The position numbers and the translations under genes are program-made. The notes below the pieces were generated by a model. That model was given only the letters and a program-made list of their open reading frames with translations. It was not told the DNA's origin and ran no database searches. Of a stretch of 64,000 nucleotides of DNA, positions 1 through 64,000 are shown piece after piece. This stretch comes from a bacterium (GTDB lineage: Bacteria; Armatimonadota; UBA5829), in contig JAJFVF010000019.1 in NCBI GenBank assembly GCA_021371935.1, positions 151,268 through 215,267 of the forward strand, read 5' to 3'. Each line of letters starts with the position of its first letter. The first letter of the stretch is position 1.

Positions 1-1
1 A

Positions 2-217
2 CCTATAGCGGTTGCGCGCCGTGCGGGGCAGAATTTCACATATGCTCAATTGATGTACTGGTTCACGATAAACGATATGATCGTGCCTGGTTCTTCCTAT
101 TGGAATATTGCCATTGGTCGAGCTCCGGGTGAGGTCGAAGATGACGAAGAGGGTTTAAGCACCATAGACCGCTTCGCGGAAAACTTGTCCTGGCTGGCTA
201 ATAAGTTGCTTAGCTAG
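2..217 (+). CDS. NAD(P)H-dependent FMN reductase family, C-terminal part
   Basis: The frame is open from the left edge to a TAG at 215-217 and encodes the last 71 residues of a protein whose start lies outside the window. The segment IVPGSSYWN followed by the acidic stretch EVEDDEEG and a closing helix resembles the C-terminus of flavodoxin-fold NAD(P)H-dependent FMN reductases and iron-sulfur flavoproteins. Those enzymes bind FMN and pass electrons from NAD(P)H in the cytoplasm. The FMN-binding loop and any cluster-binding cysteines would be upstream, so the subfamily cannot be decided here. Confidence 0.6.
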   Translation, partial: PIAVARRAGQNFTYAQLMYWFTINDMIVPGSSYWNIAIGRAPGEVEDDEEGLSTIDRFAENLSWLANKLLS

Positions 218-313
218 TACTCATACGGCTTAAATATTGTCCAATCCTGGGTACACCTATACTCGGTCAGGTGCATTAAATGCGGCGGCAGCCGTACACT
301 GCGGAGGATCGAG

Positions 314-862
314 ATGGATTATGGTGCGCTTTCGCGTTTAGCAAAGCCGGTGATGGAGCACGAGCATGTTCAGGGTCCGGCTTCTGCCGTGGTGACGCTG
401 GTCGAATACGGCGATTATCAATGCCCCAAAACACGCGCGGCTTATAAAGTTGTCAAAAAGATTCAGCAATTATCCGGTGATTGGATGAGGTTCGTCTTCA
501 GGCATTTTCCAATGACAGACAAGCATGAATATGCGCAGATCGCTGCTGAGGCCGTCGAGTCTGCCGGAGCGCAGGGTCTTTTTTGGGAAATGCATGATTA
601 CCTTATACGCCACACCCAGCTCGATGAGGGTTCATTGATGGATCATGCCGAGGAGATTGGTTTGGATGTGGACCGCTTCGAGTCGGACCTTGCCGATCAT
701 TTATATGTGCAGCGCATTAAGGACGACATCGCGGGCGGCATGGACAGTGGCGTCACCGACACTCCAGCCTTTTTTATGAACGGCAAAAAGTATGCCGGTG
801 CTCTCACAGAGGATGCCATGCTTGAGGCAATAGAGGCAATAGCGGACGAGATCGAAGACTAG
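314..862 (+). CDS. DsbA-family thioredoxin-like protein with a single active-site cysteine
   Basis: A 182-residue thioredoxin-fold protein of the DsbA/FrnE-like group. The strand EYGDYQCPKT (residues 31-40) aligns with the usual EYGDFECPYC active site, but the second cysteine is a threonine (C37-P-K-T40), so it cannot form the normal CXXC disulfide. The cis-proline loop DTPAFFMNGK near residue 150 is intact, and the helical insertion (HFPM through AEEIGLD) matches the family. There is no signal peptide, so a cytoplasmic location is likely. An ATG preceded by GGAGG at 302-306 sets the start. Monothiol members of this family can act as glutathione-dependent isomerases or NhaA-associated thioredoxins; the substrate is unknown. 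Confidence 0.75.
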   Translation: MDYGALSRLAKPVMEHEHVQGPASAVVTLVEYGDYQCPKTRAAYKVVKKIQQLSGDWMRFVFRHFPMTDKHEYAQIAAEAVESAGAQGLFWEMHDYLIRHTQLDEGSLMDHAEEIGLDVDRFESDLADHLYVQRIKDDIAGGMDSGVTDTPAFFMNGKKYAGALTEDAMLEAIEAIADEIED

Positions 863-865
863 TCA

Positions 866-895
866 GGGACAGGAAACAGGAAATAGGTAATAGGC
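866..895. repeat. Degenerate period-7 tandem repeat (GGAAATA type)
   Basis: Just after the DsbA-like stop codon the sequence reads as 7-base units beginning with GG: GGAAACA, GGAAATA, GGTAATA. It belongs to the period-7 repeat class seen at several other intergenic sites in this window. Confidence 0.55.
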
Positions 896-906
896 TACGT
901 GCTATG

Positions 907-935
907 TTCGGTCGCGATATCCGATCGCGACCGAA
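907..935. terminator. Hairpin between convergent genes
   Basis: A perfect 12-bp inverted repeat (907-918 and 924-935) with a 5-base loop lies between the DsbA-like gene and the convergent SDR gene. No clear T-run follows on either strand, so it may stop transcription only partly or act in mRNA processing. Confidence 0.45.
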
Positions 936-1032
936 ACACAAATTCCCACAATATCTAATCTAATTGTGCCAGCCGTTCACAAAACAACAAGCGTTTATTA
1001 CAATCATTCCGAGCGAACGCGAGAAGTCTGCT

Positions 1033-1770
1033 TTATCTCCACGGCTCCGATGCAAACCTTCTGAGCACCAGTTCATCCGTGAATGCCGCCCCATCCTGCG
1101 TACAGAGGTATACGGCCGCGCGCGCCACTTCTTCGGCTGTCATCCAGTTCGGTGAATCCTCGGATTCGCCGCGGTCAGCTCTCAGATTGGTCGACATACC
1201 TGTCAGCACTCCGCCCGGGCTTATCACATGGACACGAATTCCATATTTTTGAGTTTCGATGGCGAGGACCTTGCTCAGCCCGACGAGCGCGTGTTTTGAT
1301 GTGCAATATGCGCCCTGTTCAGGATAACCTCGTCTGCCTGCCATAGAGCCTATATTGATTATTCTGCCTGACTGACGTTCCATCATCTGCGGGATTACTT
1401 CGCGGCAGGTGATGAAGACGCCCCGGACATTGGTATTCATTATGTCATCCCACGTCTGTGTGGATGTATCGCATATTTTGTTCAAGGCCATCACGCCTGC
1501 GTTGTTGACCAGCACGTCTATGTGTCCAAGTTCAGAGTGTGCCTTTTGAATTGCGCTTTTTATCGATTTTTCCGACTTCAGGTCCATAACAATCGGCAGT
1601 GCCTTTCCGCCGTTGTCATTGATCTGTTTGCATATTGTGTTAATTTCTTTTTCGGTACGTGCAGCAGCTGCGATTACAGCCCCCTCTGCAGCAAAGGCTT
1701 CGACAATGGCTCTGCCGATTCCGCGTCCGGCTCCCGTAATAAATGCTGTTTGACCATTCAAGATACTCAT
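1033..1770 (-). CDS. Short-chain dehydrogenase/reductase (SDR)
   Basis: A classical SDR of 245 residues. The NAD(P)-binding motif TGAGRGIG sits near residues 11-18, the structural NNAG motif follows (LVNNAGVMAL), and the catalytic YxxxK is YCTSK with an upstream serine in NIGSMAG. The length is typical of 3-oxoacyl-ACP-reductase-like SDRs, but the C-terminus gives no substrate clue. The start at 1770 is preferred over an in-frame ATG at 1794 because a GGAGG box lies just upstream of it. It is cytoplasmic, monocistronic, and convergent with the DsbA-like gene. Confidence 0.85.
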   Translation of the reverse strand: MSILNGQTAFITGAGRGIGRAIVEAFAAEGAVIAAAARTEKEINTICKQINDNGGKALPIVMDLKSEKSIKSAIQKAHSELGHIDVLVNNAGVMALNKICDTSTQTWDDIMNTNVRGVFITCREVIPQMMERQSGRIINIGSMAGRRGYPEQGAYCTSKHALVGLSKVLAIETQKYGIRVHVISPGGVLTGMSTNLRADRGESEDSPNWMTAEEVARAAVYLCTQDGAAFTDELVLRRFASEPWR

Positions 1771-1996
1771 CTTTCCTCCACGCGTTTCCATCATATGGAC
1801 ATGTTATCGCAATGACCACCTGCTTTCAATGGGCGACTTGCTCAAATTCATTTGTCAAAAATTGACGACAGTTTAAGTTCCACTATCTGAGGTTTGGTCT
1901 TTGACGACCCAATAATTAATTTGTCTAGGTGATATGCATTGTGGAAGCCTGTGTGTTTCCAACGAGAAAAGCGAAGGATAAAGGGGAGAATCGCTT

Positions 1997-3937
1997 ATGT
2001 TGTCAAAAATGAAGATCGGAACTAAGATCGGCGGTGGATTTGCGGTTGTGTTGCTGCTGACGGTTATCGTGGCAATTGCATCTTTCACCAGTATCCGCAC
2101 AATGAACGCGAAAACGTCCGAAGCAACCGGACTTCGCGTGGACGAGCTGAAGTTGGCCTACGAGATGGCATGGTCAATGAGCAAGCATGTCATGGCTGCG
2201 CGTGGTTATCTGCTTTATGGTAACCAGGCAATTATGGGGACATATGAGAAGGAATCGGCCACATTCAAGAGTAATGCCCAGAAGCTTGAGGGCATGATAA
2301 CATCGGCCGAAGGCAAGGAACTGATACGTAAGGCTAAGGAAGGCGAAGCTGCGTATGATCGCGTTTTGAAGGACCAGTGCCTTCCTGCATACAGAGCTGG
2401 TAATCACGCAAAGGTTTCTGAACTTGCTCAGGGACCTCTAGCAAATGCGGGAAACGAGACTATCACTGCCTGTGATGAAATGCTTAGTTTGATCCAAAAA
2501 CTGATGGACAATGCGGCGGGGCAGGCAAACAAGGCCGGCACAAATGCAATCAAGATTGTGTGTACTCTGTCGTTCCTCGCAGTAATTTTTGGTGTCTTTA
2601 TTGCGTTCACGGTCACAAAGGCGATTGTTAAGCCGGTGACAGGTCTGGTAAAGGATGCCGAGCAAGTAGCTGAAGGTGATTTGACTGTAAACGTGGCATT
2701 ATGCGGCGAGGACGAAGTAGGTAAACTCTCGCAGGCGTTCAGGCGGATGGTCGAGTCCCTCAAGGATACTATAATTCAGGTTACAAACTCATCTGAGAAG
2801 GTAACGGTTTCCTCTCAGAGCCTGTCGGCCACGTCAGAGGAGATAAACAAGGCGACCCAGCAGATCACTGAGACGATTACTCAGGTCGCAACGGGCTCGC
2901 AGGAACAGTCGAAGAATGCCCAATCAAGTGCCACTTCCATGGAGCAGTTGGGCCGGGCGGTGCAGGAAGTAGCCACCGGCGCTCAGACCCAGGCCAACAC
3001 TGTGGATCAAACTGTCGCATTAGTCCAGCAGATATCAACTGCAATCGATCATGTGTCTTCACTCAGCCAGGAGGCAGCGGCCAGTGGCCAGCAGGTGACC
3101 GAAGTCGCAAACACGGGTGGCAGGCATGTAGCCGACACAGTCGGCGGAATGGACAGAATAAAAGAGGCGACCGATAAGGTCGGTGATATGGTGAAGCGGC
3201 TAGGCGAGAATTCTCAGCAGATAGGCGCGATTGTCGAGACAATCGACGACATTGCCGAGCAAACAAACCTTCTCGCTCTCAACGCAGCAATAGAGGCAGC
3301 CAGAGCCGGTGAGCATGGCAAGGGATTTGCTGTTGTTGCCGATGAGGTCCGCAAACTGGCTGAGAGAAGTTCAAAAGCGACCGGCGAGATAGCCGAGCTT
3401 ATTTCAAACATCCAGCAAATGACCGAGCAAGCCGTTGTTGCCATGAACCAGAGCAGCCAGGAAGTAGCCGAGGGCACTCAGCTTGCAAATCAGGCGGGTG
3501 AAGCCTTGAGTGGCATACAGGAAGCCGTTGTAGGAATTGTAAGACAGATAGAACAGGTTTCTGCGGCGACCCAACAGATGGCGAGTTCCAGCACAGAGGT
3601 TGTAAGGGCAATCGAGAACGTTTCGTCCGTGACGGAGGAGACTACTGCTGCTGCCGAGCAGATGTCAGCCAGCAGTGACGATGTTGCAAGACAGATAGAG
3701 CAAGTTGCGGCCGTCAGCGAAGAAAACGCTGCTGCTGCTGAGGAAGTATCTGCGACGACCGAGGAGCAGATGGCTTCAGTCGAGGAGCTTACTGCATCAG
3801 CCGAAGAGTTGGCACAAATGGCTGAAGAGCTGCAGGGATTGGTTGCGCAGTTCAAAGTCGATGATGCTCCTGTGAGAGGCACGCTGCAGGATGTTTCAAG
3901 AGCCGTGACTTCCGAGCGTCGAAAGAAGGCGGCTTAA
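1997..3937 (+). CDS. Methyl-accepting chemotaxis protein
   Basis: A 646-residue transmembrane chemoreceptor. Residues about 14-34 form the first membrane helix, followed by a periplasmic four-helix-type sensor domain (about 35-185). A second membrane helix (about 186-206), a HAMP domain ([20 protein letters not shown]) and a long Gln/Ser/Ala-rich coiled-coil signalling domain come next. The conserved hairpin tip [19 protein letters not shown] lies near residue 430; it contacts CheA and CheW. Several E/Q-rich heptads in the cytoplasmic domain are candidate methylation sites. The C-terminus lacks the NWETF tether for CheR. cheW follows after 16 bases, so the pair is an operon. The ligand is not predictable. 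Confidence 0.95.
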
Positions 3938-3953
3938 GATGGAGGGTGCTGCA

Positions 3954-4472
3954 ATGACCAATGAAACACATGATGTCACAACGGATCAGTGGGAACAATT
4001 AGTAGTTTTCGATCTGGCCCATGAGTTCTACGGTGTGGATATTGGTGCGGTCAATACAATCATCCGCATGCAGGAGATCACGCGAATACCGCGTACCCCT
4101 GAGTTTGTGGAGGGTGTGATTAATCTGCGCGGCAGCATTGTGCCGGTGATCGATCTACGCAAGCGATTTGGTCTACCAGTGGGTGACGCCACAAAATCTT
4201 CGAGGATTGTGGTGGTCGAGGCAGCCGATCAAATGATTGGCATGGTAGTCGATGCTGTTGCAGAGACACTTCGGCTATCTGCCGATATGATCGAGCCGCC
4301 ATCGCCGGTAGTTGTAAACGTCGATTCTGCATATGTGCGGGGAGTAGGCAAGCAGGAAAACCGTTTGGTAATCCTGATCGACCTGGAGAAAGTGCTGACA
4401 GAGAAGGACCTGGACACACTATCCAAAGTCGAAAAGCGTTCTCGCAAGGAACAGGAAGCCAAAGCAGCCTAG
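3954..4472 (+). CDS. cheW: Chemotaxis coupling protein CheW
   Basis: A 172-residue CheW-domain protein. Recognisable elements are LVVFDLAHEFYGVDIGAV at the N-terminus, IPRTPEFVEGVINLRGSIVPVIDLR in the centre (interrupted here only by naming) and GVGKQENRLVILIDLEKVL near the end, all standard CheW landmarks. CheW links receptors to the CheA kinase. The second in-frame ATG (3954) is chosen because GGAGG at 3941-3945 sits 8 bases upstream. The gene is directly downstream of a receptor gene, which suggests the two are made together. The C-terminal tail (about 20 residues) is Lys/Glu-rich and extends past the domain. No cheA, cheR or cheB lies nearby. Confidence 0.93.
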   Translation: MTNETHDVTTDQWEQLVVFDLAHEFYGVDIGAVNTIIRMQEITRIPRTPEFVEGVINLRGSIVPVIDLRKRFGLPVGDATKSSRIVVVEAADQMIGMVVDAVAETLRLSADMIEPPSPVVVNVDSAYVRGVGKQENRLVILIDLEKVLTEKDLDTLSKVEKRSRKEQEAKAA

Positions 4473-4501
4473 ATCTTTTGACGTAAATCTACAAAAACAA
4501 A

Positions 4502-4526
4502 TGGCCGGAGCAAACAGCTCCGGCCA
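4502..4526. terminator. Bidirectional terminator between cheW and the 4569-5396 gene
   Basis: A perfect 10-bp stem (4502-4511 with 4517-4526) and a 5-base AAACA loop. On the minus strand it is followed by a T-rich tract (ATTTGTTTTTG), so it is best as terminator for the leftward gene. It may also stop cheW transcripts. Confidence 0.7.
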
Positions 4527-4568
4527 AAACCATCATTCAAGCTCATATTTTGCTCTTATCGATCCGTC

Positions 4569-5396
4569 TTACATAACGACATCGATCCCACAGGCGAGGT
4601 TGCTCAAGCAATCATACCAGTGAACAAATGTGACTCCATTGATGACGATGCGCATGTGATCCGGGAAACGCTGATCCCACGTCATCTCCTTCGGATGGCC
4701 AGTATTGTAGCCCAGGTTCCATCTTATCCCATTGTATCGCCTGAACAGTATCGTTCGTCCTTCACGATTCAGGTAGGCTTCCACAAGTGTATTGTCCTCA
4801 CTGAGAGGAATCGTGATACCAATCACGCGGAGACAGTCGAAAGACCTCTCGCCAATCATAACTTGGAATATCCCCGCAGGCTCGATAATCTCACCGGCAT
4901 CCGCTTCGGCACTCAAAGTGTAAGATCTGTCCTGCTGCTGCGTAAGCCGTCCGGTCTGTCGAATTTGCCGGGGACCGTCACCCCAGTCTTTGTCAAATCC
5001 CTCGTCAAGCATTGTCCTAAGCTCTCGAATGTCTTTTCTAAATAGCGATAGAGTCGCGAGGTACTGGACTCGGTCCTCTGTCAGACGTGCAAAGAACATC
5101 CATGGAAACACCCTCACTGGATCTTCTCCGTAATCGTAAACCATCGCTGCTACTTCCACGCAATCAATTCCGTGCACTTTGGCCGGACGAAGTGCCTTCA
5201 TCTCGGTGTAATCGTGCATCCGCAAATCAGGTTCATATTGTGCCCACAAGACGTGATCGCCTACCTCGGGAATGGCGAACCACCAGTGCATTTCCTTGAA
5301 ATCCACCTCAAAGGGCGATGTATTGGTGGGAGCTATTTCGATATGCGGCTGCTGCAGCGGGAATGGTGTTTGGGTTCTTACCTTCATATCTTCCAT
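4569..5396 (-). CDS. Unknown protein coupled to an ECF sigma factor
   Basis: A 275-residue protein I do not recognise. It has no signal peptide, membrane helix or zinc-binding anti-sigma motif. The sequence is rich in aromatic residues and acidic patches (for example EMHWWFAIPEVGDHVLW near residue 35) and looks like a soluble, mostly beta protein. A segment around residues 165-190 (AEADAGEIIEPAGIFQVMIG) suggests a sandwich-like repeat. Its ATG overlaps the stop of the upstream sigma gene in a TAATG junction, so it is almost certainly translationally coupled to it. By position it could be a regulator or effector of that sigma factor; that is inference from context only. Confidence 0.6.
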   Translation of the reverse strand: MEDMKVRTQTPFPLQQPHIEIAPTNTSPFEVDFKEMHWWFAIPEVGDHVLWAQYEPDLRMHDYTEMKALRPAKVHGIDCVEVAAMVYDYGEDPVRVFPWMFFARLTEDRVQYLATLSLFRKDIRELRTMLDEGFDKDWGDGPRQIRQTGRLTQQQDRSYTLSAEADAGEIIEPAGIFQVMIGERSFDCLRVIGITIPLSEDNTLVEAYLNREGRTILFRRYNGIRWNLGYNTGHPKEMTWDQRFPDHMRIVINGVTFVHWYDCLSNLACGIDVVM

Positions 5397-5950
5397 TACA
5401 GTCCTCCATTTTCTTCAGCTTCATCGAGAAATGATCGCAGATGATGTCGTGCTGAGTGAAGCTGGTACTTAACTGTGCCGACAGGTGCCTGAATCTGCCG
5501 GCAGATCTCTTTGATTGTGAAACCATGCAAATAGAACAGTTCGACGATTTTCTGCTCCGCCAGTGGCAAGTTGTCCATGGCTTCCAACAAGTCCAGAGCT
5601 GCTTCTGCAGGCACTGCCGTTCGGCCATATCTGTTCACGTAATATTCAAGCTCTTCTTGTTTGGTAGGGTTTATCCTCCGCTGGGCCGATCTGTGATAGT
5701 CACGGCAGAGATTTCTTGCTATCTGCAGAAGCCACGCCTGCACTTTCTCTGGATTGTTCATACTGCCGATTTTTAGCCAGCTCTGCAGCAGAGTCTCCTG
5801 CAGCAGGTCTTCGGCCTCGTCAGCATCCGAAACCAGACGTCGGATCAAGGCAGCAAGAGAGCCTTTATAAGCGTTTATCAACTCTATGAATACAGCGGAA
5901 TCACCACCGGCACTCCGCCGCACCAGATCGGCGTCAGCCAGTTGGTCCAT
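5396..5950 (-). CDS. ECF-type RNA polymerase sigma factor
   Basis: A 184-residue sigma-70-family factor with only regions 2 and 4. Region 2 is seen as SDADEAEDLLQETLLQSWLK plus AWLLQIARNLCRDYHR. Region 4 is seen as LLEAMDNLPLAEQKIVELFY and the helix-turn-helix GFTIKEICRQIQAPVGTVKY. It would direct core polymerase to a small stress or envelope regulon. The start at 5950 is chosen over in-frame upstream codons because GGAGG lies 8 bases before it. The downstream gene overlaps by one base. No transmembrane anti-sigma factor is adjacent. The gene is divergent from mreB across a gap with a 13-bp inverted repeat. Confidence 0.9.
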   Translation of the reverse strand: MDQLADADLVRRSAGGDSAVFIELINAYKGSLAALIRRLVSDADEAEDLLQETLLQSWLKIGSMNNPEKVQAWLLQIARNLCRDYHRSAQRRINPTKQEELEYYVNRYGRTAVPAEAALDLLEAMDNLPLAEQKIVELFYLHGFTIKEICRQIQAPVGTVKYQLHSARHHLRSFLDEAEENGGL

Positions 5951-6094
5951 TCTACGTTCCTCCACATAAGAAGACGTGCTAGGTAGGGAAAAAATTGATG
6001 CACCAGAAACATTTGTCGAAGCCTCTGAGCACACCCAGTCCATCGTGCATTCACAACTCTCAAACAACAATTTGCTGAAATATCATGTCCGTTT

Positions 6095-6139
6095 CACAAC
6101 ATTTTGCCCTGGAAGATTAGGTAATTGCAAAATGTTGTG
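6095..6139. promoter_or_regulatory. 13-bp inverted repeat in the ECF sigma / mreB divergent region
   Basis: Perfect inverted repeat: 6095-6107 (CACAACATTTTGC) and 6127-6139 (GCAAAATGTTGTG), separated by 19 bases. It sits between two divergent transcription units. It could be an operator for a dimeric regulator or an RNA hairpin; no T-run follows, so it is a poor terminator. Confidence 0.45.
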
Positions 6140-6168
6140 CTTCTGACTCGAAACAGACCGGGCTTTTG

Positions 6169-6177
6169 TGGTATTAT
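6169..6177 (+). promoter_or_regulatory. Possible extended -10 promoter for mreB
   Basis: TGGTATTAT (6169-6177) resembles an extended -10 box about 58 bases before the mreB start. No good -35 box is present, as is allowed for extended -10 promoters. Confidence 0.35.
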
Positions 6178-6235
6178 AGGTGACTAGGGACATGTAATTA
6201 ACCGAGTCCAAAAAACGGAAGGCGACCGAAGATAA

Positions 6236-7300
6236 ATGGCAATCTTCTCCAGAGTATTCAGCAGGTTTTCAAGAGCAATAGGTATTGATTTGGGTACAGC
6301 TAATACGCTTGTGCATGTTCGCGGGCGAGGGATTCTGTTGCGTGAGCCGAGCGTTATCGCGCTTGACAGCCAGTCCAAAAAGGTACTTGCAGTCGGTGAA
6401 GAAGCTAAGAGGATGCTTGGACGCACCCCAGGCAGTATTGTTGCCATTCGCCCCTTAAAGGATGGAGTGATCGCCGATTTTGATCAGACTGAGGCCATGC
6501 TCAGGGGCTTTATAAGAAAGGTGAACAGGCACAACGGCATATTTGGTCCTCGGGTAGTTGTCGGCATACCTTCCGGTGTCACCGAAGTTGAATGGCGAGC
6601 CGTTAAGGAAGCTGCGATGAAAGCAGGCGCTTCGGAGGCATACACGCTTGAAGAGCCTTTTGCTGCAGCGATTGGAGCTGGACTACCTGTGAGCGAGCCC
6701 ACCGGCAGTATGATCGTCGATATCGGTGGGGGAACGAGTGAGGTTGCTGTTATCTCACTAGGAGGAATTGTTACCAGCCGTTCGATCAGAGTTGCTGGTG
6801 ATGAAATCGATGAAGCCATTGTGGCGTATGTTCGCCGTGTATTTAACCTTCTTATTGGAGATCGCACTGCCGAAGAAGTAAAGCTGGATATCGGATCTGC
6901 ATATGCTCTGGAAGAAGAACTGACGATGGAAGTGCGTGGTAGAGACCTTATCTCGGGTCTTCCGAGAAGCGCTGTCATATCGAGCCAGGAAATTCGTGAA
7001 GCAATCCATGATCCCGTAATGGAGATTGTCGAGGCTGTGAAGTTGACCCTGGAATCAACACCTCCAGAATTGGCTGCGGATGTGATGGAGAGAGGAATTG
7101 TGCTTGCGGGCGGCGGCGCATTGCTTCGTGGTCTGGATGAGTTGATAAATGTTGAAACGGGTATGCCTGTGCATATCGCGCCGGATCCCTTAAGCTGTGT
7201 GGTGTTGGGTACGGCAAAAGCGCTGGAGGAATCCGAAAGCAACACTGCACTAAAGAAAGTGCTGCTTGGTTCCACGAGACAGGTTCAGTCCATAAACTAA
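6236..7300 (+). CDS. mreB: Rod shape-determining protein MreB
   Basis: A 354-residue actin homologue. The phosphate-1 loop is [18 protein letters not shown] near residue 18, the phosphate-2 loop is [19 protein letters not shown] near residue 160, and the adenosine loop is [17 protein letters not shown] near residue 290. MreB polymerises under the inner membrane and guides lateral wall synthesis. The N-terminus ([16 protein letters not shown]) is amphipathic, as in MreB proteins that bind the membrane directly. mreC starts on the base after its stop codon, so mreBCD is one operon. Confidence 0.97.
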
Positions 7301-8134
7301 ATGTTCAATTATCTTCGCAACAAGACGGTTATCAATCTTGTAGTCTTAACGGTTCTGGGCATTGGCATAGGAATGATGCATAACCATGGACTTGCGACGG
7401 GCAATACGCTGTACATGCAGGATGCTGTTAGATCAACGCTTGCTCCTGCTAATATGGCAGCCCATGTTTTATTGTGTCTCGGAAGAGTATCGATTCTAAG
7501 TGTCAGACCTCGATCTGTAATTCTCAAGGAGAACAAACAACTACGTGAGAGAGTAAGGCGCCTGACCTTGGAGAACGCTGCTCTGCATGAGACGGCTGAG
7601 GAAAACACAAGGCTGAAAGCAGCATTGGGGCTTAGAGAGTTTTCTAAGCTCGCAATGGTTGCAGCGGATGTGGTTTCACGCAATGAAAGTAACTGGTTTG
7701 ACACCGCTACAATAAATGTGGGCACGCACTCGGGTATACGTCAAGGGTCGGCGGTAGTCAATCACCTTGGTATAATCGGGCAAATATCCGAAGCCAATCC
7801 GTTTACCTCACAAATTGTTGCCCTTACAGATTCAAATAGTGCAATCGGTGCAATGATTCAACGTTCAAGAACAACTGGTATGCTTTATGGACAGGGCACG
7901 GATTACCTTGTCTTAGCGTATCTGCCAAAAGATGCTGATGTAAAGGTCAAGGATGTGGTGATTTCATCGGGCATGGGTGGTGTGGTCCCAAAAGGACTTG
8001 TTGTTGGACGAGTGGTCAAGGTAGTTAGAAACTCTACGGCGGGTACAACCTCTGCACTTATAAAGCCAAGTGTGCGCTTTGATGAAATAGAACAAGTTTT
8101 CGTAGTTAAACCTGGACAGATATCTACACCATGA
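7301..8134 (+). CDS. mreC: Rod shape-determining protein MreC
   Basis: A 277-residue bitopic protein. One membrane helix lies near residues 10-25 (VINLVVLTVLGIGIGM), followed by a coiled coil (about 68-108) and the periplasmic beta-barrel domains (NWFDTATINVG, SAVVNHLGIIGQ, VVISSGMGGVVPKGLVVGRV). MreC links MreB and MreD to the wall synthesis enzymes. The start codon abuts the mreB stop and the end overlaps mreD by four bases (ATGA), so translation is coupled. Confidence 0.93.
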   Translation: MFNYLRNKTVINLVVLTVLGIGIGMMHNHGLATGNTLYMQDAVRSTLAPANMAAHVLLCLGRVSILSVRPRSVILKENKQLRERVRRLTLENAALHETAEENTRLKAALGLREFSKLAMVAADVVSRNESNWFDTATINVGTHSGIRQGSAVVNHLGIIGQISEANPFTSQIVALTDSNSAIGAMIQRSRTTGMLYGQGTDYLVLAYLPKDADVKVKDVVISSGMGGVVPKGLVVGRVVKVVRNSTAGTTSALIKPSVRFDEIEQVFVVKPGQISTP

Positions 8135-8625
8135 AGAGATATTTCTGGGCAATTATAATGCTCATAATTGCGTCTGCCATACAGGGCAATTTGCCTGGAT
8201 GGATGACCGTATTTGGTGCTAAACCCGATCTCGTCCTAATAGTGCTTATTATCTATGCTCTATCTGCCGATCCTGATTTTGGGGCGGTGCTCGGTTTCAT
8301 CGCAGGGCTTATTCAGGGGTCAGTTGTTGGCTTAAGCCTTGGGAGTTTTATTGTCACTCGCACAATCACAGGTTTCCTAGCTGGCATTGTTCACACGCGG
8401 CTTTTCAGTGAAAACCCAATAGTGCCCATGCTTTCTGCAGTCTGGCTCACACTCGTGTGTGAGGGTATGTTTCTTTTAGCAAACCCAAAGCCCAGCTTTC
8501 CCAACACCATTCGTACACTGCTTGGCGAGTGCATCCTAAATGCAATTTTTGCATTTTTGCTGTATGTATTCCTCAGACACCTTGATACTCGCCGCAAAAT
8601 TAGGCTTGCCAACGCAAGACTCTAG
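8131..8625 (+). CDS. mreD: Rod shape-determining protein MreD
   Basis: A 164-residue integral membrane protein with about five hydrophobic helices. Typical MreD features are the early KPDLVLIVLIIYAL helix, the GFIAGLIQ motif, and a cytoplasmic Arg-rich tail (RHLDTRRKIRLANARL). It is the third gene of the mre operon and overlaps mreC by four bases. A gap of 158 bases separates it from the flagellar cluster, whose own promoter lies there. Confidence 0.88.
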   Translation: MKRYFWAIIMLIIASAIQGNLPGWMTVFGAKPDLVLIVLIIYALSADPDFGAVLGFIAGLIQGSVVGLSLGSFIVTRTITGFLAGIVHTRLFSENPIVPMLSAVWLTLVCEGMFLLANPKPSFPNTIRTLLGECILNAIFAFLLYVFLRHLDTRRKIRLANARL

Positions 8626-8696
8626 GGGAAATCAAATTCTGAATTCCGATACCGGATTCGATTACTCTCATCTCCAATAACTACGTCATCGACTTC

Positions 8697-8724
8697 CAAC
8701 CCACAACTCATAACTCACAGCCTC
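8697..8724. repeat. Degenerate period-7 tandem repeat (CAACTCA type)
   Basis: Four 7-base units in register: CAACCCA, CAACTCA, TAACTCA, CAGCCTC. It lies in the mreD-flgB gap just upstream of the sigma-54-like promoter. Confidence 0.6.
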
Positions 8725-8734
8725 CCTAATTTGC

Positions 8735-8750
8735 TGGCACATAAATTGCT
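8735..8750 (+). promoter_or_regulatory. Sigma-54 (RpoN) promoter for the flagellar operon
   Basis: TGGCACATAAATTGCT matches the -24/-12 consensus TGGCAC-N5-TTGCW with no mismatch and with the required 10 bases between the GG and GC pairs. It lies 33 bases before the flgB start. It implies RpoN plus an enhancer-binding protein controls early flagellar genes; neither gene is in the window. Confidence 0.8.
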
Positions 8751-8783
8751 ATCAGATGCGCCAGTAAGAAAGGGGGGACTCCA

Positions 8784-9167
8784 TTGGCATCAGAGTTCTT
8801 TTCAGATATTGCGTCGACTGTGCTTTCAAAGTCACTTGATGCATCGGCATCTCGGCAGAAGTCAATAGCGAATAACATCGCAAATGTCGAGACACCAGGC
8901 TATAAGCGCAGCTATGTGGATTTTGAGACCGCATTAAAGAGGATCATGGATCTAAAAGGTGGTCATGACAAGAGACAGAGCCTGCGTGAACTTGAACCGG
9001 TCCGCCGCACAGATGTTGTGAGTCCCGCAAAACCTGACGGTAATAATGTCAACATTGATGCAGAAATTGCCGATCTTGCAAAAACTCAAGGCACTTACAA
9101 AGCCGCAACCACATTACTTGAAGCAAAGATTGCGCTTCTTCGTACCGCAATTAAGGAGGGCAAGTAA
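8784..9167 (+). CDS. flgB: Flagellar proximal rod protein FlgB
   Basis: A 127-residue FlgB. The flagellar rod N-terminal motif is QKSIANNIANVETPGYKRSYVDFE shortened here to its core IANNIANVETPGYK near residues 27-40. The C-terminal heptads (YKAATTLLEAKIALLRTAIK) form the outer helix. FlgB is the rod subunit nearest the MS-ring. The start is a TTG at 8784 behind a GGGGGG ribosome site, as no ATG fits. It is the first gene of the large flagellar cluster and lies three bases before flgC. Confidence 0.93.
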   Translation: MASEFFSDIASTVLSKSLDASASRQKSIANNIANVETPGYKRSYVDFETALKRIMDLKGGHDKRQSLRELEPVRRTDVVSPAKPDGNNVNIDAEIADLAKTQGTYKAATTLLEAKIALLRTAIKEGK

Positions 9168-9170
9168 GAT

Positions 9171-9590
9171 ATGGGACATAATTCCGCATTCGATATAAGT
9201 GCATCGGGCATATTTGCCCAGCGCGTGCGCATGGATGCCATTGCAAACAATATCGCCAATGCAGACTCAACACGGACAGAGGATGGTGGACCATATCGCA
9301 GGCAGACGGTCACATTCAAGGCTGTTTATGATGATGCTGTGGGCAACCGGACGGTTCCTGCGGGTGTGAAAGTCGACAGCATTCAGGAAAGCCCAACCGA
9401 CTATCGTACAGTATATGACCCGGGCCATCCAGATGCTGATGCCAACGGTTATGTGCGCATGCCGAATGTAAATGTAGTGGAAGAGATGGTTGATATGATA
9501 TCCGCCACACGGGCATATGAGGCTAACGTGACGGCTCTCAATGCAGCAAAGCAGATGACATCATCGGCTATAGATATAGGAAAGGCCTAA
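9171..9590 (+). CDS. flgC: Flagellar proximal rod protein FlgC
   Basis: A 139-residue FlgC. The N-terminal rod signature FDISASGIFAQRVRMDAIAN continues into NIANADSTRTEDG. The FlgC-specific segment YDPGHPDADANGYVRMPNV is followed by a C-terminal helix VVEEMVDMISATRAYEANVT. It forms the rod with FlgB, FlgF and FlgG. The gene starts three bases after flgB and ends ten bases before fliE. Confidence 0.96.
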   Translation: MGHNSAFDISASGIFAQRVRMDAIANNIANADSTRTEDGGPYRRQTVTFKAVYDDAVGNRTVPAGVKVDSIQESPTDYRTVYDPGHPDADANGYVRMPNVNVVEEMVDMISATRAYEANVTALNAAKQMTSSAIDIGKA

Positions 9591-9600
9591 GGTAATATAA

Positions 9601-9981
9601 ATGAGAATCTCACCTGTCAGTCTTCCAGGCTCAATCAGTTCAATTGCCAATGTAACTTCCTCAAAGGCAAATTCGTCAGTGGGTGGTTTCGGTAATGACA
9701 GTTTTGATAAGGCACTAAATGTCAGTATCAGTGAACTCGACGATACTCAGGACAAGAACGACGTCTCAGTGTCAGAACTTGTCAAGAAAGGCATCAAAGA
9801 AGTCAACAGTCTTCAGAGTCAGGCGGATGATATGGCTGTCAAGTTGGCGTCTGGTGACATCGAAAACGTGCACGAAGCGATGATTGCGATGCAAAAAGCT
9901 AAGTTGGCCTTTGAGTTTACAGTGCAGGTGAGAAACAAGATTATAGATGCATACCAAGAGATTATGAGAATGCAAGTCTAG
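9601..9981 (+). CDS. fliE: Flagellar hook-basal body protein FliE
   Basis: A 126-residue FliE, which joins the MS-ring to the rod and is the first export substrate. The C-terminal motif IENVHEAMIAMQKAKLAFEF followed by TVQVRNKIIDAYQEIMRMQV is diagnostic. The N-terminal half is Ser/Asn-rich and poorly conserved, which is normal. A 101-base gap with period-7 repeats separates it from fliF. Confidence 0.94.
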   Translation: MRISPVSLPGSISSIANVTSSKANSSVGGFGNDSFDKALNVSISELDDTQDKNDVSVSELVKKGIKEVNSLQSQADDMAVKLASGDIENVHEAMIAMQKAKLAFEFTVQVRNKIIDAYQEIMRMQV

Positions 9982-9983
9982 CA

Positions 9984-10075
9984 ATTTGATATTGAGTATT
10001 TTGTATTGAGTATTTTGTAGTTGGGGTTCAACCGACAAATAATCAATACCAAATTGCAAATACTAAATCAGTTGG
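9984..10075. repeat. Two period-7 repeat tracts between fliE and fliF
   Basis: 9990-10017 reads TATTGAG, TATTTTG, TATTGAG, TATTTTG. 10038-10072 reads AATAATC, AATACCA, AATTGCA, AATACTA, AATCAGT. The two tracts are also partly inverted relative to each other, so GCAATTTGATATTGAG could pair with the later CAATACCAAATTGC. The tract fills almost the whole gap. Confidence 0.65.
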
Positions 10076-10082
10076 TGGTTTT

Positions 10083-11702
10083 ATGGATCAAATCACAAAA
10101 TCCGGACCTATCGCGGCTTTAATCAAACTTTGGAACGAACTGACTGCAACACAGCGTGTTGTTGTAACAGCTTTTGGAGTGCTTGCGGCTGCCCTTATGC
10201 TGTTTGTCGGCATTGCCGCCACCAAGCCCAGAATGTCGGTGCTCTTTTCCGGTCTTGCCCAAGAAGACGCGGGCGCAATAGTTCAGAAGTTGGGTGAGCA
10301 AAAGGTGACATACAAGCTGTCTGCTGACGGCACGACAATCGAAGTGCCTGAGAATAAGGTCTACGACTTGCGTCTCCAACTGGCGACCCAGGGGCTTCCT
10401 CAAGGCGGCAACGTCGGCTTTGAGCTTTTTGATAAGTCGAATTTCGGCATGACCGAGTTTACCGAGAAGGTGACTTATCAGAGAGCCGTGACGGGAACAC
10501 TTACGCGTACTTTGTGTCATCTCGCGCCGGTTATCGATGCCAAAGTGCTGCTGAGCATGCCTGAGCAAAAAATATACTCGTCTGAACAGGAACCGGCCAA
10601 GGCTTCTGTAGTGCTCAAACTACGCAGAGGAATGCCGCTGAGTGATGAGCAGGTTGGGGGAGTCGTGCATCTGGTTTCGTCCGCTGTCGAGGGGTTGACT
10701 CCGACGAATGTCACGGTTCTCGATACGGATGGCAATGTGCTGTCCGAGGGCGACGGTGCAGGAGGCAGCAGTCTTATGACGGCCAGCCAGACAAAAATGA
10801 AACGCCAGTATGAATCGGAATTGTCTCAAAACTTGCAGAGCATGCTGGCGAAGATAGTAGGTGCGGACAAAGCGGTTGTCAGGGTGAGCGCAGACATGAG
10901 TTTTGACCAGACTCAGACAAAGTCCGAGGAGTACCAGCCTACAAGTCCTGTGCAGGGAGCAAATGGTGAGGCAAAGGGTGTGCTTTTGTCTGAGGATAAG
11001 TCCAGTGAGATATATGCGGGTGGTGCTTTACCTCCGGGCGGTGTGCCCATAGCAAATTCTCCAGGCTCAGCTAAGGACAGCTATCAGCGCACACAGTCAA
11101 CTTCCCAATATCAGGTAACAAAGCGGATTCAAGAAACAGTGAATGCACCCGGGAAGCTGCAGCGGCTTTCCGTTGCAGTGCTTGTTGACGATAAGGTGGA
11201 GCCTGTCAAGTTGGAGGCTATCAGGGAAGCAGTAATAGCTGCTTCCGGCATCGATTCAAAGCGTGGAGACCAGGTAACAGTTCAAAGAGTCGGTTTCGAC
11301 ACAGCTTCATCAAAAGCGGTCGAGGTAGAGATGGCCAAAGAATCACGAGCCGAGCTGGTTCAGACAATTGTTAAGAATGCGGGTGCGGCTCTGCTCTTGA
11401 TAGTATTCCTGGTGTTCTTGAAAATAATAATCAAGCAGATAAAGGTTACTGTACCTGCGGAGGAGGTGCCGGTCGAACCTGAGCAAGAGAATGGTGTTGA
11501 TGTCAGCAGTCCCATGCCAAATCCAGCAGACTTACTTGAATCGGCGGGCAATCAAGCTTTTGCACAGACTCCACCGCTAGAGCAGCCGACAACTGGATTC
11601 AGTACGGCTCAGCCGCAGAAAAATACTTTGCCGCCGGAGATAACGCAATCAAGCCCGGAGGACTTGGCCAGACTAGTCAGAAACTGGATGGCAGAGGGCT
11701 AA
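10083..11702 (+). CDS. fliF: Flagellar MS-ring protein FliF
   Basis: A 539-residue FliF. The first membrane helix spans about residues 22-42 (VVVTAFGVLAAALMLFVGIA), followed by the ring-building motifs FSGLAQEDAGAIVQKLGEQK and LRLQLATQGLPQGGNVGFEL. The second membrane helix is near residue 435 (AALLLIVFLVFLKIIIK). The cytoplasmic C-terminus ends in PEDLARLVRNWMAEG, the segment that binds FliG. MS-ring assembly starts basal-body construction in the inner membrane. The length is typical. fliG starts 12 bases downstream. Confidence 0.96.
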   Translation: MDQITKSGPIAALIKLWNELTATQRVVVTAFGVLAAALMLFVGIAATKPRMSVLFSGLAQEDAGAIVQKLGEQKVTYKLSADGTTIEVPENKVYDLRLQLATQGLPQGGNVGFELFDKSNFGMTEFTEKVTYQRAVTGTLTRTLCHLAPVIDAKVLLSMPEQKIYSSEQEPAKASVVLKLRRGMPLSDEQVGGVVHLVSSAVEGLTPTNVTVLDTDGNVLSEGDGAGGSSLMTASQTKMKRQYESELSQNLQSMLAKIVGADKAVVRVSADMSFDQTQTKSEEYQPTSPVQGANGEAKGVLLSEDKSSEIYAGGALPPGGVPIANSPGSAKDSYQRTQSTSQYQVTKRIQETVNAPGKLQRLSVAVLVDDKVEPVKLEAIREAVIAASGIDSKRGDQVTVQRVGFDTASSKAVEVEMAKESRAELVQTIVKNAGAALLLIVFLVFLKIIIKQIKVTVPAEEVPVEPEQENGVDVSSPMPNPADLLESAGNQAFAQTPPLEQPTTGFSTAQPQKNTLPPEITQSSPEDLARLVRNWMAEG

Positions 11703-11714
11703 ACGGAGAATATA

Positions 11715-12650
11715 ATGGCGCTACAAACGCAAAATATAACTGGCATAGATAAAGCTTCCGTGTTGTTGATGTCGCTTGGAGCATCAAAATCGGCTAAGGT
11801 GTTCGAGCATCTGGACCCATCCGAGCGAGAATTGCTTGGTGCGCATATAGCCGGACTTAGGCATGTTGATGATGTTGTCCGGCAGGCAGTCCTGGACGAA
11901 GTCGGTTGCTACATAAAGGGTGAAAACCCGACTGGAAATAGCGATTACGCTCAAGGCTCAGATGAGCCGTTGAAATGGCTGGAGAAACTCGACCCCGGTG
12001 ATGTTGCTGAATTGTTGGGATCAGAAAGGCCACAAAATGTGGCGCTTGTGTTGGCGCATCTGGCTCCTCAGGCTGCGGCATCCGTGCTATCGCATCTTGG
12101 CGATAATCTGAGAAACCAGACAACCAGCCGGTTAATAGATATGAGGACACCATCCCGTGAGGTTGTTGAGGCAGTCGATAAGGTCATACGACAGCGATTT
12201 GCCGGTTTTCCGAATCGTTCGCAAAGTGCAAAACGCGAGACTTTGATTGGTATTTTAGGCAATGCAAAAGAGCGCGTGAAAGAGTCGATTGTGGGCGTAC
12301 TATCCAGGTCTGAACCGCAGGTATTGTTTGAGGATGATGACGATATCACATCGCCAGAAGAACTCGTCAATTTTACTGACCCGGAGATACGCAAATTCTT
12401 ATTGGAGATAGACAGGGAAGATTTGTTTCTTGCTCTTAGGGTTGCGAGTGATGATTTGAAATCGGTGATTGTAAGAAATGCGCCGGAGGAACTGACCTTG
12501 ACAATACACCGTGAACTTCTTTCTCCGCTTCAGGCACGCTTGAAAGAGATCGAGTTTGCGCAGGAGCGCTTTGTCAGCGTAATGCGGCGGATAAAGAATG
12601 AATCCGGTTCATACATGCCGGCTTCATCTCTGGAGGTTCCTGTTGACTAG
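11715..12650 (+). CDS. fliG: Flagellar motor switch protein FliG
   Basis: A 311-residue FliG, slightly shorter than usual. The N-terminal FliF-binding domain begins ITGIDKASVLLMSLGAS. The middle-domain motif that contacts FliM, normally EHPQ, reads ERPQ (residues 104-107). The torque domain has FTDPEIRKFLLEIDREDLFL and the charged helix EELTLTIHRELLSPLQARLK. The loop before the torque domain is unusually acidic (FEDDDDITSPEEL). The altered EHPQ motif matters because no fliM is present in this operon. fliH overlaps its 3' end. Confidence 0.93.
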   Translation: MALQTQNITGIDKASVLLMSLGASKSAKVFEHLDPSERELLGAHIAGLRHVDDVVRQAVLDEVGCYIKGENPTGNSDYAQGSDEPLKWLEKLDPGDVAELLGSERPQNVALVLAHLAPQAAASVLSHLGDNLRNQTTSRLIDMRTPSREVVEAVDKVIRQRFAGFPNRSQSAKRETLIGILGNAKERVKESIVGVLSRSEPQVLFEDDDDITSPEELVNFTDPEIRKFLLEIDREDLFLALRVASDDLKSVIVRNAPEELTLTIHRELLSPLQARLKEIEFAQERFVSVMRRIKNESGSYMPASSLEVPVD

Positions 12651-13335
12651 TGTGATCAAGCATGACAAAAGCTCATTTCTGATTGCAGGGCCATTACATC
12701 TGCAGTCTTTGGATATTCCTGAGCCAGAGCCAGAGATGGAAGAGGAAATAGATCCTGTTGCAGAAGCAGTGAAGCAAGCCGATGCAATAGTATGCCGGGC
12801 GAAAGCCGAGTCAGATTCTATCAGCCAAGAGGCGCGTCTGCAAGGCTATAATACGGGCTTGCAAGAAGGCAACGAGCAATTTCAGAACCTGATCGAACGG
12901 TTGGAAGTGGACATACAGTTGCTAACTGAAGACAGACAAGCTGTGCTGGATACCATTGAGCCTGAAATGCTAAAGCTATGTACCGAAGCTGTCGAGAAGA
13001 TAATTAGGCATGAAGTCAAAACTGATCCTAAGGTCGTGCATCGTGTAATCAAATCTTGCCTGCGGAAAATCAGAGACACATCTGATGTTCGGATGCGAGT
13101 CAACCCATCCGAACTCGATAATGTGAAGGCAATGCGGGATGAACTAATGAGTATGGCTGACGGGATGAGTTCGATAAGCATTGTTGATGACCGGCGAATT
13201 TCACCAGGTGGTTGTGTCATAGAGACTCCATCGGGTGATTTTGATGCCACGATCGAAAACCAGATGAATCGTATCAAAAAGAAGTTGGGAGACACATACG
13301 AGAATGACCGTGGCGAATGTCCCGGACCTAAATAA
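12643..13335 (+). CDS. fliH: Flagellar export ATPase regulator FliH
   Basis: A 230-residue FliH that binds and restrains the FliI ATPase at the export gate. It has an acidic N-terminus (PEPEPEMEEEIDPVAEAVKQ), an Ala/Glu/Gln-rich helix, and a C-terminal V-ATPase-E-like domain (LKLCTEAVEKIIRHEVKTD, then RVNPSELDNVKAM and GGCVIETPSGDFDATIENQM). The TTG at 12643 is chosen because GGAGG (12632-12636) sits six bases upstream; an in-frame ATG at 12598 has no such site. It overlaps fliG by eight bases and fliI by about 30. Confidence 0.88.
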   Translation: MTSVIKHDKSSFLIAGPLHLQSLDIPEPEPEMEEEIDPVAEAVKQADAIVCRAKAESDSISQEARLQGYNTGLQEGNEQFQNLIERLEVDIQLLTEDRQAVLDTIEPEMLKLCTEAVEKIIRHEVKTDPKVVHRVIKSCLRKIRDTSDVRMRVNPSELDNVKAMRDELMSMADGMSSISIVDDRRISPGGCVIETPSGDFDATIENQMNRIKKKLGDTYENDRGECPGPK

Positions 13336-14641
13336 ATACCGTCAAGCAGTACGCAAACTGGACACGGTTCAGCATAATGGCCGCGTCTCGCAGGTGATAG
13401 GTGTGCTTGTTGAGTCATGTGGGCCGACTTGCGGAGTCGGAGAGATTTGTGAGATTCACAACTCTCGCACTGAACCGCCTGTGCTTGCCGAGGTTGTCGG
13501 TTTCAAGCAGTCAAGGACTCTGCTAATGCCGTTCGGGGTTGTAAGTGACATACGACCCGGAAGCCCTGTGATAGCCACAGGGTCGTCTTTGCGTGTGACG
13601 GTTGGACGAGAACTATTAGGCAGAGTGTTGGATGGTCTTGGCAGACCGCTTGACCAAAAGGAAAACATCTCCGGTGAAGCTGAAATAACGGCTGCAAGTC
13701 GTCCTCCGCATCCGCTTTCGCGCAGCAGGATTACGAGCCCATTGACGTTTGGAGTACGTGCGATCGACGGGCTGCTTACTATTGGCAAGGGTCAGAGGAT
13801 TGGCATCTTTGCGGGAAGCGGGGTCGGTAAGAGCACACTTATGGGCATGATCGCCCGCAACACATCCGCGGATGTCAATGTAATAGCGTTGATTGGTGAA
13901 CGAGGCCGTGAGGTACGTGATTTCCTGGAAAAGGACCTTGGTGAGGAGGGTTTGGCACGCAGTGTCGTAATTGTCGCAACTTCCGATCAGGTTCCGGTTG
14001 TGCGTCTCAGAGGAGCGCAGGTCGCCACAGGAATTGCTGAGTATTTTAGGGATTGTGGGCTGGATGTGTTGCTGATGATGGATTCCGTTACGCGTGTGGC
14101 CTGGGCGCAGCGCGAGATAGGTCTTGCATCAGGTGAACCTCCCACAACGCGCGGTTATACGCCGTCTGTTTTCGCAACTCTGCCTCAGCTTTTGGAGAGA
14201 GCTGGCACATCTGAAAAAGGATCGATTACCGGCCTTTACACAGTGCTGGTTGAGGGCGACGATATGAACGAGCCTGTCGCAGATACGGTCCGAGGTATAC
14301 TCGACGGGCACATCGTTTTGAGTCGTGCCCTTGCGTCAAAAAACCATTACCCGGCTATAGATGTCCTCTCGAGTGTAAGCAGAGTTATGCCTGACGTCAC
14401 GTCAGCAAAGCACAGAGAAAGCGCGGGCAGACTTCGGGATGCGCTGGCGACATACAGGTCAAGTGAAGATTTGATAAATATTGGTGCTTATGCCAATGGC
14501 AGCAATCCGGCCATCGATTATGCATTGAGCAAGATTGACGAAGCAAATGGGTTTTTGAGACAGGCTGTTGACGAGCCGAGTGATTTTGAGACAACGGTAT
14601 CGTCACTAGAGCAGATGTTTGGCGGCAATGAACAGGTTTAA
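13304..14641 (+). CDS. fliI: Flagellum-specific ATP synthase FliI
   Basis: A 445-residue F1-type ATPase that unloads export substrates. The Walker A loop is FAGSGVGKSTLMGMIARN near residue 168. The Walker B strand is GLDVLLMMDSVTRVAWAQRE, and the catalytic segment VIALIGERGREVRDFLEKDL follows Walker A. The export-ATPase hallmark GEPPTTRGYTPSVFATLPQL is present. It acts with FliH and FliJ at the base of the export gate. It begins inside fliH; fliJ begins inside its 3' end. Confidence 0.97.
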   Translation: MTVANVPDLNKYRQAVRKLDTVQHNGRVSQVIGVLVESCGPTCGVGEICEIHNSRTEPPVLAEVVGFKQSRTLLMPFGVVSDIRPGSPVIATGSSLRVTVGRELLGRVLDGLGRPLDQKENISGEAEITAASRPPHPLSRSRITSPLTFGVRAIDGLLTIGKGQRIGIFAGSGVGKSTLMGMIARNTSADVNVIALIGERGREVRDFLEKDLGEEGLARSVVIVATSDQVPVVRLRGAQVATGIAEYFRDCGLDVLLMMDSVTRVAWAQREIGLASGEPPTTRGYTPSVFATLPQLLERAGTSEKGSITGLYTVLVEGDDMNEPVADTVRGILDGHIVLSRALASKNHYPAIDVLSSVSRVMPDVTSAKHRESAGRLRDALATYRSSEDLINIGAYANGSNPAIDYALSKIDEANGFLRQAVDEPSDFETTVSSLEQMFGGNEQV

Positions 14642-15071
14642 ATTCAGGTTACAGACGCTGCTGGATCGTCGCAAGTCGCGGGAAGAGCAGCTTCTTGTTG
14701 AGTTGGGTGAGTTGAGACGTGAAGAGGCCAATGAGGTTGAGCGTCTCGATATTCTCTGCTTGCGTCTCAATGCTGCGTGGAGGGATGTTGAAGATGCATT
14801 GGATAATAATGCCCCAGCTGAGGAATTATGCCGCCTTGACGAGTTTGCGAAGACTACGTGTGATGATATTGAGATTCAGAAGCTGACACTGGAAGGCGTA
14901 AGGGAAAAAGTCGAGGCCAAAAGGCAAGAACTCGTGACAGCCATGCAGGATCGTAAGATACTTGAAGTATTGCGTGACAAGCAGGAGCAGGAATACCTGA
15001 TGGTTATAGCCAGAGCGGAGCAAAATGAGCTGGATGAGATGGCCTCGGTAAGATATGCGAGAGGAATGTAG
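14628..15071 (+). CDS. fliJ: Flagellar export protein FliJ
   Basis: A 147-residue all-helical coiled-coil protein starting MNRFKFRLQTLLDRRKSREE, the standard FliJ N-terminus. FliJ is the stalk of the export ATPase and helps open the gate. The ATG at 14628 is preferred to the TTG at 14619 because FliJ proteins begin at this motif. It overlaps fliI by 14 bases and its stop codon abuts the next gene. Confidence 0.88.
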   Translation: MNRFKFRLQTLLDRRKSREEQLLVELGELRREEANEVERLDILCLRLNAAWRDVEDALDNNAPAEELCRLDEFAKTTCDDIEIQKLTLEGVREKVEAKRQELVTAMQDRKILEVLRDKQEQEYLMVIARAEQNELDEMASVRYARGM

Positions 15072-15665
15072 ATGCTGGAAAATGTGGCAGCGGTAATGGC
15101 ACGCATAGAGGAGATAAAGTCGCATTTTCAGAGTGCGCAAGCTGGTGGGGAAGTCACTGTTGCTCCCCATACAACTGCGTCTATGCCATCACAGGTACAG
15201 TCGGCGTCAGTCCAACCTTATTTTCCGAGCTATTTGGCTGCGCAGTTGCAGAAAATTGGCAAAAACTCAATCTGTGATATCTCGTCATACCAGGACATGA
15301 TAGATTCAGCCGCATCCAAATATGGTGTCGACCCAGCGCTCATCAAAGGAGTAATACGAGCGGAAAGCGGTTTCAAATCAAATGCAGTTTCAAGTAGTGG
15401 GGCACAGGGGCTGATGCAGTTGATGCCTTCTACGGCTGATGCACTCGGTTGTTCTGACCCGTTTGACCCCGAGCAGAATATTGATGCGGGAGCCAAATAT
15501 CTCAAAGAGCAGATGAACAGGTTCGGCAGTGTCGAGCTTGCACTTGCAGCATACAATGCCGGTACAAACGCTGTTGCGAAATATAGAGGAGTCCCGCCAT
15601 ATCGCGAAACGCAGAATTATGTGCGCAAAGTGCTCTCATACCGTGACGATTATCTGTCTCGGTGA
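15072..15665 (+). CDS. Lytic transglycosylase (SLT domain), flagellar
   Basis: A 197-residue protein whose C-terminal two thirds is an SLT lytic transglycosylase domain. The catalytic glutamate lies in LIKGVIRAESGFKSNAVS near residue 100, followed by GAQGLMQLMPSTADALG and the AYNAGTNAVAKY motif. These enzymes cleave peptidoglycan to let the rod through. There is no clear signal peptide, so it may leave through the flagellar export system, as FlgJ does. It sits directly between fliJ and fliK with no gap. It likely fills the FlgJ role in this operon. Confidence 0.9.
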   Translation: MLENVAAVMARIEEIKSHFQSAQAGGEVTVAPHTTASMPSQVQSASVQPYFPSYLAAQLQKIGKNSICDISSYQDMIDSAASKYGVDPALIKGVIRAESGFKSNAVSSSGAQGLMQLMPSTADALGCSDPFDPEQNIDAGAKYLKEQMNRFGSVELALAAYNAGTNAVAKYRGVPPYRETQNYVRKVLSYRDDYLSR

Positions 15666-15700
15666 GATAACAATCCATAAGAAAGGAGGTGAACAGAATA

Positions 15701-17140
15701 ATGATGGATGCTATTGTTGCAATTGCTCCTCAAAGTATCGGAACGGAAAACAAAGTTGAGCAGGGCAATGATGTGAGCAAGGATGGCTCCGAGTTTTCTG
15801 ATGTTCTTGGCACGGCAATCAAGGATGAACAGCAGTCTCAGGTAAAGGATTCCGATCAGGCTGAAGACCAGGCAACTATGTGTAGTGACGATACACAGAC
15901 GGATACACAACCAGAAAGACAGGAAGATGACATGAAAACAGATTCGTCTGACTTGCAGGCTCCTGTGCAGATGTTGGCATTTTTCAACGTCCAGATTCCG
16001 CAGGAGATTCAACAGACCGGTGCGAATGCTGTGGACACAATTACTACGGAAGATGTATCCGACATAAAGGACAGTGTCAGTGTTTCGTCTCAGCCTTTGA
16101 CATCGGATTCAGATGCTGTAGAGATGGCTGCAGCGCAAAATCTATCTGAGTTCAACATATTGGATGATGTGAGTCAGTTAACAGCAGAGCCGTTGGATGC
16201 CATCATGGATGTAGGAAAGACCGGTAACACCGGCAACTCAACAACTGCCAGACCTATGTCAGTCGAAGGAACAACTAAGACGGTTCGGACAATACAGGCC
16301 GGCTCAATATCAGTTGATCCTGATCAAAGCGTCGAATCTGTCGAACTACTTTCTTCAGATGTGACCAAGTCAAATAAGACTGTCTGGGATCAGAAAACCA
16401 CTCTCGACACTTCGATCCAGACGAAGATTGAGGTAACTGCATCAACTGATCCACCGCGTGAGTTCACGATCAAGCCACAGGTTATGAGTCCTGTGAGCAA
16501 TCAGTCTGATAATGCTGCCACTCTGATCAGTGATGCGGTCAGTCAGGTTGCTTCAACGGATAACAGCGGTATAAATGCCGATACATCCGGCTCACAAAAC
16601 AGCCAGGCCGCGATCTTCTCGGTCCAGACTTCTGCTGATGCAGCGGTGAGGCAGACTGTCCAGACTCAACCTGCTCAGACTGCGCAAAGTGCTCGGGAGC
16701 CTGTGCATACTCAGATAATCGATCAAATTGTCCGTGATGTTAAGCTGATCAAACTACCACAGCAGAGCGATCTCGTGGTCAGACTGTCTCCGCCTGAGTT
16801 GGGATCACTACGTGTGCAAATAACTCAAGCAGATCAGGGAATGACGGCACAGATCCAGACAACTGGTGATCAGGTTCGTGGGCTTCTGCAGGCGCATCTG
16901 CCCGCACTCAATCAGGCGTTTTCCGATGCTGGCCTCAAGATGGATTCGGTGACAGTGACTTCCGGCACACAGTTCGGGTCACTTATGCAGGATTCGATGG
17001 ATGGCAACACCCAACAACAGTGGGGCGGTCAAAAGCAGCATTACGCAGGTTCGCAAGATGCAAGCCTTAATCAACCAGTGGCGACTCTATCAACAGGGAT
17101 AGCGGATAGAGATGGCACAATTTACAATTGGCTGGCTTAG
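15701..17140 (+). CDS. fliK: Flagellar hook-length control protein FliK
   Basis: A 479-residue protein with a long Ser/Thr/Gln/Asp-rich linker and a conserved C-terminal hook-length domain. That domain contains DLVVRLSPPELGSLRVQITQ and then LLQAHLPALNQAFSDAGLK. FliK is exported, measures hook length and triggers the specificity switch through FlhB. The start at 15701 follows AGGAGG at 15684-15689. It is 35 bases after the lytic transglycosylase and 12 before flgD. Confidence 0.88.
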   Translation: MMDAIVAIAPQSIGTENKVEQGNDVSKDGSEFSDVLGTAIKDEQQSQVKDSDQAEDQATMCSDDTQTDTQPERQEDDMKTDSSDLQAPVQMLAFFNVQIPQEIQQTGANAVDTITTEDVSDIKDSVSVSSQPLTSDSDAVEMAAAQNLSEFNILDDVSQLTAEPLDAIMDVGKTGNTGNSTTARPMSVEGTTKTVRTIQAGSISVDPDQSVESVELLSSDVTKSNKTVWDQKTTLDTSIQTKIEVTASTDPPREFTIKPQVMSPVSNQSDNAATLISDAVSQVASTDNSGINADTSGSQNSQAAIFSVQTSADAAVRQTVQTQPAQTAQSAREPVHTQIIDQIVRDVKLIKLPQQSDLVVRLSPPELGSLRVQITQADQGMTAQIQTTGDQVRGLLQAHLPALNQAFSDAGLKMDSVTVTSGTQFGSLMQDSMDGNTQQQWGGQKQHYAGSQDASLNQPVATLSTGIADRDGTIYNWLA

Positions 17141-17152
17141 GAGGTGATATGA

Positions 17153-17971
17153 ATGTCAACAACAAGCGCAGTATCGAGTACGAGTTCGGCGACTACATCG
17201 TCGAGCACAACAACAAGCAGCAGCACGACGCTGGATCAGAATGCGTTTTTGAAGCTGTTGATAACAGAGATGCAGAATCAGGATCCGTTGAGTCCGATGG
17301 ACAATACGGAATATGTTGCCCAGCTTGCACAGTTCTCATCGCTAGAGCAAATGCAGCAGATGAATTCTACACTGGATACAATAAGTTCATCTACTCAGGC
17401 ATTAAGTCTTGTCGGCAAGACTGTGGATTACACATCACCGTATGATTCGTCTGTCACATTGAGCGGGACCGTCAGTGGCGTTGTTTACGATGACGGGATT
17501 GCCAAGGTGAAGATTGGTGATGACACTGTTTCACTGGATGCGATTGAGCAAATCTACACCGAGGCATCATCAGATACGGGGCAAAAGTCCCAATATGCAC
17601 TTGGGCTTATCGGTCAGACAGTTGACTATTATACTTCGTCTGGCGAATTTGCTACGGGGACAGTAGATAGTGTGTCATATGATGATGGTTGGCCGACACT
17701 CAATATTGGGTCGGATTCAGTATCGGTAAGTAATGTTGTCAGTGTGCACGAATCTAGTGATGATATTGATTCAGACGAGGCATATGAAATTGCGTCTGCT
17801 ATGATTGGAAAGACGGTCACATATACCAATCCATCGGATACAAGCAGTACACTTACTGGAGTTCCAACAAGCGTAACAACTGACAGTGACGGCAACGTTA
17901 AGTTAGTAATTGGCACAAGTAAGATTGATCTTTCCGATGTTGTCAATGTATGTGCATCCGACAACTCATAA
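17153..17971 (+). CDS. flgD: Flagellar hook cap protein FlgD with three tandem C-terminal repeats
   Basis: A 272-residue FlgD. The signature LDQNAFLKLLITEMQNQDPL, then DNTEYVAQLAQFSSLEQMQQ, covers residues 27-70. The N-terminal 25 residues are nearly all Ser and Thr. The C-terminus has three copies of a roughly 50-residue unit at about 84-137, 150-199 and 215-267. Each starts (I/V)G(K/Q)TV-(D/T)Y and contains a V-YDDG-type turn and an -IG(S/D)D-V- strand. Most FlgD proteins have one such small beta domain. FlgD caps the growing hook and is shed later. Confidence 0.92.
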   Translation: MSTTSAVSSTSSATTSSSTTTSSSTTLDQNAFLKLLITEMQNQDPLSPMDNTEYVAQLAQFSSLEQMQQMNSTLDTISSSTQALSLVGKTVDYTSPYDSSVTLSGTVSGVVYDDGIAKVKIGDDTVSLDAIEQIYTEASSDTGQKSQYALGLIGQTVDYYTSSGEFATGTVDSVSYDDGWPTLNIGSDSVSVSNVVSVHESSDDIDSDEAYEIASAMIGKTVTYTNPSDTSSTLTGVPTSVTTDSDGNVKLVIGTSKIDLSDVVNVCASDNS

Positions 17972-18048
17972 GAGACAAACCATCAGGCAGGTACGGAAAT
18001 TGCTGTTGATGGATGTCGATTGTTGGCCCATCTGAAAGGAGAGACAAG

Positions 18049-18432
18049 ATGTCTCCAGTCAGACTGAATACAAGCATAGCCGGTGCTGGAAGTGAGGCGA
18101 AGAGACAAACCTCTGGTGGTAATGTCCAAGGAGGTTCATCTTTTCAGTCGCAGCTTCAGGCCGAACTATCGAAGCAGGCGGGGGTTAAGCTGTCTGCGCA
18201 TGCACAAAAAAGATTCGTCGAACGCAACGTAGAGTTTGGCGATGAAGAGCAGGCAAGGGTTCAATCAGGAATAGATCGGATCCAAGCAAAGGGTGCAGAT
18301 AAGTCACTTGTATTGATGGACAATCTTGCCCTGATAGTAAGCGCTCGAAATAGGACTGTAATTACGGCAGTCGATTCGGCAAACGCGAAGGACGCCGTCT
18401 TTACAGGCATTGAGAGTGCGGTGATTGTATAG
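18049..18432 (+). CDS. Flagellar operon protein (TIGR02530-like)
   Basis: A 127-residue protein of the family found between flgD and flgE in many flagellar operons. The conserved part is VKLSAHAQKRFVERNVEFGD plus DKSLVLMDNLALIVSARNRT and a closing TAVDSANAKDAVFTGIES. Its role is unknown; the position suggests hook assembly. The ATG at 18049 is used because AAAGGAGAG lies just upstream; an ATG at 18013 has no such site. Next to it is a 141-base gap before flgE. Confidence 0.8.
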   Translation: MSPVRLNTSIAGAGSEAKRQTSGGNVQGGSSFQSQLQAELSKQAGVKLSAHAQKRFVERNVEFGDEEQARVQSGIDRIQAKGADKSLVLMDNLALIVSARNRTVITAVDSANAKDAVFTGIESAVIV

Positions 18433-18573
18433 AAATCACGTGAGACAAATGTTTTTACGTGTCGCACTGGACCTCTGGTGAGGAAGTGCGTGGCCGCAGA
18501 CCTAATGACACGGCCTAAGGACAACATTCGATCAAGACAAGATCGACAATAGGATAAGCAGGAGGTCAGAAAA

Positions 18574-19845
18574 ATGATTCAAGCACTTCAAAGTGGCATT
18601 TCGGGGATGAATGCGTTTATGTCCGCCCTAAATATCATAGGGAACAATATATCCAATGTAAGCACCACGGCCTACAAATCACAGTCGACTAACTTTCAGG
18701 AAGCGCTTTCACAAACCATTAAATCGGCAAGTGCGCCAACTGATACTACAGGTGGCACAAACGCGTCTCAAGTTGGGCTCGGTGTAACTCTAGGTTCAAT
18801 TTCATCAGACATGACTCAAGGCTCTCTTGATTCGACCGGGCGGACTACCGACCTGGCCATTGATGGTAATGGCTACTTTATTTTGGGTGATAGCAGTACC
18901 GTTGCCTATACTCGAGACGGCAGTTGCTCGTTGGACTCAAATTACAACCTGGTCGGTTCTTCATCGGGTTTGTATGTCCTGGGTTGGCAGGCAGATTCGG
19001 CAGGTAATATCGACACTTCAGCGCCGATCACGGGTGCTTCTGTTATTGAGATTCCAGTTGGTGGAATGTCGATTGCTCAGCAGACATCAGATGTCGATCT
19101 CACTGGTAACCTTAACGCATCAACTGATGCTGGCAGCGACTATGATGTCACATTTGAAATCTACGATTCGCTTGGTGAGACTCATCAGATAACTGTGACA
19201 TTCACCAAACTTGCCGAAGATTCAACTGCTACACCTCCAATAGAAGCATCAACCTGGCAGTATGAGGTTTATTGTGATGATGCAGGCGCATCCGCTATTA
19301 CCACAGGCAATATAACATTTGACGAGAATGGACAAAGCAATCTCGATAGTGTTGACGTGTCGTTGACACTTACCGAGGACAATGGTTCGCTCTCACCGCT
19401 AAATTTTACATTGGATACCAGTGATATAACACAGCTCAATTCAAGCAATAGCACCGTGAGTATGAACAACCAGGATGGAAAAGAATTAGGCACGCTTGAG
19501 TCTTACACGATTGATAGTAGTGGCCTAATCGTAGGCACGTTTACAAACGGCTTGACAAAGAACCTTGCCCGGATTGCTGTTGCTGGTTTCAACAATCCTG
19601 AGGGACTTGAGAAACTTGGCAATAATCTGTATAAGGCAGGCTCTAACTCCGGTTCGGCGGTAATAGGTACTGCCGGTTCAAGTGGTTTGGGGTCCATCAA
19701 GTCGGGTTATCTTGAGGCTTCCAATGTCGATCTGGCAGCTGAGTTCTCCAATATGATAGTTGCACAGCGCGGCTTTCAGGCAAATTCCAAGGTTATAACG
19801 ACTGCGGATGATGTTCTTGAACAGTTGGTTTCACTAATCAGATAA
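18574..19845 (+). CDS. flgE: Flagellar hook protein FlgE
   Basis: A 423-residue hook subunit. The N-terminal rod/hook motif is MIQALQSGISGMNAFMSALN followed by IIGNNISNVSTTAYKSQSTN. The C-terminal partner is ASNVDLAAEFSNMIVAQRGF followed by QANSKVITTADDVLEQLV. Together they make the coiled-coil core D0. The middle part (VDLTGNLNAS, then IYDSLGETHQITVTF) is the exposed hook domain. The length is typical. An AGGAGG site lies 12 bases before the ATG. It ends in front of a strong hairpin. Confidence 0.97.
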   Translation: MIQALQSGISGMNAFMSALNIIGNNISNVSTTAYKSQSTNFQEALSQTIKSASAPTDTTGGTNASQVGLGVTLGSISSDMTQGSLDSTGRTTDLAIDGNGYFILGDSSTVAYTRDGSCSLDSNYNLVGSSSGLYVLGWQADSAGNIDTSAPITGASVIEIPVGGMSIAQQTSDVDLTGNLNASTDAGSDYDVTFEIYDSLGETHQITVTFTKLAEDSTATPPIEASTWQYEVYCDDAGASAITTGNITFDENGQSNLDSVDVSLTLTEDNGSLSPLNFTLDTSDITQLNSSNSTVSMNNQDGKELGTLESYTIDSSGLIVGTFTNGLTKNLARIAVAGFNNPEGLEKLGNNLYKAGSNSGSAVIGTAGSSGLGSIKSGYLEASNVDLAAEFSNMIVAQRGFQANSKVITTADDVLEQLVSLIR

Positions 19846-19847
19846 TT

Positions 19848-19886
19848 TATGTTATGGCGGCAGCCTATGACTGCCGCCATAACATA
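19848..19886 (+). terminator. 16-bp perfect hairpin between flgE and flbD
   Basis: Arms 19848-19863 and 19871-19886 are perfectly complementary with a 7-base loop (CCTATGA). No T-run follows, and the downstream flbD site starts only 18 bases later. It is more likely an RNA-stability or partial-attenuation element that raises flgE output over the downstream genes. Confidence 0.6.
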
Positions 19887-19903
19887 TCAAGGAAGAAGCA
19901 CCG

Positions 19904-20158
19904 ATGATTAAACTGACGCTTTATAACGATGCAGATGTGATAGTAAATGCGGACCTTATTGAGTCCGTGGAGCGCACTCCTGATACTTTAGTTACTCTGA
20001 CGACCGGCAAGAAAATCATGGTGCGTGAGGCTGTTGAAGATGTTGTTTCAAAGGTAGTTTTTTACCGGCGTCTAATAGCCAAGAATCATAGAGTTTTTGG
20101 CGCAAAGGGTAATAGCTTGCTCAGAGCAGAAGTGAAAGGTTATGAGAGATGGACCTAG
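19904..20158 (+). CDS. flbD: Flagellar protein FlbD (SwrD-type)
   Basis: An 84-residue protein of the small FlbD/SwrD family. The hallmark is MIKLTLYNDADVIVNADLIE, then TPDTLVTLTTGKKIMVREAV, followed by EDVVSKVVFYRR. In Bacillus, SwrD raises flagellar power by supporting the stator. That matches its position directly before motA. It is unrelated to the Caulobacter transcription factor of the same name. The last 10 bases overlap motA. Confidence 0.85.
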   Translation: MIKLTLYNDADVIVNADLIESVERTPDTLVTLTTGKKIMVREAVEDVVSKVVFYRRLIAKNHRVFGAKGNSLLRAEVKGYERWT

Positions 20159-20952
20159 CGACTGTCGCAGGCCTCGCGTTGGCGTGGGGCGCACTTTTTT
20201 TGAGTTTGAGCCTGGAGGGTGGGTCACTTAAGGACCTGTTCAATGCCCCGGCGTTTGTGCTCGTGGTTTTCGGCACAATAGGCGCAACCACAGTAGGGTC
20301 GAGTGTGAGGACAATTGCATCCATACCCTCGATTCTCAAGAACGTGTTCATAAGCTCAAGTTTGAATCAATCTGAGGTTATTGACCTTATGGTTGGGTTC
20401 GCGAAGATAGCAAGGCGTGAAGGAGTATTGGCTCTCGATGAAGCAGCCAGAAAAATAAACAACAAGTTTTTGCAGAAGGGCGTTGAGTTGGTAGTTGACG
20501 GGACTCCCAGTGTGATGGTTCGCGAGATTATGGAGACCGAGATAGTTGCAATGCAGGATCGACACAAGATGGGAGAAACAGTGTTTACGACGCTTGGCGG
20601 TTTTTCACCTACCCTCGGCATCATAGGTACGGTCATGGGTCTGATCAGCATGCTGGCCAAGCTGAATGAGCCGGGGAAGATGGGACATGCGATAGCAGCC
20701 GCGTTTGTGGCAACTTTATATGGTGTAGCCTTTGCCAACCTGATATATCTGCCGATTGCAAGCAAGCTCAAATCTAAAACTGCAGATGAAGTGCTTACCT
20801 ACGAGATGATTATTGAAGGTGTAATGTCGATTCAGGCGGGAGATAATCCAAGAATCGTCGAGACTAGAATGATGGCCTATTTGTCACCTACATTGAGAGC
20901 CAAAAGGGAGAAAGTAAAAGTCGAGCATATTCGAGAAAAGATGGCGGCATGA
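20149..20952 (+). CDS. motA: Flagellar motor stator protein MotA
   Basis: A 267-residue integral membrane protein with four helices. The conserved cytoplasmic loop contains RREGVLALDEAARKINNKFL, and the proton-channel helices include GGFSPTLGIIGTVMGLISML and HAIAAAFVATLYGVAFANLI. The conserved proline in SPTLGIIG that transmits torque is present. MotA and MotB form the stator. The stop overlaps the motB start (ATGA). Confidence 0.97.
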   Translation: MDLATVAGLALAWGALFLSLSLEGGSLKDLFNAPAFVLVVFGTIGATTVGSSVRTIASIPSILKNVFISSSLNQSEVIDLMVGFAKIARREGVLALDEAARKINNKFLQKGVELVVDGTPSVMVREIMETEIVAMQDRHKMGETVFTTLGGFSPTLGIIGTVMGLISMLAKLNEPGKMGHAIAAAFVATLYGVAFANLIYLPIASKLKSKTADEVLTYEMIIEGVMSIQAGDNPRIVETRMMAYLSPTLRAKREKVKVEHIREKMAA

Positions 20953-21743
20953 GGAAGAAGTCAGAAAATGAGGATCATGGAAATTTAGATCGCTGGCTGC
21001 TGACATATTCTGATATGATTACGCTGCTTATGGCGTTTTTCATAATGATGTATTCGATGTCAGTGCTCAACGTTTCCAAATTTCGCGAAGCTGCTTTCTC
21101 GATTCGTTCAGGCTTTGGTGGAATGATCAGGGGGCAAGGACAGTCACCGCTTGGAGCGAATGGTATGTTTGGTCCAAAACCCTCGGCTATCAATGGTGAC
21201 ACTGCGGGTGTGTCATGGAAAGTATTGAAGCCGCTGGTGAACTATATTGAAAGCAATTTAGGTGATGATAATACATCAATAGGTGAGGATCAGAGAGGTA
21301 TTGTTATCGCAATCAATAGTGATGCAATGCTGTTTGATCCCGGCAGCTCGACAATCCGCGAGAAAGCGGTGCCGCTGCTAAATAAAATAGCAGGTACTTT
21401 GGCAAGGACAGATAATCTTGTACAAATAGAGGGGCATACATGCAATTTGCCGACAAACTCATCAAGGTATCCAAGCAACTGGGAACTGTCGACCGCCAGA
21501 GCAACGAATGTCCTGAGATATCTGGTTGAACGTAAAAAATTGCAGCCATGGAGGTTTGCCGCTGCAGGCTATGGAGATGTTCGGCCTGTTGCTATGAATA
21601 ATACTGAAACCAATAGACGCAAGAACAGAAGGGTTGAGATAGTGATCCTGCGTCCCGATACTTTATACGGCAAGCAAGCAAAAGAGAGTCCGAGAAGGAT
21701 CAGTGATCCTGTGGATTCGGTTATCCAAAGGAGTCTAGATTAA
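20949..21743 (+). CDS. motB: Flagellar motor stator protein MotB
   Basis: A 264-residue MotB. A single membrane helix (LTYSDMITLLMAFFIMMYSM, residues 18-37) carries the essential proton-binding aspartate D22. The C-terminal OmpA-like domain anchors to peptidoglycan. It contains VQIEGHTCNLPTNSSRYPSN and then RFAAAGYGDVRPVAMNNTET and RRKNRRVEIVIL. The presence of aspartate in the pore is compatible with proton drive. The stop overlaps the fliL start by one base (TAATG). Confidence 0.95.
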   Translation: MRKKSENEDHGNLDRWLLTYSDMITLLMAFFIMMYSMSVLNVSKFREAAFSIRSGFGGMIRGQGQSPLGANGMFGPKPSAINGDTAGVSWKVLKPLVNYIESNLGDDNTSIGEDQRGIVIAINSDAMLFDPGSSTIREKAVPLLNKIAGTLARTDNLVQIEGHTCNLPTNSSRYPSNWELSTARATNVLRYLVERKKLQPWRFAAAGYGDVRPVAMNNTETNRRKNRRVEIVILRPDTLYGKQAKESPRRISDPVDSVIQRSLD

Positions 21744-22183
21744 TGGATAAGAGTGGTATGGGCAAGATGATAATGATCGTTGTAATTGGGGTTGTTGTCC
21801 TTCTTGGCGGAATAGGGTTTATGATGTTTAAAATGAAAGGGAATTCTGCGGCAAAGGTCGAGAAACCTCCAACGATGGAAATGCCGCTCGGAGATTTTGT
21901 TGTAAATCTTGCCGATACATCTCAGGTCAGGTATCTAAAAACTACTGTAATCCTTGAAGTAGAAGGAGCAAAGGCGAGTGGTGGTGGACATGGTGAATCA
22001 AGTGAACCTGATGCCCGCATCAGAGATGCCGCAATAGAAGTGCTCAGCAGTAAGACATTCGCGCAATTATCTCAGCCTGACGGCAAAGACAAGCTCAAAA
22101 AAGACATAATTAAAGCTGTTAATGAACGCCTCGAAGAAGGCAAGGCAGTGGAAGTGTATTTTAATGAATTCGCAATGCAGTAG
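21743..22183 (+). CDS. fliL: Flagellar basal body-associated protein FliL
   Basis: A 146-residue FliL with one membrane helix (MIMIVVIGVVVLLGGIGFMM, near residues 9-28). A periplasmic domain follows, containing EMPLGDFVVNLADTSQVRYL and IRDAAIEVLSSKTFAQLSQP, then a C-terminal EVYFNEFAMQ. It rings the stator and supports torque. In most operons of this layout the next gene is fliM; here the next gene is a FliN-type protein starting 25 bases downstream. Confidence 0.9.
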   Translation: MDKSGMGKMIMIVVIGVVVLLGGIGFMMFKMKGNSAAKVEKPPTMEMPLGDFVVNLADTSQVRYLKTTVILEVEGAKASGGGHGESSEPDARIRDAAIEVLSSKTFAQLSQPDGKDKLKKDIIKAVNERLEEGKAVEVYFNEFAMQ

Positions 22184-22208
22184 AGCGCATTGCATTGGAG
22201 GTTAAGAT

Positions 22209-22718
22209 ATGGCAGACGAAGTGATTTCTCAAGCTGAAATTGAGGCTCTGATAAATGGAGCAGGTCAGGCAGCAGAAGCAGCATCAAGCAATGATGAACC
22301 TACAGCAGCAGCGGAGGCATCGGCTGAAAATGAAAATGCCGCATCTACTCCTGCTGAAGCGGAACCTGTGATAACTGTCAGTTCGGCCCCAGAGCCGGAA
22401 GTGCGTGCGGCAGCATTTACGCCGGTGGCCTCGGTATCGGGACCCGAACCGCGCAACGGCGTAGAGTTGATTATGGACGTGCGGTTGAATGTTGCTGTCG
22501 AACTGGGCAGATCCACACTCTCGGTTCGTGAAATTCTGGCATTGGGTCCAGGCAGAGTTGTTGAACTGGACAAGCACGCAGGTGAGCCTGTTGAAGTTGT
22601 CATCAACAACAAAACGGTTGCTCGTGGAGAAGTTGTTGTCATAGATGAGAACTTCGGTGTCAGGATAACCGAAATTGTCGGTACGAATGAAAGGCATGTC
22701 AATGCTAAGGCTGCATAA
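22209..22718 (+). CDS. fliN: Motor switch protein FliN with a FliM-like CheY-binding N-terminus
   Basis: A 169-residue chimera. The first residues MADEVISQAEIEALINGAGQ match the FliM N-terminal motif LSQAEIDALL, the CheY-P binding peptide. A linker rich in Ala, Glu and Pro covers about 20-80. The C-terminal SpoA domain (about 83-160) is FliN: LNVAVELGRSTLSVREILAL, then PGRVVELDKHAGEPVEVVIN and FGVRITEIVG. The central CheC-like domain of FliM or of Bacillus FliY is absent. It sits exactly where fliM and fliN usually lie. It may provide both CheY capture and C-ring function. Confidence 0.92.
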   Translation: MADEVISQAEIEALINGAGQAAEAASSNDEPTAAAEASAENENAASTPAEAEPVITVSSAPEPEVRAAAFTPVASVSGPEPRNGVELIMDVRLNVAVELGRSTLSVREILALGPGRVVELDKHAGEPVEVVINNKTVARGEVVVIDENFGVRITEIVGTNERHVNAKAA

Positions 22719-23364
22719 AATAGCTGGCATAGTAATTGCTGTAATAATGCTGCTTGCAGCAGGAATGCCTTCATTGGCTTCCGAGTCCGATATTCACAGA
22801 TCGTCTCAGACGACGTCAGTGAATGCAAGTAGTGGTGAGCAGGACTTTCTTGCGTCGCTCGAAAAATCGGAACAGAAGCCTGCGGATGAAAAAGAAGCTC
22901 CGGTCTATGTGACGGCGTTGAGTTTCATCTTCAAGCTGGCATTGGTTCTTGCTCTTGCATATGGGACAGTGGTTGTCTTGAAGAAGTTTACCAACTTCAA
23001 GACTGCCGTAGGTGCGAATCAGGGTCGGATCAGAGTCATTGAGAACTCTGCTCTCGGAGCAAATAAGTCGCTTTATCTTGTAGCCGTAGGCACAAAGAGA
23101 CTGCTTGTTGCATCGACTGCCAACCAGATCAGTCTGGTTGCGGAACTTGACCCCGAAGAGGTTGCCGATACTGAGGCGAATCTCCCCGGTGGTGACGAGC
23201 CTAAAGGTGGATTCAAGGATCAGCTTTCGATGTTTCTCGGCAACAAGACCGATACTACTGATAGCGCCAGGACTGTGGCTCAGATGCTCAGGGAATCGAA
23301 CGTATTTTTGCAAGACAAAGTTAGGGAAGTAGGACGCTTCCGAAGGGCTTTTAGGGATGTTTGA
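22702..23364 (+). CDS. fliO: Flagellar biosynthetic protein FliO
   Basis: A 220-residue protein. It begins with a signal-like segment (IAGIVIAVIMLLAAGMPSLA), then a hydrophilic linker, one membrane helix (LSFIFKLALVLALAYGTVVVL, near residues 75-95) and the FliO cytoplasmic domain (RIRVIENSALGANKSLYLVA, then VGTKRLLVASTANQISLVAE). FliO stabilises FliP during export-gate assembly. The ATG at 22702 is used because an AAAGG site lies seven bases upstream, which puts a 17-base overlap with fliN. It overlaps fliP by eight bases. Confidence 0.85.
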   Translation: MLRLHKIAGIVIAVIMLLAAGMPSLASESDIHRSSQTTSVNASSGEQDFLASLEKSEQKPADEKEAPVYVTALSFIFKLALVLALAYGTVVVLKKFTNFKTAVGANQGRIRVIENSALGANKSLYLVAVGTKRLLVASTANQISLVAELDPEEVADTEANLPGGDEPKGGFKDQLSMFLGNKTDTTDSARTVAQMLRESNVFLQDKVREVGRFRRAFRDV

Positions 23365-24133
23365 GTCTCACCGAATTGGAAATTGGAGATTGGCTTTTTG
23401 GTTTGTTGTGGTAGGTATATTGCTGACAGGCCTGCCATGCTTTGCTCAAAGTGGAACTCCGGTGCCGAAGATAGACATTGGAGTGGGAAGTGCAAAGAGT
23501 CCCGAAGAGGTCTCAAGCAGTCTGCAGATTCTCTTTATATTGACAATTTTGTCCCTCGCACCCGCGCTGCTTATCATGCTGACATCATTTACGCGGATCA
23601 TAATCGTGCTATCATTCACACGCAGCGCAATCGGTTCATCTCAGGTTCCACCAAACACTGTCCTTGTTGGTCTCGCTTTGTTTCTGACATTCTTTACGAT
23701 GGCTCCCGTGTGGCAGCAGGTAAACTCAACTGCGCTCCAGCCATATATGAATCACAAGATAACATTCGATCAGGCTACGGGTAAAGCCACAGGTCCAATC
23801 AAGGATTTTATGTTGAAGCAGACCCGTCCAAAAGACATTGCGCTGTTTATTAACCTTTCCAAGTCACCAAGACCGCATACCAAAGACGATCTGCAGATGC
23901 ATGTCCTGATACCGGCATTTCTTATCAGTGAACTCAAGACTGCATTCACAATAGGTTTTGTGATTTTTATCCCGTTCCTGGTGATCGACATGGTCGTATC
24001 AGTTACGTTGATGTCGATGGGTATGATGATGCTGCCGCCTGTAATGATATCTCTGCCGTTTAAGATATTGCTGTTTGTGCTGGTGGATGGATGGCACCTG
24101 ATTGTTCGCTCACTGGCGCTGAGTTTTCACTGA
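23357..24133 (+). CDS. fliP: Flagellar biosynthetic protein FliP
   Basis: A 258-residue FliP, the main pore protein of the export gate. An N-terminal signal peptide (LAFWFVVVGILLTGLPCFA) is followed by ILTILSLAPALLIMLTSFTR, IIVLSFTRSAIGSSQVPPN, and the C-terminal MGMMMLPPVMISLPFKILLF and VDGWHLIVRSLALSF. These are family signatures. A terminator follows, and fliQ starts 156 bases later. Confidence 0.97.
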   Translation: MFESHRIGNWRLAFWFVVVGILLTGLPCFAQSGTPVPKIDIGVGSAKSPEEVSSSLQILFILTILSLAPALLIMLTSFTRIIIVLSFTRSAIGSSQVPPNTVLVGLALFLTFFTMAPVWQQVNSTALQPYMNHKITFDQATGKATGPIKDFMLKQTRPKDIALFINLSKSPRPHTKDDLQMHVLIPAFLISELKTAFTIGFVIFIPFLVIDMVVSVTLMSMGMMMLPPVMISLPFKILLFVLVDGWHLIVRSLALSFH

Positions 24134-24164
24134 TGTGAGTATACTCAAAAAGAATAGTTATACC

Positions 24165-24192
24165 AATAGCCCGGAACAGCTTCCGGGCTATT
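24165..24192 (+). terminator. Terminator between fliP and fliQ
   Basis: A perfect 12-bp stem (24165-24176 with 24181-24192) and a CAGC loop, followed by TGCTTGTC. It divides the flagellar cluster; a second sigma-54-like promoter lies just downstream. Confidence 0.65.
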
Positions 24193-24214
24193 TGCTTGTC
24201 TGATACAAAACTCC

Positions 24215-24230
24215 TGGCCTGAAAATTGCT
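24215..24230 (+). promoter_or_regulatory. Second sigma-54-like promoter, before fliQ
   Basis: TGGCCTGAAAATTGCT matches the -24/-12 consensus with two differences in the -24 box (TGGCCT for TGGCAC) and the correct 10-base spacing of GG and GC. It follows the fliP terminator and precedes fliQ by about 60 bases, so it may drive fliQ-fliR-flhBAFG. Confidence 0.6.
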
Positions 24231-24260
24231 ATAACCACGCCTGGTGCAATAAGCAACGCA

Positions 24261-24281
24261 CGACTCTTAACTCATAATGGA
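24261..24281. repeat. Degenerate period-7 repeat (TAACTCA type)
   Basis: CGACTCT, TAACTCA, TAATGGA in register, just before fliQ. The TAACTCA unit is also present in the mreD-flgB repeat. Confidence 0.45.
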
Positions 24282-24289
24282 GTAAGCAA

Positions 24290-24559
24290 ATGACTGATGC
24301 AGGAGTTCTCGATCTTGCGCAGCGCGCGGTTATGATAGCTCTTATGGTATGTGCCCCGGCCTTGGGGCTCGGAATGGTTGTCGGTCTGGTGGTGAGCGTG
24401 TTTCAGGCAGCCACTCAAATTCAAGAGATGACACTTACATTTGTGCCGAAGATATTGGCTGTCATGACAGCGCTTGTAATTTTCGGTCCATGGATGCTCA
24501 GGAGTATGGTGACTTTTACCACAAAGCTGTTTGTAAGCCTGCCCAATTTGGTGCATTGA
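24290..24559 (+). CDS. fliQ: Flagellar biosynthetic protein FliQ
   Basis: An 89-residue FliQ with two membrane helices. The first is AVMIALMVCAPALGLGMVVG followed by LVVSVFQAATQIQEMTLTFV; the second holds ILAVMTALVIFGPWMLRSMV. QAATQIQEMTL is the classical signature. It is a ring component of the export gate with FliP and FliR. The start follows TGGAG. fliR begins four bases after its stop. Confidence 0.95.
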   Translation: MTDAGVLDLAQRAVMIALMVCAPALGLGMVVGLVVSVFQAATQIQEMTLTFVPKILAVMTALVIFGPWMLRSMVTFTTKLFVSLPNLVH

Positions 24560-24562
24560 TGT

Positions 24563-25369
24563 GTGTGGGTCTGGCAACTTTTTGACTCGATTATGGATAT
24601 CCTCGGATTCGGTATAGCTCAGATATTGACATTTCTGCTTGTGCTTGCGCGAGTGGGCGGCATATTCACTTCGGCGCCGATATTCGGAAACACGAATGTT
24701 GCGCCTATGGTGCGTATCAGCGTCGCGCTGGCTCTCACGTTCGTATTCCTTCCGATGGCACAGCCCTGGAGTGGCTCGTTTGATCTGTTGCCTTTCTTTT
24801 TTGCAATTATAAAGGAAGCCATGATCGGTGTGTTGATGGGCTTTCTGGCCTCGTTAATGTTTGCAGCGATCCAAATGGCCGGAGCTTATATCGACCTCTC
24901 TATGGGTTTGGGTTACGCCCAGGTGTTTGACCCGATGACAAAAAATCAAAACGCAGTGATAGGCCAGCTTCAAAACCTTGCAGCTACACTCGTATTCCTT
25001 GCAGTAAACGGACACCATGTGATGATCAGAGGCCTGGCTGACAGTTTTGCTATCCTGCCTTTGGGTCAGATGGGAATATCACCCGAGACAGGCGCAGGCA
25101 TGCTGGAGATATTCGGGACAATATTTATTGCTGCTTTGAGAATAGCTGCCCCTGTGGTTGGGGCAATCTTCCTCACTGACGTAGCGCTGGGTATTCTTGC
25201 CCGAACTGTTCCACAGCTCAATGTTTTTATCGTGGGATTCCCGGCAAAGCTCACTGTCGGTCTTGTTGTTACAATAGCTGTTCTGCCGGTTGCGGTGGGT
25301 GTCATGGTCGGTTTGTTTAGTGGAATGCATAACGACATCATTGCTCTACTCAGGCATCTGAGGGTTTAG
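24563..25369 (+). CDS. fliR: Flagellar biosynthetic protein FliR
   Basis: A 268-residue FliR with several membrane helices. Family signatures are ILTFLLVLARVGGIFTSAPI, FGNTNVAPMVRISVALALTF, GAYIDLSMGLGYAQVFDPMT and RTVPQLNVFIVGFPAKLTVG. It completes the export gate. The start is a GTG at 24563, four bases after fliQ; an ATG ten codons later is a possible alternative. flhB follows after three bases. Confidence 0.95.
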   Translation: MWVWQLFDSIMDILGFGIAQILTFLLVLARVGGIFTSAPIFGNTNVAPMVRISVALALTFVFLPMAQPWSGSFDLLPFFFAIIKEAMIGVLMGFLASLMFAAIQMAGAYIDLSMGLGYAQVFDPMTKNQNAVIGQLQNLAATLVFLAVNGHHVMIRGLADSFAILPLGQMGISPETGAGMLEIFGTIFIAALRIAAPVVGAIFLTDVALGILARTVPQLNVFIVGFPAKLTVGLVVTIAVLPVAVGVMVGLFSGMHNDIIALLRHLRV

Positions 25370-25372
25370 CGC

Positions 25373-26434
25373 ATGGCACTTGAGGACAGAACCGAGTCGG
25401 CAACCCCGCGCAGACGCAAAGAAGCTCGTGAGGAAGGGCGAGTTACGCGCAGCGTAGAGCTAAATTCCGCTCTGGTCCTGCTTACATCACTCATAATTTT
25501 ACGGACAACTGGTCCCATGGTCGTTGGTCGACTTCGCGGTCTGGCGATAGAGTCTTTCACTAATTTTCCAACGCATGACCTTGTGATCGGCGATGTTAGT
25601 TCCAAGGTGGTACGGTTATTGCTGGGGGTAGGTCCGGCGATTGCTCCACTCATATTGGGGGTGGCTGTCATCGGATTTGTGGCGAATGTCCTGCAAGTCG
25701 GACTATCACTCTCTGGCAAAGCGCTGCAGTTCAAGCCTGACAGGCTGAACCCCCTTTCCGGTTTGACGCGTATGTTTTCGATGCAGGCTGGAGTGGAGTT
25801 GGCAAAGTCTGTAGCCAAAATCGCAATCATAGGATACATTGTCTACTCGTTCATTCGAGATAAGTATACCGAGATATCGAGTTTAGCTGGTGCGTCGTAC
25901 TTTACTACTTGCTCAGCAATTGGTCAACTGGTATGGCAGGTGCTGCTTCGAGCTGCAATTGCGCTTTTTATAATAGCCGCGCTCGACTATATGTATCAGC
26001 GCTATCAGTTTGAAAAAAGCATAAAGATGACCAAGCAGGAAGTCAAGGAAGACATGAAGCGATCTGAAGGCGACCCGCTGATAAAGAGCAAGATCCGCCA
26101 GAAACAGCGCCAGATGTCTCAGAGAAGAATGATGCGCGAGGTGCCTAAGGCGGATGTGGTTGTTACCAACCCAACGCACTTTGCAGTTGCGCTGAAATAC
26201 GATTCAGAGAAGAGCAGCGCGCCGATTGTAGTCGCGAAAGGACAAGACCTTATTGCCAGGCGTATAAAGGAAATCGCTCAAGAGAGCAATGTTCCGATTG
26301 TGGAGAATGTCCAGTTAGCCAGGGCGCTGTATGCATCGGTGGAGATCGGCGATGAGATTCCGACCGCACTTTACCAGGCGGTAGCTGAAGTTCTGGCATA
26401 TGTATACAAACTCAGCATAAAGCTGAGAAGATAG
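25373..26434 (+). CDS. flhB: Flagellar export switch protein FlhB
   Basis: A 353-residue FlhB. The N-terminal half has four membrane helices after the basic opening RTESATPRRRKEAREEGRVT. The cytoplasmic half contains the self-cleavage motif NPTH (in VVVTNPTHFAVALKYD, near residue 266), plus APIVVAKGQDLIARRIKEIA and NVPIVENVQLARALYASVEI. Autocleavage switches export from hook to filament proteins and answers FliK. flhA starts 59 bases downstream. Confidence 0.97.
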   Translation: MALEDRTESATPRRRKEAREEGRVTRSVELNSALVLLTSLIILRTTGPMVVGRLRGLAIESFTNFPTHDLVIGDVSSKVVRLLLGVGPAIAPLILGVAVIGFVANVLQVGLSLSGKALQFKPDRLNPLSGLTRMFSMQAGVELAKSVAKIAIIGYIVYSFIRDKYTEISSLAGASYFTTCSAIGQLVWQVLLRAAIALFIIAALDYMYQRYQFEKSIKMTKQEVKEDMKRSEGDPLIKSKIRQKQRQMSQRRMMREVPKADVVVTNPTHFAVALKYDSEKSSAPIVVAKGQDLIARRIKEIAQESNVPIVENVQLARALYASVEIGDEIPTALYQAVAEVLAYVYKLSIKLRR

Positions 26435-26493
26435 TTATAAAGTCAAAAAGTCTGAAAGCTGAGGCACTTTGGACTGAACTATTAGGGTGAATA

Positions 26494-28599
26494 ATGGCTG
26501 TAGCAGTTCCACAACAACAGGATAAGTCTGCATCACCACTTGGTGCGCTGACACGTCACAGCGATGTCGCAATCGCGGCTGTGGCAGTTATGATCGTCGG
26601 AATGATGATCCTGCCGCTGCCGCACTGGCTCTTGGACCTGCTGCTTTGTGCAAACATTGCACTTGCACTGTCTATACTGCTGGTCTCGATGTATACCTCC
26701 GAGCCGCTTCAGTTCAGCTCATTTCCATCACTGCTTCTGATGACGACCCTATTCAGATTGTCGCTGAATGTATCTGCAACCAAACTGATTCTTTTGCATG
26801 CCGATGCCGGGGCTGTCATATCGGCATTTGGTTCAGTCGTGGTCGGAGGCAATTATGTAGTCGGTATAGTCGTTTTCATAATTCTGGTCATAATCCAGTT
26901 CGTGGTCATTACAAACGGTGCAGGCCGCGTAGCTGAAGTTGCAGCCAGGTTTACGTTGGATGCTATGCCAGGCAAACAGATGGCCATTGATGCAGACCTT
27001 AACGCCGGTATAATTGATGAGAAAGAGGCACAACAGCGGCGCAAAAATGTTGGACGTGAAGCCGACTTCTATGGGGCCATGGATGGTGCCACCAAGTTCG
27101 TGCGCGGTGACGCAATCGCAGCCATCATCATGATTATTGTCAACATACTGGGTGGGTTTGTCGTTGGTATAGCTCAGCGTGGGATGGACATCATGCAGGC
27201 TCTGCAGACTTATACGCTACTTACTATTGGTGAGGGTCTGGTAACTCAAATTCCTGCGCTGCTTATCTCTACTGCAACAGGCTTGATGGTGACCAAGAAC
27301 GGCTCTGAAAAGAGCTTGGGCTTTGAACTTATGAGCCAGATTTTTTCCAGACCGAAGGCTATTGCGATCACTGCATGCGTTTTTGGCGTGCTTGTTGTTG
27401 TGCCGGGAATGCCAAAAATCCCACTGCTGTTTGCTGCCGCACTTGTCGGATTGGTAGCATATTTCCTGTCTCAAAATGATAAGAAGTCTGCTGCCGAAGC
27501 CGCTAAAGCCAAGGCTTTGAAAGCTGCGACTCCTGCACCTACCACACCAGAGTCTATGACTGATCTGATAGGTGTCGATCCTCTGGCACTGGAGGTCGGT
27601 TATGGATTGATACCGCTTGCCGATCCCAAGCAGGGTGGTGAACTGCTGGATCGCATCACGATGATTCGTAAACAGTCGGTCATTGATATGGGCGTTTTGG
27701 TTCCGGCCATACGGGTGCGCGATAATGTCCAACTTGGTGCCAATGAATATGTGTTGAAATTACGCGGCACTGAAATCGCACGTGGAGAGGTATTCCTCAA
27801 TCAATATCTTGCAATGAACCCCGGTGGAGCCACTGAAAAGCTCAACGGGATTGAGACAGTGGAGCCGGCATTCAGTCTTCCGGCTACCTGGATATCGGAA
27901 TCGCAGAAGATGTTTGCTGAGGTGGCGGGATATACTGTTGTCGACCCGACGACTGTGTTGGTCACTCATCTTACGGAACTTGTCCGCAAACACGCGGCTC
28001 AACTGCTTACCAGGCAGGAGACTCAGCAGCTTCTTGATGCTGCTAAGGAAGAAGCACCGACTGTGGTCAGCGAGCTTATTCCCGATGTTATGGGCATCGG
28101 TGACATTCAAAAAGTATTGCAGAACCTGCTTGCCGAGAGAGTGTCGATACGTGATATTGTCGCTGTGCTCGAAGCTCTGGCTGATTTTGCAGGGGCTACT
28201 AAAGATACGGATATTCTGACGGAATACACACGCCAGCGTCTTGCGCTTGCAATATGCAGGCAGCATCAGGGTCCTGACGGCAAGATCACCGTATTCGGGC
28301 TGCACCCGAGTGTGGAGCAGATAATCACTGACAATATTCGCCAGACAGAACTTGGAGCGCGGTTGATTCTCGATCCGGGGCTGGTACAGGAATTGCTATC
28401 AGCAATACGTGTTCAGGTAGAGAACCTGACTGAGCGGGGATTTGCTCCCATAGTGCTGTGCTCACCAAGGACAAGGATGCACGTGCATGGACTGGTCGAG
28501 CAGTCATTCTCCAATCTTACGGTTCTCTCATACGCGGAAATTGCGCCTGAGATCAATGTTGACTCTATAGGAATGGTGAAGCTTAAAAATGCGAATTAA
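26494..28599 (+). CDS. flhA: Flagellar export protein FlhA
   Basis: A 701-residue FlhA (FHIPEP family), forming the nonameric export ring. Eight membrane helices cover about 20-330. The FHIPEP-domain loop AGRVAEVAARFTLDAMPGKQ is followed by DADLNAGIIDEKEAQQRRKN and FYGAMDGATKFVRGDAIA. The cytoplasmic C-terminus (about 370-701) contains VDPLALEVGYGLIPLADPKQ and ends in SYAEIAPEINVDSIGMVKL. It binds chaperone-substrate complexes. flhF overlaps its last 11 bases. Confidence 0.98.
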   Translation: MAVAVPQQQDKSASPLGALTRHSDVAIAAVAVMIVGMMILPLPHWLLDLLLCANIALALSILLVSMYTSEPLQFSSFPSLLLMTTLFRLSLNVSATKLILLHADAGAVISAFGSVVVGGNYVVGIVVFIILVIIQFVVITNGAGRVAEVAARFTLDAMPGKQMAIDADLNAGIIDEKEAQQRRKNVGREADFYGAMDGATKFVRGDAIAAIIMIIVNILGGFVVGIAQRGMDIMQALQTYTLLTIGEGLVTQIPALLISTATGLMVTKNGSEKSLGFELMSQIFSRPKAIAITACVFGVLVVVPGMPKIPLLFAAALVGLVAYFLSQNDKKSAAEAAKAKALKAATPAPTTPESMTDLIGVDPLALEVGYGLIPLADPKQGGELLDRITMIRKQSVIDMGVLVPAIRVRDNVQLGANEYVLKLRGTEIARGEVFLNQYLAMNPGGATEKLNGIETVEPAFSLPATWISESQKMFAEVAGYTVVDPTTVLVTHLTELVRKHAAQLLTRQETQQLLDAAKEEAPTVVSELIPDVMGIGDIQKVLQNLLAERVSIRDIVAVLEALADFAGATKDTDILTEYTRQRLALAICRQHQGPDGKITVFGLHPSVEQIITDNIRQTELGARLILDPGLVQELLSAIRVQVENLTERGFAPIVLCSPRTRMHVHGLVEQSFSNLTVLSYAEIAPEINVDSIGMVKLKNAN

Positions 28600-29737
28600 G
28601 ACTTTTGAAGCTCCGACTATGCAGGAAGCACTTGTGCTGGCCAAGATGGAACTGGGCGACGACGCTGTTGTGCTCAACTCCAAGCATGTGAAAGCCGGTG
28701 GTTTGCTTGGTCTGGGCGGCCATGGAAAAGTGGAGCTTATGGCAGCCATTGAAGATACAACTGAGAGCAGAGAGCAGAGAGCAGAGAGCAAAGAGTGGAA
28801 TGCTGAAAATGGAATGTCTAAAGCGGTCCCACAGACGATTCCAACTGCGGCGCCTTTGGCTGCAAAGCTCTATGGCTCAACAGCAGTTGCAACTGATGGC
28901 GGATCGGATATCAGCCAGCTTCGCAGTGAACTGAAAGAACTCAGTGCAGTTGTGGAAAGGCTTTTGGCTGGGCAGACTATCCAAAGCCCATCGACAGGCT
29001 GTAATGATTCTCTGTTGGTCAGATGCGGAGTGGATGAGGAAATTGCGCGGGGAGTGCTTTCCGATCTGCTTCCTATAGAAGACCCGACACAGCTTGCATC
29101 TATGCTTGCAGCCAAAATGCAGGGGTTTGCGACACCGATCGAGCTTGATAAACGCCAGGTGATCGCGGTAGTCGGCCCAACTGGTGTGGGGAAAACCACC
29201 ACACTGGCGAAACTTGCCGCAAAGTTCTCACTGGAGCAGGGCAAGAAAGTCGCGCTGGTTACGGCGGATACATACAGGATCGGCGCTGTGGAGCAGCTCA
29301 GGACGTATGCCCGGATTATGGGTGTGCCGCTCGAAATAGCTCTCTCACCGGAAGAAGTGGCTGCAGGCATTGCCAAGCACCAGGACAAAGATGTCGTGCT
29401 GATCGATACTGTAGGACGCAGCCAACGCAGTGACGAGCATATTCAAGAGCTTAAGGCATTTGTGGATGCAGCATCGCCGACTGAGACACATCTGGTGATA
29501 GCAGCATCGCTGGCTCCTGAGATACAGCGGGAAGCGATAGAGAAGTTCAAGGTCCTTTCGCCGACCAGACTCATAATCACTAAGTTGGATGAATCGCCCG
29601 GCAGAGGATGTGTGGTCAATTTGCCTCTGCGGACTGGGCTTGGTGTTTCATGCCTCACGGCGGGGCAGAATGTCCCACAGGACATAGATTTTGCCGATGC
29701 GGGCAAGATGGCCCGAGTAGTTTTGGAGGTTGTTTGA
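28589..29737 (+). CDS. flhF: Flagellar placement GTPase FlhF, with a tandem heptamer repeat inside
   Basis: A 382-residue SRP-type GTPase. The B domain starts MRIKTFEAPTMQEALVLAKM. The G domain (about 180-382) has GPTGVGKTTTLAKLAAKFSL, then TADTYRIGAVEQLRTYARIM, DTVGRSQRSDEHIQELKAF and TKLDESPGRGC. FlhF recruits early basal-body parts to their site. The linker near residues 59-68 (SREQRAESK) is encoded by four copies of GAGAGCA, a 7-base unit in a coding frame. It overlaps flhA by 11 bases and flhG by one. Confidence 0.95.
   Translation: MRIKTFEAPTMQEALVLAKMELGDDAVVLNSKHVKAGGLLGLGGHGKVELMAAIEDTTESREQRAESKEWNAENGMSKAVPQTIPTAAPLAAKLYGSTAVATDGGSDISQLRSELKELSAVVERLLAGQTIQSPSTGCNDSLLVRCGVDEEIARGVLSDLLPIEDPTQLASMLAAKMQGFATPIELDKRQVIAVVGPTGVGKTTTLAKLAAKFSLEQGKKVALVTADTYRIGAVEQLRTYARIMGVPLEIALSPEEVAAGIAKHQDKDVVLIDTVGRSQRSDEHIQELKAFVDAASPTETHLVIAASLAPEIQREAIEKFKVLSPTRLIITKLDESPGRGCVVNLPLRTGLGVSCLTAGQNVPQDIDFADAGKMARVVLEVV
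28763..28819 (+). repeat. Tandem heptamer repeat inside flhF
   Basis: Four perfect copies of GAGAGCA (28763-28790), then degenerate units AAGAGTG, GAATGCT, GAAAATG, GAATGTC in the same 7-base register. Because 7 is not divisible by 3, gain or loss of one unit would shift the flhF frame. Confidence 0.85.
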
Positions 29738-30606
29738 TGCTTGATCAGGCTGAGGCTTTAAGGGAGCTTGTTCGAGACAGGGTTATGTGCTGTGGGTCAA
29801 GTTTGCGACCCCCGAAGCTCTACACAATCGCCGTGACAAGCGGCAAGGGTGGGGTAGGCAAGACCAGTGTTGCTGTAAATCTTGCGCTGCTGCTAGCCCG
29901 TTCAGGACGGCGAGTGCGGCTGGTTGATGCCGACTTCGGTTTGTCCAATGCGGAAGTGCTGCTGGGTATAGCGCCCAAATATACACTCAACGATGTCCTT
30001 CGAGGCAAAGTGGACGCGTCCGATGCATGGTGTGATGGGCCTGAGGGTCTAAAACTGCTTTCGTCAGGTTCAGGTCTTGAGGATATGGCAAATCTGGATG
30101 GCCAAGCTGGTGTCAGTCTTATCGATCTGGTTCTGCGGACGGCAGCCGATGGTGAGATTGTCATAATCGATACTTCACCCGGGATCAGCGACTCGGTTTC
30201 TTCCATCCTGGCTTTTGCCGATGAGGTGATGGTAATAACCACGCCGGAGCCGACATCTATCACTGATTCGTATGCCGCAATGAAAGTGCTGGTCTCAAGG
30301 CTTCCGGATTCTCAGATCACGCTTGTTGCCAACTGCTGTTCATCTCCTGCGCAGGCCGGCGCGGTAGCGGACGGATTGAAGACTGTTTGCGAGCGTTTTC
30401 TCGGCAGGAGTTTCCAGAGATATGAATATTTGCCCAGCGATGGCACGGTTGGGTGGGCAATACGCACGCAAAAACCTCTAGTCTTGTCATCGCCTCAGTG
30501 TGCGGTCGGACCGTGGCTGCGGAAGATGGCGATCAAGCTGGATGACAGGATTCACAGACACGAATTTATATCATCTCCTATAGAAATGGAACTGGTAGGA
30601 GCGTAG
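29737..30606 (+). CDS. flhG: Flagellar number regulator FlhG (MinD-like ATPase)
   Basis: A 289-residue deviant-Walker ATPase. The P-loop is VTSGKGGVGKTSVAVNLALL near residue 35. The switch regions are VRLVDADFGLSNAEVLLGIA and EIVIIDTSPGISDSVSSILA. FlhG restrains FlhF and so sets flagellar number. The ATG at 29737 overlaps the flhF stop (TGATG) and is preferred over longer in-frame starts that would run inside flhF. A C-terminal amphipathic tail for membrane binding is not obvious. Confidence 0.92.
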   Translation: MLDQAEALRELVRDRVMCCGSSLRPPKLYTIAVTSGKGGVGKTSVAVNLALLLARSGRRVRLVDADFGLSNAEVLLGIAPKYTLNDVLRGKVDASDAWCDGPEGLKLLSSGSGLEDMANLDGQAGVSLIDLVLRTAADGEIVIIDTSPGISDSVSSILAFADEVMVITTPEPTSITDSYAAMKVLVSRLPDSQITLVANCCSSPAQAGAVADGLKTVCERFLGRSFQRYEYLPSDGTVGWAIRTQKPLVLSSPQCAVGPWLRKMAIKLDDRIHRHEFISSPIEMELVGA

Positions 30607-30607
30607 T

Positions 30608-30850
30608 ATGATCCAGTCCGTGTGGAAATTGATAAGTCTGCTGATAGGGCTGGTTGTTTTTCTGAGTGTCGGCATGGTGTTATGGATGGCCGGTGAGGAC
30701 TTGCTATGGATAGTGATGAAGTCCATAGGTGCATTCTTTGTCTGCTGGATAATTTTGGGCCAGTTGGGCGGCATGCTGGTGGCTGTGTTAAAAAACTCTG
30801 CTCAGGAAGAGAAGAGCGAGTCAAAAGAAGTAATCAGAGAGGTTGATTGA
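30608..30850 (+). CDS. Small two-helix membrane protein in the flagellar operon
   Basis: An 80-residue protein with two hydrophobic segments (ISLLIGLVVFLSVGMVLWMA and IGAFFVCWIILGQLGGMLVA) and a charged C-terminal tail rich in Glu, Lys and Asp. I do not recognise a family. It sits between flhG and the sigma factor, one base after the flhG stop, and its stop overlaps the start region of the sigma gene. A role in motility is inferred only from that position. Confidence 0.6.
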   Translation: MIQSVWKLISLLIGLVVFLSVGMVLWMAGEDLLWIVMKSIGAFFVCWIILGQLGGMLVAVLKNSAQEEKSESKEVIREVD

Positions 30851-30852
30851 CC

Positions 30853-31611
30853 ATGGTTCAACGAGAGAGACTGTGGCGCGAGTACAAACAAAATGGAAGT
30901 GAGCAGGCAAGGGACGGCCTCATCACCGAGTATGCCTACCTGGCGAAATATGCAGTCGACCGTCTCAATCTGTCTCCCTCAGGCGCGCTCAGCTATGAAG
31001 ACCTGATCGGTCATGCAGTGGTTGGGCTCATAGATGCCATAGAAAAGTTTGACCCGGACCGGAATGTCAAATTTGAGACCTATGCGCTGACCCGGATTAG
31101 GGGTGAAGTGATTGATGTTATCAGGAGTCTGGATTGGACCCCCCGGTCCGTGCGCAAGAACGAGACGATACTGCGTGACGCATATGCACGTCTCGAAATG
31201 CAGTTACAGCGTCCACCAACCGATACTGAAGTCGCTCAGCATCTCGAGATTGAAGTTGTCGAGCTTGAGAAGATGCTTGCTGATGTCGGGCAATCCGCTC
31301 TGCTTTCGCTCGATGAGATGATTGCCAGCGGCGGCGACATCCTTGCCCGAGGCGATGACGAATATGACGACCCGGCATCATGTGCTGAGCGTGCTGAGCA
31401 AAAAAGGTTACTCATCAGGTCGGTCGATGAGCTTCCAGAACGTGAAAAGCAGGTTGTCGCTCTCTATTACTACAAAAATTTGACCCAAAAAGAAATTGCG
31501 GCAGTCCTTGGAGTTACCGAATCGCGCGTATGTCAGATACATACCAAAGCTGTTCTCAGGCTCTCTGGTAAGCTCTCAAGAACATCAGCATGCTTTGCAA
31601 TGGCAGCTTAG
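30853..31611 (+). CDS. fliA: Sigma-28-type RNA polymerase sigma factor (FliA/WhiG)
   Basis: A 252-residue sigma factor of the FliA/SigD/WhiG group. Region 2 contains SYEDLIGHAVVGLIDAIEKF, then DPDRNVKFETYALTRIRGEV and DVIRSLDWTPRSVR. Region 3 lies near RPPTDTEVAQHLEIEV. Region 4 contains DELPEREKQVVALYYYKNLT and the helix-turn-helix TQKEIAAVLGVTESRVCQIH. It would direct late flagellar and chemotaxis genes. The ATG at 30853 is used. It closes the operon. No FlgM anti-sigma gene is seen in the window. Confidence 0.94.
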   Translation: MVQRERLWREYKQNGSEQARDGLITEYAYLAKYAVDRLNLSPSGALSYEDLIGHAVVGLIDAIEKFDPDRNVKFETYALTRIRGEVIDVIRSLDWTPRSVRKNETILRDAYARLEMQLQRPPTDTEVAQHLEIEVVELEKMLADVGQSALLSLDEMIASGGDILARGDDEYDDPASCAERAEQKRLLIRSVDELPEREKQVVALYYYKNLTQKEIAAVLGVTESRVCQIHTKAVLRLSGKLSRTSACFAMAA

Positions 31612-31637
31612 TCAAGGCTGGATCAAAAGAGGGGTTT

Positions 31638-31671
31638 GATGGTGCCGGATGGAAGTCCAATCGGCACCATC
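31638..31671. terminator. Terminator after the flagellar cluster
   Basis: Stem 31638-31647 paired with 31662-31671 (10 bp) around a 14-base loop that can itself pair partly. It lies between the sigma gene and the convergent TPR-protein gene and probably serves both. Confidence 0.65.
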
Positions 31672-31680
31672 TATATTTAG

Positions 31681-33984
31681 CTAGAAGCTCAATAGGTTCT
31701 GGTTTGCACTGAATCCGCCTCCACTCATACTGGCTTTTATCGAACCTTTGGATACCAGTTGACTGTCAACTTCCAACTCAGCGCTCATAGATGCAGGCCC
31801 AAGACTGGCCTTACTCTCAGCCTTGCTGGTGTAGCTTTCTTTATATGTTCCATTTTCAAAGTCCCACTGACTTGTTTGTTTTATGATGTCTACTTTGCTC
31901 TCCAGTTTGGCTCCCATTCCGAACACTTTGATGCCGACTTCAGCCTTGGCTGAGATTCCTGTTGATGTTTCGAGCTTACTGTTTATCATATCGACCTTTA
32001 GTGTCCCGGTTGGTCCAAAGGCCCAAGCTGTAAACTCGATTGTGCCAGGGGTGATTTTGAGCCCAAGGAATTCACCTGCGACCTCGAATTCCAAATGTTC
32101 ACCAATCCAGCTTACCCAGTCTTCCTTTGGTTTGTCGAAATCACGCAGATAGCCGGGTTTCTTCTCTTTGGCTTCCATTTCCGCTTGCCGAATCGCAGCT
32201 TGCAGTGCTGCTTCTTCTTCCTCAGTCGGTCCAAGATAGGTGAATGTCCCACCTATTGCGGCGCTGCCGGTTGTCCGGATAGCATAGGTCATAAAGAAGT
32301 CCTTGACCCTGTAATATTCCCGTTCCATAACTTTCGGCTCATGCATATTCTTCACGTAGAGCATGCTTGCTTTCCAGTAATTATCCATGGCCGGCTTCAT
32401 CTTCTGGGCATAACAGGGCATATATAGATTGACCCACTGCTTGTAGTAATTAAGGCCGATCTCATTGACTTTCTTCTTGTGGCGAAGCATCTCTCTGCGA
32501 CAGGGTATGTCTTTGTCACCGTGTGGGTGCGAGGGTTGGTTGTGTTCTTCTTGAAGCTTGTCCCATATTTGCTGATGGTATTTGGCTTCTTCCTCTATTT
32601 TCTTGTTGTAGACTTGAAGAATATCTGCCTCTTTTGCAGAATAGTCCTGCATCAGGCGGAAGATATACTGTTCATGCGAGTTTGAGACTTTTACGTAGTT
32701 AGCGTAGTTCATCTGTGCATAAGGCGCACCGCTGTCAAAACCGGGGAGAGTATCCATCTTAACCGGCTGATTGCTTAGTTTTACTCCCTGCTGGCTTGCA
32801 GCACTTTTTAGTGCCGCCTCAGCTTTACTAATGTCGGCTTTGCTCAGGCCGGGAACATTTTTCATATATTCCAGAGCCTGGCGCGCACTTTCCATTGAGT
32901 CTGCCATTTCTTTCTTTGCGCCTTTGAGAGCTTTCGCTTCCCTTTGCTGCTCACTCTCGACTCCAGTTATGCCATATTTATCTTTAACCCTGGTCTTTTC
33001 ATATTCTACATATCGCTCATTAACTGCCTGAACCCAGGCTCCCACAATCGGCAGGTTTTCAGTATAGGTTTGATTTGTGCTGGTATTGATCTGAGGAAGC
33101 CGAGGCATAACCATACGTTCGCTGTCTATCAATTTGCCATACTTATCTCTGATCTGCCGGGCTACATCAGGAAATGCGTCTTCAATTAAATCTGCTGTGG
33201 TGAAGGGCACGCACTCAGCCAGGACATTGGTCTTGGTCTCCATTTGTGCGGTGGAATCTTCGGTTTCAACCGTATGCTCCTCGACAACCTCGTCCTTGGG
33301 TTTGGCAGCTTTTCTTACCACACCCACAAACTCAGCAGCTTTCTTCATACACTCCACCATCTTTGTGGTGTTTTTCTTTTTGTACCAGTAGTATGCCAAA
33401 GTATGGTATGCACTTCGATTGTCCGGTTCCAGCCTTACAATGCGGTCGAGCAGCGTTTTTGCCCGGTCATCCTTATCCGTATCAAGGCAGGCATTTGCCA
33501 GGTTAAGCATAGCAAGTGTGCTTTCTGGCGAAAGGTGCAGAGTGTATTCCAGCGCCGTTACTGCATCTGTGTATTTACTGTATGTGTGGAGAGCAGAGCC
33601 GAAGAGATTGGTTGTACGCGAATTGTCCGGAGCATATTTCACGAGATAAGCAGATGCCGTGGTTATGGCGTCGACTGAGTTCAAGCCTGCCAGTTGTATG
33701 GTCAACTGGCTTACGAAATCATCGATGGTCTCAGCTTGTTTGGATGGTATAGTCTTTAGTGATTCCAGGCGGAACTTCATCTGAGAAATTGTCTGTCTGT
33801 TCTCGATCTCAAGCTTTGGTTCGAGGAACTCGATATATTTGTCCGCAAGCGCGAGTATATCTTGTCTTGTGACCTGTCTCTCCGTTTTTGGCTTTATAGT
33901 TGTGGATTTCTTGCCTGCAGCCACTGAGGACAAAGCAGCAGTACAAAATAAAAACGTGAATACAAACGCAGCAAACCTTCTCAT
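31681..33984 (-). CDS. Large secreted TPR protein
   Basis: A 767-residue protein with an N-terminal signal peptide (FAAFVFTFLFCTAALSSVAA). Residues about 100-220 hold tetratricopeptide-like repeats (DAVTALEYTLHLSPESTLAM, then ARTLLDRIVRLEPDNRSAYH). The middle is a long charged helical region. The C-terminal 130 residues resemble beta-hairpin material with repeated amphipathic strands (KADVDM-type pattern, SAKAEVGIKVFGMGAKLESK). I do not recognise a family for the C-terminal part. An envelope scaffold role is possible. Start 33984 follows GGAGG by 11 bases. It is convergent with the flagellar sigma gene. Confidence 0.65.
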   Translation of the reverse strand: MRRFAAFVFTFLFCTAALSSVAAGKKSTTIKPKTERQVTRQDILALADKYIEFLEPKLEIENRQTISQMKFRLESLKTIPSKQAETIDDFVSQLTIQLAGLNSVDAITTASAYLVKYAPDNSRTTNLFGSALHTYSKYTDAVTALEYTLHLSPESTLAMLNLANACLDTDKDDRAKTLLDRIVRLEPDNRSAYHTLAYYWYKKKNTTKMVECMKKAAEFVGVVRKAAKPKDEVVEEHTVETEDSTAQMETKTNVLAECVPFTTADLIEDAFPDVARQIRDKYGKLIDSERMVMPRLPQINTSTNQTYTENLPIVGAWVQAVNERYVEYEKTRVKDKYGITGVESEQQREAKALKGAKKEMADSMESARQALEYMKNVPGLSKADISKAEAALKSAASQQGVKLSNQPVKMDTLPGFDSGAPYAQMNYANYVKVSNSHEQYIFRLMQDYSAKEADILQVYNKKIEEEAKYHQQIWDKLQEEHNQPSHPHGDKDIPCRREMLRHKKKVNEIGLNYYKQWVNLYMPCYAQKMKPAMDNYWKASMLYVKNMHEPKVMEREYYRVKDFFMTYAIRTTGSAAIGGTFTYLGPTEEEEAALQAAIRQAEMEAKEKKPGYLRDFDKPKEDWVSWIGEHLEFEVAGEFLGLKITPGTIEFTAWAFGPTGTLKVDMINSKLETSTGISAKAEVGIKVFGMGAKLESKVDIIKQTSQWDFENGTYKESYTSKAESKASLGPASMSAELEVDSQLVSKGSIKASMSGGGFSANQNLLSF

Positions 33985-34078
33985 CAATATAGCTACCTCC
34001 CAAAACGTGTTTCAGAGGTATGTTCTACATCTATTGATGAGATTACTTCTTTGATCAAAATATATAACGGGGATTGAG

Positions 34079-35845
34079 CTACGGTGTTGACTCTGTGATA
34101 TCGCTGCTGGACCGCGTGCGTATGGCTGCCGATAACGTAGCTGGATTGCTCTCGTCTATAAAGCAGATGCCTGTTACACAGATATACTTGCCTGCATATT
34201 GGTCCATGCTCGTTCCATAGACACGAATGCCCTGGTTACCATCTGCATCTGTTCGAGACGAGCCATCATTGATTGTTACCCAGAGTCCATCCGGACCGAT
34301 GACACGGACCTGGCCAAATGTCCTTACGAGCAGGCCGACATTATTGAGTCCAGTGCAATCGGCACACCCCCTCATGTATCCAATATCACCACCACCGACT
34401 GCTTTGTTATTTAATGCCAGCGGCTTGGGTGGATCAGGGGTACCTGTGTGATGACTCCAGTAACAGTCGCCAATAGTGAGGTTAAAATCATTTAGATCGC
34501 GTTTGCCGCACAACGTCACCGTTTTGCCTAAAGTGGGGAAAGTGCCATCATATGGGTTGACTCTTACTGCCGCGGTTCGGTTGCTGTTTTGAACATAGAA
34601 ACAATCGCCAAACACCGCTGATACCACACCGTCTACCTTACAGTAGATATCAGTCGGCGATTCACGCAATTCGGTGATGTTGTTGAGCGACTCGACATCG
34701 GGGACAAGCGTCCACTGATACTGCTGCGACGGCAGAGAATAGCTCTTGATTTGAGGTGTGTCGTCGATTACGTCAAGAGTGAGAGTGGAACTCGGACTGG
34801 CAAGAGCACCAGGGTGAATAATCATATAAGTTCCCATGCCTATCTGCACATTGTCCAGTTTCCAGGTTTTGGTTAAATATTGCCATCCATTGCCGAGTGC
34901 TTCGAATGTTGTGGGCGAGGGCATAGTAAAAGTTCCTTCACCTGGCGAAATAGCATCAATCAGAGGGGCGATGGTATGAGCCTTCATCACGTGTGCTTCT
35001 TGGCATACAGGACAAAATTCTACACCCATTGTCCTCATGCCGCAGTTCATCATAGGTCTGTAGATACCAAGCGAATATGTGAATGCTCCCTCGAACAGGC
35101 CAACACTCTTGCTATATATGTCAGCTAATGGCGTTGGGACGGGCGTGTTCGGATCGATCCACGCCTTCCATTTTATTGAAGATGGGTTCGTAATTGTCGT
35201 CACATTAGGATTGGAAGGCTCCGGGCCTATGTAAGATGTAGGGTTGCCTTCATACTCTTCTTCAAGGTTTGCGAATGTGTGCCCGAGTTCGTGTATTATG
35301 ATGTCGGTCATCGCTGCATTATTTGATGTTACGGCTGCATTGTGTCCCGAACCGCCATATAACGAATCGTTTACAATGACAATCGCTACATCGTATTTCG
35401 GAATGGAGCCGGACAGGACAGATGTTACTGTGTTGAAATTAACAGTCAGGCATTCCTGGATGCCATTAGTGCCGTAGGTCGCATCAAAAACAGTATTGAC
35501 ATATTGATTCAGCCATGGCTTGTCAGCACCACTCTGGCTCGATATCATAGGAATTACGTAGATATTGATGGAGTTGGCATACGTGTTCCAAGGGGGTGTA
35601 GTCAATATCTTGTTGGCTACGGCTATTGCATCGGTTGAAAATTGAGTCTGATCGTTTATTGTATATCCATCGCCCGTGATTGCGATCACAATTCGCATGC
35701 TGTCGGAGCCTGTATCCCAATACTTGCCAAATGACGCATAAATTGCATTGTTGCTACAGATGATGAGCGCAAGAACGGCGAATGACACATTGAACTTTTT
35801 TCGCCATGAATTGATCTTCTGAATGCAGTTAGCAGCTTTGCTCAC
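34079..35845 (-). CDS. Secreted M64-like metallopeptidase with C-terminal beta domains
   Basis: A 588-residue exported protein. A signal-anchor lies near residues 20-38 (VSFAVLALIICSNNAIYASF). The zinc motif is HELGHTFANLEEEY near residue 185: HEXXH, then a third metal ligand in the EEEY region, which matches the M64 IgA-peptidase pattern HExxH-x-L-xEY. The preceding IIVNDSLYGGSG strand is also typical. After residue 280 come an Ig-like segment and an OB-like region (DIYCKVDGVVSAVFGDCFYV). It probably degrades an extracellular protein substrate; none is visible. GTG start at 35845 with a GGGAGAG site. A sigma-70 promoter lies upstream. Confidence 0.75.
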   Translation of the reverse strand: MSKAANCIQKINSWRKKFNVSFAVLALIICSNNAIYASFGKYWDTGSDSMRIVIAITGDGYTINDQTQFSTDAIAVANKILTTPPWNTYANSINIYVIPMISSQSGADKPWLNQYVNTVFDATYGTNGIQECLTVNFNTVTSVLSGSIPKYDVAIVIVNDSLYGGSGHNAAVTSNNAAMTDIIIHELGHTFANLEEEYEGNPTSYIGPEPSNPNVTTITNPSSIKWKAWIDPNTPVPTPLADIYSKSVGLFEGAFTYSLGIYRPMMNCGMRTMGVEFCPVCQEAHVMKAHTIAPLIDAISPGEGTFTMPSPTTFEALGNGWQYLTKTWKLDNVQIGMGTYMIIHPGALASPSSTLTLDVIDDTPQIKSYSLPSQQYQWTLVPDVESLNNITELRESPTDIYCKVDGVVSAVFGDCFYVQNSNRTAAVRVNPYDGTFPTLGKTVTLCGKRDLNDFNLTIGDCYWSHHTGTPDPPKPLALNNKAVGGGDIGYMRGCADCTGLNNVGLLVRTFGQVRVIGPDGLWVTINDGSSRTDADGNQGIRVYGTSMDQYAGKYICVTGICFIDESNPATLSAAIRTRSSSDITESTP

Positions 35846-35899
35846 AACTTCTCTCCCTTGATGTGTGATCGCAAGATGACGCTATGTTTACATGCCAGA

Positions 35900-35928
35900 G
35901 TTATACCATGCTCATTACTTTAAGTCAA
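35900..35928 (-). promoter_or_regulatory. Sigma-70 promoter for the M64-like peptidase gene
   Basis: On the minus strand TTGACT (35923-35928) and TATAAC (35900-35905) are separated by 17 bases. It lies about 55 bases before the GTG start. Confidence 0.55.
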
Positions 35929-36013
35929 TGGCTATTTGGCTGGGTTTAGGAAGTGTCTACATAGATGTGCAAAGGTGTCCATACCTATTGTGGTAGTGTG
36001 TTGAGGTATCTAT

Positions 36014-37228
36014 TTATGTGTCTAGCATTATCACATCGACTGCATCACCGCGCTTTAGTGTATCAACTTCTGAGTGGATGGTCATTATCGAATTTGCAAA
36101 ATCGCACATTTGCTTATTGTTGGAAGGGAGCGGGCGTGTTTCATAGCGTCCCCTTTTATATGTTGTGATGGATCGAATGTAATGTGTATGGCCGGGGTTT
36201 AGGCGAAGTGGCTTTCCAAGTGTTGCGCTGACAGTTTTTCTGTCAATCTCGATGCGACCAAGCGATTTCAAGAGTGCAGGTCTAATTAGTGCTTCAAACG
36301 ATTCCAGTATGTTTGCGCTGGAGATTACAAAAACAGGACGTCCTTCTACCATTCCAAATGCCGTGGCCAGTCCAGGCGAAATGTGAACGCCTGTAAACCG
36401 AACATCGCCCAGGTTTGCAGTGGCGTTTACAGCAATTTCGTGTTTATCCTTCTCGCTGAGCGATACGATTATTATTTCTGAGTCCAGACTCTCTGATATA
36501 GCCTTTTCAATGCCGATTCTCCCGTCTTTGACGTGAATCAGTCGTCCCAATTCGCAGCCTGCTTCCATAATCATACCGACGATCTCGTAGCGAGCCTTGT
36601 TTCTTATCTTGCCCGGCTCCAAATTTTCGATAATCTCTACAACATCTGCGCCTGTGGTTATGATTGCGACTCGCGGTTTTCGCCTGACGCATATACCAGG
36701 CCTTCCAATATGTGCCAATAGCGACATTTCATTTGGTCCGACGACAGTTCCTTTTGGAATCAGAATTGCGTTTTGTTGATCGGGCGATGTGGTTGATTGG
36801 ATGTTGCAATCGGGTTTGACTTCAGCCAGTATTAACACCTCAGGTCCGCCATCCGGTCTGTATGCCTGCTCTAATGGCACAACCGTGTCAGCGCCCATGG
36901 GCATGCAGTCGCCATGATGCACGACAATAGCTGTGCCCGACTTCAATTCTTTTCTCTGAGACGCTGATTCTGTTAAGATACCAAGGCTGCATGGGTGCTT
37001 CTTGCTTGCGCCTACAGTATCAGATGAGTTTACTGCGTATCCATCGATCAAAACGATATCGCGCATATTCGGGCTCGCATCATCAATTATTGACTCTGCC
37101 ATCGTTCTGCCGAATGTATTTATAATACCAGCTTGCTCGGTCCCTGTTTCGTTGATTGATTCGAGCACACAACTGCGAGCGCACTCAAGCTCGAATACGT
37201 TGCCGTGCGTTATCTCTGATCCGATCAC
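36014..37228 (-). CDS. MoeA-like protein with degenerate catalytic loops
   Basis: A 404-residue homologue of MoeA, the molybdopterin molybdenumtransferase, with the family domain order. IDGYAV (61-66) and GADTVVPLE (112-120) are kept. The mononucleotide-binding core is not: the usual GGVSxG segment reads VSLSEKDKHE near residue 255, and the usual GLPGNPVS loop reads VISSANILES. The start is a GTG. It lies downstream of a very small acidic gene at 37262-37426 on the same strand. No mo-cofactor genes are near. The altered loops argue against normal catalysis; a binding, carrier or regulatory role is inference. Confidence 0.75.
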   Translation of the reverse strand: MIGSEITHGNVFELECARSCVLESINETGTEQAGIINTFGRTMAESIIDDASPNMRDIVLIDGYAVNSSDTVGASKKHPCSLGILTESASQRKELKSGTAIVVHHGDCMPMGADTVVPLEQAYRPDGGPEVLILAEVKPDCNIQSTTSPDQQNAILIPKGTVVGPNEMSLLAHIGRPGICVRRKPRVAIITTGADVVEIIENLEPGKIRNKARYEIVGMIMEAGCELGRLIHVKDGRIGIEKAISESLDSEIIIVSLSEKDKHEIAVNATANLGDVRFTGVHISPGLATAFGMVEGRPVFVISSANILESFEALIRPALLKSLGRIEIDRKTVSATLGKPLRLNPGHTHYIRSITTYKRGRYETRPLPSNNKQMCDFANSIMTIHSEVDTLKRGDAVDVIMLDT

Positions 37229-37261
37229 TCTATTGCCTCAGATGCGGCTTTGTTTCCTGCG

Positions 37262-37426
37262 CTAGTCTTGTCCAATGCTTTCCTCTACATCGACCACGGC
37301 GTCTTCGTCAAGGTCAAGAACCAGTTCCTCGATTGCTTCCTTAACGTCACCTTCCGTGACCCGTTCCCCAGACTCAGGAGACCAGTCGATCGTTACAATA
37401 AATTTCTGCCCAATTATCTCTTCCAC
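37262..37426 (-). CDS. Small acidic protein upstream of the MoeA-like gene
   Basis: A 54-residue reading frame with a GTG start at 37426. An AAGGAGG ribosome site lies just upstream. It encodes MEEIIGQKFIVTIDWSPESG and a run of Glu/Asp/Val ending in a TAG 33 bases before the MoeA-like start. The protein is strongly acidic, with no membrane helix. It is too short for standard length cut-offs. The strong site and clean frame support it being real; function is unknown. Its tight spacing to the MoeA-like gene suggests the two act together. Confidence 0.6.
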   Translation of the reverse strand: MEEIIGQKFIVTIDWSPESGERVTEGDVKEAIEELVLDLDEDAVVDVEESIGQD

Positions 37427-37542
37427 AAGTGATCCTCCTTATCCACTTGTTTAGGATTAGCGATGCAAGTTGTACCGCATACTGATAATTCTCCAATGTG
37501 TATGCAATTAACCTTCACGAATTTTGTTTTTTAACAAAACTA

Positions 37543-38175
37543 TCAGTTAACTCGCCTCTCTGATTCGATTTCCAGCACCTTTCCAAATGCTTTCCGATCG
37601 GCGCCAGTCATTGGGCGGACTTTGGCGTATTTAATGGTATCATTCTTCTTAATTGAAGTAATTACATCCATTCCCCGTATCACTCTACCGAATACTGCAT
37701 AATCATAATCGAGATGCGGCATAGGCTCGATGAGTATATAAAAGACGCTGACGGCGCTGTTAACAGGCTTTTTTCGAGCCATTCCAACTGCTCCTTTGGT
37801 ATTGGTCAGCCCGTCGGCCAGCTCTCTTGGGATAGTATTTATCGGTTTTTTTGTTTTTGCCAGTGCTGTCTGAATCAACAAATTGGGCACAACTCGCTCG
37901 AATTTGACACCGTTATAAGAGCCTTCTTTGGCAAGATCGGCGATTCTCTTAGTTGATTTCGGACAGTCTTTCTCGAATAACACGAAGTCGATCTCGCCTT
38001 TGGTCGTGTGCAGTTCCACCACGCGACCAGGCGTCATGGTTGCTTTTTTTTGCGGCACTTGCGGAGGTGGCTTAACAGCTTCTTCAATCGTTGGTTTGAT
38101 TTGTGTGTTGGCAAGCCAGTTGTATGAAACAACCATTGCTGCCAGCAGAACTACTACAATAAGCCATTTTTTCAT
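37543..38175 (-). CDS. Membrane-anchored cyclophilin-type peptidyl-prolyl isomerase
   Basis: A 210-residue protein with an N-terminal membrane helix (WLIVVVLLAAMVVSYNWLA) and a cyclophilin domain. Recognised parts are TTKGEIDFVLFEKDCPKSTK, then GVKFERVVPNLLIQTALAKT, and YDYAVFGRVIRGMDVITSI. Catalytic Arg in FERVVP is kept. The usual QGGD after it reads QTAL, and the SQFFI strand reads SVFYI. These changes may lower proline-isomerase activity; it would act on the outer side of the membrane. Confidence 0.8.
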   Translation of the reverse strand: MKKWLIVVVLLAAMVVSYNWLANTQIKPTIEEAVKPPPQVPQKKATMTPGRVVELHTTKGEIDFVLFEKDCPKSTKRIADLAKEGSYNGVKFERVVPNLLIQTALAKTKKPINTIPRELADGLTNTKGAVGMARKKPVNSAVSVFYILIEPMPHLDYDYAVFGRVIRGMDVITSIKKNDTIKYAKVRPMTGADRKAFGKVLEIESERRVN

Positions 38176-38389
38176 TGCGCTGAAACTACCTCTTTGTTTT
38201 TATTATAGATTATAACATCACTGGCTATATTCACGCCCGGTTGACTATACGCGCCGCTGTGCGAGAGTGTGCCCATATTTGGCGGATCAGCAATAATTAA
38301 TGCAAATAGGCAATGATGAACTCTCATTTCAGTCTAGATTACTGTATGCAATATGGTTTATGAACCTCATGATGTGGAGGGATAAGGAC

Positions 38390-39304
38390 ATGAAATGCGT
38401 AAAATTGATGATAATCTGTCTGGCGTTGTGCATTGCATTGACCTCACAGGTGATATGTGAACCAAGCGTCCAAAAAGTGAGCAGCAAGTCTCAGATAGAC
38501 TGGACAGACCTGTTATATACCGCAACTGGTGAGGGTGTTATTCCGTCAAGTAAGGAAGAGCCAAGCAGTGCCAGAGCCTATCTCAAAGCAAAAGGCTATG
38601 CCAGAATGCAGGCGATCACAAACTTGCTGACCGCCATTGAGGGCACGACCATAAGTTTCGAGGCAACAGGCAAAGATTACATGGAAGAAGCGATTATCCG
38701 GCAGAGGGTTGAGGGGTACGTCAGAAACGTCGAGGTGATCGATGAACGCAAGGAGCAAATCGGGAGCGACACATTGGTGATTGTTACTGTTCGCGCACCG
38801 ATGTATGGACAGTATGCTCCGGGTTCGGTTCTTTTGAGCCAGGCTCTGAACGAGGAAGCTAAGCCAGATGATGTAAAAGTGTCTCTTACCGCCGATATCA
38901 GGCCGGAGGATGCTGATGCTCCAACTTCCGTGAGGCCGTCGGTTGATGGTGAGCCTTATACATGTGTGATTTTCAACACGGTTGGTTATAAACTCGACAG
39001 ATGTATGAGTCCGAAGATCCGCAGGATAGATGGTTCGGAGGTGTGGGGAACTATCAGAGTGGACCAGAATTTTGTTCTGGAACATGGAATTGCGTCATAT
39101 GTGACCTCGATGGCGGAGGCTTTGAAGAATTCGCGATGCGGAGCAAATCCATTGATTATAAGGGCTATCGGTAAAGCCGGCGGACGGTTCAATTCAGACC
39201 TGGTTATATCGGATGCTGATGCTCAAGCGCTTCTGGCTGAAAATGCAAAATGCGGATTTCTGGACAAACTCAACGTAATTATTGTTGAAGACGGCAGGCT
39301 ATGA
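38390..39304 (+). CDS. Secreted LPP20-like protein with a C-terminal repeat domain
   Basis: A 304-residue exported protein (signal KLMIICLALCIALTSQVICE). Residues about 30-130 fit the LPP20 lipoprotein-like pattern (ATGEGVI, then AKGYARMQAITNLLTAIEGT and an acidic RQRVEGYVRNVEVIDE). From about 205 on comes a domain shared with the next protein: CMSPKI, EVWGT, EHG, and a closing LDK motif. Start 38390 follows GGAGG by nine bases. The gene is 135 bases before its partner, on the same strand. Function unknown; cell-envelope location likely. Confidence 0.6.
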   Translation: MKCVKLMIICLALCIALTSQVICEPSVQKVSSKSQIDWTDLLYTATGEGVIPSSKEEPSSARAYLKAKGYARMQAITNLLTAIEGTTISFEATGKDYMEEAIIRQRVEGYVRNVEVIDERKEQIGSDTLVIVTVRAPMYGQYAPGSVLLSQALNEEAKPDDVKVSLTADIRPEDADAPTSVRPSVDGEPYTCVIFNTVGYKLDRCMSPKIRRIDGSEVWGTIRVDQNFVLEHGIASYVTSMAEALKNSRCGANPLIIRAIGKAGGRFNSDLVISDADAQALLAENAKCGFLDKLNVIIVEDGRL

Positions 39305-39306
39305 TA

Positions 39307-39322
39307 TTCGTCATATGACGAA
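39307..39322. promoter_or_regulatory. 16-bp perfect palindrome between the paired LPP20-like genes
   Basis: TTCGTCATATGACGAA is exactly self-complementary (39307-39322). It lies three bases after the stop of the first gene. It could be an operator or part of a small terminator. Confidence 0.4.
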
Positions 39323-39439
39323 ACCTCGCATTCGTACGAGTTTGAAATTGCACATAAGCAAGGAACAACAGGTTTGTAATATACCTGACTGACTTGCGAG
39401 GGTAAGATGTGCAGCTTGTTTATGAGAGAGGTGGGGGCA

Positions 39440-39943
39440 ATGGCTAAATTTGGATTGTGCGTGTTGTGCTTTATCTTGAGCGTATCATCGACTATCCCGG
39501 TGTGGGCGGAGGGTGAGCAGGATGGAGTTGCGGCAAGCAACACAGCCGATAATCCAAGTATTGATTTAGCGAAACCTTCCGAGCCGGGGAAGCCTTATAC
39601 TTCGTTGATTATCGATGCCTGTGGTTTGAACCTCAAGAGATGCATGAGCCCCAAGATAAAACAGACGGACGGAAAGGAAGTATGGGGCACTGTCAAGGTA
39701 GATATAGACTTCATTGAGGAACATGGACTGGTTGCCTACGCAAAGTCTATGGAAGACGCAAAGAAAAATGACCGGTGTGGATCAAATCCGATGATAGTAA
39801 AAGCGCTGCGTATCGACGGCAGAGCTTATTCCGACCCGGTAATCGCGGACGGTGATGCGAAGCTGCTTATTGAAGAAAATTCAAAAGGCAAGTTTTTGGA
39901 CAAGTTTGATGTGATATTTCTTTTGTGCGATAAAACGGACTGA
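39440..39943 (+). CDS. Secreted protein sharing the C-terminal domain of its neighbour
   Basis: A 167-residue exported protein (signal AKFGLCVLCFILSVSSTIPV, then WAEG). It lacks the LPP20-like domain but keeps the C-terminal domain of the upstream protein: PYTSLIIDACGLNLKRCMSP here versus PYTCVIFNTVGYKLDRCMSP there, and EVWGTVKVD versus EVWGTIRVD, EEHGL versus LEHGI. This looks like a tandem duplication with loss of one domain. The ATG at 39440 is used, with GAGAGGTGGGGG ahead. A strong terminator follows. Confidence 0.6.
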   Translation: MAKFGLCVLCFILSVSSTIPVWAEGEQDGVAASNTADNPSIDLAKPSEPGKPYTSLIIDACGLNLKRCMSPKIKQTDGKEVWGTVKVDIDFIEEHGLVAYAKSMEDAKKNDRCGSNPMIVKALRIDGRAYSDPVIADGDAKLLIEENSKGKFLDKFDVIFLLCDKTD

Positions 39944-39967
39944 TATTCAGGTTGATCAATAATAAAT

Positions 39968-40051
39968 GCCTGGGAAATTCTCTCGCCCAGGCTGAGAATC
40001 TCCTGGCAAAACGCAAGTTGGATATGCGTCTTGCCAGGAGATTTTGTTTTA
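39968..40051 (+). terminator. Strong terminator after the LPP20-like pair
   Basis: Two hairpins: a 7-bp stem at 39968-39992, then a 13-bp stem (39997-40009 with 40031-40043) with inner pairing and a following TTTTGTTTT run. The second is a good intrinsic terminator on the plus strand. Confidence 0.8.
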
Positions 40052-40618
40052 CGTGGCGCTTTTCTTTGCCTGTTTGGCATCTCGTTCAATTGTTTTGAGC
40101 AGTCTAACATTTGCTTTGCGGTAAAAGTCGTGATCACAATATTTAAGTGCCATTTTTGCATGGTACACTGCACGATCATAGTTGTGCATCCTATACCCAT
40201 ACATAATCGCAGCAATCTGGTGCAAACTCCATTCCTTTGGGTTGTAATATATCCCTTCGCGAAGATATTTGATTGCTTCGCGGTTGTCTTTACGTCCGTC
40301 CGCATAAAGATATGTCCCAACTGCATAGGCTTCAGGAAAGTGTGGGTCGAGTTTGGTAATCAGCCTTACTAGACCCAGAAGCTCATCATCCTTCGTCCAG
40401 TCTTTGCCATGCATAATATATTCATGATGATACTGTTCTGCCTTGATCCATAACAGATTGGCAAATACCGTGCGAAACTCTCCCGCGAGCATATATACGG
40501 AGGAAGTGTCTGAGTCCATGTCCGTTTTCGGCCTGCACGAGACACAATCGTTTTCAATTATGCACATCCCTGAGAAAAGCATCACCATCAATCCGGCTAT
40601 AATCAACTTATGCTTCAT
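40049..40618 (-). CDS. TPR-type exported protein
   Basis: A 189-residue protein with an N-terminal signal (LIIAGLMVMLFSGMCIIEND) that includes a cysteine, so it may be a lipoprotein. The rest holds tetratricopeptide helices (LLGLVRLITKLDPHFPEAYA, then KYLREGIYYNPKEWSLHQIA). These are protein-interaction modules. It overlaps the upstream small membrane gene by four bases and belongs to an operon with the ABC-2 transporter genes. The membrane partner is unknown. Confidence 0.65.
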   Translation of the reverse strand: MKHKLIIAGLMVMLFSGMCIIENDCVSCRPKTDMDSDTSSVYMLAGEFRTVFANLLWIKAEQYHHEYIMHGKDWTKDDELLGLVRLITKLDPHFPEAYAVGTYLYADGRKDNREAIKYLREGIYYNPKEWSLHQIAAIMYGYRMHNYDRAVYHAKMALKYCDHDFYRKANVRLLKTIERDAKQAKKSAT

Positions 40619-40824
40619 CGGTCTGCCTTTCTCTTTTGCATCAGTTTGCCTGCTGCGATTATTGCAAGAGTCAAAACAGCCATCATCCCAAGCTGGAAAT
40701 GGATCTCACCGATATATGCGTGCGACTGCCAGTGATGCCCCAATTCTTCAGGACCGCCGTGTGCCATTACTCGAATAGGCATAAGAGAGATAATGCAAAT
40801 AAACAGGGATTTCAGATGCTTCAT
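40615..40824 (-). CDS. Small His-rich exported membrane protein
   Basis: A 69-residue protein with an N-terminal signal and one C-terminal membrane helix (LGMMAVLTLAIIAAGKLMQK). Between them is a short His-rich segment (HGGPEELGHHWQSHAYIGE) that could bind a metal. It overlaps the TPR gene by four bases and follows the ABC-2 permease. Function unknown. It resembles small accessory proteins encoded beside ABC-2 transporters, on position only. Confidence 0.55.
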   Translation of the reverse strand: MKHLKSLFICIISLMPIRVMAHGGPEELGHHWQSHAYIGEIHFQLGMMAVLTLAIIAAGKLMQKRKADR

Positions 40825-40827
40825 TGG

Positions 40828-41595
40828 TTATATCTCCTTGCGGGAGAAGTTGAGTGTGCCGAGCGCCAGCACAAATGCCGCATAGCACACACCATATATG
40901 GCGACCTGCAGCAGATATGTCGTCGGGATCGAGTCATTGTGCACGAGCGCTGCCTTCAGATTGAAGCACTCAAGGTTCGGCAGTATATGATAGACTCCCG
41001 AATAGCATATTCTTACAAGTGTGCTGCCCGTACGCTCGATCATGCCTCCGAAATAGCCTATCTTGACTGATCCGCATACATAAATCAGGAAGCTTACCAG
41101 TGATGTGACGGCGGGGCTGGCGACTGTCGACAGAGACGTCGCTATTGCGGCTATGATTGCAACTTCCAGCAATGCGAATCCTGTTGCCATTGGCAGAAAA
41201 GTGTCAATACTGTGCTGGTATGAATAGATCAGCACGGCAAATACCATAGCCATTACGACTACTCCCATGGCCACCGTCAAAAACGTGCCGAGGAACTTGC
41301 CTGCCACATACTGCGCACGGCTGATCGGACGGGCTGCTATGGGCTGAAGTGTGCGCTGTTCAACGTCGTTTGGTATGCCTGTCGAGCCGAGCGCAATAGC
41401 CAATGCGGCGCCGCCGAAGAGTATGCAGCTCATGCACAGGTCTTTTAGTATTTTGAGCTTGGTCCCCTCAGTGAAGATCGACAGAAGTGTCGACCCTGCG
41501 ATGACAGTGAGCATCAGTAGGCAGAGCACATGAAATATTTGCTTACGGCTGTTTTCCAGCAGTGTCATCTTTGCAATAATCCAGATTCTTCTCAT
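40828..41595 (-). CDS. ABC-2 transporter permease
   Basis: A 255-residue permease with about six membrane helices. It begins MRRIWIIAKMTLLENSRKQ, and the ABC-2 segment GSTGIPNDVEQRTLQPIAAR, then PISRAQYVAGKFLGTFLTVA, is typical. The start at 41595 is chosen because upstream in-frame codons lie inside the ATPase gene; AGGAT precedes it. The ATPase gene ends 10 bases upstream. It exports an unknown substrate, possibly for the envelope. Confidence 0.85.
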   Translation of the reverse strand: MRRIWIIAKMTLLENSRKQIFHVLCLLMLTVIAGSTLLSIFTEGTKLKILKDLCMSCILFGGAALAIALGSTGIPNDVEQRTLQPIAARPISRAQYVAGKFLGTFLTVAMGVVVMAMVFAVLIYSYQHSIDTFLPMATGFALLEVAIIAAIATSLSTVASPAVTSLVSFLIYVCGSVKIGYFGGMIERTGSTLVRICYSGVYHILPNLECFNLKAALVHNDSIPTTYLLQVAIYGVCYAAFVLALGTLNFSRKEI

Positions 41596-41605
41596 TTTCC
41601 TATCC

Positions 41606-42517
41606 TCATGCGGCCAGCCGCAAAAATGCTTCTTCGAGTGATTCTCTCTGTGTCTCAATCCTGCTGACCGAAATATTCCGACCCTCAAGGATGTGCATAA
41701 CATTGTATAAGTCTGTTGGGTCAATCTTTATCAGTGCATAGTCCCTGCTGCGCTCGACAGATGCGCCAATAAACTTGAGCCTGTCGCGCATCTCTTCATC
41801 CAGTGGCTCGGTCTGGACGATCACATGCGAATTGGAGCTTCGGACGCTGTCAGGAGCGCCGAGCGCCACCAGCTTGCCTTGCTTCATGACTGCAACTATA
41901 TCGCACACATTTTCTATTTCGCTCAGCAAATGAGAGCTTAGGAAGATGGTCTTGCCCTCGTTTCTGAGTTCGATCAATAGATCACGGACATAGCGCCGGC
42001 CTATAGGGTCCAGCCCGGACGTAGGTTCATCGAGTATCAGGAGTTTTGGGTCACCGACAATAGCCTGCGCCAGTCCGACTCTCTGTGTGAGTCCTTTTGA
42101 GAGCTTCGAGATAGGGATTTCGGCGTATTCGGCGATGCCTGCGCGTTCGAGACATGTCATTGCGCGCTTCTTCGAACTATGACGATCCACTCCGGCCAGC
42201 CCGGCGTGCATGCTCAGCACCTCGATAGGCTTTAGGAACTTGTGAAAATATGGCTGTTCAGGCAGATAGCCTATTAGATTGCGTGTTGCCGGATAGTTGG
42301 TAGATCTGCCGAAGATACTTACACTTCCCCGTGTCGGCCTGACAAAATCGAGGATCATCTTTATGGTCGTCGTTTTGCCTGCACCGTTGGGTCCGAGAAA
42401 TCCAAAGATTGCTCCTTCGGGAACTTCGATTTCCAGTGAATCGACTGCTGTTTTCGCGCGGTTTTTATTGCCGAGGCTGTAGATTTTGGTTAGGTCTTGT
42501 GCTCTTATCGGCTGCAT
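41606..42517 (-). CDS. ABC transporter ATPase
   Basis: A 303-residue ATPase of the ABC-2-type set. Walker A is FLGPNGAGKTTTIKMILDFV. The signature is SKLSKGLTQRVGLAQAIVGD, and Walker B is PKLLILDEPTSGLDPIGRRY. A C-terminal domain of about 80 residues follows (DSVRSSNSHVIVQTEPLDEE). It is the first gene of the operon with the permease, the His-rich protein and the TPR protein. It is divergent from the DUF4380-like gene. Confidence 0.92.
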   Translation of the reverse strand: MQPIRAQDLTKIYSLGNKNRAKTAVDSLEIEVPEGAIFGFLGPNGAGKTTTIKMILDFVRPTRGSVSIFGRSTNYPATRNLIGYLPEQPYFHKFLKPIEVLSMHAGLAGVDRHSSKKRAMTCLERAGIAEYAEIPISKLSKGLTQRVGLAQAIVGDPKLLILDEPTSGLDPIGRRYVRDLLIELRNEGKTIFLSSHLLSEIENVCDIVAVMKQGKLVALGAPDSVRSSNSHVIVQTEPLDEEMRDRLKFIGASVERSRDYALIKIDPTDLYNVMHILEGRNISVSRIETQRESLEEAFLRLAA

Positions 42518-42654
42518 TGTATATGTTGTCCTTGCATACGGAGATATTGTTTCCGTATTAAATTATCGGATGGGCATGCCGACATCCTCAGAAGGGATTG
42601 GTTAATCAAGTGTCGAATGCGCACGTTGATGATCGACTTCGGAGGAAGATATAT

Positions 42655-43578
42655 ATGGTGACGATTGAGAAGACTACATATCCCGGCTATGGCGGCTGTT
42701 ATAGACTGTCAAATGGGAGTGTTGAACTGTTTGCAAGCATCGACGTTGGTCCGCGCATCGCGTGCTATCGCTTTATCGGCTGTGAGAACATTCTTGCTGA
42801 GCTTGGTCCAGACAAGAAAGTCGATTCGGAATTGGGCATATGGTATTCGCGGGGAGGCAGCAGACTCTGGCATGCTCCTGAGGTGATGCCGAGAAGTTAT
42901 AGCCCTGACAACGACCCTGTCGAGTGCGAGATGGTAGGCAGCGACAGTGTGCGGCTGGTTCAGCCGGTGGAGCCTGAGACTAAGATTCAAAAGGAGATAT
43001 TGATCAAACTTAATCAGGACGGTTCCGGTGTGACAATCACATCAAAACTGACTAACAGAGGGCTTTGGCCGGTGGAGCTCGCTCCGTGGAACCCGTCTGT
43101 GATGCGGGGTGGGGGCTTCTCATTCTTTCCTCAGGAACCGTTCATTTCTCATGATGACTATCTGCTGCCTTCCAGGCCGATGGTTTTGTGGCACTTTACC
43201 GACATGACCGACCCAAGATGGACGTTCGGAAAAAAATATGTGCGCCTGCAGTCTGATGATAGATATCCTGAGCCTCAGAAGATCGGTGCTGCTGTGAAAT
43301 TAGGGTGGGCAGGTTATTATATTGAAGACACTCTGTTTGTAAAGCGGTTTCCATACTTCGAGGACGTTGAATATCCAGATTATGGCTGCAATTTTGAGAC
43401 ATACTGCGCGGGAAGTTTTCTCGAGGTGGAGACACTTGCGCCTCTGGCAGTGATCGGACAGGATGAGTCGGTCACACACGTCGAGAAATGGTATCTCTTC
43501 AAGGGTGTCGAGACGGGAGACAGCGAGGAGTCGTTCGACAAGGCCATAATGCCATATATCGAGCAGACAGTGGAATAG
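42655..43578 (+). CDS. DUF4380-like protein, galactose-mutarotase fold
   Basis: A 307-residue protein with a beta-sandwich pattern. It begins VTIEKTTYPGYGGCYRLSNG and runs through IDVGPRIACYRFIGCENILA, GGSRLWHAPEVMPRSYSPDN and GVTITSKLTNRGLWPVELAP. This matches DUF4380-type proteins related to mutarotases; carbohydrate recognition is plausible but unproven. The start at 42655 follows GGAGG by nine bases. It is cytoplasmic and stands alone, divergent from the ABC operon. Confidence 0.65.
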   Translation: MVTIEKTTYPGYGGCYRLSNGSVELFASIDVGPRIACYRFIGCENILAELGPDKKVDSELGIWYSRGGSRLWHAPEVMPRSYSPDNDPVECEMVGSDSVRLVQPVEPETKIQKEILIKLNQDGSGVTITSKLTNRGLWPVELAPWNPSVMRGGGFSFFPQEPFISHDDYLLPSRPMVLWHFTDMTDPRWTFGKKYVRLQSDDRYPEPQKIGAAVKLGWAGYYIEDTLFVKRFPYFEDVEYPDYGCNFETYCAGSFLEVETLAPLAVIGQDESVTHVEKWYLFKGVETGDSEESFDKAIMPYIEQTVE

Positions 43579-43694
43579 ATTTATCAGCCCTGCGCTTGAT
43601 CTATGCGATTTACGGTCAGTAAATTGCACGATTGTATGTGGTTTTACTGGTGTGAAACACTATAGTGGTATGCAAGCGACCAGCCGTGATTTAC

Positions 43695-44885
43695 TTAGTC
43701 GCAGGGCTGGCTATAAAACTTAGCTATTGCGGCGTCTCTTACCAGTTTGACCGGTACGCCATGCTTGGCTGCTGCCGCTTTGCAGTCTTCGTATTCGGGC
43801 TGACTGTTTATGATTTCGCCGTTCTTGTGCGCGACTTTGATCGTGATCTGTCCGTACTTTGTGTCAACAGTGACGGTTATGCGTGGAAGGCACATACGTG
43901 ATTGCCTGTCTATCCTGATGCCGATTGTGGATGTTTCTTCAAAGATGATATTACCCATAGCAGAAATCTTCTCAGGGTCACAGATGACAGACAAGAGAGT
44001 CGCCGGGCGGTTCTTCTTCATCTGGATGGGCGTTAGGTAGACATCCAGCGCTCCCGCTGCAAAAAGCCTTTCCATGACAACTTCATAGACCTGCGGCTCC
44101 ATGTCGTCTATATTCGATTCGAGTATGGCGACCTCCGGGTGTTTGCAGCACTTATGCCCGGGTTCTTCCTGTTCTCCGATCATCACTCTCAGAACATTTG
44201 GGATTCCGAAGTCCTTTTTGCCGGATCCATAGCCGGTGGACTGCAATGTCATTGCGGGCATAGGACCAAATCCTTCCGCAAGTTCGGCCAATATGGCGGC
44301 GCCGGTCGGTGTCACGATTTCTCCTTCGATCCCAAGCTCACGCCAGGGAACGTCTTTCAGAATTTCTGCAGTAGCGGGGGCGGGCAGAGGAAATGTGCCA
44401 TGGGCGATCTTTACCATGCCATGAAAAGTCGGGATTGGGCCGGCAAAAACCTTGTCTATTTCGAGCAGAGCCAGGCATATGCATGTGCCGACTATGTCTA
44501 TAATCGAGTCTATCGCACCGACTTCATGAAAATGAATTTCTTCGATGCTTTTGCCATGAATTTTCGCCTCAGCCTCACCCAGCCTTTTGAAGATTGCGAT
44601 TGATTTGGCTTTGACGCTGTCGCTCAGGCTGCTCTGTTCTATATGCTGTTTGATATCTGTGAAACTGCGGCCATGATGGCCATGATCGTGATGGACTCGG
44701 ACTTCTATATCTGTTGCAGAAATGCCACTGCGCACAACTTTGCTTAATATTAGCTCATAATCTTTAATATCAAGTTTTGCCAGTTCGAGCTTGAGCTTCT
44801 CAAAGTCAGCGCCCGCATCCACCAGCGCCCCAAGAGTCATATCGCCGCTGATGCCGGCAAAACAGTCAAAATATGCTGTGCGCAT
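43695..44885 (-). CDS. larC: LarC, nickel-insertion enzyme of the nickel-pincer cofactor
   Basis: A 396-residue LarC that inserts nickel into the pincer cofactor used by lactate racemase-type enzymes. It opens RTAYFDCFAGISGDMTLGAL. A His-rich loop (VHHDHGHHGRSF) is a likely nickel store. The motifs IHFHEVGAIDSIIDIVG and PVGVTISPSIP-equivalents (VTPTGAAILAELAEGF) fit the family. It is one uninterrupted frame, unlike the Lactiplantibacillus gene, which needs a ribosomal frameshift. Third gene of the larE-larB-larC operon. No larA lies in the window. Confidence 0.93.
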   Translation of the reverse strand: MRTAYFDCFAGISGDMTLGALVDAGADFEKLKLELAKLDIKDYELILSKVVRSGISATDIEVRVHHDHGHHGRSFTDIKQHIEQSSLSDSVKAKSIAIFKRLGEAEAKIHGKSIEEIHFHEVGAIDSIIDIVGTCICLALLEIDKVFAGPIPTFHGMVKIAHGTFPLPAPATAEILKDVPWRELGIEGEIVTPTGAAILAELAEGFGPMPAMTLQSTGYGSGKKDFGIPNVLRVMIGEQEEPGHKCCKHPEVAILESNIDDMEPQVYEVVMERLFAAGALDVYLTPIQMKKNRPATLLSVICDPEKISAMGNIIFEETSTIGIRIDRQSRMCLPRITVTVDTKYGQITIKVAHKNGEIINSQPEYEDCKAAAAKHGVPVKLVRDAAIAKFYSQPCD

Positions 44886-44903
44886 TCTTACGTGCTTCTC
44901 CTC

Positions 44904-45668
44904 TTATTGCCCTTTGTTGATCATGTGTGCCAGATATCCTGCGCCGAAGCCGTTGTCTATATTCACCACGCTTACTCCGACCGCGCAGGAGTTGAGCATG
45001 GAAAGCAGAGCAGCCAGACCGCCGAAGCTGGCGCCGTAACCTATGCTTGTCGGCACTGCTATGACCGGTCTGCTGACCATTCCACCGACAACGCTTGCCA
45101 GAGCGCCTTCCATCCCGGCCACTGCTATTATCACATTTGCGCCGAGCAGTGTCTCTTTCTGATCGAGCAGTCTGTGCAGACCTGCTACACCCACATCATA
45201 TGACTTCTCCACACGGCTGCCGAGCACCCTTGCGGTGACTGCCGCCTCTTCTGCCACGGGTATGTCCGCGGTCCCGCCGCAGACGACCATTACATATTTA
45301 TCATCCTGCGCAAGCTCCTTATCAGACCGAACCGGCTTACCGACTGTGATAATCCTTGCCGGTTTGTTATAGGCTGCATTTGGAATATGGTTCTTGACTG
45401 CATCATATACTTCAGTGCTTGCACGTGTGCCCAATATGCACTTGTTGCCCTTGCACAGATGTTTCATTATCTCTATCACCTGCTCGTTCGTCTTACCCTG
45501 GCAGTAAACAACCTCTGGAAACCCACTGCGCAGGCTGCGGTGGTTGTCGAGTTTGGCAAATCCTATGTCTTCGTACGGCAGTGAGCGCAGACGCTGCATC
45601 GCTGCGCCTACTTCCAGGCGTCCATCCTTCACCATCTCCAGCAGTTGTTCGAGAAGTTCTGTATTCAT
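44904..45668 (-). CDS. larB: LarB, pyridinium biscarboxylic acid synthase (nickel-pincer cofactor)
   Basis: A 254-residue AIR-carboxylase-related protein. It carboxylates and hydrolyses nicotinic acid adenine dinucleotide to begin the pincer cofactor. The N-terminal part is LLEQLLEMVKDGRLEVGAAM, then RSGFPEVVYCQGKTNEQVIE. The PurE-like core includes VCGGTADIPVAEEAAVTARV and ANVIIAVAGMEGALASVVGG. The ATG lies on the base after the larE stop. larC follows 18 bases downstream. Confidence 0.93.
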   Translation of the reverse strand: MNTELLEQLLEMVKDGRLEVGAAMQRLRSLPYEDIGFAKLDNHRSLRSGFPEVVYCQGKTNEQVIEIMKHLCKGNKCILGTRASTEVYDAVKNHIPNAAYNKPARIITVGKPVRSDKELAQDDKYVMVVCGGTADIPVAEEAAVTARVLGSRVEKSYDVGVAGLHRLLDQKETLLGANVIIAVAGMEGALASVVGGMVSRPVIAVPTSIGYGASFGGLAALLSMLNSCAVGVSVVNIDNGFGAGYLAHMINKGQ

Positions 45669-46469
45669 CTAGAAACCGATTACCTCGTTCATGCTCCCCG
45701 TATGATAACCCACAAGATCGAGTGCGACATATTTATATCCCAGGCTTTTGAACTCGCGCACCACACATTCTCGAACATGGTGGCCTATCATCTTCTCCAT
45801 CTCGAGCGGCATCAGCTCTATGCGCGCCGTGTCGCCGTGGTCTCGGACACGAAACTGGCCGAACCCGAGTTCATTCAAAATGTCTTCCGCGTGCTCTATG
45901 CGTGCCAGGAGTTCAGTCGTCAGACGCGAACCATAGGGAACGCGGGACGCAAGACATGCGTAGGACGGCTTGTTCCAGGTGCTTAGCCCTATATCACGCG
46001 ATATTGCACGGATGTGTTCCTTCGTAATACCCAGTTCCTTAAATGGACTGCGCACACCAAGCTCGCAGTTGGCTTTCGATCCGGGTCTGAAGTCGGATTC
46101 GTCGTCAATGTTCGAGCCGTCGAGCACATATTTGATACCCTGTTCGTTTGCCATCTCGGTCAATCTGGAAAAGAGAGCTTTTTTGCAGTGATAACAACGC
46201 TCGGGTGTGTTTTCCGGCACTTTGTCCAGCGACAATATATCCACACCCAGCCTGACCAGGTTGAAACCATACATGTCAGCCAGACTGATTGCATCATCTA
46301 TTTCGGACGATGGGACAAGGCATGATTCGATCAGCACACAGATTGCTTTATCACCGAGCGCATCGGTTGCTGCCTTTGCGAGCAGAGTGCTGTCTACTCC
46401 ACCTGAGTATCCTATAAGCACACTCCCCATATCTGTAAGGAGGTTTTTGAGTCTTTCATAATCTGCCAC
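45669..46469 (-). CDS. larE: LarE, sulfur transferase of the nickel-pincer cofactor
   Basis: A 266-residue PP-loop protein. The nucleotide-binding loop is IGYSGGVDSTLLAKAATDAL. Other landmarks are CYHCKKALFSRLTEMANEQG and DGSNIDDESDFRPG, then WNKPSYACLASRVPYGSRLT. LarE gives sulfur from its own cysteine (or recycled persulfide) to the cofactor. The GTG start at 46469 is chosen because a promoter lies directly upstream and would begin the mRNA within one or two bases of it; longer starts lie upstream of the promoter. It starts the operon. Confidence 0.9.
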   Translation of the reverse strand: MADYERLKNLLTDMGSVLIGYSGGVDSTLLAKAATDALGDKAICVLIESCLVPSSEIDDAISLADMYGFNLVRLGVDILSLDKVPENTPERCYHCKKALFSRLTEMANEQGIKYVLDGSNIDDESDFRPGSKANCELGVRSPFKELGITKEHIRAISRDIGLSTWNKPSYACLASRVPYGSRLTTELLARIEHAEDILNELGFGQFRVRDHGDTARIELMPLEMEKMIGHHVRECVVREFKSLGYKYVALDLVGYHTGSMNEVIGF

Positions 46470-46800
46470 AGGTTTAACTATAGCGGAAGTGGCCGTGAGT
46501 GTCAAAAAGACAGAATGGTTTTTTGACAAGAACAATTTTTGCTGCATATATCAGACAGAACGGTATACTATGACACCAGGTTTATGGGGTAACTCCATGG
46601 GTAAAACAAACTCGTTAAGATATGACAATAAGCTTTTTAAGTAAATCAGGACGTCGAACTTGTAATAACGAGACATTTTGCTGATCGTTTTTTCAATGGC
46701 GTATTGGCTTATTCCCCATATTTGGAGTACACTATATAGTGACTAATCACTTCGATGATATGTCGGTGAGTGATATAGAATTTTGCAGTGAGGTTTTAGT
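46470..46800. other. 331-base gap between larE and the methyltransferase-like gene
   Basis: Holds the lar promoter, a 12-base palindrome (CACTATATAGTG, 46730-46741) that could be a -10/operator for the rightward gene, and AT-rich spacer. I see no gene in it. Confidence 0.5.
46477..46505 (-). promoter_or_regulatory. Near-consensus sigma-70 promoter for the lar operon, leaderless
   Basis: On the minus strand TTGACA (46500-46505), a 17-base spacer, and TATAGT (46477-46482). Transcription would begin near 46470, one base before the GTG of larE, so the mRNA is likely leaderless. Confidence 0.65.
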
Positions 46801-47487
46801 GTGTCAAGAGCAATAGAGAACTGGTTGTTTATCGGTTTGTTGCTGGTTGTCCTTATCTTTGCGGGACGACCTGCTTCATTTATGGACAGAGAGCCTGTGG
46901 ACTTTGCGTTCGATCTTGCGGGCTTGGTTATATCAATGCTGGGACTGCTGCTTAGAGTAGTGTCACGAGATTGGAAGATTGTGCATGGTGATGGCTGCCT
47001 GGTTACGGATGGACCATATTCGGTCGTGCGGCATCCCATGTATGTGGGCAGCTTTCTTGCCGGTCTGGGGCTGTGTGTGATACTTGGAAGCGTGCCATTT
47101 ACCATCATCTATTCAATATTCTTTATAGTGATTCATGTGCGCATTGCACGACGTGAAGACAAATATATGGACGGTGTCTGGCCGGAAGAGCATAAGGAAT
47201 ATACTGCGAAGGTGCCGGGGTGTGTGCCTTCATTTGCCGGCCTGATTAAGATTATTACGTCATACAGAGGGTGGATATCTTCTATTCCCGGCGCATTCAA
47301 CCGAGAGCGCAGTGCTTTGTGCGGAATTCTCGTGGGTGCATGCATTTCAGAATCTGCATCGGATATTTTGACGTTTGGCTGGGCCGTTGTCCACCTTGAA
47401 GTGATGATATGGACCGGCGTTGCGGCTGTGCTTTTTGCGACGTGGTTGTTACTATACTTCCGACAAAAAACCGCTAAGGCACACTAA
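46801..47487 (+). CDS. Isoprenylcysteine carboxyl methyltransferase-like membrane protein
   Basis: A 228-residue integral membrane protein. The ICMT/PEMT signature is present: VTDGPYSVVRHPMYVGSFLA, with conserved His and Pro, followed by another helix and IARREDKYMDGVWPEEHKEY, which includes the conserved EE near the C-terminus. These enzymes methylate lipids, quinones or small membrane molecules with SAM. The bacterial substrate is unknown. The start is a GTG, with GTGAGG ahead. It stands alone. Confidence 0.82.
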   Translation: MSRAIENWLFIGLLLVVLIFAGRPASFMDREPVDFAFDLAGLVISMLGLLLRVVSRDWKIVHGDGCLVTDGPYSVVRHPMYVGSFLAGLGLCVILGSVPFTIIYSIFFIVIHVRIARREDKYMDGVWPEEHKEYTAKVPGCVPSFAGLIKIITSYRGWISSIPGAFNRERSALCGILVGACISESASDILTFGWAVVHLEVMIWTGVAAVLFATWLLLYFRQKTAKAH

Positions 47488-47514
47488 TTTGCATGCCCTC
47501 GACCATGCGTGAGC

Positions 47515-47543
47515 TTGAAAGATGCCTGCACGGGTGATAACAT
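47515..47543 (+). promoter_or_regulatory. Promoter of the RNase P RNA gene
   Basis: TTGAAA (47515-47520), 17-base spacer, TAACAT (47538-47543). Its predicted start near 47550 equals the 5' end of the RNase P RNA. Confidence 0.6.
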
Positions 47544-47549
47544 GTGATT

Positions 47550-47887
47550 GAGCGAGTCGGGTGATCGCCCCAAGCATTGCTTGGAGAGGAAAGTCCGGGC
47601 TCCACAGGGCAAGGTGGTTGCCAGCGGCAACTGTTCCGCATGTCGGGATAAGGAAAGTGCCACAGAAAAGAAAACCCCGGTTTCCGGGAGAGCTGAAACG
47701 GTGGTGTAAGAGACCACCAGCTCCGTCGTGAGGCGGAGGCTTGGTAAACCCCACCTGGAGCAAGGCCGAATAGGGGAGGGCTGACGCTGCCCGCTGACCT
47801 CCCGGGTGTCGCCGCTTAAGCCGTGCAGCAATGCGCGCGCGTAGATAGATGATCACACTAGACAGAACCCGGCTTACAGACTCGCTC
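47550..47887 (+). ncRNA. rnpB: RNase P RNA (bacterial type A)
   Basis: About 338 bases. The universal core GAGGAAAGTCCGGGCTCC is near the 5' end, after GAGCGAGTC. The 3' end GACTCGCTC (47879-47887) pairs with that 5' GAGCGAGTC (47550-47558), closing helix P1. The conserved 3' core ACAGAACCCGGCTTACAGA is complete, so the catalytic RNA is intact. It matures tRNA 5' ends. Boundaries are set by the P1 pairing. Confidence 0.95.
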
Positions 47888-47904
47888 ATAGCACTCATTT
47901 GTGC

Positions 47905-47934
47905 TTGACAATCCGCTCTCGGAAGTAGTATATT
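47905..47934 (+). promoter_or_regulatory. Promoter of tRNA-Pro
   Basis: TTGACA (47905-47910), 18-base spacer, TATATT (47929-47934). It lies 20 bases before the tRNA. Confidence 0.6.
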
Positions 47935-47954
47935 GAAAGTCCTGAACCAAGCGT

Positions 47955-48031
<77 letters not shown>

Positions 48032-48113
48032 CTAACCTTTTCTATGCGAGCCCTGTCGGGATTTCGGCAGGGTTTTCGCGCATATGATGTGGCTAGACAC
48101 CGGAGGGCAACGA

Positions 48114-49679
48114 TTGGATCGAAAAAAGGACAGGCCTGCTGTTCATATTAGGCGTGTTCCGCTGGTTAATGCAAATTACGACACTTACAAGCCCAACGGC
48201 TTCGTTGAGCAGAATACATTCCTCACAATGCCCCAAGAATATGCCGAGGTCCCAACGTTTGAGAATTCAAAGTGTCTACTGCCTGAGCCGATTTGGAAAG
48301 GTCACGAATCTGCTATCGATTGTTATTGGAAAACTTGGCAACTGGCATTCAAGAATATACACAAGTTGGATCCGGAAAGTGGCTTTGTCGCGAACTACAT
48401 AGACACTGCATTCAATGACTGCATATTCATGTGGGATACATGTTTTATATTGATGTTTGCCCGCTATGGAAGCAGAGCATTCAGCTTTTTAAGAACCCTG
48501 GATAATTTCTACAGCAAGCAGCACAAAGACGGATTCATATGCCGTGAAATCGGCAAGCATCTCGGTGACGACAGGTTTCAGCGATTCGACCCGACCTCCA
48601 CCGGTCCTGAGTTGATGCCTTGGACCGAATGGGAATACTATCTGAACTTGGGAGACAAAGACAGGCTTGCTCGTGTATTTCCTGTGCTCGTTGCATTTCA
48701 TCAGTGGATGCGGGACTACCGGACTTGGCCGGATGGAGCTTATTGGGCGTCAGGATGGGCAAGCGGCATGGACAATCAGCCAAGAATGGGTCACAATCTA
48801 CCCGGATACGTTGAGACATTCTATCATGATCACATGGTTTGGCTTGATGCTTGCTTGCAAGGAGTATTGTCGGCGAGTATTCTCGTTCAAATGGCCGGGG
48901 AACTCGGCAGAGAGAATGATGTTCCTGATATGTTGCAAGAAATTGATAATCTGACCAGGGTCATCAACACAAAACTGTGGGACAAACAAACCAGTTTCTA
49001 CTACGATCTTCATAAAGATGGCACGCTGAGCGACTGCAAGAGTATTGCAGCATATTGGGCGCTATTGGCCGGAGTAGTTCCTCCCAGATGTCTCAAGCCA
49101 TTCCTCGCTCATCTGGAAAATTCGAAAGAGTTTATGAGAGCGCACAGGGTTCCCGCATTATCTGCGGATGATCCCCAGTATGATCCAAACGGTGGCTACT
49201 GGAAAGGCAGCGTTTGGCCTCCGACAAACTACATGGTATTGCGTGGGCTGACCCGTGTCGGTCAGGACAATCTGGCGTATGAGATTGGCCGCAACCATCA
49301 CAATGCTATTGTGAAGACATTTGAAGATACCGGGACCGTCTTTGAAAATTACGCTCCCGATTACATTGCCGAAGGTAATGTGGCTGCTCGAGATTTTGTC
49401 GGATGGGGTGGGCTTCCGCCTATCGCTGTATTTCTTGAGTATGTGATCGGGCTTCAAGCAAACATTCCGAATAATCGAATAATGTGGAATGTAAACTTGC
49501 TCGAGGAGCATGGCGTGAAGAATTATCCGTTTGGAGCTATGGGGACACTCGATTTACTGTGCGAGGCGCGCATGTCAGCTACCCAAGAGCCAGATATTAT
49601 CGCAAAGTCCAGTGTTCCTCTTGAACTTGAAATATGCTGGAGCGACGGTCACCAGACCATTAAGGTAGAGCCGACCTAG
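48114..49679 (+). CDS. GH63/trehalase-like alpha-glycosidase
   Basis: A 521-residue protein of the six-hairpin (alpha/alpha)6 glycosidase fold. Motifs include FMWDTCFILMFARYGSRAFS, the pair WASGMDNQPRMGHNLPGYVE (general acid Asp/Glu), and FENYAPDYIAEG with the second acidic residue near the end, and GGYWKGSVWPPTNYMVLRGL. These fit GH63 (YgjK/mannosylglycerate hydrolase type). The substrate is not certain. The TTG at 48114 is used because GGAGG lies seven bases ahead; the upstream ATG has none. No signal peptide, so cytoplasmic. Confidence 0.8.
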   Translation: MDRKKDRPAVHIRRVPLVNANYDTYKPNGFVEQNTFLTMPQEYAEVPTFENSKCLLPEPIWKGHESAIDCYWKTWQLAFKNIHKLDPESGFVANYIDTAFNDCIFMWDTCFILMFARYGSRAFSFLRTLDNFYSKQHKDGFICREIGKHLGDDRFQRFDPTSTGPELMPWTEWEYYLNLGDKDRLARVFPVLVAFHQWMRDYRTWPDGAYWASGWASGMDNQPRMGHNLPGYVETFYHDHMVWLDACLQGVLSASILVQMAGELGRENDVPDMLQEIDNLTRVINTKLWDKQTSFYYDLHKDGTLSDCKSIAAYWALLAGVVPPRCLKPFLAHLENSKEFMRAHRVPALSADDPQYDPNGGYWKGSVWPPTNYMVLRGLTRVGQDNLAYEIGRNHHNAIVKTFEDTGTVFENYAPDYIAEGNVAARDFVGWGGLPPIAVFLEYVIGLQANIPNNRIMWNVNLLEEHGVKNYPFGAMGTLDLLCEARMSATQEPDIIAKSSVPLELEICWSDGHQTIKVEPT

Positions 49680-49795
49680 ATTTGCAGTTTCATAATAGAT
49701 GCGATGACAATAGTTCTGGGGGCGGTTCGTGATTTCAACTTTTATCCGACCTTAAAGGAGAGGCTGCCGATTGGCATCCTCTCCTTCGTATATTA

Positions 49796-50623
49796 CTACT
49801 TTGCTTTCGCTTCCAGTGACTTTATTGTCTTCTCAATCATTTTAGCCATTGGGCTGTTGGAACCCAGCGGATTTGTGTCCATATCAGGCCTTGCCCCCAT
49901 GTTCGGCGGAGGACCAGCAGGCTGCGAGCCATCGGACGGCGGTGCGCCACCTGGTGGAGGCTGTTCACCTTTTTGTCCTTCAGGTCGTTTCATCTCTTTG
50001 CGCGGCAGTTCGCTGATAGTCTTCTTTTGAGCCGAAGTAAGTATTGAGTTCAGCTTTGATGCCGCAGTCTTTGCCTGCGCGGCATCCAGAGTTTTTTTGG
50101 ATCGCAGAGGGTTTATGACTGCAAGGATCGCTTTCGCCTGTGAGGCAGTGATGGAATCTTTCTTGCTTTCTTCGAGCCGCCCGATATCCATTACCACACG
50201 CACCAGTTCGAATGATGGGCGCATTGTACGCCCGTCCTTTTGGCCGGGTACCATAGGCGGTGTTCCTGCCTGCTTGGGTTGAATAGATGTCGGAGGTTTC
50301 TTTGCAGTCGTCACACCGGCAGTCTGCTTTGCTGTGCCTTTTTGTGTGTCCTCTTCAACGCTTACAGCAGCAGACGGTTTCTGTGCGGTTTCAGTTGAGT
50401 TGGGTTTCTCCGTATTAGGCATATTGCCGGGTTGCGTGCCAGGAGGTGCCATATGAGCAGGAGGCTCGCCGTTTCCAGGAGGACCAAACTGTCCGCCTTG
50501 TCCGGGTCCTCTATCGGTTGGTACAAACACATATTGTGGCTTCGGAGAGAGCAGGGTCACGGCTCCATACACAATGATAGCCGCTGCTATCAGTACCAGG
50601 ATAATCGTAGTCTGTTTTTTCAT
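49796..50623 (-). CDS. Proline-rich membrane-anchored protein
   Basis: A 275-residue protein with one N-terminal membrane helix (TTIILVLIAAAIIVYGAVTL). The first 120 residues after it are rich in Pro, Gly and Gln. A folded region (about 145-225) contains LVRVVMDIGRLEESKKDSIT and LAVINPLRSKKTLDAAQAKT, a two-repeat helical pattern. The C-terminus is Pro/Gly-rich again. It is the last gene of the tolC-macA-macB operon, 17 bases after macB, so it may serve that pump. I do not recognise a family. Confidence 0.6.
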   Translation of the reverse strand: MKKQTTIILVLIAAAIIVYGAVTLLSPKPQYVFVPTDRGPGQGGQFGPPGNGEPPAHMAPPGTQPGNMPNTEKPNSTETAQKPSAAVSVEEDTQKGTAKQTAGVTTAKKPPTSIQPKQAGTPPMVPGQKDGRTMRPSFELVRVVMDIGRLEESKKDSITASQAKAILAVINPLRSKKTLDAAQAKTAASKLNSILTSAQKKTISELPRKEMKRPEGQKGEQPPPGGAPPSDGSQPAGPPPNMGARPDMDTNPLGSNSPMAKMIEKTIKSLEAKAK

Positions 50624-50640
50624 ATTAGTGCCTCCGATCC

Positions 50641-51858
50641 TTATTCGTATCGCAGTGCTTCAATCGGGCGCAGCCGTGCTGCCTGCTGTGCCGGATAATA
50701 GCCGAAGAATATTCCGACAAATGCCGCAAATCCGAACGATAGCAATATGGAAGTCAGAGAGACCTGCGCATGCCACTCCGAAACGCAGCTGACCACAAAT
50801 GACCCTAACAGACCGACCAGAACGCCGACAGTGCCGCCGCACAGTGAGAGCACCAGCGCCTCGACCAGGAACTGTGTTTTGATGTCGCGCTGCCTGGCGC
50901 CAAGCGCTTTGCGAATGCCAATTTCACGTGTGCGCTCGGTGACGGATACCAGCATGATGTTCATAATGCCAATCCCACCGACTATCAGCGACACACTTGC
51001 GATTCCTGCCAGCAGCAGTGTGAAGACTTTACTGGTTTCCTGTGCCATTTCGATTATGTCGGCCTGGTTTCGGATCATAAATGTGTCTTCATCATCTGCG
51101 GCTATGTTGTGACGTTTGCGGATAACTGCATCGACCTGAGATGACGCCTGATCGCTGACGTCCGATGATGCAGCCTGCACATTGATTGCACGCACATATT
51201 CGGTCCCCATCAGCCTGCGCATACATGTCGTCGCGGGGACAACAAGCCGGTCGTCGGGGTCTGAAAAACTGCCTGCCGAGCCTTTTTCTTTCATAAGACC
51301 CACTATCTGGAACTGAATACCGTTGATGCGGACATTTTGCCCGACCGGTGATACTTCGCCGAACAGATTCTCGGCAGTTGTTGGTCCGATGACTGCAACT
51401 TTGCGATATGCTCTCACTTCGTCGTCGGTGAACATTCTTCCCGTCTGGACCTGATAGTTCCTGATGGACAGATAATCCGGCGTGGTGCCGAGAATTGTCG
51501 TGTTGGTGTTCTGATTTTTATACTTTACCTGCGCATTTGTCTGTGCTTCGGGAGCAGCAGCCTTCACGGCGGAACACTCATCACTTATGGCCTGGACATC
51601 ATCCAGAGTCATAAATTCATTGCTGCCAAAACCGCCCTTTGCTGGTCCCTTACTGGTTCGTCCTGTGAAAACTGTAAGCACGTTGGTGCCCATAGATTGT
51701 ATGCGTTCCATCGTCTGGTTTTGTGCGCCTTTGGCCAGCGCCAGCATTGTGATGACAGCCGCAACACCTATAATAACACCCAACATGGTGAGGACAGCAC
51801 GCATTTTATTTGCCGACAGACCTTCAAGCGCGACGGCTACGCTTTCCCATAGACTCAT
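50641..51858 (-). CDS. macB: MacB-type ABC efflux permease
   Basis: A 405-residue permease of the FtsX/MacB group. The N-terminal [20 protein letters not shown], the periplasmic region, and C-terminal [20 protein letters not shown], then [20 protein letters not shown], are signatures. It makes the mechanotransmission part of a tripartite pump with the ATPase, the adaptor and TolC. The ATPase is a separate protein here rather than fused, as in many Gram-negatives. The start overlaps the ATPase stop by four bases. Confidence 0.9.
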
Positions 51859-52589
51859 GATTCTTCCTCCACCGGTAAAGACGCCAATACTTCCCGAGCA
51901 ACGATTCGCTTGGCAACCGGCGTATCTTCGACCAAATGCCCATCCTTGAATCTGATAATCCGTTCTGAATGCTGCGCTATATCGTTCTCATGCGTGACCA
52001 TGACAATTGTTTTGCCCTCAGCGTGCAGTTCCTGCAGGATGACCATGATCTCTTCGCTTGTGCGAGTGTCGAGGTTGCCGGTGGGTTCGTCACCAAAGAT
52101 AATCAGCGGGTTATTGACTAGCGCACGCGCAATTGCCACACGCTGCTGCTGACCGCCGGACATCTCATTGGGCTTGCTGTTGACGCGGTCGCCAAGTCCT
52201 ACTCGCTCTAGAGCAGCTTGTGCTTTGCTTTCCATATCAAGATGAGAGTCGTCAGGGTTATACATCAACGGCAGCATTACCTGGCGCAGGGCTGAACGGC
52301 GCGGAATAAGGTTATATGACTGGAATACAAACCCGATCTTGCGATTGCGCACATCTGCCAGTTCGTCATCATCCATCCCCGCAACCTCCTCACCGGCAAG
52401 TCTGTAGGAGCCTTCGGTGGGCTGATCAAGGCAGCCGAGAATGTTCATAAGAGTCGATTTACCTGAGCCTGACGGTCCCATTATTGCGACGAACTCGCCT
52501 TCGCGGACATTTAGGTTGATATTCCGAAGCGCATGTACCGACTGTGTGCCCATGTCATAAATTTTGTGGAGATTCTCCACGTAAATCAT
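51855..52589 (-). CDS. MacB-type ABC ATPase
   Basis: A 244-residue ATPase. Walker A is [20 protein letters not shown]. The signature [20 protein letters not shown] and Walker [21 protein letters not shown] are complete. The sequence is LolD/MacB-like. It overlaps the permease gene by four bases and lies 57 bases after the adaptor gene. It powers the MacA-MacB-TolC-type pump. Confidence 0.95.
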
Positions 52590-52621
52590 TACACTACCTC
52601 CTCGAAGTCATGGGTTGTTGT

Positions 52622-52642
52622 CAACTCATAACCCATAACTCG
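52622..52642. repeat. Degenerate period-7 repeat (TAACCCA type)
   Basis: CAACTCA, TAACCCA, TAACTCG in register between the adaptor and ATPase genes. It also forms a weak inverted repeat with the TGGGTT just before it. Confidence 0.5.
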
Positions 52643-52646
52643 ATCA

Positions 52647-54320
52647 TTACATCGGCATTCCGCCGGGCGGCCTGGGCATATTCTGCTGGCTGGAATTTCC
52701 ATCTGTCGCGGCTGTGTCTGATACCACGACTTGCTCACCTTCTTTAAGGCCGCTTATGACTTCAGTTGACTCATCACCAGAGAGGCCTGTCTTGATCTTT
52801 CTGGGAGTGGGAGCGCCGTCCTTAATTACCATTACAATCGATTGACTGTTTGACCCCTTCAGTGCACCATTGGGAATAACCAAAACGTCTTCTTTGCTGG
52901 CTGTTATGAAGTCGCATGTTGTGTTCATTCCGGGCTTTAGCCGGCTGTCAGTTGAACTTATCTCTACAGTAACCGGTATGGTTGTTACATTGTTTGTCGT
53001 GGTGGTCTGCGGAGCGATTTTTGTGACTGTGCCCTTGAAAACTTCGTCTGGGTAGGCATCGACCGTGATATTGACACTTTGGTGTAGGTTGATTTGTGAT
53101 ATGTCGGTTTCATCTATATCGACAGTCGCGTTCATTTTGCTTACATCGGCTACTTCAAACAGGGTGACGCCGCTGCCGGATGCAATAGCGGAAGACTTTG
53201 CACCCGTAACGATGGAACCGATTTCTACATATTTGGTCACAACTACACCCGAGCACGGCGCTGTGATGGTCGTATAGTTGACATTCTTCTGCGCCTGCTC
53301 AAGTGAGGCCTCAGCGCTCTTTACATCGGCCTCTGCTTGCGTAATGTCCGCAGCCTTTACGGCTTCGGTGTGATATGTCGCACGCACCTCTTCAAGGGAG
53401 GCTACGGCTTTATTGTATGCTGCCTGCGCATCTGCAAGTGCTTCTTTCTTCAGTGATACCTGCATGCTGTTGGCTTTCGCGGTAGCCAGTGCGGCTTTTG
53501 CAGCGGCCACTTTTGCTTCGCTGCTGAGCAGATCTTCATTTGTCTCATCCTGGACCGTATCCCACTTGCTTTGTGCGTCATCCAATTGTGCTTTGGCCGC
53601 ATCATAGTCTTTCTGAGCCGATTCCAGGCTGGACTTCGAGACAAATCCCTTGTCATGGAGCGCTTTTTGACGTTCCAGCTCTTTTCTGGTCTGATACTCG
53701 GCCGATTTTGCCTGGTTAAGGCTGGCCTTGGCAGAAGCTAATGTCTGGGGTACGGTTGCCTTCTTTGCCTGTCTATAGGACGCCTCGGCTGACGCGAGTG
53801 AGCTTTGTGCCTCGTTTATGGCTTCTTGAGTGAGTTTGGGCTGTACATTCGCCTGCTTCTGTGCCTGTACGAGCTGTGCTTTTGCGCTCTTTACCGCCTC
53901 CTGGGCTGCACGGAGCTGAGCGGGATACTGGCTGTGCTGCATGTCTCGATTGTTTCTGGCCTGGAGCACCTTTGCGCGGGCACTGGCAAGATTAGCGTTT
54001 GATTGCTCAAGAGTGCTCTTTGTGTCAGTTGGGTCGATCTTTGCGACAACCTGGCCTGCCGTTACACGGTCGCCTTCGTCGACTCCCAGCCATATGATCT
54101 GACCTCCGACATTGGACTTGACTTCAACAGTGCTCAGCGCCTCCAGTGTGCCTGTGCCGGAGACTGATGTGGTGATTGTCGAACGTTTCACCGTCGCGGT
54201 CTTCAGGACGATCTTGTTTCCTGCAGCCCTGTGTCGGGCGAATGTGATGACAGCAACAACTATCAGGACGATTGCGCCTATGACAATCAGCTTTGAATTT
54301 TTACGGTTTTTCCCACTCAT
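52647..54320 (-). CDS. macA: MacA-type periplasmic adaptor protein
   Basis: A 557-residue membrane fusion protein. One N-terminal membrane helix (LIVIGAIVLIVVAVITFARH) is followed by a lipoyl half (SNVGGQIIWLGVDEGDRVTA). A very long helical hairpin is full of Ala/Gln/Lys and of ASAKA/ALAQ-like units (about 90-330). The second lipoyl half is ITAPCSGVVVTKYVEIGSIV, then beta-barrel and membrane-proximal domains. The hairpin is much longer than usual. It overlaps the tolC stop by four bases. Confidence 0.92.
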   Translation of the reverse strand: MSGKNRKNSKLIVIGAIVLIVVAVITFARHRAAGNKIVLKTATVKRSTITTSVSGTGTLEALSTVEVKSNVGGQIIWLGVDEGDRVTAGQVVAKIDPTDTKSTLEQSNANLASARAKVLQARNNRDMQHSQYPAQLRAAQEAVKSAKAQLVQAQKQANVQPKLTQEAINEAQSSLASAEASYRQAKKATVPQTLASAKASLNQAKSAEYQTRKELERQKALHDKGFVSKSSLESAQKDYDAAKAQLDDAQSKWDTVQDETNEDLLSSEAKVAAAKAALATAKANSMQVSLKKEALADAQAAYNKAVASLEEVRATYHTEAVKAADITQAEADVKSAEASLEQAQKNVNYTTITAPCSGVVVTKYVEIGSIVTGAKSSAIASGSGVTLFEVADVSKMNATVDIDETDISQINLHQSVNITVDAYPDEVFKGTVTKIAPQTTTTNNVTTIPVTVEISSTDSRLKPGMNTTCDFITASKEDVLVIPNGALKGSNSQSIVMVIKDGAPTPRKIKTGLSGDESTEVISGLKEGEQVVVSDTAATDGNSSQQNMPRPPGGMPM

Positions 54321-55624
54321 AGTATACCTCCTTGCTTGCCTGTCATATACTCAAGTTGTGAAATTGCGAGCAGATAATCGTATTTAGCCTGGACGTAGTC
54401 GCTCTGAGCCGATACATGCTGCGACTCGGCGTTGAGCACGTCCAGTGTTATTCCCAGTCCGAGTGTATATCGGTCCTGTTGCGCCTTAAGGTTCTTGCTT
54501 GCGGACTCAAGGCTTGCCTCGCTGGCCGTCAGACGCTCCTTTGCACTGGTCAGATTTAGATACGCTTCCTCGACTTGTGTGCAGACATCTCTGTCCAATT
54601 GGTTCGCATCCTCAATGGCGCTTTCCTGACTTAGTCTGGCCGCTTTATATGCCGCCCGACTGGCTCCACCGTCGAAAAGATTGAATGTGATGCCGCCGAC
54701 CATCTGACTCCCGCTCGATCGATATCCGCCGGAGACACTCTTTTGATAACCGGCGCTGATTGTAGGGATCGGATAAAGAGATATCCGTTTGGCGGTTGCC
54801 GTGGCTTTTGTCGAGCCGATCTGTGCCTGCGCCTGAGTAATGTCCGGCCGGTTATTTTTGGCGTAGGTCACGTAATTGTCCAGTGGCTGGACCGTGGTTT
54901 CCGGTATGCTCTCTACTTCCGCAACATCGAAGCCGGAACTGGAACGAATGCCCATGCTTGTCTGCAGATCGAGAATCGACGTTCGCACAGTATTTTGAGC
55001 AGACAACAGGCTCACTTTTGCGGAAGCCAACTCAGCTTCGACTGGATATCTGTCGACATCCGCTTTTGCGCCCTGTTCGATCTGTGCCGTAACCTGCGCA
55101 AGCAGCTCATTATAATACTTTACGTTTGAGTCCTGAACATCCGACAAGTGCTTGGAACGCAGGGCTTCATAATAGGCTTCAGTCACGCTATATGTCACTG
55201 TCTGGATCGTTCTTTTGTATGCCGAATCAGCGCCGACGACGTTGTAGCGGTATGCCTTCACATTGGCTTCACGCACGCCGCCATCAAATACATTGAGATT
55301 CGCGGAGAGCGCAGTTCCAGTCGTATACTGGCTGAGGACTCCCTGGTCGCCGGTGGTGAATGCATTGTTATCAAGCGATATCTGAGGCAGATAATTGCTT
55401 TTTGTCTGGGACAGATTGTTTTTTGCTATGGCCACGTCATTCTTGGCGACGATTATGTCCAATTGGCTTTTGAGCGCAATGTTGATGCAGTCTTGCAAGC
55501 TCAATGGCTTTGACACAGCGGCTTCTTGGGCGTATGCACCTGTGCATACAAGTAACAAACACGTGCATACTACCGCTGGAGCAAAGAGCAGCCTGGTCAA
55601 ACTGGTTTTAAAATGTACAGTCAT
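54317..55624 (-). CDS. tolC: TolC-type outer membrane efflux protein
   Basis: A 435-residue outer-membrane factor. A signal peptide (LLFAPAVVCTCLLLVCTGAY) ends near residue 30. Two OEP repeats follow (LSLQDCINIALKSQLDIIVA and PDITQAQAQIGSTKATATAK), each with long helices. The start at 55624 is chosen because the signal peptide then sits at the N-terminus and an AGGGG site lies upstream. It is the first gene of the pump operon and shows the cell has an outer membrane. Confidence 0.92.
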   Translation of the reverse strand: MTVHFKTSLTRLLFAPAVVCTCLLLVCTGAYAQEAAVSKPLSLQDCINIALKSQLDIIVAKNDVAIAKNNLSQTKSNYLPQISLDNNAFTTGDQGVLSQYTTGTALSANLNVFDGGVREANVKAYRYNVVGADSAYKRTIQTVTYSVTEAYYEALRSKHLSDVQDSNVKYYNELLAQVTAQIEQGAKADVDRYPVEAELASAKVSLLSAQNTVRTSILDLQTSMGIRSSSGFDVAEVESIPETTVQPLDNYVTYAKNNRPDITQAQAQIGSTKATATAKRISLYPIPTISAGYQKSVSGGYRSSGSQMVGGITFNLFDGGASRAAYKAARLSQESAIEDANQLDRDVCTQVEEAYLNLTSAKERLTASEASLESASKNLKAQQDRYTLGLGITLDVLNAESQHVSAQSDYVQAKYDYLLAISQLEYMTGKQGGIL

Positions 55625-55661
55625 TTTTATTCTACCCCTGTTCACATAGGGCATAGCCATT

Positions 55662-55682
55662 CAGATTACAGATTACCATATG
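55662..55682. repeat. Period-7 repeat (CAGATTA)
   Basis: Two identical units CAGATTA (55662-55668, 55669-55675) followed by CCATATG, just upstream of tolC. Confidence 0.45.
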
Positions 55683-55773
55683 CCCCATATATTATATTAC
55701 GGACGAGTTCTGAAAATATGATGAATACGTCAAAAAATTCATTTTGCAATTTCAGCCACCGTATTGCTGATCT

Positions 55774-55800
55774 TTAAGTTTTGTTGGCGCTTGTCGATAA
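55774..55800 (+). promoter_or_regulatory. Sigma-28 (FliA-type) promoter
   Basis: TTAAGTTT (55774-55781), 11-base spacer, GTCGATAA (55793-55800). It matches TAAAGTTT-N11-GCCGATAA at 14 of 16 positions with the right spacing. It lies 50 bases before the Ser-rich gene, whose expression would then depend on the sigma factor at 30.85 kb. Confidence 0.65.
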
Positions 55801-55849
55801 GTGATTTGAGAGTAGGCCAAAATCAAATACATTGAAAGGAATGAAATCG

Positions 55850-56374
55850 ATGAGTATTACAGGAATCGACAGCAGCTCAGACTCAATTTATGAGCTGTAT
55901 AAGCTCTATTCCACACAGGCAGTAAGCTCGACATCCACGGATGACAGCGACAGCTCATCTACCGGCATCAGCGCTATAGGCAGCAGCGTTGACTCTGTGG
56001 ATTTTTCACAGACGGGAGAGCTTTTCAGTCAGCTTCAGCAGTTGCAGGAGTCGGACCCCGATAAGTTTAAGGAAGTCTGCTCCAGTATCGCGGATAAGTT
56101 GACTGAAGCCTCACAGAACGATGACGGCAGCACGGACAGCATGCTCTCTGATCTGGCGAGCAAGTTTGAAGAGGCTTCCGAAACCGGAGACTTGTCTTCA
56201 CTGCAGCCTCCACCACCACCTCCGCCCGCTCAATTCACAGGCTCGATGCAGGATGTCAGCGATCTTTATTCGCAGAATGAATCCACAACCACGACTCAAT
56301 CGAGCAAGGCGAGCACTATCAATGATATAATCGCCAGTGCCCTGAGCGAGGCAGGAATATCGGTTTCGGAGTAA
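55850..56374 (+). CDS. Ser/Thr-rich protein, likely sigma-28-dependent
   Basis: A 174-residue acidic protein with long Ser/Thr/Asp runs, a polyproline tract (about residues 124-131) and no signal peptide or membrane helix. The composition and lack of signal resemble flagellar-exported proteins. Helical segment LFSQLQQLQESDPDKFKEVC is the most structured part. I do not recognise a family. The start at 55850 follows AAAGGA by nine bases. A sigma-28-type promoter ahead suggests a late flagellar or motility role; that is inference. Confidence 0.6.
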   Translation: MSITGIDSSSDSIYELYKLYSTQAVSSTSTDDSDSSSTGISAIGSSVDSVDFSQTGELFSQLQQLQESDPDKFKEVCSSIADKLTEASQNDDGSTDSMLSDLASKFEEASETGDLSSLQPPPPPPPAQFTGSMQDVSDLYSQNESTTTTQSSKASTINDIIASALSEAGISVSE

Positions 56375-56425
56375 GCTTGCAAACACGTCTGAGTCCGGAG
56401 GACGGGACAGAACCGATATATCTGC

Positions 56426-56461
56426 CGGGTTCGTAGTCGATAAGGCCGACTACGGAACCCG
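56426..56461 (+). repeat. Hairpin of the GTAGTCG-CGACTAC type
   Basis: Stem 56426-56439 pairs with 56447-56461 with one bulged G (CGGGTTC-GTAGTCG with CGACTAC-GAACCCG). It may end transcription of the Ser-rich gene. Its core AAGGCCGACT is shared with the element near 59360. Confidence 0.55.
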
Positions 56462-56562
56462 ACAGAAAGGTGAATTATATTTCATCAATTTCCCTCCCGC
56501 AGTTATGTTACGAGCCGATTCTGAAAAAGTTATGAAAAGCAGCCGCTGTTTGAATTTTAGTT

Positions 56563-56597
56563 CCCAACCCCTAACCTCTATTCCCTATCCCCTAATT
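56563..56597. repeat. Degenerate period-7 repeat (CCTAACC type)
   Basis: Five units in exact register: CCCAACC, CCTAACC, TCTATTC, CCTATCC, CCTAATT. It lies directly before the two-component promoter. Confidence 0.7.
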
Positions 56598-56603
56598 TGG
56601 TTC

Positions 56604-56637
56604 TTGTGATGAACTCGTCAGTGGTGATATACTGACG
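56604..56637 (+). promoter_or_regulatory. Promoter and operator of the two-component operon
   Basis: TTGTGA (56604-56609), 18-base spacer, TATACT (56628-56633). A 7-bp inverted repeat CGTCAGT (56616-56622) / ACTGACG (56631-56637) overlaps the -10 box, a likely operator. The start would be about 3 bases before the ATG, so the mRNA is near-leaderless. Confidence 0.45.
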
Positions 56638-56642
56638 GTGAT

Positions 56643-57329
56643 ATGAAAATTCTGCTGGTCGAAGATGAAGCGCCGATACGAGAGGTGGTCAAACGCGGTC
56701 TGGAAGAGAGCGGCATGTATCATGTGGATACTGCTGAAGACGGCACAACCGGTCTGGATTTGGCGTGGGACGAAGATTATGCGCTTATCATACTGGACAT
56801 CATGCTGCCAGGCATCGACGGCTGGACCATATGCGAACGGCTCAGAAACAAGCGGATAAGTACTCCCATTCTTATGCTTACAGCCCGCGACGGTGTGCGT
56901 GACCGTGTGCGCGGGTTAGAGATCGGAGCGGATGATTATCTGCCGAAGCCTTTCGATTTTGAGGAACTGCTGGCGCGTGTGCGTGCACTTATAAGGCGCG
57001 ATAAGCTCTCGAAGGGCAGAGTCATTCGCATAGGTCATCTTGAAATGGACACTACCGCGCACAGGGTGTTCTGCGACGGCAAGGAAGTCAATCTGACATC
57101 ACGAGAATATTCGCTGCTGGAAGCGCTGGCATCCAATGAAGGCAGGGTACTCAGCAGAGAGGCAATTCAGTATCGTATTTGGAACAATGAGGACAGCATG
57201 TCCAATACAGTCGATGTCTACATACGCATGCTCCGCAGAAAAATTGATGCGGACAGGCCCGTAAAACTCATTCATACGGTCCATGGTCTTGGATATATGC
57301 TTAAGCGCCCGAATATGGAGCAGTCATGA
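56643..57329 (+). CDS. OmpR-family response regulator
   Basis: A 228-residue regulator. The receiver domain has the acidic pocket VEDE (residues 6-9), phospho-acceptor D52 in ALIILDIMLPGIDGW, and conserved Thr in LMLTARDG and Lys in YLPKPFDF. The C-terminal winged helix contains TSREYSLLEALASNEGRVLS and TVDVYIRMLRRKI. It would bind DNA as a dimer. The histidine kinase gene starts inside its end (ATGA). It may regulate its own promoter through the inverted repeat found there. Confidence 0.95.
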   Translation: MKILLVEDEAPIREVVKRGLEESGMYHVDTAEDGTTGLDLAWDEDYALIILDIMLPGIDGWTICERLRNKRISTPILMLTARDGVRDRVRGLEIGADDYLPKPFDFEELLARVRALIRRDKLSKGRVIRIGHLEMDTTAHRVFCDGKEVNLTSREYSLLEALASNEGRVLSREAIQYRIWNNEDSMSNTVDVYIRMLRRKIDADRPVKLIHTVHGLGYMLKRPNMEQS

Positions 57330-58744
57330 AGTTTAGCTCGGTAAGATTCAGGCTTACATTGTGGAATATCGGAGTGCTGGCGCTGGTATTGTTCGGGTTT
57401 CTTGCAGTGATGCACTTTTCGGTGCGCTCCTATCTGCTGTCCGAGACTGATCACAGGCTTTCCGGTATGGCGAAGCGGCACCTTGACATAATTAACAAAA
57501 AGGCGCCGAGTAACTTGCCGCCGCCACCAAAAGATGATTCAGCTTCTGAAAAAAAACACTTCCGGCCAATGGTCCATCAGTTTGACCTTAAGGGCAAACA
57601 GGTGTTTGTTGCCGGTGAAAAGCAGGAGATAAAAGAGCCGCCTTGGGATGAAAAAGCATTCAAAAAAGCCATGGCGGGTGAGCGAGTCTTCACGACAATT
57701 GCGGCTGATGACACGATATTACGTGTAATCTCTCTTCCTATAAGAAAAAAGGGAACCATCACGGGTGTCATCCAGGTCGCAGTATCTTTTGCAGAGGTCC
57801 AGGTCATGCTCGAAAGCCTGACTATGACTCTGACGGTCCTTGTGCCGATTGCGCTGCTGGTCGCGGGAATAGGAGGACTTTTCCTGACCAGTCGTGCCCT
57901 AAAACCTATAAGGCAGATGGTCGATACAGCCGAAGCAATCAGCGACAGTGATCTGTCACAGCGGCTGCCTGTGATCGGCGCGGATGAGTTTGCTCACCTG
58001 GCCGCCACGATAAATGGCATGCTCGCCAGGCTCGACAAGGCATTCAAACAACTAAAGGATGCTTTCGATCGGGAGAGACGCTTCACCTCCGATGCATCTC
58101 ACGAGCTCCGCACGCCACTGACCGCTATAAAAGCAAATACTTCACTGGCGCTGCTTGCCGACAGGACGCCGGAGCAGTATCGTGAGACTATCAGTAAGAT
58201 AGATCAGTCTGCGGATGCTATGAGTAGTCTGGTTCAGGATCTTCTGCTGCTGGCTCGCTCGGATGCCGGACAGTTGGCTCGTGAATTTCAACCTGTCGAC
58301 CCTCATGATCTCTTCGATAATGTTCTGGCCGTTGTCCGTCGAACTGAAAATGATGCGAAGGTGACGGTGGATGTGGCGGATTCGACCGGCCTGATACTCG
58401 GCGATATGGAGCACCTCAACCGTCTGGTTATCAATCTGCTTGAAAATGCTCTGCGCCATACTCCGTCCGATGGTGAAGTAACCCTGAGTGCACAAAGGCG
58501 GGATGGTATGGTGGAGTTGGCCGTGGCGGACACCGGGTGCGGGATTGCGCCTGAGCATCTATCGCATCTGGGCGAGAGGTTTTATCGTGTGGATGCTGCT
58601 CGCACAAAAAAGAGCGGTGGTGCAGGTTTGGGGTTGGCTATATGTCGCAGCATTGTGGAGGCTCACAACGGTTCCATGGCAATAGGCAGTTCACCTGGGC
58701 AGGGCACACGTGTTACCGTCACTCTTTCCCCAGCCAAAAAATAA
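57326..58744 (+). CDS. Sensor histidine kinase
   Basis: A 472-residue membrane kinase. Membrane helices lie near residues 11-32 and 162-184, framing a small periplasmic domain. A HAMP domain follows (LKPIRQMVDTAEAISDSDLS). The phospho-accepting His is in FTSDASHELRTPLTAIKANT. The ATPase domain has NLLENALRHTPSDGEVTL and VADTGCGIAPEHL, then GAGLGLAICRSIVEAHNG. The signal is unknown. Overlaps the regulator by four bases. Confidence 0.95.
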   Translation: MKFSSVRFRLTLWNIGVLALVLFGFLAVMHFSVRSYLLSETDHRLSGMAKRHLDIINKKAPSNLPPPPKDDSASEKKHFRPMVHQFDLKGKQVFVAGEKQEIKEPPWDEKAFKKAMAGERVFTTIAADDTILRVISLPIRKKGTITGVIQVAVSFAEVQVMLESLTMTLTVLVPIALLVAGIGGLFLTSRALKPIRQMVDTAEAISDSDLSQRLPVIGADEFAHLAATINGMLARLDKAFKQLKDAFDRERRFTSDASHELRTPLTAIKANTSLALLADRTPEQYRETISKIDQSADAMSSLVQDLLLLARSDAGQLAREFQPVDPHDLFDNVLAVVRRTENDAKVTVDVADSTGLILGDMEHLNRLVINLLENALRHTPSDGEVTLSAQRRDGMVELAVADTGCGIAPEHLSHLGERFYRVDAARTKKSGGAGLGLAICRSIVEAHNGSMAIGSSPGQGTRVTVTLSPAKK

Positions 58745-58826
58745 AAAACTTCAGCTTTTTTTCGTTTGCTTGTTTAAGCTCTGGCGGGCGAGGGTATAAA
58801 CGCCTTGACTCGCCCAAGTCATCCTG

Positions 58827-58862
58827 CCGGGGGCCTCGGTGCTTAAACGCCGAGGCCCCCGG
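58827..58862. terminator. Strong hairpin between convergent genes
   Basis: A perfect 13-bp GC-rich stem (58827-58839 with 58850-58862) and 10-base loop, between the kinase gene and the J-like gene. No T-run on either side. Confidence 0.6.
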
Positions 58863-58872
58863 AAACGTACGG

Positions 58873-59283
58873 CTATAGTTCCAGTTTGCCGAAACGTCCC
58901 TCGGTTGGATTCAGCTCTTCGCGAATATTCGCGTAGGCTCTGTTTATGGAATCGAGAATGGCAGCCGCTTTTTTTTCTTCTTCAGAGCCTGACGGAAATC
59001 TCTTCGGGTCGGCACGCAGTGCAAGCCTTTTCCATGCAGCTTCCACTTCATCGAGTGATGAACCCGGTTTGATACCTAAGGTCTTGTAATCGGCAATCAG
59101 GTGCGCTTGTCGTGGTGGAATGGCCGTTTGAGTCTGGACCGTGATCGACAGCAGTGAACCGTTGGTCTTGTGCTGCTCTGCGGTTCGGCGAAGCTCCTCC
59201 TCGGCTGCGATTTGATTGATACGCTCCTGAGAAGTCGTCAGATAGCCGCGCATTATGAGTGATATTCGCCTGAAAATTCCCAA
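58873..59283 (-). CDS. J-domain-like protein without HPD
   Basis: A 136-residue protein. The first 50 residues are helical (MGIFRRISLIMRGYLTTSQE). The C-terminus (about 65-130) resembles a J domain: LGIKPGSSLDEVEAAWKRLA and AAILDSINRAYANI. The HPD tripeptide that stimulates DnaK ATPase is replaced by ADP in LRADPKRF. Thus it probably does not work as a normal co-chaperone. The start is a TTG at 59283; GTGAGAG lies upstream. It is convergent with the kinase gene. Confidence 0.6.
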   Translation of the reverse strand: MGIFRRISLIMRGYLTTSQERINQIAAEEELRRTAEQHKTNGSLLSITVQTQTAIPPRQAHLIADYKTLGIKPGSSLDEVEAAWKRLALRADPKRFPSGSEEEKKAAAILDSINRAYANIREELNPTEGRFGKLEL

Positions 59284-60177
59284 TTTAACGCTCTCACATA
59301 ATGAGAAATAATGCTTAATGCGAATTAGCTTGAGTGTAAATTATACACTTTTCAGTCGGCGAAGGCCGACTTCGTGCTGTTGTAACTGCGGTTTCAACCG
59401 CACGGCGAATAAATTCGCAGCTACAACTACACAAAGTCCAGGTATATTCGGAACAGCCGCGATTTCTCTCCACAGTATAACTATATTTGTAATTGAGCGA
59501 ACTATATCCAAGAAACTCAATAGCTTTCGGCATCATCGTGCTTGAAGACATCAATCTATCAGCTTCCCATAACCTTGAACCAGTCCTGAAAGAAGCCGTC
59601 AAGCTTCAGTCTTCCATACTATTCTTGAAAACTCTATCGTTTCCCTCTAATACAAATCCGTGTAATAGGCTGCGAGTGGCCAGATGAGCAAGATACACAG
59701 CCCAATAGTGGCAGCGAAAACATCAATGACAATTCAGCAAACAGCATTTTCAATATACAACATTGTGAAAATATTAGAAATATATATTTGGTTGCATTCT
59801 ATATCAAAAAGATATTTACGGGAAGCGAAGGAACATTGTTTACCGAATAAGCTTCATGTTAAACAAGCTCTGCAAAAACAGCCATTGCTTTTGAATTCCA
59901 AATAATACTCACACAATCATCATTGGATGTTCTGCTGATAAGTTATCCGGAGTGATTGTTCGTGTCAATTATATATCGCCGAGCCTTGCATGCACAATAT
60001 ATGACTATAAATTACTCGTATGATCACAACAATATCTTTGACGCCACCACAACTGTTGTGGTTTACTGGCATATAGTTCAAGTAATCTGGTCGTAAAGCC
60101 GCCACTATCAAATATATGCTTGTTTCTTATTGATTTTTTAGATGAAAACAATTTGTATGTTGAAAGGAGTTTTCTAA
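59284..60177. other. 894-base gap, AT-rich
   Basis: Holds the REP-like element at 59354-59427 and, at 60046-60062, a perfect palindrome with one central base (ACCACAAC-T-GTTGTGGT). Two short overlapping frames at 59493-59687 and 59684-59905 have weak composition and no ribosome site; I do not call them. No convincing gene is seen. Confidence 0.5.
59354..59427 (+). repeat. REP-like composite hairpin element
   Basis: Three small perfect hairpins in a row: AGTCGGC/GCCGACT (59354-59371), TGCGGTT/AACCGCA (59387-59402), GCGAAT/ATTCGC (59405-59418). An outer pairing GTTGTAACTGCG with CGCAGCTACAAC (59379-59390 with 59416-59427) is 11 of 12. The dense pairing is typical of REP/BIME elements. Confidence 0.6.
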
Positions 60178-60951
60178 ATGATCAGGTTGTTTAAAAGCGC
60201 ACTCCTGTTCTTCTGCATCTATTTAATATCAGCCACATCTCCGATATTGGCTGACACTAAATCTGATTTTCTCTCATCTAACCCAAACATAAGTGGTTGG
60301 ACTGTTGGCTATCTAGATAACGACCAAACTTTCGCTGCATACAACACGACATTTGATGATGGTTATGGTATCGCCGGTTGGGCTATGAACAATTCTCCAG
60401 GTCCAAAGGGAGATGTGACAATCAACTATACAGATCAACCTATTGATAGATACGGCATCCATTGGGAGCCGGGCGAAATACTTGTGCACTCTCCCCTTAG
60501 CAGCGGCGGAGTGGCTATTAAGTGGAATGCGACTGATTCGGCAGCGGCTTCGGTGGATGCAAGCTTTGTCGAACACATTTCAGGAGCCAGTCCAAATATT
60601 GAGCTGTGGAGTGATGATACCAAGATATACGAATGGGTAATCGCCGGCACTGCAACTCAAAATACTATCTCATCCACTTCGAGTGTGAGCGGCATAGGTG
60701 ATGTGCTGGAAAAATCATGGTCTTTGACACCGAATTACGCCAGCGAGATAACACTTGTAGTTTTACCCTCAAAGGGTAATATTGCTTCTTACCATCTTGG
60801 AGTCTTCCTGAAAGTCAATTTGAAGTCTGCGGATGTGGTTTCCAGTGCCTCGGTTAATTATGGCTGTCGTCTTCCTGTGGTTCAGGCAAAGACCTCTAAT
60901 CTGCAGATGGCGTCCGAGGCTGGTTCCAATACGGAGGTGGCGACAAAATGA
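60178..60951 (+). CDS. Secreted protein coupled to the giant surface protein
   Basis: A 257-residue exported protein (signal ALLFFCIYLISATSPILA). The mature part is a beta-rich, Ser/Asn-rich sequence with regular turns (GWAMNNSPGPKGDVTINYTD), lacking a recognised domain. The start has AAAGGAG eight bases upstream. Its stop overlaps the next start (ATGA), so it is translationally coupled to the giant protein. It may be a partner or assembly factor; that is inference. Confidence 0.6.
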   Translation: MIRLFKSALLFFCIYLISATSPILADTKSDFLSSNPNISGWTVGYLDNDQTFAAYNTTFDDGYGIAGWAMNNSPGPKGDVTINYTDQPIDRYGIHWEPGEILVHSPLSSGGVAIKWNATDSAAASVDASFVEHISGASPNIELWSDDTKIYEWVIAGTATQNTISSTSSVSGIGDVLEKSWSLTPNYASEITLVVLPSKGNIASYHLGVFLKVNLKSADVVSSASVNYGCRLPVVQAKTSNLQMASEAGSNTEVATK

Positions 60952-63900
60952 AACGATTACTCATTCTTATAACCACTTGTCTTATTTTACTAGCCAGTCC
61001 GTGTTTTGCGACAACTTGTTATGTCACTGCGGATGGCGCAGGGAGCGGCGATTGGAGCAGCCCATACAGCAGCATTCAGGCCGCTATAGACGCAGCCACA
61101 TCCGGTGATGAGGTTTGGGTCAGAGGCTATAGCGATGGTGTTACCGTATATCCAGAGAATCTGACTTTGAAAAGTGGAGTATCTATCAGGGGCGGTTATA
61201 CGGGCAACGGCAGTGAACGAAGTGAAAGCTATGTCACTACCGTCTTTCCATCAAGGGGAACAGTAATCTCTGCAAGTAATATACCCGCCAGCCCGACTAC
61301 TCTTGTTGAATACCTTACCATTAAGACTGCAAGTTCCAACAAGGCATATGCCGGCGGAATCAATTGTGAGAGCGCTTCCCCAACATTCCAGCACTGCCAT
61401 ATCTGTTACTGTCTTGGCTCGGGAGTTGGCGGTATATGTGCTGATATTTATTCATCACCAACAATCGAGGACTGCGAAATAGACCACAATTCTACGATTG
61501 ATGCTTTATGCGTGGTGGCATTATACTCCGGCATCTGTCGAAGAAACGAGATTCATGACAATTCTGATTACGCTTCAATGATGGGTGCAATATATGTGGG
61601 TCCTTATGGAAGCGGAGTTACGATCTCGGATAATCATATTTATTCCAACTCGGCAATCTCGGCAGGCGGTGGGATTTATATCGATAGCACCTCAGTCACA
61701 TTAACAGGCAACATCATTGAGAATAACTCGGCATACTATGGCAACGGCTTATATTGGAATAAAGGTGCTAATTCCGGCAGCATGTATAACAATGTCATCA
61801 AGGGCAACAGCGCCGGAGCTTCAGCGATATATATAAATACAACCGCTTGTACCGGCTTTGTCAACAACACAATCGTTGGTAATACAGGCGATGGCAATTT
61901 CAAGCCTGTCGAGATAACCGGCGGCACTCTTGATCTTTATAACAATATAATAGCCAATAACTCCAACTATGGGGTTTATACATCCGGGCAGATAGACTAT
62001 TCATACTACAATTGTCTGTATAACAACGGCACAAACTTCAATGTCACACCCAGTTACAGCGCAGGGGTGGTTACATCTAGTCCTACATTTGATACGGATG
62101 GGTATCATATAACTTCAGATTCCAATTGCTTGAATGCCGGCTACAGTTCCGCTCCGGGACTTCCAACCACGGATTTGGATGGAGACACACGTATTTTATA
62201 CAGTGCGGTGGACATCGGAGCAGATGAGTATGTTGATGAACTTCCACCATCCCCCGGCACAGCATCAAGTCCAACTTTCAGCAATGGTGCAACTGCGATT
62301 CAAGTCGACTATACAGGCGCATCCGATGATGCGAGTGGGCTCAAAGAAGTAGTTCTTTGGTATCGTGAGGGAGTTCATGGTGCGTGGACAGACTCCGGGT
62401 TTACTCAAACCGGTGCATCAGGTTCATTCAGCTTCTCGCCTACTAAGCAGACTACGTATTACTTTGACCTTGTTGCTGAAGACAATGCCGGCAACATGTC
62501 CAGTGCTGCGGCAGGAGATGGAGACTGCCAAACGATCTGCCAGACTGATCTGTCTTCGAATGCGTCTGGACATGCATTTATTCACAATGAATATCTTTAC
62601 CCTGGAGGGCCTAAAGTCCGCGTCAGTGCATATGACGATCAAGGCAGCGAATATCGCCAAACGACCATAACATATGGTTCTGAAGGCGAGGTTGTTTCTC
62701 AATCAGGCAGCGCCGAATCTGCCGGTTACACATATGACGCGGCGTATAGAGTCAAGACCATAAGTGATGGCAATAACCAGACAACCAGCTACACGTATGA
62801 CCTGAATGGCAATATAACACTTGTCGAACTGCCTGGAGGCGATACGATCCAGTATACGGAGTATGATCCAATCGGCAATGTATTGGAGCGAATCGATCCC
62901 AACAGCGTGACGACCAATTACGTCTACGATGACCCAGAGAGTTTGCTGACGGATATAGAATATCCCGACAGCTCATCTTTGAATGTCCACTACGACTACG
63001 ATTCTGTATACGGTCGACTCACCAGCGCGCAAGACGGGACCGGAACGACTACATTCGACTATGACGATCTCGATCTGGTAACAAGTGCCACCACTACATA
63101 CACCAATTTGCCAGCCCGGACTATCGAGTATGATTTCTGGCCGGACGGCAGTCTGGACACTATGACAACGCCTGCAGGCGACTTCACATACACATACGAT
63201 GCAGCCGGTCGGCCAACGGGCCTTACTAATCCGTTCAGCGAATCCTTTTCTTGGGACTATTATAGTAACGATTGGCTGCAGACACAGACTTCGCCGGTCT
63301 CGGAATCGTCATATGAATATAACCCGCGTGGTTTCCTTACGAGCCTTACAAACAGCAAGACAGACCAGACCCTGCTTTCGGAGTTTACCGGCACATCGGG
63401 TATGGTCTACGATGCAGTCGGCAATCTGCAGTCGGTGTCGGTGAATATACCCGGTTCGACAGTTCTGAGCGGGACTACTGACTACACATACGATATCAAG
63501 AACCAGCTTACTCAGGAGCTTTCGACACGCAACAGCGGCTACACATATAACTTCGTCTATGACGATGCCGGTAACCCAACGACTTTCAAGGGCAGCAGCC
63601 GCACATTTAATTCAAGAAACCAGAACACTGCATTTACCTACGATGCCAATGGCAACCCGACAAGCTATAACAGTAATACGCTTGTCTATGACCCGGAGAA
63701 CCGACTTACTCAGTATGGCAGCGCAATGAACGCCGGATATACAGCCGATGGGCTGCGAGCATGGAAGCAATCCGGCACAACTGTAACTTATTCCCTCTAT
63801 GCAGGCGGCGTCCCGGTTTGCGAAATGGACGATACCGGCTCTGTGATGGCAATAAACACTTTCGGGCCGACCGGCCTGCTGGCAAGAAGAGACGGTTCCA

Positions 63901-64000
63901 CGAGCACGTTTTATACTTATGACCCGCTGGGAAGTGCAGTCCAGACCCTGGACTCAAGTGGGACAGCGACCTCCACCCAACTATATGACGCTTATGGAAA
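60948..64000 (+). CDS. Giant secreted beta-helix and YD-repeat protein, partial at 3' end
   Basis: An open frame of 1017 codons that runs off the window. A signal peptide (LLILITTCLILLASPCFA) starts it. Residues about 30-400 fit a right-handed parallel beta-helix with repeated N-x-I-x-G-N-type turns (AGGGIYIDSTSVTLTGNIIE and YNNIIANNSNYGVYTSG). About 410-510 resembles an Ig/FN3-like domain. From about 575 onward many YD repeats occur (YTYDAAYRV, YTYDLNGN, FVYDDAGNPTTFKGSS), as in Rhs and teneurin-type proteins. A C-terminal toxin or core is beyond the edge. Confidence 0.85.
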   Translation, partial: MKRLLILITTCLILLASPCFATTCYVTADGAGSGDWSSPYSSIQAAIDAATSGDEVWVRGYSDGVTVYPENLTLKSGVSIRGGYTGNGSERSESYVTTVFPSRGTVISASNIPASPTTLVEYLTIKTASSNKAYAGGINCESASPTFQHCHICYCLGSGVGGICADIYSSPTIEDCEIDHNSTIDALCVVALYSGICRRNEIHDNSDYASMMGAIYVGPYGSGVTISDNHIYSNSAISAGGGIYIDSTSVTLTGNIIENNSAYYGNGLYWNKGANSGSMYNNVIKGNSAGASAIYINTTACTGFVNNTIVGNTGDGNFKPVEITGGTLDLYNNIIANNSNYGVYTSGQIDYSYYNCLYNNGTNFNVTPSYSAGVVTSSPTFDTDGYHITSDSNCLNAGYSSAPGLPTTDLDGDTRILYSAVDIGADEYVDELPPSPGTASSPTFSNGATAIQVDYTGASDDASGLKEVVLWYREGVHGAWTDSGFTQTGASGSFSFSPTKQTTYYFDLVAEDNAGNMSSAAAGDGDCQTICQTDLSSNASGHAFIHNEYLYPGGPKVRVSAYDDQGSEYRQTTITYGSEGEVVSQSGSAESAGYTYDAAYRVKTISDGNNQTTSYTYDLNGNITLVELPGGDTIQYTEYDPIGNVLERIDPNSVTTNYVYDDPESLLTDIEYPDSSSLNVHYDYDSVYGRLTSAQDGTGTTTFDYDDLDLVTSATTTYTNLPARTIEYDFWPDGSLDTMTTPAGDFTYTYDAAGRPTGLTNPFSESFSWDYYSNDWLQTQTSPVSESSYEYNPRGFLTSLTNSKTDQTLLSEFTGTSGMVYDAVGNLQSVSVNIPGSTVLSGTTDYTYDIKNQLTQELSTRNSGYTYNFVYDDAGNPTTFKGSSRTFNSRNQNTAFTYDANGNPTSYNSNTLVYDPENRLTQYGSAMNAGYTADGLRAWKQSGTTVTYSLYAGGVPVCEMDDTGSVMAINTFGPTGLLARRDGSTSTFYTYDPLGSAVQTLDSSGTATSTQLYDAYG

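Follow-up and report, generated by a model that had tools for sequence, protein, structure and literature searches.

A putative late flagellar-regulon gene encoding an acidic, Ser/Thr-rich protein, and its relatives in two distant groups of bacteria

The locus

The window analysed here, by which we mean the whole stretch of 64,000 nucleotides, contains on its forward strand a coding sequence (55850..56374) for an acidic, Ser/Thr-rich protein of 174 amino acids. Features written below as start..end lie on this same strand. The start is the ATG at 55850, which is common to the homologues, and the stop codon is the TAA at 56374. A ribosome-binding site, AAAGGA, is present at 55835..55840. Further upstream are the -35 element, TTAAGTTT (55774..55781), and the -10 element, GTCGATAA (55793..55800), of a FliA-type promoter. 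The full site reads TTAAGTTT-TGTTGGCGCTT-GTCGATAA, with a spacer of 11 nt, and ends 49 nt 5' of the ATG. On the other side of the gene, 3' of the stop codon, a strong RNA hairpin without a T-run is found at 56421..56466 (z -3.95), from which the gene is probably monocistronic. No Rfam match was found in the region of the gene.

The protein has a net charge of -23 and a Ser+Thr content of 32%, which rises to 44% in the first 50 residues, and its hydropathy profile lacks any hydrophobic stretch. These values bear out the initial annotation, which had called it acidic, Ser/Thr-rich and devoid of a signal peptide. Residues 1–47 (55850..55990) form a low-complexity, Ser/Thr-rich segment that is predicted to be disordered and opens with the family start MS-[IVT]-x-x-I; this segment is a candidate export signal. 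Residues 48–122 (55991..56215) form a conserved core module, predicted to fold into three helices (pLDDT of the core model 79.7) and carrying the motif DPDKFKEV..IADKL..KFxxAAxxG. A run of seven prolines lies at the end of the core (56207..56227), and the model places a C-terminal helix at residues 150–167 (56297..56350).

Three flagellar genes in the window are of particular relevance. The candidate sigma factor, FliA, is at the end of the flagellar cluster (30847..31611); with 241 bits against a TIGR02479 cut-off of 189.6 it is a genuine FliA, as the initial annotation had supposed in placing the matching sigma factor in the same window. FlhA, the export gate of the flagellar type III apparatus and the candidate exporter, is at 26494..28599. 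The hook cap FlgD, an export substrate of known type with a Ser/Thr-rich N-terminus, is at 17153..17971 and serves as a comparator. A second FliA/WhiG-type sigma factor is present in the same genome (G000:C2:385315-385986), with a TIGR02479 score slightly above that of the cluster FliA.

The FliA-type promoter

Direct reading of the sequence confirmed the 14-of-16 match to the FliA consensus, TAAAGTTT-N11-GCCGATAA, that had been claimed for the site. The window has no other match as good, and 0.29 matches with three or fewer mismatches are expected by chance in each shuffle. Genome-wide, the E. coli consensus at the same stringency gave 30 matches compared with 49 for the reversed control, which is no enrichment, and the 14/16 match taken alone is therefore weak evidence.

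The site has its first 12 bases, including the 8-mer TTAAGTTT, in common with the experimentally mapped FliA site of E. coli ycgR, which begins TTAAGTTTTGTT (PMC4183435). The sigma-28 promoters of the genus, as seen upstream of the flagellin genes and FlgF/FlgG-like rod genes in five genomes (the rod genes being named by eye), have the form TAAACCC-N12-GTCGATAC, and the window -10 element shares GTCGATA with them. The promoter matrix of the genus gives the window site a modest score, 7.45 out of 27.5 bits (p about 0.03), and finds no recognisable site for two of the eight genus-level family members.

Two further observations concern the genus-type promoter. A near-perfect match, TAAAACCT-N12-GTCGATAC, occurs at 57900-57927 inside a histidine kinase gene and is probably due to chance. 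The FlgF/FlgG-like rod genes, again named by eye (L135, L142, L143, L144 and L146), have the sigma-28-type promoter of flagellin in 5/5 genus genomes, so that in this genus the rod genes would fall under the late sigma factor.

The protein family and conservation of the promoter

Homologues of the 174-aa protein were found in 13 of 291 genomes of the window's phylum and in 20 of 199 Desulfovibrionales genomes; a wider sample of the phylum to which Desulfovibrionales belong added no member genomes to those already found. A second copy is present in the window's own genome. What they have in common is a module some 75 residues long that follows the pattern S..G..M..L..L..SDPDKFKEV...IADKL...KF..AA..GSM..L, and its core residues are nearly invariant across the two distant groups. 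Members of about 170 aa have a single module, those of about 300 aa have two in tandem, and others add a coiled-coil tail that bears a weak likeness to FlxA. Among the sigma-28-type members, L115, L116 and L117 have a long coiled-coil tail with the motif D-[ST]-V-[ST]-[IL]-S-x-x-G-K-x-L-A, and two of these three match FlxA weakly.

Searches of Pfam, NCBIfam and the PDB returned no family match for the protein, and Foldseek found nothing significant in the PDB for the whole model or for the core (best core E 0.73). Weak matches, such as those to UCH or DUF3135, were below cut-off or scattered and were rejected as its identity. No description of the family was found in the open-access literature searched. 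The term orphan, used in the initial annotation, thus holds in so far as no database family exists and fails in that the protein has a real family spanning two groups; that this family is undescribed, as was also suggested, fits its absence from Pfam, NCBIfam, the PDB and the literature found. Plasmid records searched with a Desulfovibrionales query and phage records searched with the window protein contained no homologue, giving no sign of a gene carried by mobile elements.

Sigma-28 sites were counted when at least 12 of 16 FliA-consensus bases were present in the 100 nt upstream of the start. Such a site precedes 17 of 22 single-module members in Desulfovibrionales, compared with 0/141 other ORFs of the same loci and 0.8% of shuffles. 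Within the window's own phylum, conservation is weaker: 7/16 members have a site, compared with 1/60 controls, and the remaining 9/16 fall below the threshold. The spacer is 11 in all of the Desulfovibrionales sites counted and mostly 12 in the window's phylum. In the corresponding position the closest orthologue (68% identical) retains TGTCGATA. The search for protein and promoter together that the initial annotation had advised therefore upholds its link to sigma-28 in both groups, less firmly in the protein's own phylum, and because of this conservation the window promoter is more than a chance match.

Is the promoter match nevertheless a coincidence, the protein belonging instead to the locus in which it is found? 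The gene sits between efflux and two-component genes, which encode a MacB-type ABC exporter, an HlyD-type adaptor, an OEP-type outer membrane protein, a response regulator and a kinase. Efflux genes also flank the G004 orthologue, and efflux and regulator genes are near the G003 homologue. However, the regulators and kinases beside the G003 and G002 homologues show identities of only about 30–39%, the second paralogue of the window's genome and the Desulfovibrionales members examined lie elsewhere, and the promoter is conserved independently of this gene context. On these three grounds a link to efflux or two-component signalling was rejected as the main reading, and we consider it very improbable. 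LarE/LarB/LarC-like genes are also present in the window, at 43695-46547, and in genome G084 (L027) a single 17-kb stretch holds LarB- and LarC-like genes together with MacB-type efflux genes and a member of the family.

Sigma-54-like sites and paired genes

Sigma-28 and sigma-54 are the two flagellar sigma factors. The Desulfovibrionales members that lack a sigma-28 site, which include all seven tandem forms, have GG-N10-GC sigma-54-like sites 32–95 nt upstream. These match at 7/10 or more positions in 11/11 members and at 8/10 or more in 8/11, compared with 21.6% and 5.8% of controls, respectively (n = 171); the test was devised after the sites had been seen and several of the members are near-copies. 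No sigma-54-like site of 7/10 or more was found in the Desulfovibrionales members that have a sigma-28 site (0/18). Flagellar operons of Desulfovibrio vulgaris are under sigma-54 control (PMC4641369).

Head-to-head pairs, each of a sigma-28-type single-module gene with a sigma-54-type tandem gene, occur in five genomes. Flagellin is 6–8 kb from the pair in three related genomes, in one of which FlgE lies at such a distance as well. The promoter classes cluster in a tree of the core, many forks of which are poorly resolved. This division, of single modules with sigma-28 from mostly tandem forms with sigma-54, suggests two stages of export or assembly.

Flagellated hosts and evidence bearing on export

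Flagellin is present in 13/13 sampled member genomes. FlhA was matched in all 13 member genomes of the window's phylum (weakly in G109), compared with 203/291 genomes overall. Many flagellated relatives lack a family member, so the family would be accessory to the flagellum and not a core part of it.

Several features of the protein bear on whether it leaves the cell. In the first 50 residues its Ser+Thr fraction of 0.44 is exceeded among the window ORFs only by that of FlgD (0.48); the next ORFs, FlgE among them, have 0.24 and the mean is 0.14. Low cysteine content is expected of exported flagellar proteins. Cysteine makes up 0.07% of residues in Desulfovibrionales members and 0.44% in members of the window's phylum, several of which keep one or two cysteines, compared with about 1.1% in controls (1.10% in neighbouring ORFs). 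Hydropathy gives neither a Sec signal nor a transmembrane segment, none of the family members contains a hydrophobic stretch that could span a membrane, and model confidence indicates an unstructured N-terminus. The first nine residues of the members are better conserved than the linker that follows. Composition and N-terminus thus suit a flagellar type III substrate without proving export, and the description as a late flagellar export substrate in the initial annotation appears plausible from composition.

The same data may be read in another way, in which the protein stays in the cytoplasm under sigma-28 or sigma-54 control as an export chaperone, an anti-sigma-like regulator or a modulator of the motor or chemotaxis. 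Cytoplasmic proteins do occur in late regulons, the modelled core is a small, acidic bundle of helices and cysteines are kept in several members of the window's phylum. However, the long disordered, Ser/Thr-rich N-terminus and the scarcity of cysteine are unlike the cytoplasmic proteins of the window, the opening residues are conserved and Pfam gives no match to a chaperone or to FlgM. A cytoplasmic role is rather unlikely on this balance, though it deserves to be kept in mind.

Discussion

That the protein is a member of the flagellar regulon is well supported by the sequence comparisons. Its relatives in a distant group keep the promoter, and the protein is therefore probably a component of the flagellum, or a product exported by it, that has yet to be described. 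Export through the flagellar type III apparatus would be its likeliest role, one to which we give about an even chance. The explanation as a whole, a late flagellar-regulon gene with a product that is exported and acts outside the cell, is the one we favour, with some caution.

The sequence of events might be as follows. FliA-RNA polymerase would transcribe the gene on its own from the promoter at 55774-55800, most probably once the hook is complete. The MSI..I start and the disordered, Ser/Thr-rich N-terminus probably lead the product to the flagellar type III export gate. Once outside, the three-helix core may act as a minor protein associated with the filament or hook, or in a protein that is secreted and released.

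Alternatively, the promoter may be real and the protein a dispensable, fast-evolving passenger of the regulon with no role in motility. The patchy distribution of the family is in keeping with this, and there is a precedent in E. coli FlxA, which depends on FliA yet is reported to be dispensable for motility in a study cited by PMC4183435. Against this, the core residues are nearly unchanged between two distant groups, and conserved pairs of paralogous genes, each gene with a sigma control of its own, have persisted. A passenger is therefore improbable, and membership of the regulon with a function outside the cell remains our preferred reading.

What is known of flagellar-regulon proteins outside the core machine comes mostly from a small number of well-studied bacteria. 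A family that crosses phyla and is defined by its sequence together with sigma-28 or sigma-54 promoters narrows the search for flagellar export substrates in environmental bacteria to a short list of testable candidates. The paired sigma-54 and sigma-28 paralogues also raise a question: are there two versions of the protein for two stages of building the flagellum? A tentative and speculative extension would have a hitherto unrecognised modular family exported by the flagellum in two stages in Desulfovibrionales and the window's phylum, the tandem form being made in the sigma-54 middle phase and the single-module form in the sigma-28 late phase, and the two working jointly as minor structural or secreted partners of hook and filament.

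How does the family compare with known systems? FlgM, the anti-sigma-28 factor, is likewise small, belongs to the flagellar regulon and is disordered in its front half; Pfam found no FlgM match (PF04316) in any of the 42 members. FlxA (PF14282) is controlled by FliA, as the 174-aa protein would be, and likewise has an unclear role. Neither the window protein nor its core module matches FlxA, and the window protein lacks the FlxA-like tail; the coiled-coil tails of two sigma-28-type members have weak FlxA matches (5.8e-5 and 0.004; 17.7 and 23.6 bits, cut-off 26.3). FlgD, in the same window, likewise has a Ser/Thr-rich N-terminus and no Sec signal. The FlgD domain is absent from the 174-aa protein, and the likeness is one of composition, not homology. 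Finally, the Fed proteins of Campylobacter jejuni are sigma-28-dependent and co-expressed with flagellin, and they need sigma-28 for their secretion as well (PMC5223770). The Feds are linked to colonisation of a host, whereas no such link was seen for the present family, which occurs in the window's phylum and in Desulfovibrionales. It is in regulation that the Feds may be likened to the 174-aa protein.
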